Below are positions 1 to 26,082 of a DNA stretch of 26,082 nt, one piece after another. Origin of the DNA: Jaapia argillacea MUCL 33604. Its lineage: Eukaryota > Basidiomycota > Agaricomycetes > Jaapiales > Jaapiaceae. The notes below the pieces were generated by a model. The model was given only the letters and a program-made list of their open reading frames with translations, did not search any database and was not told where the DNA came from. The DNA lies in NCBI GenBank assembly GCA_000697665.1, contig KL197717.1, positions 1,301,967 through 1,328,048 on the forward strand. Direction: 5' to 3'. The position numbers were made by a program, and so were the translations under genes. Each line of letters begins with the position of its first letter. Position 1 is the stretch's first letter.

Positions 1-66
1 TCTCCCTTCCTCTCCCTTCCTCTCACTTCTCCCTCCCTTCTTTTTTCCTCCCTCCTCTCTCCCTTC
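1..66. repeat. CT-rich low-complexity tract
   Basis: Almost pure pyrimidine sequence built from variants of a decamer, CTCCCTTCCT, running from the window edge. It encodes nothing. It probably continues outside the window, so its full length is unknown. Confidence 0.85.
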
Positions 67-618
67 TCCTGTATTTCATGGTGTTTGTATAATGGTCATA
101 GCCAGCACTTATGCTCATTAATTGTACACACTATCAAATTCCAACAATCATCCCTTGAGATCATAAGTATTGCTTGACTATCAACTTGAAATTGGTGTAT
201 AGTTACAACTAGGAACTATAAGCGCTATGGAGCTACTTGCTTCAATCTAAAGCTGCCAGAACCCTACAGCTAAGAATGGCATAACTATTATAGTGCTAGC
301 TAGAAAGACTGCTTGGAAAAGAAAATTCTAGAAGACTCTAGAGTTTGGTTGTGCCATTTCTGGAAAGTCTGGAATGCTCGAGGTGCGTCAAAAGTTTGTA
401 ATTTGCTTAATTTAGAACAATCTAGCTATAGAAGTGGTCTGGAGCACTTCTCGCTCCAAACCCTTTTTCCTGATGAAGGTCCACAGGGATGAGGCTTGGT
501 GCACCATGGCTATGCTTGAGTGGTCATTCCATTGGTCGAGGACTGTTCTCCGTGTGAGTTTTCCCAGACCGCCAGATGTGCAGCCTAGTACAGTTTCGGT
601 CCCACAGAAACCTAGCCA
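67..618. other. Stretch without a recognisable gene; left flank of the hAT insertion
   Basis: Both strands hold short open frames of about 100-125 codons (434-736 plus, 412-792 minus), but each runs into the transposon ends that start at 627. None resembles a family I know. Because the hAT element lies between this sequence and the LRR gene that begins at 6009, the part just before 619 was probably the promoter or 5' leader of that gene before the insertion. That is inference from the target duplication. Confidence 0.4.
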
Positions 619-626
619 ATCGCCAG
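619..626. repeat. hAT target-site duplication, left copy
   Basis: ATCGCCAG, identical to positions 5965-5972. Eight base pairs is the duplication length made by hAT transposases. Confidence 0.92.
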
Positions 627-649
627 TAGTGTTGTGCATGGCTGGGCTT
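627..649 (+). repeat. hAT terminal inverted repeat, 5' end
   Basis: Begins TAGTGTTGTG and matches the reverse complement of 5942-5964 at about 20 of 23 positions. The mismatches lie at positions 11, 17 and 18 of the repeat. Confidence 0.88.
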
Positions 650-770
650 CTGAGCCCCAGGCCGGCCAAGCAAGCCCTCAAAAGCCTGAGCCAAGCCAGT
701 TGCAAGCCTTGGGTTAGGGCCTGGCTTTGGATATAGGAGGCTAAGGCCGGCCCTTGAAGCTGGAGCTCCA
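640..770 (+). repeat. hAT subterminal repeat cluster, 5' side
   Basis: Dense short motifs related to GCCTGGCTT, GAGCCCC and GGCCGGCC. A copy of TAGGGCCTGGCTT lies near 714 and the same string recurs near the other end around 5892. Clusters of short subterminal motifs are transposase-binding sites in characterised hAT elements; that role is inferred here. Confidence 0.6.
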
Positions 771-1280
771 AAGTCCAAATTGAGTGTCCCAAGGACCTGG
801 TCCTTGGCTGTACAGTTACGGTGACTACCGATCAAGTCAAAAGTCAAATATCTTCTTTTCAACATCTGTGAGCATCATTATCATTGCCCCTCATTTGCTA
901 TCATTTGCAGTCAGTTGGATTGTCTGTGTTTGTTCCTGGCAACATGATCTATGAATTACATTATCTTGCTGTCTCGGGCCATGGCCGTGCATAATGTCTA
1001 GCAACACTGTCAAAACTGTCTGTATCGAAGACATGCTGTCTCTGTGACGTCTCCTTTGGTGAGGAGCCAGCCATCTTGTGAGTCTCTGGTGCCCGCAACG
1101 AACCTGCAGATTGGACAACGACCACATGGGCATGATCCTGCCAACAAGTAGTTAGATTTGAATGGAAGGGAAAAATGGTGAGCAGCTCGGTTTAAGTACA
1201 TACAGGATGCTGCATCCTCGAAATCGTCAATTTATTGATTTCGCACTTCAGAAGAGTTCCTGTATTTGAACAAGTGTAGG

Positions 1281-4200
1281 ATGGCTCCTGGTAAGCGCAT
1301 TTGTTGCCCTCGAATGCATCTCACTGCTGACCTGATTTGAGCAGAACAGCACCATCATGTACGCCTGGTGCTCCAACCAAGTACCTCCAAGTCTCTCACC
1401 AATCGAACATCGACATGGTTTTGCATTCTCTACCTACTTGCAGTACTTCCCCTCACAGCCCTCCTGTCCATTCTCGCTGTGTTGCAGTCATTTGTCAAGC
1501 CTTCCCAGATGTTCTCACCAGCCACAATTCAATACTCCTTGTTTACGTTGGCGCTCTTGCTGACACTTACCTGTGTTTACTGTTATTCCACCCTTTCTCT
1601 GGTTTTACTCAGTAAGTCACTGGTTTTTGTTGCAAACATTGGTCATTCACCTGTTTGATACAGTGTCATGGCTTTGCCCTCACTTCTTCTGTCTACAATG
1701 CCTAGTACCTCGTGAGGGAAGATATATTTGACACCGTTCCAACATCTCACATCTAAGGCTGGATCAATACCAATGACTTCTCGACCTTCAACCATTCACC
1801 ATGTTTATCATGGGCACTGATTGCCACAATTCGTCAGTACCAGATGATGATCCCCTGAGAGTGAAAGCAAGATCCACTCTGATTTGTATGTACCTCACAT
1901 TCTCGTCCTCCTGTATCCTCTTACCTAATGTATTCATTAGTTGTTACCACTGAAACCACCACAGCCAAGATTCTTGCCACCCTCCACCGACACTGGCTAA
2001 TTCCATTGGTACATCTTCTCACACATATACTCACAACCTTGGGACAGCACCTGCAAAACATTCATCTACACAAGACCATCGGTAGCCTAGGCTTGGGACC
2101 AATGTCCCATCTGTTTCTGAGGATTTTAGTCCAAGGTGGTACAAGTAAGTTCAACTTCGTATCAAGTCTATGTCTGCTACTTGTGAGTAATTTGTGTTCA
2201 CTGTAGATGATCCTGCCCCTGAAGCCACTGCACCAACACAGGAACCTCGTTGCTCAACATGGGTTCGGAGCTGAGCCACAAACTCACAAGTACAGACAAC
2301 CTCAAATGTCACAAGATTTGCGGAGCACCAGCCAATGCATCTGATGGCTTTGAATCCAGTGGTGAGGAGGGAGACCCGAAAGGAAAGGGTGTGGAATCTC
2401 TTCTTTTGACAGGTCTGTCGCTGACTCTGGCAATCTTAGCCTCAGGATCATCTTGAGTGCCCATCAGTATTGAATCTGACAAGGAAGGACAACCATAGGA
2501 GAGACAAAAGACAGTTGGTGGCGGTAAGTTCTCATTTCTGTTGCTTGACATCTTGTCTTGCAGGTCAATATTCCAATGTTCACAGCTTCAAAATCCTGTC
2601 TGAAAGCCACCACAATTGTATCTGACAATGGCAAGGATGGGGACAATGACACAACTCCGATTGACAGCTCAGAGCCCCACAAGAAAAGGAGAGCATCGAA
2701 ACGTGAGTTGTATCATTGACAAATTTTTGTTTTCATCTGATCAAATATGCATCTTGGGTTCATCTCCTGAAGCTGGCTTGGTTGCACCATATGTTGACGA
2801 AGAAGATAGCGATGGTATGCTCAAGGATCTCGGTCATATCGCCACGCCACCTAAAGTCAAAGGCAAATCAAGTGCCACTGTGGACGTTTGACATTTCTTT
2901 GGCTCGCCATACACCCAAGACAACAGTGGCAAGCCACAGCAAGTCCATGATTGTAAGAAGTGCAAGTCAGTCATTGTTGTTACCTTCAAGTCTTCATAAT
3001 ATTCATATAATTTGCTACTCAGGGATAGATTCGCCAGTGGATGTACCATTGTTAGTGATGTCTCAACCTCTCGGTGCCATCTCACCTCAAGGCATCGGGT
3101 ACAGTGTTGGCTTTCTAATCAATGTACCATTCTTGACATCTGTCTCCACACAGAGTGATTACCTCTCTTGGTGTACTAAAAACAACTTCACCTTGATGCT
3201 AAGGGAAGATGTTGAAGCTCAGAAGGCAAAGGCTGATCTTAGGAAAACTCAAGCTACTCTTGACAGTCATCTCCACATGGAGGACCCCAGGAACGTATCA
3301 TCCCTTACTCTGATGATGCTGTCAAGTCAGCTGCAATTCAGTGGCTCATTGAGACGGACCAGGTTAGTGAACCTCTCAAAGTATCCTGGCCATGAGTTAA
3401 TCATCTATGTTCAGCCCATCAGTGCTCTTGAACATCCATCATTCACAAAGATGATTGACATCGCTTCATGTGCTAAGAATGGGGTCAAAATACCAAATCG
3501 CAAGGCTACCCAACGAGAGATACTCAACATATTTTATGACTATCTTGTTAAGATGAAAGAAAAACTTAATGTAAGTTCTCGCATGTCATTCTGGGTGGGC
3601 GAGCACTTAATGGATGTCAAAGTTTAGGGCCCTTCCGTTCGAGGGTTGATTTCGCTCATGTGTGATGCCTGGTAAGCGAGTAATGTTGATGGCTACTTTG
3701 CGGTCACTGCACACTGGATCAAGGAGAGATCACCAAACGAATGGGTTCTCAAAGGCACCATTATTGGCTTTGTGTGGATGATCCGTTCACACAACGGTAA
3801 GTGACTTGGCCAAGCCCTATACAAAGTTGCAGATCAGATAGGAATTGTGCACAAGGTAAGTGACTTCTGTCATCTCAGAAGGGTTAGGGTTAATGCTGTT
3901 CTGTAGATCTTCATGGTAACATCCAACAATGCCAGCCCAAACATGACAATGATGCAAAAGTTTTCCAAACACATCAGGAACACCCAGAAAGTGGATTACG
4001 ATGGCAGTAAACACCAGATTGGGTGAGATTTGTGGCTATTCAGTAACATTCAGATACTTACCATGTTGATATAGATGCCTTGCACACATTGTCAACCTTG
4101 CAATGTAAGCTGTTATCGCCACTCAGAGCAAGTCATCCCATTATGATCACCACAAACTGGATGCCCACATCCCCAATACATTGGCCAAAGTTTGTGATGA

Positions 4201-5783
4201 AGTTGGTCTTATTCAGGCAATCTCAGTCAAGGTGAGTTCTGGATGTCTTTCTTCGATCAACAAGCCTGTATTCATGTTGGTGTATCATCCAGGAGCGTTC
4301 TTCAAGCCAGTGGAAGGAGAGATTCCGTGACATCCAACTTTCAGCTGGAACTGTCAGCAAAGATGTGAAGACTCTCATCGTTGATATGAAAGTTCGCTGG
4401 TCATCAACGTACATGATGTTGAACCAGGCGTACAGTCTGCAAAAGGTAATTTTCATATCGCTTTTTGTGATTTGTTCCTGCTGACAATCACTTTGTAGAT
4501 CATTGAGAATTTCTTAATGGAAATTTCGCGAGTTGAGAAGGACAAAGACAAATCAAGAAAGCTGTATGAGCTCATACCTTCTCCAGAGGAATGGAAGAGA
4601 ATCAAGGTGTTCCAGTGTGTACTTGCAGTAAGTGGTCATTTTGATCATGTCAATGTATTCTCATGATTCATTGACTCGTCTGTTAGATCACTGACAGAGC
4701 CCAACAATGGTTCTCGTCAGAAACTTATCCTGCTCTTCATCTTGGTCTACCTGCCCTTGAAGAACTCCATGCCTTGTGGACAAAGCTCTAAACCTCCCTC
4801 AGGCATGACTCTCTCTTTTTGGCAGGGATCCAAGCTGGCCTCGATAAGATTGCTGAATACTACAACAAGACTGGTGATAATGATTCATACATATTCTCTA
4901 TTTGTATGTCTGTTGTCTTCCTTCACATCAATCTTCTAAAATTTGTTACATTCACAGTACTTGAGCCATCGAAATGCATGGCTCACTTTGAGAATGACTG
5001 GACGCCAATGTTATGCAAGCAAGTCCAACGACTCACAAAGGATGTTGTAAGTCTTGGTTCCTCTCATTGATGCCAAATACTGAATTTCCATTAGTTCAAA
5101 AAGTGACATCAAGAGGTCAATGCTGAGCGAGTCAGCCTGAATGTTGCCGCCACGGTCAAGAAAGCCAACAAATGCTGTTACTCAGGGGCCCTTGCAGATT
5201 TATCAGACAGTGATGACGACAATGACATTGATACCCCATTGACAACAGCCTGTACCCATGCAACGACATACACGGAAGAAGCTTGGGAGCGAGAGTATAA
5301 CAAGTATCTCAACCTTGACGAAGACATTCCCGATGGTATGTCGACTGTCAAGTGGTAGGGGGTATGTTATTCTCGTCTCTTACCAACTGCTTTACAACCT
5401 TCTCACCCTTTCAACAGCTCAATGCCCATTGGTTTCCAACATGGGCGTCTCTTGCACGGGACTACCTCGCCATCATGGCAACATCTGTCTCCAGCGAGCA
5501 AGCATTCTCAAGTGCTGGCATTACAATCACAAAGTGTTGTAACTGTCTTAAAGGGGACATTGTTGAAGCCCTTCAAGCTTTGAAGTGCGCCTTCCATAAC
5601 AATCTTTTCTTCTATGATACAGGGCCATCATCCACTACTGAAGAGGAGTCTGTGCAACAGGAAGAGCAGGAGATGGAGGATGCAGGTGGAGACATCCAAG
5701 GTTCTGATAAGTTTGATTTGATTCACCTTGATTTGGATAGTGATGCAGAAGAGGAGTTTGATGATGATTTTGGGGGGGCCTAG
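1281..5783 (+). pseudogene. hAT-family transposase gene, multi-exon, inactivated
   Basis: A cut-and-paste DNA transposase that would act in the nucleus on the ends at 627 and 5964. The likely start is ATG at 1281 in a short first exon, followed by GTAAGC at 1291; exon assignment before 2600 is uncertain. Visible domains in order: a BED-type zinc finger (Cys codons 2952 and 2961, C-x2-C; His codons 3078 and 3093, H-x4-H); the motif YFAVTAHWI near 3690; RWSSTYMML near 4395, the usual hAT R-W-x-S-T-Y block; and a C-terminal hAT dimerisation region from about 5420, with SVSSEQAFSSAG containing the conserved Glu, then an acidic tail ending at TAG 5781-5783. Several GT..AG introns lie between. In-frame stops occur at 2272, 2889, 3802, 4106, 4789 and 5104, each fitting CGA to TGA or CAA to TAA. 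The Lys-Arg-Arg-Asn motif after the Glu reads Lys-Cys-Cys-Asn. Confidence 0.88.
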
Positions 5784-5834
5784 CTATTGTATACAGGTGC
5801 AACATTATTCTATATATTTTTTTCGATTTTTTCT

Positions 5835-5955
5835 TGGTTGAGCCCTGGCCTGAACCCGAGCCAAGCCCAAGCCGAGCCCGAGCCCTAGCCTAGGGCCTGG
5901 CTTGCAGTTCCAACAAGCCCAAGCTGTCTCAGGCCAAGCCCAAGCCAGGCCATCC
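5835..5955 (+). repeat. hAT subterminal repeat cluster, 3' side
   Basis: At least ten hexamer-like units of the types GAGCCC, AAGCCC and GCCAAGCC are packed between the transposase stop codon and the 3' inverted repeat. It mirrors the cluster at the 5' end in composition and includes TAGGGCCTGGCTT near 5892. Confidence 0.65.
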
Positions 5956-5964
5956 ACAACACTA
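5942..5964 (-). repeat. hAT terminal inverted repeat, 3' end
   Basis: Ends CACAACACTA at 5964 and is the inverted partner of 627-649. Confidence 0.88.
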
Positions 5965-5972
5965 ATCGCCAG
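5965..5972. repeat. hAT target-site duplication, right copy
   Basis: ATCGCCAG, identical to 619-626. The LRR gene's start codon follows 36 bp later. Confidence 0.92.
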
Positions 5973-6802
5973 GTAATCCCCCCCTCCCCTCTGAATCTCC
6001 AGTGCAAGATGTTTGCCCCACAAGGTTCAGGACTCATCAAGAAACTTCGAGACATTGTGGTTCACCCTCTTCAGGATCCTCAGCCAATTGTGGATTGGTT
6101 TTCAAGGTCGATGCTGGATTACGCTCCGTTACTGGTGAGTTCCTGTATCATTCGAGACCACAACTCAATGGATGTGGAGAGTTTTCAGGGGAAGAACTTT
6201 GTTGGTTCATGGCATGTTGGCAAACTGTCCCAGCATGTCACTTACATCTCATGATTTAATTCATCACCCTCTCTGACAAAATTTCTATCATATCAGGTGC
6301 AGGTGAATTAATAAAAATGATCAACTCTTGTCACCACGTCACCAGGCTAATCCTCGGACACAACCAACTCGGTGACGAAGGCACTATGGAACTATTCACC
6401 TTCCTCTCTTCAACTGAAGGTCGCAGACACAAGATTGAAGAAATCAGTTTGAATTCCAACAAGATTGGGAATCAAGGGTTGGAAGTTATCATTCAGTTTC
6501 TTAGAGATAACATGGATCTATGTGAACTTTTCTTACAAAATGTTTGTAAGCTCATCAGCCATTTCATGTCTGTCGAAAATGACTCTGAACATTCCTCTTG
6601 CACATACTCAAAATGAACAACATAGAACAATTTCACCAGTTCACCCATACTCTCCCAATTCTTCACCAAATCCCTAAACACCTCCTGCCTCTCTACACTA
6701 ACCCTAACAACAAAACACCAACTCTCCGACAGCCCCTTTTCCCACTTCCTCCCACACTTACTTACACCCCACCTCAAAGAACTTCACGTATCTGCTATAG
6801 CA

Positions 6803-6807
6803 CTCAC
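6803..6807. repeat. Probable target duplication of the LRR-gene insertion, left copy
   Basis: CTCAC, repeated at 8598-8602 where LRR coding sequence resumes. Five base pairs is typical of LTR retroelements but short enough to occur by chance. Confidence 0.55.
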
Positions 6808-7138
6808 GCTGTGGGGAACCCAATCCACCTACGAACGGAATCGCGCTGTTATACCATTTCGACCGTAACTCCATCGAATCAAGCATATGACATCCCCTCT
6901 CCTCACAGCTGTTTGAATCCAATAGTTTCATACAATTTCGGACATGACATCCCATTCCCTCACTCCTGACAACCACACGACACTCAGTCCCATCTCAAAC
7001 AAAACTTGACTTTCAGTAATTTGCTCCCTCGTCATTCTGAACTCGGAAATATCCAAACGTCCGAAGGCACGCCCAACCCTCCTAACGAATAGATCGTATT
7101 CCGGATGGTGTCGGAATTTCCTATCTGCTCCAACTCTG

Positions 7139-7436
7139 AGATTCCTCCTGAGACCAGATGTCCACCATTTCGCCTCCATGTCGCTCAGTATCGGGATTTC
7201 CGATGTTATCGAGTTAGGACCATATTTGACCCGACGATACGACTCCGATGCACCCGATGCAAGCATTCATAGGAGTCCGGAATATCGGAATTCGACTCGA
7301 GACTAGTTGTTCACCATCTCGCCTCCACGTCATTCAGTATTGGGAATTCCGACGTTATCAAGTCGGGACCGTATTCAATACGACGATACGATTCCGAGGC
7401 ACCCGATGCCCATGATTCTAGGTGTCCGAAACATCG
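7139..7436 (+). repeat. Two-copy imperfect tandem repeat, period 149 bp
   Basis: The block starting CGCCTCCATG at 7171 recurs as CGCCTCCACG at 7320. Both copies carry a TTCCGA-GTTATC segment, CGACGATACGA and CACCCGATG in the same order. It lies upstream of the TATA box at 7946, where enhancer duplications are common in LTRs. Confidence 0.8.
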
Positions 7437-7945
7437 AGATTCAACTCAAAGCTCTCTCTCCACCAATTTGGACCTATGACTTTGCACGTCTCGGGAAACC
7501 CGATGATCTTATCAGGAAGCTCCTTATCTCGACGTTCCGAGTCCCAATACACTGCCACAACACGTTCCTATGGTCCGGTACTCCAGTGTTTACGAATCAC
7601 TTACATCACTTTCCATATCCTTCACTTCTCAACTTCTCTACCTTGTGTTTGTGCTCTCAAGTCAAGTCCTCAATCAAGAAGACACTCGATTTAGGTTTCC
7701 GAGATAAACTACTACAGATCCTGCTCCTCCTGGGTCTTCTGTGCCATTCCCCTTTCAGTCCAAGACTCCTTCGCCAGGACTTCACTCGCTTCAGAGGATA
7801 CTTAATATGTTTTACCTCACTTGCTTGACTTTCGACTTGTCCCCTGTTTTGTTGTGCACTCTTTCACTTGAATCACCCCCATGCTGTATCAAGTTCACCC
7901 TATCCTTTGTCCTTTCCTCTTTCATAGCTACCTCGTGTACTTAGG

Positions 7946-7953
7946 TATAAAAG
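7946..7953 (+). promoter_or_regulatory. TATA box of the LTR-like insertion
   Basis: TATAAAAG. A transcript start would be expected about 30 bp downstream, near the CTACTGGAACAATAAC sequence at 7964-7979. No coding region follows, so it would drive a non-coding transcript towards the downstream half of the LRR gene. Confidence 0.5.
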
Positions 7954-8597
7954 CCTGTCTGTAGCTACTGGAACAATAACAACCTTTCGTGATCTCTCTC
8001 GTCCTGAGTTGCTCTCGGATGTTGCTCACCCTCACGCTCTCAATCTAAGCCTGTCCTTGTGTCACTCTCTAGTGTTCCCTTGGATTCTAACTGTCTCAGG
8101 TTTCAGACTTCTTTGTTTTCGGGATTTCCGACTTTTCTTACTTTCGACTTGTGTTGACGTTTCCCGACCTTCACGTTCTATCTCGACGCTTTCTTTCGAT
8201 CCGATCCGTTTCTATTTCGTTCCGATTTGTGTTTCCCTTTCATTTCTATTCTGACGTCTTAGTTTCAATTCATTTCAATTCAGATCTTCGTTTTCTATTG
8301 TTTTTGTTTGTTTCCGTCACACGTCCTACAGTTATATTCGTCGTATCGCATCCTTAGATTTCCGAGTAGTCCGACCCGATTCCGGACGTTTCGGACACAC
8401 GCACAAGTACTCGCTCAAGCACATCATCCTCCTGGGATTACTCCTCCACCATCGCTGTGTTGAGTCGAGTTTCCCTTGTATTTCAACTACTGGACACCTT
8501 CCTTTCGGACCCTACCTAGTCTGTCCTACACATTCCTGCATCCCGAAACACTGATCCCTCCCGTTCTTTGATTTCCATTGAAGACAAACAACTACCC

Positions 8598-8602
8598 CTC
8601 AC
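8598..8602. repeat. Probable target duplication of the LRR-gene insertion, right copy
   Basis: CTCAC, matching 6803-6807; LRR coding sequence resumes at 8603. Confidence 0.55.
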
Positions 8603-9404
8603 TTGGAACTTACACACCCCGAGTACCCCACAACGCCCTCCTCCACAACCCATCTCATTGCATACATCTCCTCACCCCAATGTTGGCTAACAACACTCAA
8701 ATGTAATGGCAATGCTTTGGGGTTACATGCTGTCCAAGATATCATGGTGGCTATTGATAAATACAATTATTCGCTATGCAAAGTCAAGTTGTATGCGAAT
8801 CAGTTGGGCAAGGTCAATACGAATGCACAGGATGAAGAGGATCCTAAACCAGCTCTATGGGATGAATGTAAGAAACTCCTTGTTAGGATCCTTTATCAGA
8901 ATGAAGATCTCAAATCAAGAACTGAAAGAGATGCTTTGGCTTTATTGGATGTTTCAAGGATGTTACTCCTCAAATCCTTGTCATCTATGAACCCTGACCC
9001 AAAGGATGTCATGGAGAAAGTGACAAATTCATATCCTCCTCCAACACCAATGTTGTCTCCAGTCATTGCTCCGATCATCAGAAAGATGACTTTTATGGGT
9101 GCTTTTGCATTCTTGCAGTTACTGATTGAGTTACAGCTCATGATACTGGGTCTCACTGCACCTGTGCTGAGTATAGCTCAACAACTTAGGATCTTTGCAT
9201 ATGCATCAGATCTTCTGACTCTCCCCCATCTCTCCACCTCCATTCTCAATCTTCCCGCCCAGTTCATAATCAGACTCTTGCAGTCAGAGAAATTGTGTTG
9301 GACACACTAGTGGGGTCAAATGTCAGAATGAGATGTTGAGAAAGCAGTGGTTGGAGAGTATTGGATGTGATGCATTCAAGTTCAAATGTTGGGACACTAT
9401 TTGA

Positions 9405-10588
9405 GGCATGATGTCTTTGATTTCTAGCCTGATGATCCATTCGTGATGTGGTGGGATGTTGTGTGTCAACTGTCACTCTCAGTAAAAATGAAAGTTGAGG
9501 CAAGTCTTTGGTAGTCAATCCAAGTTGGTGATCATTAGCCACTTGATTATCAAATCCAGGTGGTTTCCACTGGTTGGTGGAGACACGAAGTCTGTGGTTG
9601 TCAGTTGGTGTGGCTGGGAGATTCTGAGGAGTGGGAAGGCATTTTGCGCACTGCTACGATCCAGGTGTGTCCGTGTGTATATGCATGATCTGTTGTGTTG
9701 GATCAATTCTGACTTACATGCACCAGATATTCACACATCTCCATCAATTCGATCATAGCATCTGTCTTCCCCCTTCTTCAACCTCATCACCAGTTGCTTC
9801 AGTGCCCCTCCCAACTTTCCCATTAGGCAATGGTTCAATACCCCATCACCGTTGACTTAGGGGTACAACACAGTCTTGATGCTATCCTGGTGTGTTGTTG
9901 TTCTGATCTTTCATTCAGTTGCAAAGTTGCTCCAAAGCGCATATACTGTGAAACTGAGGCTTAATTTGAGCGAATCACACTGATAGCCCTGCAGAGTAGT
10001 CAACCAAACGATGTATCACCTCAACCCTCCATGCTATGCCCTCTCCACCTCAGCTTAACACCATGGATTGCATCTTCAACTATGTACTCTGAGAATGTCT
10101 TGAAGCCCTCTGCTGCAGGTATTTTATGTGATGCAACCATCACACCAAGGTAGGTGACCCACAGATGCTGAGACATCACTTTGCAGTCCTGACATGCATA
10201 TAAAATTGTTGCAAGCCAAGCCTATTGGTGGAGGTATATTTCCTTCAACAGCAAGCATAGAACATTGGGTCATTGATAGGGCTGGTAAAATTGTTGAGGG
10301 GTTCTGAAAGTAAGCAACATTGCAGATTCTGTGACAAGAGACACTGCCATCAGTGCAAGGGCAGAAATGATGATGGCACATTGAACTAGCACTTACTTCA
10401 ACAACCATTCAATGTTTTAACTCAACCGTTTCAAAACTCAATGTATCGGTGAGCACAGTGAATTGTGTGTGGGTGCAGAGAGGTGGCTGAGAATTGAGGG
10501 ACATTGCATAAGCACAACTTGTCTGCTGATGATTCAGAAGATTGTTCTGAGAGTGAACAAATCTCCTTAGAGTTTTGCGGAATGTGTT
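9405..10588. other. Stretch without a recognisable gene
   Basis: Only short open frames on both strands (for example 9495-9758 plus and 10124-10408 minus). None shows a motif I recognise. The composition resembles decayed non-coding or transposon-derived sequence. Confidence 0.5.
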
Positions 10589-10858
10589 TCAAATGGCAAA
10601 ATATCTATTGTTCGAGGGATAGGACAATTCTCTGATCTTCTGTCGAAGAGCTCTCAAATATTTTAGACAAATATGAGGGATGACAACAAACAAAGGGAGG
10701 ATGACAAAGACTATAAAGCAGTAAAATCCTACCTTCAAGATTTCTGTCAAAGAAATCTGATACTTCACAGAACCTGATGCTGACAGATGGACCTCAATGG
10801 CTGCAACAATATGCAGGCTTACAAACTCAGGTTTTTCTGGCACAAAACAGACTTTCAA
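10589..10858 (-). CDS. Short unrecognised minus-strand open frame downstream of a CCAAT/TATA block
   Basis: An 89-codon frame starting MKVCFVPEKPEFVSLHIVAA. It begins about 75 bp downstream, on the minus strand, of a TATA box (10934-10941) with a CCAAT-motif array behind it, which is the best argument that it is transcribed. The second half is hydrophobic (ILKVGFYCFIVFVILPLFVV), but a GTAGG donor-like site directly after the ILK codons suggests that this part may be intronic. I do not recognise the protein. It could equally be the R-U5 part of an LTR read by chance. Confidence 0.25.
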   Translation of the reverse strand: MKVCFVPEKPEFVSLHIVAAIEVHLSASGSVKYQISLTEILKVGFYCFIVFVILPLFVVIPHICLKYLRALRQKIRELSYPSNNRYFAI

Positions 10859-10933
10859 GTGAAGAGGGAATCCCTTCAGAGGGGAATACTTTGGGGTGGG
10901 AATTCTTCTGTTTCTTCTCTCTACTCAGCCTGC

Positions 10934-10941
10934 CTTATATA
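10934..10941 (-). promoter_or_regulatory. Minus-strand TATA box
   Basis: Reads TATATAAG on the minus strand. It lies about 70 bp downstream of the CCAAT repeat array in the same orientation. Confidence 0.45.
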
Positions 10942-11008
10942 GGCTACAAAATGCTGACTAATCTACTGTATGTAAGCTTAATATTCCTGACAAAGCACCT
11001 GTTTCTAG

Positions 11009-11240
11009 CCAATCAGAGTCTCAATTACTCATCCTATTCTCACACTTCACTTAACTGTCCTATCAGAATGGCTACTGAGTAAGACACTTCTCACACTTCC
11101 AGATTCCAACCAATCACAGTCCAGGCTGATTAAGCCACTTCTTGCACCTCCAGATTTCAACCAATCATGATCAAGGCTGAGTAATCTGCTTCTCACACAT
11201 TTCTATCCAATCACAGTCAGGCTAAGTCAGCTGCTTACTG
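11009..11240 (-). repeat. Tandem repeat of about 50 bp, each unit carrying a CCAAT motif
   Basis: Units start near 11009, 11060, 11110, 11161 and 11207 (spacing 51, 50, 51, 46). Four read CCAATCA or CCAATCN on the plus strand, followed by AG-rich and CTTCTCACAC segments; the second unit is degraded to TATCAG. Relative to the minus-strand TATA box they lie upstream as inverted CCAAT boxes. This looks like a promoter or LTR U3 array. Confidence 0.7.
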
Positions 11241-11838
11241 AACTCATCTGACTAATCATTGAGTGACTTGGAGACAGAATTGAGGGATGTACAGATGTTT
11301 GATTGTCGATGAGTGAAAGAATGGGATAAGTGTAACAGAAATGATGATAGCGCTGATATGGATTGCAGGACAACTTGGCATAATGGCAAAATACAAGATT
11401 GACACAAAATGGAGGATTCAACAGATGTGAGAATAAGGGGAAAGCAAAAAATGATGGAAAACAATGAGAATATGCGGTGTTCAGACCATGGACCGGTAGG
11501 TTGTCTGACACTGCAAATGTTGGACTCCGCCAGTCTTGATCACTTGTAGAGTAGGGCAAGTCTACCCATCAACCACAGGACTAAGTGAAAAAGAGGGCCG
11601 GAGATGAGTGGGAACTGTCAAACTGAGTGTTGGAGAAGCCACAAGCAGCATCAACGATTGAGAAGAGTTGAACCTGGCATTGAGGTGGCAATCATGAGTG
11701 TGCATAAGACAGAACATGTCATGTCCACCTACAACTTTCTTCATCCAAGTACACATCTGGTAAGATCATCCATGACTGGTGTGCAGAATTTGTTTTAGAG
11801 TGGTTGGATCCTCCCCAAATCCTCCCTCGATTGTCTAA
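11241..11838. other. Stretch without a recognisable gene
   Basis: Short frames on both strands (11227-11559 minus, 11562-11756 minus, 11604-11798 plus) show no family motif. If the CCAAT/TATA block is an LTR, its outer end should fall here, but I cannot place it. Confidence 0.4.
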
Positions 11839-12593
11839 ATACCTCCAGAATGTCATGATGACTTGAAGGCAAAAGTTACCCCACCAGTCATCTGCCTGGT
11901 CAATCTGCCATGCGGGTGTGTAATCCCCAACAGATTTGTCAAGGTAAGCAATCCACCCCTTCCAAGTACTAGGCACTATTGTAATTTTCTATAAACATTC
12001 CAGGCTGCTATGTATGAGCACGGCTCCACATTTCTAGGTGGGCCTCCAAACAAGTACCACCATTTGCTATACACCTGTTGGTCAAAGGGATGTTGGGGAA
12101 TGATTATTGATGGGAATGTACAAGTCTCATCAACATATCTGACACTGGGTTGTGATATGGTCATTCCCACATCTCTCACATCTGAAATGATGGAATCATT
12201 CAAATCTTTAGCAGATGCAATACACTCAAGTTCACCAGATACCCTAGCTATCATGCAACTCTCCCACACCAGACAACAGTCACCTAACATCCTCAGAGGA
12301 TGTCTCCCTTTCGTGCCTCCTCTAGCCCCAAGTGCAGTTCACTTGGGAAGTGCAAATCAATGTCCCTCCCCCATTGGCCAATTGGTGTACAACCTTCTTT
12401 TCCAAACTCCTTGCCAAATGTCAGCAGAAGATATTGACAATGTAGTTGTTGAGTTTGTGCGAGGTGCAACATTGGCAGCTAAGAGTGGCTTTGATGGTGT
12501 GGAATTGCATGCATCAAATGGATGTAAGTTCTATATTTTCACTGTTCACATCCAAAACTGATTGATTGGTAGGATGTAGATCTGCTGGCTGAG
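11839..12593 (+). pseudogene. Old Yellow Enzyme-type NADH:flavin oxidoreductase, N-terminal fragment
   Basis: An FMN-dependent ene-reductase family fragment, normally a cytosolic enzyme of about 370-420 residues; about 210 codons remain. Exon one (to 11943) includes LPCGCVIPNRFVK. An intron at 11944-12003 follows, then exon two (12004-12523) with AAMYEH, GGPPNKYH, CWGMIIDGNVQVSS, IMQLSHT and FDGVELHASNG. The His and Asn of H-A-S-N correspond to the substrate-binding pair of the family. A second intron (12524-12579) leads to GYLLAE, where the reading stops at the long-inverted-repeat element (about 12589). The barrel's second half is not found in the window. Five Cys codons (in GCVIP, GCDM, GCLP, NQCPS, TPCQM) stand where relatives usually have Arg, and the usual GRQ after SHT reads RQQ. 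The true start codon is not visible; a stop lies just upstream in frame. Confidence 0.82.
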
Positions 12594-13640
12594 ACACATC
12601 CGAGCATCAACCAAATGGGTGATTTCCGCCTTTTGGAAATATTTTTAGTAGGAAAATAGTATTGTGGAAATGTTGATGTAAGTATCTAGGATTGTAGCCC
12701 CCATCTAGGAGACCCCAGAATGGGTACCCTTACCTGATTCTAGCCACCATAGCTCTGGCAAAATGCAAAACATTTTTTAAATGCGACACTTTTCAACTTT
12801 GTTTGCCTTGTAGCAGCACAACCAGTGACACTACAAGTGAAACAGTGATAGATCTAGGAAGCCCTAGGTCCAGGCTACCTGCTGAGACCAACATGTCAAA
12901 TTTTCCAAATTTGATAATATTCCATATAGTACCTGGTTCATGTTGGTGTTTCAATGTTTATCACTGAAATTTCCATTTTAGGCATAGTATATTGGTCACA
13001 TGACACCATAGCAACATGAATATATTTTCCTGATTTTTCTTGATTTTGTTGGCTATATATATTGAGAAATTGCCAATTTGGGACATTATATCACCAATCA
13101 CATGGGGTCAAAGCACTGGCCCAGATGAACAGCATTTTATTCTGGTTGTTCCTGATTTTCTAGCATTTTTCCTAGCTGGATTGATTGATTTACCATTTTG
13201 GGAAGGTTATATGACCAGCCAAACAGTACTAAAGTACCTCTACCCTCTATCCTACCCTAGTATAATTTATTCTGATTTTTCCTGATTTTTCCTGCATGTT
13301 TTCTGGCTGTATTAATCAGTTTACCTATTTAGGCAGGTCATGTGATCAGCCAAACAGTACCAAAGTACCCCTACCCCCTACCCCATCCTAGTATAATTTA
13401 TTCCGATTTTTCCTGATTTTCCCCGCATTTTTATGGCTATATTGATCAATTTACCTATTCAGGCAGGTCATGTGACCAGCCAAATAGCGCCAAAGTGCCC
13501 CCATGCTTTTCTATCCTAGCAAAAATTTTATTCCTATTTTTTTACGATTTTTTATGATTTTTAACAGGCTGTATCAACCCATTTACCATTTTGGGAAGGT
13601 CATGTGACCTGACAAGCAGCACCAAATTGCCCCCCTACTG
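12589..13640 (+). repeat. Left inverted arm of the 7.2-kb element
   Basis: Pairs with 18775-19833 in inverted orientation. Shared landmarks, in order from the outside, are CTGAGACAC, GGTGATTTCC, the GATGTAAGTATCT box, GGGTACCCTTACCT, GCAAAATGCAAAA and a tandem-repeat zone. A further related repeat unit occurs near 14030-14190 after an unrelated segment. Confidence 0.7.
13100..13640 (+). repeat. Tandem repeat of about 129 bp in the left arm
   Basis: Four units, each with GGTCATGTGACC-like and CAGCCAAACAG-like segments followed by CCTAGTATAATTTATTC and ATTTTTCCTGATTTT. The GGTCATGTGA position falls near 13206, 13335, 13464 and 13597. Copies are progressively diverged. Confidence 0.78.
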
Positions 13641-14289
13641 AGGACCCATGCAAATAGATGAGAGGGTCAAATAGTTGTCCTGGTCAAAATGGCACTCAAA
13701 ACCCCACCAGGTAGGATATCATCCAGTTCAAAATTAGGTCGAGAGTACTGATTTCTGAGGGTTAGTCCACTGGGTCAGATATATGTCCAGGTAATGCACA
13801 CGGTTGGGCAAAAAAAATCAGCGGCGGACCCTGCAAAAGGGCTCTGGCCCCTCCAGACGGATGGGTCAGATACACCATCCCAGTCAAAATGACCTCTCAA
13901 AAGCCACAAGGTCAGATAAAATCCAGGTAAAACCACCCGATCTCGGACAAAATTTGTCCAGGTAAATCAACTCAAATTCCCAAAGATTTGTATCCTACCC
14001 TTCTGTCTATTCGCACGGGCCCTCCCTGCTGCTGCCCCACCCTACTGGAATTTATTCCGATTTTTCCTGATTTTTTCCAATATTTTTCCTAGCCCTATTG
14101 GTTCATCTACTATTTTGGGATGGCCAAACAGCACCAAAGGCCCTACCCCACCTACTAGAATTTATTCCCATTTTTCCTGATTTTCTGAATATAATATTGC
14201 AGGGAGAACTGGCAGCACTTTGTTATGTTTGATCAGAGTAAAGTTTCCTCAACATTGTAATGTTCAGTTTGGGCAAGTTTCCTAGTACA

Positions 14290-15300
14290 TTATATTAAAG
14301 CTACAGGGACTGGTGTCCTACCCCTGAGCCTCAGCGCAAGAAGTCCAAAACCTTCACCACCCCCAATCTTAATGGCAACCAGAGCCAAGCCCCCCTGAGA
14401 AGCCAGAAGTTGGGGAGACAATCTCCACATGCTGAAGGACTCGCCAACCCTGTAAGTCCTCCCTCCTTCTCTTTCAAGTTCATCTAATATTCCATTCCAG
14501 CAGCAGGTGCAATGTCCCAAGCTGGTATTGTGAAGAACAAAGTTGCGCCTACCGCCAAGCTGGACAAAAAAGGTAAGTGCCAGGTGCTTTTCTGACCATT
14601 TGTTTTCTCTTCACTGATATTGATTACAGCTGCAGCCCACAGAGCAAGCAAGCCACGACAAGGAATCAAAAGGTATGTTCTTCCATCTATTCCTGCACTC
14701 CAATCCCATCCAATTTGCCACACCCAGGATCGAAGTCTGGAGTTGTCAAGGTGATTGTGAATAGTAAGTATGAGCTATTCTTCTCATTTCCTGCAAATGG
14801 CTTACCCCCACCTTTCATGTAGTTTCTACTCATATGATTGTCATTACACCAACTTACCCTGTTATCCCCAAGTTTGCTGATCTCGACTCACACAGCCAAT
14901 TGATGGGTAGTGCTCCTGCAACTCCCAATCCCCCCACTGTCCCACTTCCCTCCAAGATCATCCCTGAGTCCCATTGTGCTGTGAGTGGTTCTTCAATTAT
15001 CACCCATCCTCTGAATTGACAATCTCAATAACAGCAAATTTTGCAGTTGAGAGCCAACCTTGTTGCTCAACAACAGGTCACAGACACACTCCAAGTCAAG
15101 CTTGATGACCTCACTCAATGTCATGATACCCTCACTGCACGACATAATGCCCTCAGTACCTGCCACAATGCCCTCCTTCGACACCACGATACTTTGAACA
15201 AAAATGTCGGGGCCTACATTGAGAAGCAAATCAAACACCTCATTGGGTTATCTACCCAGACAATTGAGGCTCAATTGAAGGAGGTTCTGGATTTGTGTGC
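14290..15300 (+). pseudogene. Unrecognised intron-containing coding remnant inside the long-inverted-repeat element
   Basis: A run of exon-like segments separated by short introns with good signals: 14452-14500, 14573-14629, 14673-14727 and 14764-14822 (donors GTAAGT or GTATGT, acceptors CAG or TAG). Segments read, for example, MSQAGIVKNKVAPTAKLDKK (ATG 14512), AAHRASKPRQGIK and, from 14834, MIVITPTYPVIPKFADLD, ending at a TGA near 15018. A further frame at 15041-15300 (LRANLVAQQQ...) is a coiled coil with heptad repeats. The phases of the introns do not all fit one frame, so it is probably decayed. I recognise no family. It may be a host gene captured by the element, cut at its 3' side by the gag-bearing retroelement. 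Confidence 0.45.
15122..15205 (+). repeat. Four 21-bp coding repeats (heptads)
   Basis: In the frame open from 15041, four consecutive heptads start with His: HDTLTAR, HNALSTC, HNALLRH, HDTLNKN. The DNA repeats every 21 bp. The pattern predicts a short coiled coil. Confidence 0.75.
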
Positions 15301-16000
15301 AAGTGGATCGTCCTTTATCGATCTCGGTGAAGTCTTTCTCCAAAGTTTTGTAGAACTCCTCAACATCCAAGGTTGATTTGTCTGCCAGATTATAACTGTT
15401 GATACAGTTCATGGCCCAGGACCCTGCTGGTCCATCCTTCATATAGGATAGGATGAAGGCGATTTTGGAAAATTTGGTAGGAAATTCCTTTGGTTTGGCA
15501 GCAATAAATAGTCGAGTTTCGGAGATGAATTTAGTGGTTTTCTTCCTATCTCCTGTGAATGGAGTAGGAGGAGCCAGCTGTGGTCCTTTCGAATCTCCTG
15601 CCATATCGTCATCTGAATCTTCCAGTTGGTTATCTGGATTGGGTGAAGGTGACCCTCTAGGTGGATCAGGGGATGAAGATCGAACAGGTGGAGGACAATA
15701 TGATCTGAAGTGTTGGGGGATTGATGAAACAATAGGTGTTCCAGTTGGATACTGTGGAGTTGGTTCCTGAATTTCTGGAATGAATATGGATGATCCTACT
15801 ATTGTTTGTTCTGGAGCAGTTGCAACAGGTGTGTATACCCCAAATGCTGCCAGCAGAGTAGGTGTTCTAGGGACCTCAAGAGATAGTGGTGTTGTGCTTC
15901 ATGGTGATCTGGAAGCTTTGGTGATTCCTCTCCTTGCTTTCTCTTTGGCAATTCGTGGAATAGATGGACTGGGTTTTACTAGTTGTTGGAGATAACTCTA
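15248..16000 (-). pseudogene. gag: Retrotransposon Gag fragment (Ty3/gypsy type)
   Basis: Gag would be the capsid-type protein packaging the element RNA in the cytoplasm. The minus-strand frame reads through a Pro/Ser-rich N-terminal part (SIPRIAKEKARRG, PPRGSPSPNPDNQLEDSDDD), then ATG at 15604 with MAGDSKGPQLAPPTPFTGD and KIAFILSYMKDGPAGSWA, the usual retrotransposon Gag core (PxxFxGDRxxxxxF ... KIxFxLSYMxxGxAxxW). After DFTEIDKGRS the family pattern is lost and a stop comes at 15248, so the C-terminal part and any CCHC knuckle are missing. An in-frame TGA at 15899-15901, where CGA would continue the frame, also disrupts it. The start is uncertain; the frame is open upstream of 15604. Confidence 0.72.
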
Positions 16001-16035
16001 GTACTGGGTTTTACTAGTTGTTGGAGATAACTCTA
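15968..16035 (+). repeat. 35-bp direct tandem duplication
   Basis: ACTGGGTTTTACTAGTTGTT and the 13 bp after it occur at 15968-16000 and, identically, at 16003-16035. It lies at the 5' edge of the gag-type frame. Two identical copies in otherwise decayed sequence imply a recent slippage duplication. Confidence 0.93.
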
Positions 16036-16628
16036 CAGTGTTGGTAGGTTTTTGTGAGGTCCTCCATTTTCTCCCGTCCAAACTGTGATTGGTTTGCCTT
16101 CCAGGCACGGAGTGTCGTAGATTTGGTCATATGTGAGATTATCTCCATGTTGGTTTAGATCTTCTTGAACTTGACTAAGGGTGGGAAGCATCCACTTGTT
16201 GGGAAGGGTGAGGAATCTACTGGATGGAGGTAGGCCTTCAGTGATGACATGAAGAGGTTATCTCAAAAGATAACCAATTTATTGGTTCTGAGTGACATAT
16301 TCTTTCTCTAGTTGTTGTACAATTTTGCTGAGTGTAACACAAAAGAAGATGGTGATATTAAGGTTGATGAGATGAGTGAATAGGAGGGTGAATATGTCAT
16401 GAGTGACTGGGGATAATCTGATTTTTTGGATGGTAGTCCAAAATAGTCAATCAACAATGAAGTCAATGACTATGACAAGAAGATTGGCGAAGATAGGATG
16501 AACCGTAGTGAGAATGGTGATAGATGTTTGTAGGGGTGGACCCTGATAGTGTCTAACATTCTATAACTTTCATTGGATAACGAGGTTAGAGTAAGTTGCA
16601 AGGTAAGTAGAAGGAGATGTTGTTCAAG

Positions 16629-17036
16629 TGTTAAAGTCGTTACTTCAACAAAGTACCTGAGGTCAAGACTTGTACTTCTCTGATGATACTTAGGTTGCAA
16701 TGTAGAGTGAGGCAGTATGAGGATGATAAGAGAGAGGAAACCAGACAGAGACCAAGTCAGACTTTGTAGGAATGCAAGTTAAGACTTGTATTCATAAAGT
16801 GAACAAGATGGGGACTATTAGCAAATACAGGCAGGTATTTATACTGGATAGAAGCACAGTCTGTAGTAGGCACAGTCCATAGTCTGTAGTGATGATGAGT
16901 AGGAAAGAGTTGAGGTGAGTCAAAGGAAATAGGAGTCCGTAGTCTGTAGTCTGCAGTCCATGGTTTTTAGTAAATGATGAAGTGAAGTGAAGTAAAGAAA
17001 AGTGAAAATAGTCGTACTGAAGCATGGTTTGTAACA
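16629..17036 (-). repeat. LTR of the gypsy-like element (408 bp)
   Basis: On the minus strand it starts TGTTAC (17036) and ends TTTAACA (16629), giving a TGTTA/TAACA terminal inverted repeat. A TATA box lies at 16836-16843. The terminal part beyond it matches the partial LTR at 25927-26082: GTTACTTCAA, GACTTG and TACTTCTCTGATG occur in both at the same spacing. Confidence 0.78.
16836..16843 (-). promoter_or_regulatory. TATA box in the LTR
   Basis: TATAAATA on the minus strand, about 195 bp from the LTR start, as expected for a U3 promoter driving the leader and gag. Confidence 0.6.
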
Positions 17037-17602
17037 CTCAGAGTTCTTACAACTGGGAGAGATTCACCAATCTCTTTCTGCACATCCAGACTGGGTGTGG
17101 TGAGATTTGGAACAGGGTCTTTGGCGATCTGCCGGTTCCTCGGGATTCAGAGAACTATCACTGTACATTCATCCCAAACCCAGCCTTTGTTGAAGCCCCA
17201 CCTCCTGAATCACCTCCCTTCCAACTCTCCTCATTCATTGCATCATCTCCCAATCACGTCCCAACCTCTCCAATTGCTGCACCATCATCTCCCATTGCAC
17301 CCAACACACCTTCAAAGGCATTGACTCCAGCTGTTGCAGAATGGTCGCCCTTGTCTCCACTGTTGCCTGTTTTTCCCCTGACATTGCTTATCCCAATTCC
17401 ATCATCTCCATTTATCCTTTGCAGTGATTCAGAAGCAACACCGCTGCCTACTTGCCTCCTGCCCTCACCTCTTGCTCCTATCACAACTCCAGTTGCTACC
17501 AATTCACCTTCTCAGGGTTCTCCATTTGCCCCTCTCCCATGCACACCCCCCTGTAGAAGGTCCTGCTGCACTGCGGTGGCAGTGAACTGGTCAGCTGGCT
17601 GA
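17037..17602 (+). pseudogene. Pro/Ser-rich coding remnant next to the LTR
   Basis: An open frame that begins inside the LTR (nominal ATG 17024) and runs to 17602. The first part (NWERFTNLFLHIQTGCGEIW, then VFGDLPVPRDSENY) looks like genuine protein sequence. The rest is a low-complexity Pro/Ser/Thr/Ala region (SPIAAPSSPIAPNTPSKA) like a linker. No family is recognised. It may be the continuation of the coding remnant at 14290-15300, separated by the retroelement, but the join cannot be shown. Confidence 0.35.
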
Positions 17603-17925
17603 TTGAGGAATAGGACTGGCGGTAGAAGGTCAAGAAGGAATATTTTGGTGCAACTGGAGTTGAGCATACCCTTTCTGATCATTTTGGGCAGGAATAGTGC
17701 CATCTATTCATTAGCTTTATTTACTTTTAATCCCCTTATAAGCTGAGAGACCCTCAGGAGTAGCTGATGCCTTTGGGGCTGAATACATTCAATGCCAGCT
17801 GTTGGGCTGTCTCTGAAGTAATATTATGCTCCTTGTGAAGATGTTGCAATGTCTGGATCCCAAGTGTATATCCAGAACTGCATGACACCAATTTTGATTG
17901 CTAGTTCTTTCTATCAACCATAACC

Positions 17926-18311
17926 ATGGCTCATCCCACAGCATATCCTGAAACACTACAACTGTACCTCTCCCATTACATGTGCTTGGTCTTTCAGGCT
18001 GAGAAGATCTTGAGGAGCATTCTGGAGTCCTTCTCCTCGCTCAATAATGGGTGACCAGGGTGAATGAGCTCCGTGTAAGTGGACTTTTAGTTATATCTCT
18101 CAATTCAATGTTCATATCAGGACAGAATGAGCACACTTGGAATGAGATGGCAATCCGCTGCTATCCACACACTGTGCCTGATGAAATCTTTGACTGGCAG
18201 GCTTACTGCAGCAGGGTGGACTCTTGGTTTACAGTGTATCATCACGTGGAAGATGAGATGGATGAGGGAGAGAATGGAGGAGGGAAATCATTTTGTTGGA
18301 GGAGTGTGTAG
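17926..18311 (+). pseudogene. Unrecognised coding remnant, two exon-like parts
   Basis: ATG at 17926 opens MAHPTAYPETLQLYLSHYM and runs to a TGA near 18050. A neighbouring frame carries WVTRVNELR to a donor at 18075 (GTAAGT; acceptor CAG 18120, 46 nt). The next part reads NEHTWNEMAIRCYPHTVPDE and FDWQAYCSRVDSWFTVYHHV, ending in an acidic segment at 18311. The composition looks like real protein, but no family is recognised. It lies inside the 7.2-kb element and could be captured host sequence. The mid-gene stop indicates decay. Confidence 0.35.
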
Positions 18312-18328
18312 TACCTGCAGGTGCCATT

Positions 18329-18540
18329 GGCCGACACATTAACAACCAACCAATATTGGAGGAGCAAAGGAGACACCAATGCTATGCAGACAGCCATTAC
18401 ATTAATAGTGAGCAATTTAACATTGGCTGACACATTAACAACCAACAAATATTGGGGGTGTAAAGGAGAAACTAATACCATATAGATGGCCATTACGTTG
18501 AGCAAATAATTCTACATCAGCCAATATGTTAACAACCACT
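18329..18540 (+). repeat. Tandem repeat of about 95 bp, 2.2 copies
   Basis: GGCCGACACATTAACAACC at 18329, GGCTGACACATTAACAACC at 18425 and a diverged AGCCAATATGTTAACAACC at 18518. Each is followed by AATATTGG-G, AAAGGAGA and GGCCATTAC-type segments in the first two copies. Confidence 0.82.
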
Positions 18541-18774
18541 TGACCCCCAGCAGCTGACAGTTCATTATTGTAGGCATTTCACAGTGGCTGATTCGATTAT
18601 TGTACACTAGTCCCTGTTAACTAGTACAATACTGTGGTAATTGACCATAGACCATGGTGTATAAAGTACCAGACTTTCTTTGTACAAAATCCACCTGGTG
18701 TTTCTGTAGACCAGAATCTGAGAAAACCAGATATGTTTTTTGTACAATCTACATTTCATATTACAATATGTTAT

Positions 18775-19833
18775 TAGGATAGGGTGGGGGTCAAATAAAT
18801 TGGAATAAAACTCTGTTAGGTTAGGGTAGCACTTTGGTGTTGTTTGGCAGATGATGTCATAAACCTAAATAGGCAACTGGCTGATGGTGGGTCAGATAAA
18901 TTGGAAAAAATTCTATTAGGGTAGAGGAGGGGGGGCTCTTTGGGCTATTTGACAGATGATAAAAGATACCCAAATAGGAAAGTGATCATCAGAGGGCCAA
19001 ATAATTTGGAAAAATTTGGAAAAATGCCAAATAAAATTTTATTAGGGTAGGGGGCACTTTGGGGTTGTTTAGCAGATGATGTAATGTGCCCAAATAGGAA
19101 AGTGGTTATTGGAGGGTTAAATAAATCCGTAAAATTCGGAATAAATCAGAATAAAATTCTTTTCAGGCAAATGAGTGCTTCCATTATGTTTGCTTGATGA
19201 TATAAGACCCCTAAATAGGAAATTCAGTCAATATGGGCCAAATAAAATATGGAAAAATCAGAATAAATAGGAATAAAATTATTCTGATATAGAGTGATGG
19301 TTGCTATGGTGGTTGCTTATATAAGCACCTTTTTTTGTAACTTATGACTTTATATATGCAAATAGCTCAGACATCTCAGGCGATTCTGATAAAATAGTGG
19401 CACTTATTTTGGTTGCTATGGAGACATTGTTACTTACCATATATGGTAGATATACATTTCTTTAGAATTTGCTTGTTACCTCAGATAGATTACAGCCATG
19501 AAATTTACTAAATTTGGAAGTTTATATAATATAGGTGTCAATGGATAGCCTGAAGGTAGGGGATCCCAAATATACCACCGTCTTATCTGTAGCATCACTA
19601 GTTGACCTGCTATAAGCCAAACAAACTGCAAAAGTGTCCTGTTATAAAATCATTTTGCATTTTGCTGGAGGTATAGTGTATCAAATGAGGTAAGGGTGCC
19701 CATTCTAGGATCTCCCAGATGGGGGCTACAATCCTAGATACTTACATTAGCATTCTCATGACTTTCATTGTTCACTGAAACACTCACTGAAAGGTGGAAA
19801 TCACCAGTTTGATTGATGGTTGGGTGTCTCAGT
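18775..19833 (-). repeat. Right inverted arm of the 7.2-kb element
   Basis: Inverted partner of 12589-13640. Its inner half holds four or five tandem units of about 105-125 bp, each with AAATAAATTGGAATAAAA-like, TTAGGGTAG, CACTTTGGGGTTGTTT-like and CCAAATAGGAAAGTG-like segments. The outer part carries the box at 19720-19747 and ends GTGTCTCAG. Confidence 0.7.
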
Positions 19834-20371
19834 GAAGTGGGATGACTCATTTTAGAACCTGGAAGGTGGGGGCTTCAATCTCAGATACTTACATCAACCA
19901 TTTTGACAATTTCACTTTTACCAGAAGCAACAAGCTGATTCACCAATTTGTGTTTTGCTGGGCACTCAGAGAAGGCAGGTCAGTCATGACAGTGTTCTCA
20001 GACATCTTTCACATAGGTCCATGACTTGAGACAATTGGGTTGAGGTGAATATGAAGAGTGGTTTTCATCTACTTTGGATCTGAAGTTGATTGATGACCTG
20101 TTTCCTCTATGTGTCCACCACAGATTCCAGAAAACCACTCTTCACAGTTGCCTCAACCCAATTGTCTCAAGTCATGGACCTATGTGAAAGATGTCTGAGA
20201 ACACTGTCATAACTGACTTACCTTCTCTGAGTGCCCAGCCAAACACAAATCAGTGAGTCAGCTTGTTGCTTCTGGTAAAAGTGAAGTTGTCAAAATGGTT
20301 GATGTAAGTATCTGAGATTGTAGCCCCCACCTCCCAGGTTCTAAAATGAGTCATTCCACTTCACTGAGACA
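19825..20371. mobile_element. Foldback hairpin element: 242-bp arms, 63-bp loop
   Basis: Left arm 19825-20066 and right arm 20130-20371 are reverse complements with about 15 mismatches by eye (roughly 94% identity, no gaps); loop 20067-20129. It starts TGTCTCAGTGAAGTGG and ends with its inverse. Each arm contains the GATGTAAGTATCT box of the neighbouring 7.2-kb element (19867-19895 inverted, 20301-20329 direct). There is no credible coding potential. A transcript across it would form a very long double-stranded stem. The left terminus overlaps the right terminus of the larger element, so the two are related and adjacent or nested. Confidence 0.88.
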
Positions 20372-20667
20372 TCTGACCACGCCCCTCCTTTGAGGGGTTC
20401 TCCCACCCCATATTTCATCCACACTTTTCAACCAACCAGCACGTGCCTTGTTTGTTCTGGGTGGTGCCATTTCCCACTACTTCTTTCTCGCAATCTGAGG
20501 TTTCTTATTCCTCTATCAAGGGTACAACAATAATAACAAGATAGGGCAGTCGACAAAGCTACGAGGTTGAGGATAATACAACTATAATAATAAGAACATT
20601 GTCCTATGCATTTCAGAACTCCTGTAGTTCCTCCCACCAAATCCTGGTCTTCAAGTCCAGTTCTGCC

Positions 20668-21895
20668 AATCAATTGTCATCCTCTGGTGCACTTTGAAAA
20701 ATATTTGCTTGTCAAAGTCCCTCAGGCCTCAGTCACCAGATTGTCCCTAGCCCAGAACTCCAGGAAGTGCAACATACATGAACATGCTTGGTTTACCTTA
20801 TGGAGGTGTGGCAATATTGATGGTGACATGGGAGGGTTTGACCTTGGGCCCGATAGTCTATGAAAGCTAACGCTGCGGTGACAGGATACTGTCAATGCCG
20901 AACGGTACAGCTGATGCCTTGGTTGTTCTTTGTCGCCACCTCTACCGGTCCAACACCTTCATCGAAACCCTCTAAATGTGTTGCCCTTATGACCAGTCTG
21001 CATTGTGGGAGGTATTTCAACGTAACGATCAATTCTTGTCCATGACAGGGCTCATCTGGATGAAGAGACACATCAACGATTTTGCCTCTGCACCGCTCGT
21101 GATATCTAAATCTGTCTGTACATTCGATGTCAAGATCACTTTCATCTCCAGGGTGGCCCACAGCAAGTTCTATCTTATCAGGCAGCTTGTTTCGCTTCAT
21201 CTTCATCTTGCCCCACCCCTTTGGTCTAACAGCAACACCATAGTGCTCAGGCAATGTCAGTGGCTTTGATTGAATTTGATCCTCTGCTTCACAAATAAAG
21301 GGCTGTACTTCTTGTTCCTTGCAATGTTTTTGAATGGCTGCTTCCTTCCACTGTTTCCAAACAGCATGGCGTCACTTGATGAGTGCAACACCATTCCATG
21401 GCAAATCAAATCTGTCTGAGAACACTGGGGGTTGGAGAGGACTAGGTTCAGAGCACGTCAATGTGGTCCTGCCATATGCATCTGTGTCGTAGATGAGTGA
21501 GGACTCAGACATCTCGCCAAACTGTGTCTATTGCCCTTACCTGTTCTTGGAGGATGACAACTTCAGCGCCGACACCACCCTTGGCCATGTCGACTGGATG
21601 GTAAAGAACCTTGCTTGGGGAAGCAGCAACTGAAGGGAAGTCAGTGGAAATCACTGCAGAGGACGACAATTATCCCCCCGAATGAGAGTGCTATATTCGA
21701 CTCTCCCCGTTTCTACTTTCCAATACTGATGTTCCTTGACAGGGTTGCCCAACATGTCTTGGCTAATATCAAACACTCATTGAAGCCAACATGGCTCTTC
21801 TGCTGCCCCTCCATTGAGGCCTTCTTCAACCCCACCTCTTGTCTACAATTTTTGACTAACAACCATACCTTGTTCCTTCCCCTTTGGCTCACCAA
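20668..21895 (-). pseudogene. PIF1-like DNA helicase, C-terminal two thirds, decayed
   Basis: A superfamily 1B helicase of the PIF1 type, abundant in Agaricomycete genomes and often carried by Helitrons. Reading the minus strand: LILAKTCWATLSRNISIGK (about 21790-21720), which follows the Walker-B region; then SFGGIIVVLCSDFH (motif III area); FPSVAASPSKVLYHPVDMA; AEVVILQEQVR; LPWNGVALI and RHAVWKQWKEAAIQKHC; LTLPEHYGVAV from about 21270; IVDVSLHPDEP; HLEGFDEGVGPV; and finally ALAFIDYRAQGQTL (motif VI area) and LRDFDKQIFF. Stops at 21374-21372 and 20894-20892 replace expected Arg codons, and there are frameshifts. The Walker A segment is absent, so the fragment is N-terminally truncated. No rolling-circle initiator domain is seen, so assignment to a Helitron is not proven. 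Confidence 0.8.
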
Positions 21896-22046
21896 ATAAT
21901 CATCTTAGAGCATCATACCATGTGTTCTTTTCAAAGTATTATAACTGTCTACAAAGCTTCTGTAACTGTTAAAAGAATTTACCTCTCCTGAATTTGTTGC
22001 AAATCAAAGGAGGGGTGAATGACGACGCACGTCGGCGCTTCCCTAG

Positions 22047-22127
22047 TCAATCAAACCAGTGATTTCCACCTTTCGGTGAGCAGTGTTTCAGTGAAAAATA
22101 AAAATCATGAGAATGCTGATGTAAGTA
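22047..22127 (+). repeat. Extra copy of the inverted-repeat family terminus
   Basis: TCAATCAAAC at 22047, then GTGATTTCCACCTTTC, TGTTTCAGTGAA and ATGAGAATGCTGATGTAAGTA match the reverse complement of 19743-19816. Similarity stops at GTAAGTA. No inverted partner was found to its right. Confidence 0.75.
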
Positions 22128-22597
22128 AGGTAGGGGACATCCACTCGCATTGAGATCACATGATGCAAAGTGGCTGAATCTTGCCTCACAATAGGGGTCT
22201 TACACAACACATTTAGAATGAATGTAAAGCTGAAGATGGAGGGACTGGATGGTCCCTTTGAGGGTCTTGGAAGTAATTTTTTGATATCTGTATTGGTGCT
22301 CGAGTAGTGGATGATCCTCTACCAGGTGATTCCAAACACTGTTATATTGCAATTCCAAGAGTATAAGATTTTTCACAAAAAAAATTTCGCACATGACAAA
22401 GCTACTAAATATAGTATATTCCCACATTATATAATGTTCCAAAAAAGGATATTCCCTTAATAGGAAGTGCCAGTTCAGGCATATGCAACCCATCACTGGA
22501 GGGAAAATCCCCCAGTCGATGCCGGTATCAAAGAAGAAGTGTTGAGCAAAGAACTTGGGACAATACGCACAGAAAAAGGCATGTACGATCCAAAGTT
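22128..22597. other. Stretch without a recognisable gene
   Basis: AT-rich, with short frames only (22200-22496 minus, start of 22467-22817 plus). It may be the 5' region of the transposon gene that follows. Confidence 0.4.
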
Positions 22598-23820
22598 GTG
22601 TCCCATTATGATGGCATACTTACTGATGGACTCTGTGAACAGAAGGCAAGAGTCAACTCTGCTCCTGCAGATGACTCAGAGCCACTTCTTCCCTCTGGAG
22701 ATGACGACATTGACAAGAATATTGAGGTGGAGGAAGATGGGGTCCACTCTTCTGATGAGGAGAGCAACATTTCAGAGGACAATGATGTGTCGATTGATGG
22801 AAATGAAGGATTGCTGACATGGTTGGATGCAAGCCAGCAACAGCTGGAGAAATTGCTCTGGCAACAAGCAATGAATCCTCCAAAGCCTTCTTGGGGTTGG
22901 TACAACAAAGCAATCAACACAGATGAAACAGTGCCATGGGCGTGAGGCAAGATTGCAAACGGAGTGTCTTCGAAGCCAAGGTTATCCATCCTTGACACAA
23001 TTCTTCAAGCCCATCGGAAATCTGCCAGATCCAGACCAGGATGTCAGGGATCCATCAGGAATCAATGTCAATTGGGAGGATGTTGACCACCCAACGGAGC
23101 ATATTAAAACCATGGTGAAGCCCCACAGTGTGTCGGAATGCCGAGATGAAGATGATTCAGCGCTCAATAGGGAAGAAGATGGGCTTGGAGGCTTACCGGA
23201 TATGCTTCCACCAACACTGACTGGTGCCAGTCACAATCTTGATATGGGGCCTGTGGGAGGGACTTCACAATCAGAACCTATGCCGACACCATTGTTGTCA
23301 GGTCCAGGCGCACTTACCTCACCGACATCAAGTCTTTCAACACAACCTTACTTAGGAATTCCAACTCCAACTCTTTCTGGTAAATTTGTCCCCCCCTTCT
23401 CCATCCACTGTCGACACCACCATCAAGAAAATCGAAAACATTCTGCATCCCCCATGCAAGACCGGTTGTGGTTACAAGGTGGTGGAGATGAACCACATCC
23501 TACAGGCTTGGATTGAGATGATGGCCATGCAATCACGACTCTTCAAGGCAGGAGATTGCTCCAACTGGACAGCAGCCACTCTTCAGGTTGCTGCAGCTGC
23601 TGGCAAGGGGGAATGGCTAGTGAGACAAATCCGAGAATGGTGTCATGCATTCATCAAGAACGAGAAGAATCTGCCAACTCACAGCTATGGGAAATTCAAC
23701 TCCTCTGTGCTTGAGGATGAAGATCTTGCCCAAGAGATTCATCTGCATCTCCAAGGCAAGGGCAAGTTTGTCATCAGGAAAAACGGTTTCCAGATCCAAG
23801 AACTTGACAATGGTTTCTAA
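22598..23820 (+). pseudogene. N-terminal fragment of a basidiomycete DDE-transposon protein, frameshifted
   Basis: Three overlapping frames form one protein. Frame one (22598-22945) has an acidic Asp/Glu-rich stretch, then KPSWGWYNKAINTDETVPW. One base shift near 22940 leads to REARLQTECLRSQGYPSLTQ and FFKPI. A second shift at the run of seven C near 23391 leads to STVDTTIKKIENILHPPCKT, then AATLQVAAAAGKGEWLVRQI, and EDEDLAQEIHLHLQGKGKF. The GKG(E/D)WLxRxxRxWxxxF ... LxDEDLxxEIxLHLQGxGKY pattern is, from memory, the N-terminal region of large Agaricomycete transposon proteins that carry a DDE endonuclease domain further on. That catalytic part is missing. After GKGKF the pattern is lost and a stop follows at 23820. 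Family assignment is moderate. Confidence 0.55.
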
Positions 23821-24032
23821 AGATAGCGCCTTCCATAAAGGAACACAAAACCCCATTTAGAGCTCTTACATACTATGGGCCCAGACAGATCCAGAACATT
23901 TTAATCTACGTAACTTTAGAAGATGTCCACGATTTTTCATAGAACCCAAAAAAGCTCTATATAGAATTGAGTTTGTTTTAGAGTTCCATATATTGGCCAT
24001 AGGTAGACGTCGACAATCTATAGTACAGAAAG
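23821..24032. other. Short spacer between two transposon remnants
   Basis: AT-rich, no coding signal. It probably contains the truncated end of the preceding element and the 3' untranslated or terminal region of the Plavaka element. No CACTA-type terminus was recognised. Confidence 0.4.
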
Positions 24033-25924
24033 CTACCAGATAGTCTGATAGGAGTATAGAGAAGTCCAGTTGTTTACAAAAAATGCATTACACTGTTCAA
24101 GCACTTTATGACTCTCCCAGGAAGTGTCGAGCTCTTTGGGAAATTTGGGAACAAGTTGACAACTCTGGCGAACATCAGATAGACGTACCACAGCACCAGG
24201 AGGAGTACCGTCAGCTTGTGGGCGGGGTTTGCTAACCTCATACATCATATGGTTGGGATCAGCGGCTCCAGCCAGTGGGCTATACCACTCAACATGAGCC
24301 AAAGGCTCCTTTGGCCACTGACGAGGGGTGGAAATGTGATCATGGAACTCTGAATCCCAAATCTTGGTAGGTAGCTTGAATATGCAGCGTACGTGTCCCA
24401 CTCTAGTCCCTAAAACAAGGAGTCAGAAAATGCAATATAGTCATCAGAAACAGGATATTTAAATTATACCTGCAAGGCCTGTGGAAAGCGCTTCATCACT
24501 GACCGCAACAATAGCGGTGTCGAATCATGATGGTTTTCCTTTGAGAGCTGGAAAGGCTTTGATTGCGTCCTTCTCCTCCTTTTGATCATCCAAGGAAGGA
24601 GGAGAGAATTTGATGTTATGAAAAACATCAAGATGATCAAATGGGAGGTCGTAACGAGTGGGTGTCATGGAGGAGAGAGGGGCTAGATATTTTATGAGAT
24701 CTCTTGTAAAGCCTGGTGCAGAATGAAGAGTCTCAATCTTGTCTAAAGAGAAGCCAGGAGCCTGAGGATGTTTTGTAAGCTTGATGGGGGAGCCTCCTTT
24801 AGTTTTGAGGATTGGAGGTTGAGGTTTAGTTGCAGATTGCTGATGTTCTCTCCATTCCACATAGCTAGTAAAGGATGCCACCTTTTCCTGTTGTGTAACC
24901 CACTTGACCATTTGCGGGCGTTCATCTTTGTGGTTTGTAGAACACCATGCATCCTTAGCCAAGTCAATGTGAAGACGCTCAAACATCTCTGTGTTGTAGT
25001 TGTCAGTGGTACCATATAGACATATGGCGTTGATATAGTGAAGCAAGGAGTGGAATTTAGGGATATTGAAGTTTTGGCATATGCCAAGGGTGATAAAAAT
25101 ATCTCTGTGTTGATGGAATGTATCTAAGGCAGTTTGCATGTAGCTGAGAGTGGTGTCATCATGGGTTGGGTTTTGAGCTTGGTAGATGAAATCCAAGAGA
25201 GAGCGACAAGCAATGATTCCTCCTTGGGTATTTTGCAGATCAAGCAGGCAAGAAGGATCCTAGCCATGTCCTTCCTTTCCAATCCAGATATCTGGGACAA
25301 GGTGGAAATTCTGTTCTTGAAATGACAGGTACCAAAAGATGGGGGAAGGCATCATATACATTCGTCCAGCTCCGAGCTACCCATAGCTGACTTGCACCAA
25401 GTCACCAAGTGTTTAAAGATGCCCTGATAGAGTTGGTGAAGAACATCGGGTGTCATAGATTCGTGAATATTGGCAAATGGAAAACCTTCCCAGAAAGGTC
25501 TGTGAATGCATCCAGAGACATCCCAGGACATACAGAGCTTGGAGAACTCTGTTTTACTAGACACCTCCTTCTGAGCGGAGCGAATGACATTCAAAGTCCA
25601 ATCTGATGTTCTAGACACTCCAGGTGTGGAGTCCCCAAGCTCCTTGTTTGGGTGTTGGCATTTGGGACAAGTACCACTCTTGGCACAAGTCAACAAACAC
25701 TGCTCGGGATAATCAGCAACATGGGCGGCAAGGGTCGGGAAGATGAGGCATACACTGCCATCTCCACAAATCATCTCCACTCCCTTCTCCCCAGCAATGT
25801 GTAGGGGCTCCAGATTGGTGTGCATTGACTCATGAAATAGGCACTGCATCTTGGCCTTTTTCTCAGCTTTGGATAAGGACGATCCCATGATTTTGTCAGT
25901 GGACAGATATCCCAACAAAACCAT
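24033..25924 (-). pseudogene. Plavaka-type (CACTA-like) transposase, C-terminal part, inactivated
   Basis: The transposase of Plavaka DNA transposons, widespread in Agaricomycetes. From 25924 on the minus strand: MVLLGYLSTDKI, LFHESMHTNLEPL, EMICGDGSVC (with a conserved G-D-G), LAAHVADYPEQCLLTC, a C-x2-C site in TCPKCQHP, then FWEGFPFANIHESMTPDVLH followed by QLYQGIFKHLV. After a TGA at 25354-25352 the frame continues with CLPPSFGTCHFKNRISTLSQ. A frameshift near 25200 leads to NFNIPKFHSLLHY, TTDNYNTEMFERLHID and AKDAWCSTNHKDERPQMVKW. A TGA at the end of the frame near 24525 interrupts GKPS-FDTAIVAV. A 60-nt intron (24469-24410) precedes GHVRCIFKLP and a conserved tail (HVEWYSPL, VLEQCNAFFVN) to 24033. 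Both TGAs fit CGA. The N-terminal part is cut off by an LTR starting at 25927. Confidence 0.85.
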
Positions 25925-25926
25925 TC

Positions 25927-26082
25927 TGTTAAGATCGTTACTTCAATGAAGTATACAATGAAAGACTTGATACTTCTCTGATGTTACCTAGGCTACAGCC
26001 ACAGAGTAGAATGACAAGAGGATGAGAGACTATCAGAGGTTTCCAGACAGATTGATCAGACAGGGATCAAGTTGGAACAATG
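25927..26082 (-). repeat. Partial LTR, same family as 16629-17036, cutting the Plavaka gene
   Basis: Starts TGTTAAGATCGTTACTTCAA, aligning with TGTTAAAGTCGTTACTTCAA at 16629. Similarity continues through TACTTCTCTGATG, a TTACCTAGG/TACTTAGG segment and CCAGACAGA. The window ends about 156 bp in, so it is unknown whether this is a solo LTR or a full element. The two copies are clearly diverged. Only its U5-side end is visible. Confidence 0.78.

Follow-up and report, generated by a model that had tools for sequence, protein, structure and literature searches.

A 26,082-base stretch of the Jaapia argillacea genome (G+C 44%; hereafter, the window) contains two inverted arms made of tandem repeats, with exon-bearing sequence between them. 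KDZ (Kyakuja-Dileera-Zisupton), Plavaka, and Ty3-type genes are also present in the window. A first-pass annotation, made from the letters alone, took the arms and everything between them for one 7.2-kb candidate element of undescribed type. Here, we ask what this structure is. The likely answer is a pair of independent, damaged copies, A and B, oriented oppositely and belonging to a family of non-autonomous foldback DNA transposons. The A-type ends of this family are those of a KDZ transposon in the same genome, and a KDZ transposase is the likely mover.

The genome (43.7 Mb in 95 contigs; C numbers denote contigs and L numbers denote stretches taken for study) was searched with bases 12589-12900 of the left arm, giving at least 46 matches, the window's own two included; 20 copy-bearing stretches (7.8 to 10 kb each) were taken from this search for comparison. 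A minisatellite profile was built from four units of a 131-base tandem repeat in the arm of copy A (13136-13634) and detected 136 units in 39 of the 41 sequences searched, with a unit size of ~105 to 131 bp across the family.

Self-comparison confirmed the inverted arms (12669-12877 against 19754-19546; 78.6% identity; E, 2e-33), and a second measure of the inverted pair gave 257 nt at 73%. Both arms carry minisatellite units of one kind, six on the left and four, inverted, on the right. Over the whole arms, 727 of 1,208 aligned bases (60%) were identical between A and B. Two observations had been named beforehand as damaging to the single-element reading, namely, arms alike only in their repeat zones and arms recurring throughout the genome; the first did not materialize, as the inner 200 bases of the arms do align, and the second did in part, with relatives of the arms at many other places (the 46 or more matches above).

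The outer ends of the two copies lie at 14315 and 18605, where they are marked by CACYAGTCCCTGT. A query of bases 14185-14330 matched the window and three other loci, every one stopping at window base 14315, such that independent loci with unrelated flanks end at the same base. The end at 14315 reads CACCAGTCCCTGTAGC, and that of copy B at 18605 reads CACTAGTCCCTGTTAAC. The 13-mer CACYAGTCCCTGT occurs 18 times in the genome versus 5 times for the reversed pattern, and 14 of the 18 occurrences (judged by eye) continue like the foldback family, while 4 do not. Positions 12589 and 19833, proposed in the annotation as the element's ends, are instead internal: for 23 of the 26 boxes, the adjoining 80 bases align with the sequence that lies outside the box elsewhere in the family, exceeding every one of 300 shuffles (the two reference rows are counted among the 23). 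In L014, L016, and L019, the match is limited to the nearest 40 to 48 bases, and three boxes lack it altogether (L012, one L021 row, and the left arm of the window). The sequence outside the boxes is that of the hairpin at 19817-20379; because homology continues outward into hairpin sequence, the box-side "terminus" is internal to the copies.

The two arms are copies of different subfamilies, not partners. In a tree of 25 boxes, A and B fell into two clades (support, 100/100), and forcing them together cost 150 log-likelihood units (AU p, 1.4e-39; groups for the constraint were drawn after the identities had been seen). The closest box to that of A is L009 (91%), while that of B is 89% like L025. 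Within this tree, each arm of L018 has the other as its nearest row, and the same holds for L024; because A and B sit in different clades, whereas the arms of these two palindromes pair, A and B are not the arms of one element.

The centre is not cargo of the A and B arms. It lies outside both copies, the annotation having read their orientation inside out when it described arms enclosing exons (Table 1). Capture of genes, which it had also suggested, is countered by the first 900 bases of the centre (14338-15230), which have an 88% copy at C32:194678-195585, a site absent from the arm, box, and hairpin searches among the matches listed. Further in are a minus-strand capsid-like frame (15248-15898; E, 2e-5, below Pfam's own cut-off) and a segment (15282-17036) that recurs in L011 at 78%. 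With 14316-18604 outside the CAC ends of A and B, its gene-like exons do not make either copy a Pack-type element.

Table 1. Features of copies A and B and of the sequence between them (positions in the window)
Feature	Position	Strand	Remark
Copy A, one arm, truncated at inner side (~12584-12589)	12584..14315	-	Outer CAC end at 14315, stop common to three other loci
Inner box of A, earlier taken for a terminus	12595..12960	+	
Six minisatellite units of A	13025-13116, 13136-13262, 13266-13393, 13397-13521, 13527-13647, 14051-14152	+	Profile search
Nested MITE-like insert in A, inverted ends GAGGRCCCRTGCRAATAG, foreign to the family	13640..14024	.	Absent from the same site in L009 and L052
CAC end of A, CACCAGTCCCTGTAG on the minus strand	14301..14315	-	
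Sequence between the copies, gene-like exons and Ty3/Gypsy remnant	14316..18604	.	Beyond both CAC ends
First part of copy B, with CAC end, arm, box, and central hairpin	18605..20379	+	
CAC end of B, CACTAGTCCCTGT	18605..18617	+	
Four minisatellite units of B	18818-18911, 18914-19028, 19044-19155, 19176-19277	-	Profile search
Inner box of B	19546..19833	-	
Central hairpin of B	19817..20379	.	250-nt arms 19817-20066 / 20130-20379, 93% complementary
Nested 1,667-base insert in B	20380..22046	.	L024 and L025 show uninterrupted sequence
Stump of B's second arm	22047..22127	+	87.7% to 19739-19816, inverted; resumes hairpin sequence past the insert

Copy A is a half copy that has lost everything inward of its inner break, which is adjoined by a fragment of an old-yellow-enzyme-type gene (Oxidored_FMN; E, 4e-12). 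In copy B, the insert appears Helitron-like, judged by its 3' end. A small hairpin and a single extra terminus had been reported as lying nearby; both exist, not as mere neighbours but as parts of copy B, the former its palindrome centre and the latter the stump of its second arm. The hairpin search gave at least 67 genome matches (from 26 scored candidates). Neither a GAGG-type end nor a convincing partner heptamer was found for A or B within the window.

Less damaged copies elsewhere show the family's anatomy, in the order CAC end, subterminal stretch, minisatellite arm, inner box, often a central hairpin, and then the mirror image, which finishes in a GAGG-type or CAGCC-type end. The long inverted arms containing tandem repeats are thus found in the family, of which A and B are broken copies, and the description "foldback-type, non-autonomous" given in the annotation suits it. 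Palindromes with arms running outward from a hairpin-type centre were seen in L009, L017, L018 (centre of unresolved N), L024, and L025, and the palindrome of L053 comprises 343 bases at 98.8%. The end opposite CAC reads GAGGCRTCCCTGTAGC in A-type copies, L026, and L051 and GAGGGGTCCTGGTAAAC in the B-type copy L053; in type D, which is seemingly young, CAGCYGCTGTTGTAATA stands opposite CACCAGATGCTGTAG. Copies with both ends span 1.6 to 3.2 kb, namely, L026 (1.56 kb), L028 (2.1 kb), the C9 copy (2.4 kb, with an unrelated 640-base centre), L009 (2.8 kb), L053 (2.9 kb, with a 621-base gap inside), L017 (3.1 kb), and the C11 copy (3.2 kb, known from its ends). In L017, an A-clade box is combined with D-type ends, which shows that parts of foldback copies recombine. 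L013 and L015 (C17) were considered as two ends of one 20-kb element; since they are sister rows in the tree and 93% alike over 1,321 bases spanning box and hairpin side, each looks like a foldback copy in its own right.

The genome contains 71 KDZ matches. In L014, selected as a foldback copy, there is also a GAGG end, and 2.1 kb inward of it lies a KDZ match. A search with this end found one other place, C30:190609 (67%; E, 1e-11), 2.2 kb from a KDZ match, and a CAC end in the correct orientation lies at C30:203351. The 12.7 kb so delimited (C30:190608-203351) are flanked on both outer sides by CCCTTCG, an exact 7-bp duplication. A 2.8-kb part holds KDZ frames (E, 1.5e-34 and 4e-8) and a CxC2 frame (E, 1.4e-41), with ~3.4 kb of the 12.7 kb read and the KDZ match split over frames. 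Through this element, the A-type ends, and these only, are common to the foldbacks and to an element encoding a KDZ transposase. GAGG ends also lie ~2 kb from KDZ matches on C34 and C24; that at C24:168957 is 1.8 kb from its match, and a CAC end with a mismatched flank lies at a distance of 39 kb. The GAGG pattern occurs 14 times in the genome (8 of the 14 examined) versus 4 times for the reversed control. Near C29:211600, a GAGG end was predicted from this spacing and found within a 500-base stretch at 211606 as AAGGCATCCCTGTAG, with one letter changed.

The other end types gave no such link. The CAGCC (D) end, at up to 2 mismatches, had 23 matches (10 exact) versus 18 for the reversed control, and no KDZ gene inside D-type ends was found among the 23. 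Two of them (C9 and C80) have a KDZ match no more than 5 kb away and were set aside as unconvincing; in one, the KDZ match is outside the foldback, and in the other, it is wrongly oriented and separated from the end by unresolved bases. No KDZ element was seen to carry B-type ends. In L050, located 7 kb inward from the CAC end on C36, neither of the two frames scanned matched Pfam; the region holds Gypsy-like frames and a run of N. A palindromic motif in the minisatellite units, GGTCAYRTGACC, was considered as a transposase site and kept as a bare possibility, as it is not the most conserved part of the 136 aligned units. Allowing up to 2 mismatches, the left arm contains five sites and the right arm has none; allowing up to 1, no site was found in eight KDZ-type stretches (L044 to L047, L050, L071, L072, and L075).

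Target duplications were sought as matching heptamers beside the outer ends. Of the size expected for the KDZ superfamily (7 to 8 bp), they match at 7/7 positions in the C30 element and the C11 copy and at 6/7 in L053 and L026; no matching flanks were found in L009, L028, L017, the C9 copy, or the C24 KDZ-type element, all of which have both ends. Among all pairings of 16 CAC with 13 GAGG flanks (208 pairings; expectation from shuffled heptamers), 3 were exact, versus 0.04 expected, and 6 agreed with at most 1 mismatch, versus 0.27 expected. One cross-locus pair with one mismatch (L052/L010) was not accepted as a duplication, being possibly due to chance. The KDZ-type copies on C29 and C36 carry each other's duplications: the C29 copy has GACCTGC at its CAC end and GGTGTTG at its GAGG end, and the C36 copy has the reverse. 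When joined, the two outer flanks of one pair read as an open, collagen-like frame. Recombination between the copies would explain this swap; an assembly misjoin inside a repeat would do so as well. Taken from sequence comparison, the shared A-type ends and the duplications suggest the KDZ link, and the family appears to be a reduced form, related to KDZ transposons that keep their transposase gene elsewhere in the same genome.

Among the alternatives, the one that survives best, although unlikely, is that these structures are not transposons as such but palindromes of minisatellite sequence, propagated by recombination or gene conversion and ending by chance in KDZ-derived sequence. In its favour are the many copies that are halves or have non-matching flanks, the mixed make-up of L017, and the swapped duplications of C29 and C36; the sharp shared ends at unrelated flanks and the excess of duplications over chance argue against it. 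Foldbacks of the CACTA/EnSpm type or driven by Plavaka are very improbable. The former were considered first, as the CAC end (CACTA/CACCA) resembles CACTA ends, and a Plavaka transposase gene is present in the window. In the excerpts consulted of a published survey, duplications are 8 bp for Zisupton, 3 bp for fungal EnSpm, and 2 to 3 bp for Plavaka, with Plavaka termini of TGT..ACA or CATCA..TGATG (PMC12730594). The duplications here are 6 to 7 bp rather than 2 to 3 bp, the second end is of the GAGG or CAGCC type rather than completing CAC..GTG, the Plavaka termini do not fit, and it is a KDZ gene that was found enclosed by such ends; the CACTA/EnSpm reading was dropped on these grounds. One 7.2-kb composite with ends at 12589 and 19833 and a captured exon-bearing centre is hardly credible: its arms are indeed inverted and alike in box and minisatellite, but 23 of the 26 boxes are internal, the CAC ends of both copies face the centre, the arms belong to different clades, a portion of the centre recurs on C32 at a site where the searches listed no arm, and the heptamers at the CAC ends show no duplication linking one side to the other.

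The preferred reading, KDZ-type foldbacks, has parallels in other hosts. FB of Drosophila is a foldback element. Tetris of Drosophila virilis (tied by its title to emerging satellite DNA) and Tm1 of root-knot nematodes (Mutator-type by its title) share the architecture. The closest likeness, in the parts of the reports consulted, is to Galileo, a P-superfamily transposon of Drosophila whose long inverted arms carry internal tandem repeats, together with several transposase-binding sites; it was first called a foldback because its copies had only arms, its transposase was tied to it later, and it has been linked to ectopic recombination and rearrangement (PMC3688188, PMC3573991). The window family has the same long arms with internal tandem repeats and differs in its KDZ-type ends, 6- to 7-bp duplications, units of 105 to 131 bp, and frequent central hairpin.

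Among KDZ elements, the excerpts consulted describe two Kyakuja families with 7-bp duplications and CA..TG termini without inverted repeats (PMC12730594) and Cryptococcus KDZ elements with inverted repeats of 139 to 241 bp and duplications of 4 to 8 bp (PMC12810828). Here, the KDZ transposase with a CxC domain and the 7-bp duplications agree with these, and the ends of subfamily D fit CA..TG; the A and B types differ in having CAC and GAGG ends, and imperfect inverted ends are present. Minisatellite arms and palindromic non-autonomous forms were found here, and we saw none described for Kyakuja/KDZ in those excerpts (PMC12730594, PMC12810828). The open-access library searched yielded no publication pairing KDZ with foldback, none on foldback transposons in basidiomycetes, and, by title and abstract, none on a fungal foldback element. 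On the best reading, KDZ-type foldbacks add a new form to the known foldback architecture, resembling Galileo of Drosophila in another superfamily.

By analogy with Galileo, a KDZ transposase may bind the shared ends, and perhaps also repeated candidate sites in the arms, and would move the foldbacks in trans by cut-and-paste. The arms could gain and lose tandem units through unequal exchange; palindromes would break and lose arms, leaving half copies such as A, and the broken palindromes might recombine with each other. We rate as about an even chance the wider proposal that a Galileo-like foldback architecture arose independently in the KDZ superfamily, as minisatellite-armed palindromes whose ends have diverged among three or more subfamilies, with KDZ transposases as drivers and with exchange between copies reshuffling chromosomes.

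For the window, the "candidate undescribed element" resolves into copies A and B, both broken, next to sequence unrelated to them. Inverted arms that are long and internally repeated are known from unrelated superfamilies, and adding KDZ would strengthen the case for convergence, with recombination or the multiplication of transposase sites as the driver of this arm architecture. KDZ elements, whose ends are sparsely described in the excerpts consulted, gain a set of end sequences and duplications, and the copies provide test cases for rearrangements made by transposons.

Both foldback copies in the window are interrupted by nested inserts (coordinates in the table). For the insert in the minisatellite arm of the half copy A (12584-14315), an insert-free version of the site was seen in two fetched stretches of the same genome, L009 and L052. 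The insert in the broken copy B (18605-20379 and 22047-22127), which we take to be Helitron-like, lacks a target duplication, is flanked by A and T, ends in CTAG at its 3' end with a CGACG-CA-CGTCG hairpin just before, and carries the subterminal inverted repeat CCCCTCCTTTGA.

Features of the window
Feature	Position	Strand	Details
Tandem duplication	7150-7447		149-base, 79%
Old-yellow-enzyme-type gene fragment	11995-12561		Oxidored_FMN, profile positions 45-176 of 342
MITE-like insert in arm A	13640-14024		385 bases; inverted ends GAGGRCCCRTGCRAATAG
Nested insert in copy B	20380-22046		1667 bases
Plavaka transposase fragment	25352-25942	-	E 1e-57

The Oxidored_FMN fragment breaks off adjoining copy A, and the remainder of the gene did not turn up in the window frames scanned. 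The Plavaka fragment extends towards the window end; no ends of its carrier element were found. The tandem duplication sits within a longer stretch (6810-8631) repeated in L009 and L011 (74-81%).

Elsewhere in the genome, C9:1351367-1353727 (L060, L070, L061) is a D-type palindrome whose centre of ~640 bases has no relation to the usual hairpin and is probably a captured or inserted piece. In L012, an 800-base inverted repeat (3042-3843/4158-4937, 80% identity) adjoins a half foldback copy.

Two KDZ-type copies, C29:211606-235549 and C36:330234-350123, each bear the other's 7-bp duplications, reflecting either a rearrangement or an assembly misjoin. Among the TET/JBP dioxygenase matches listed, none lies inside the C30 element (KDZ transposase and CxC2 frames between A-type ends); the genome holds 25 such matches (17 above cut-off), several ~2 kb from KDZ matches and on the same strand.
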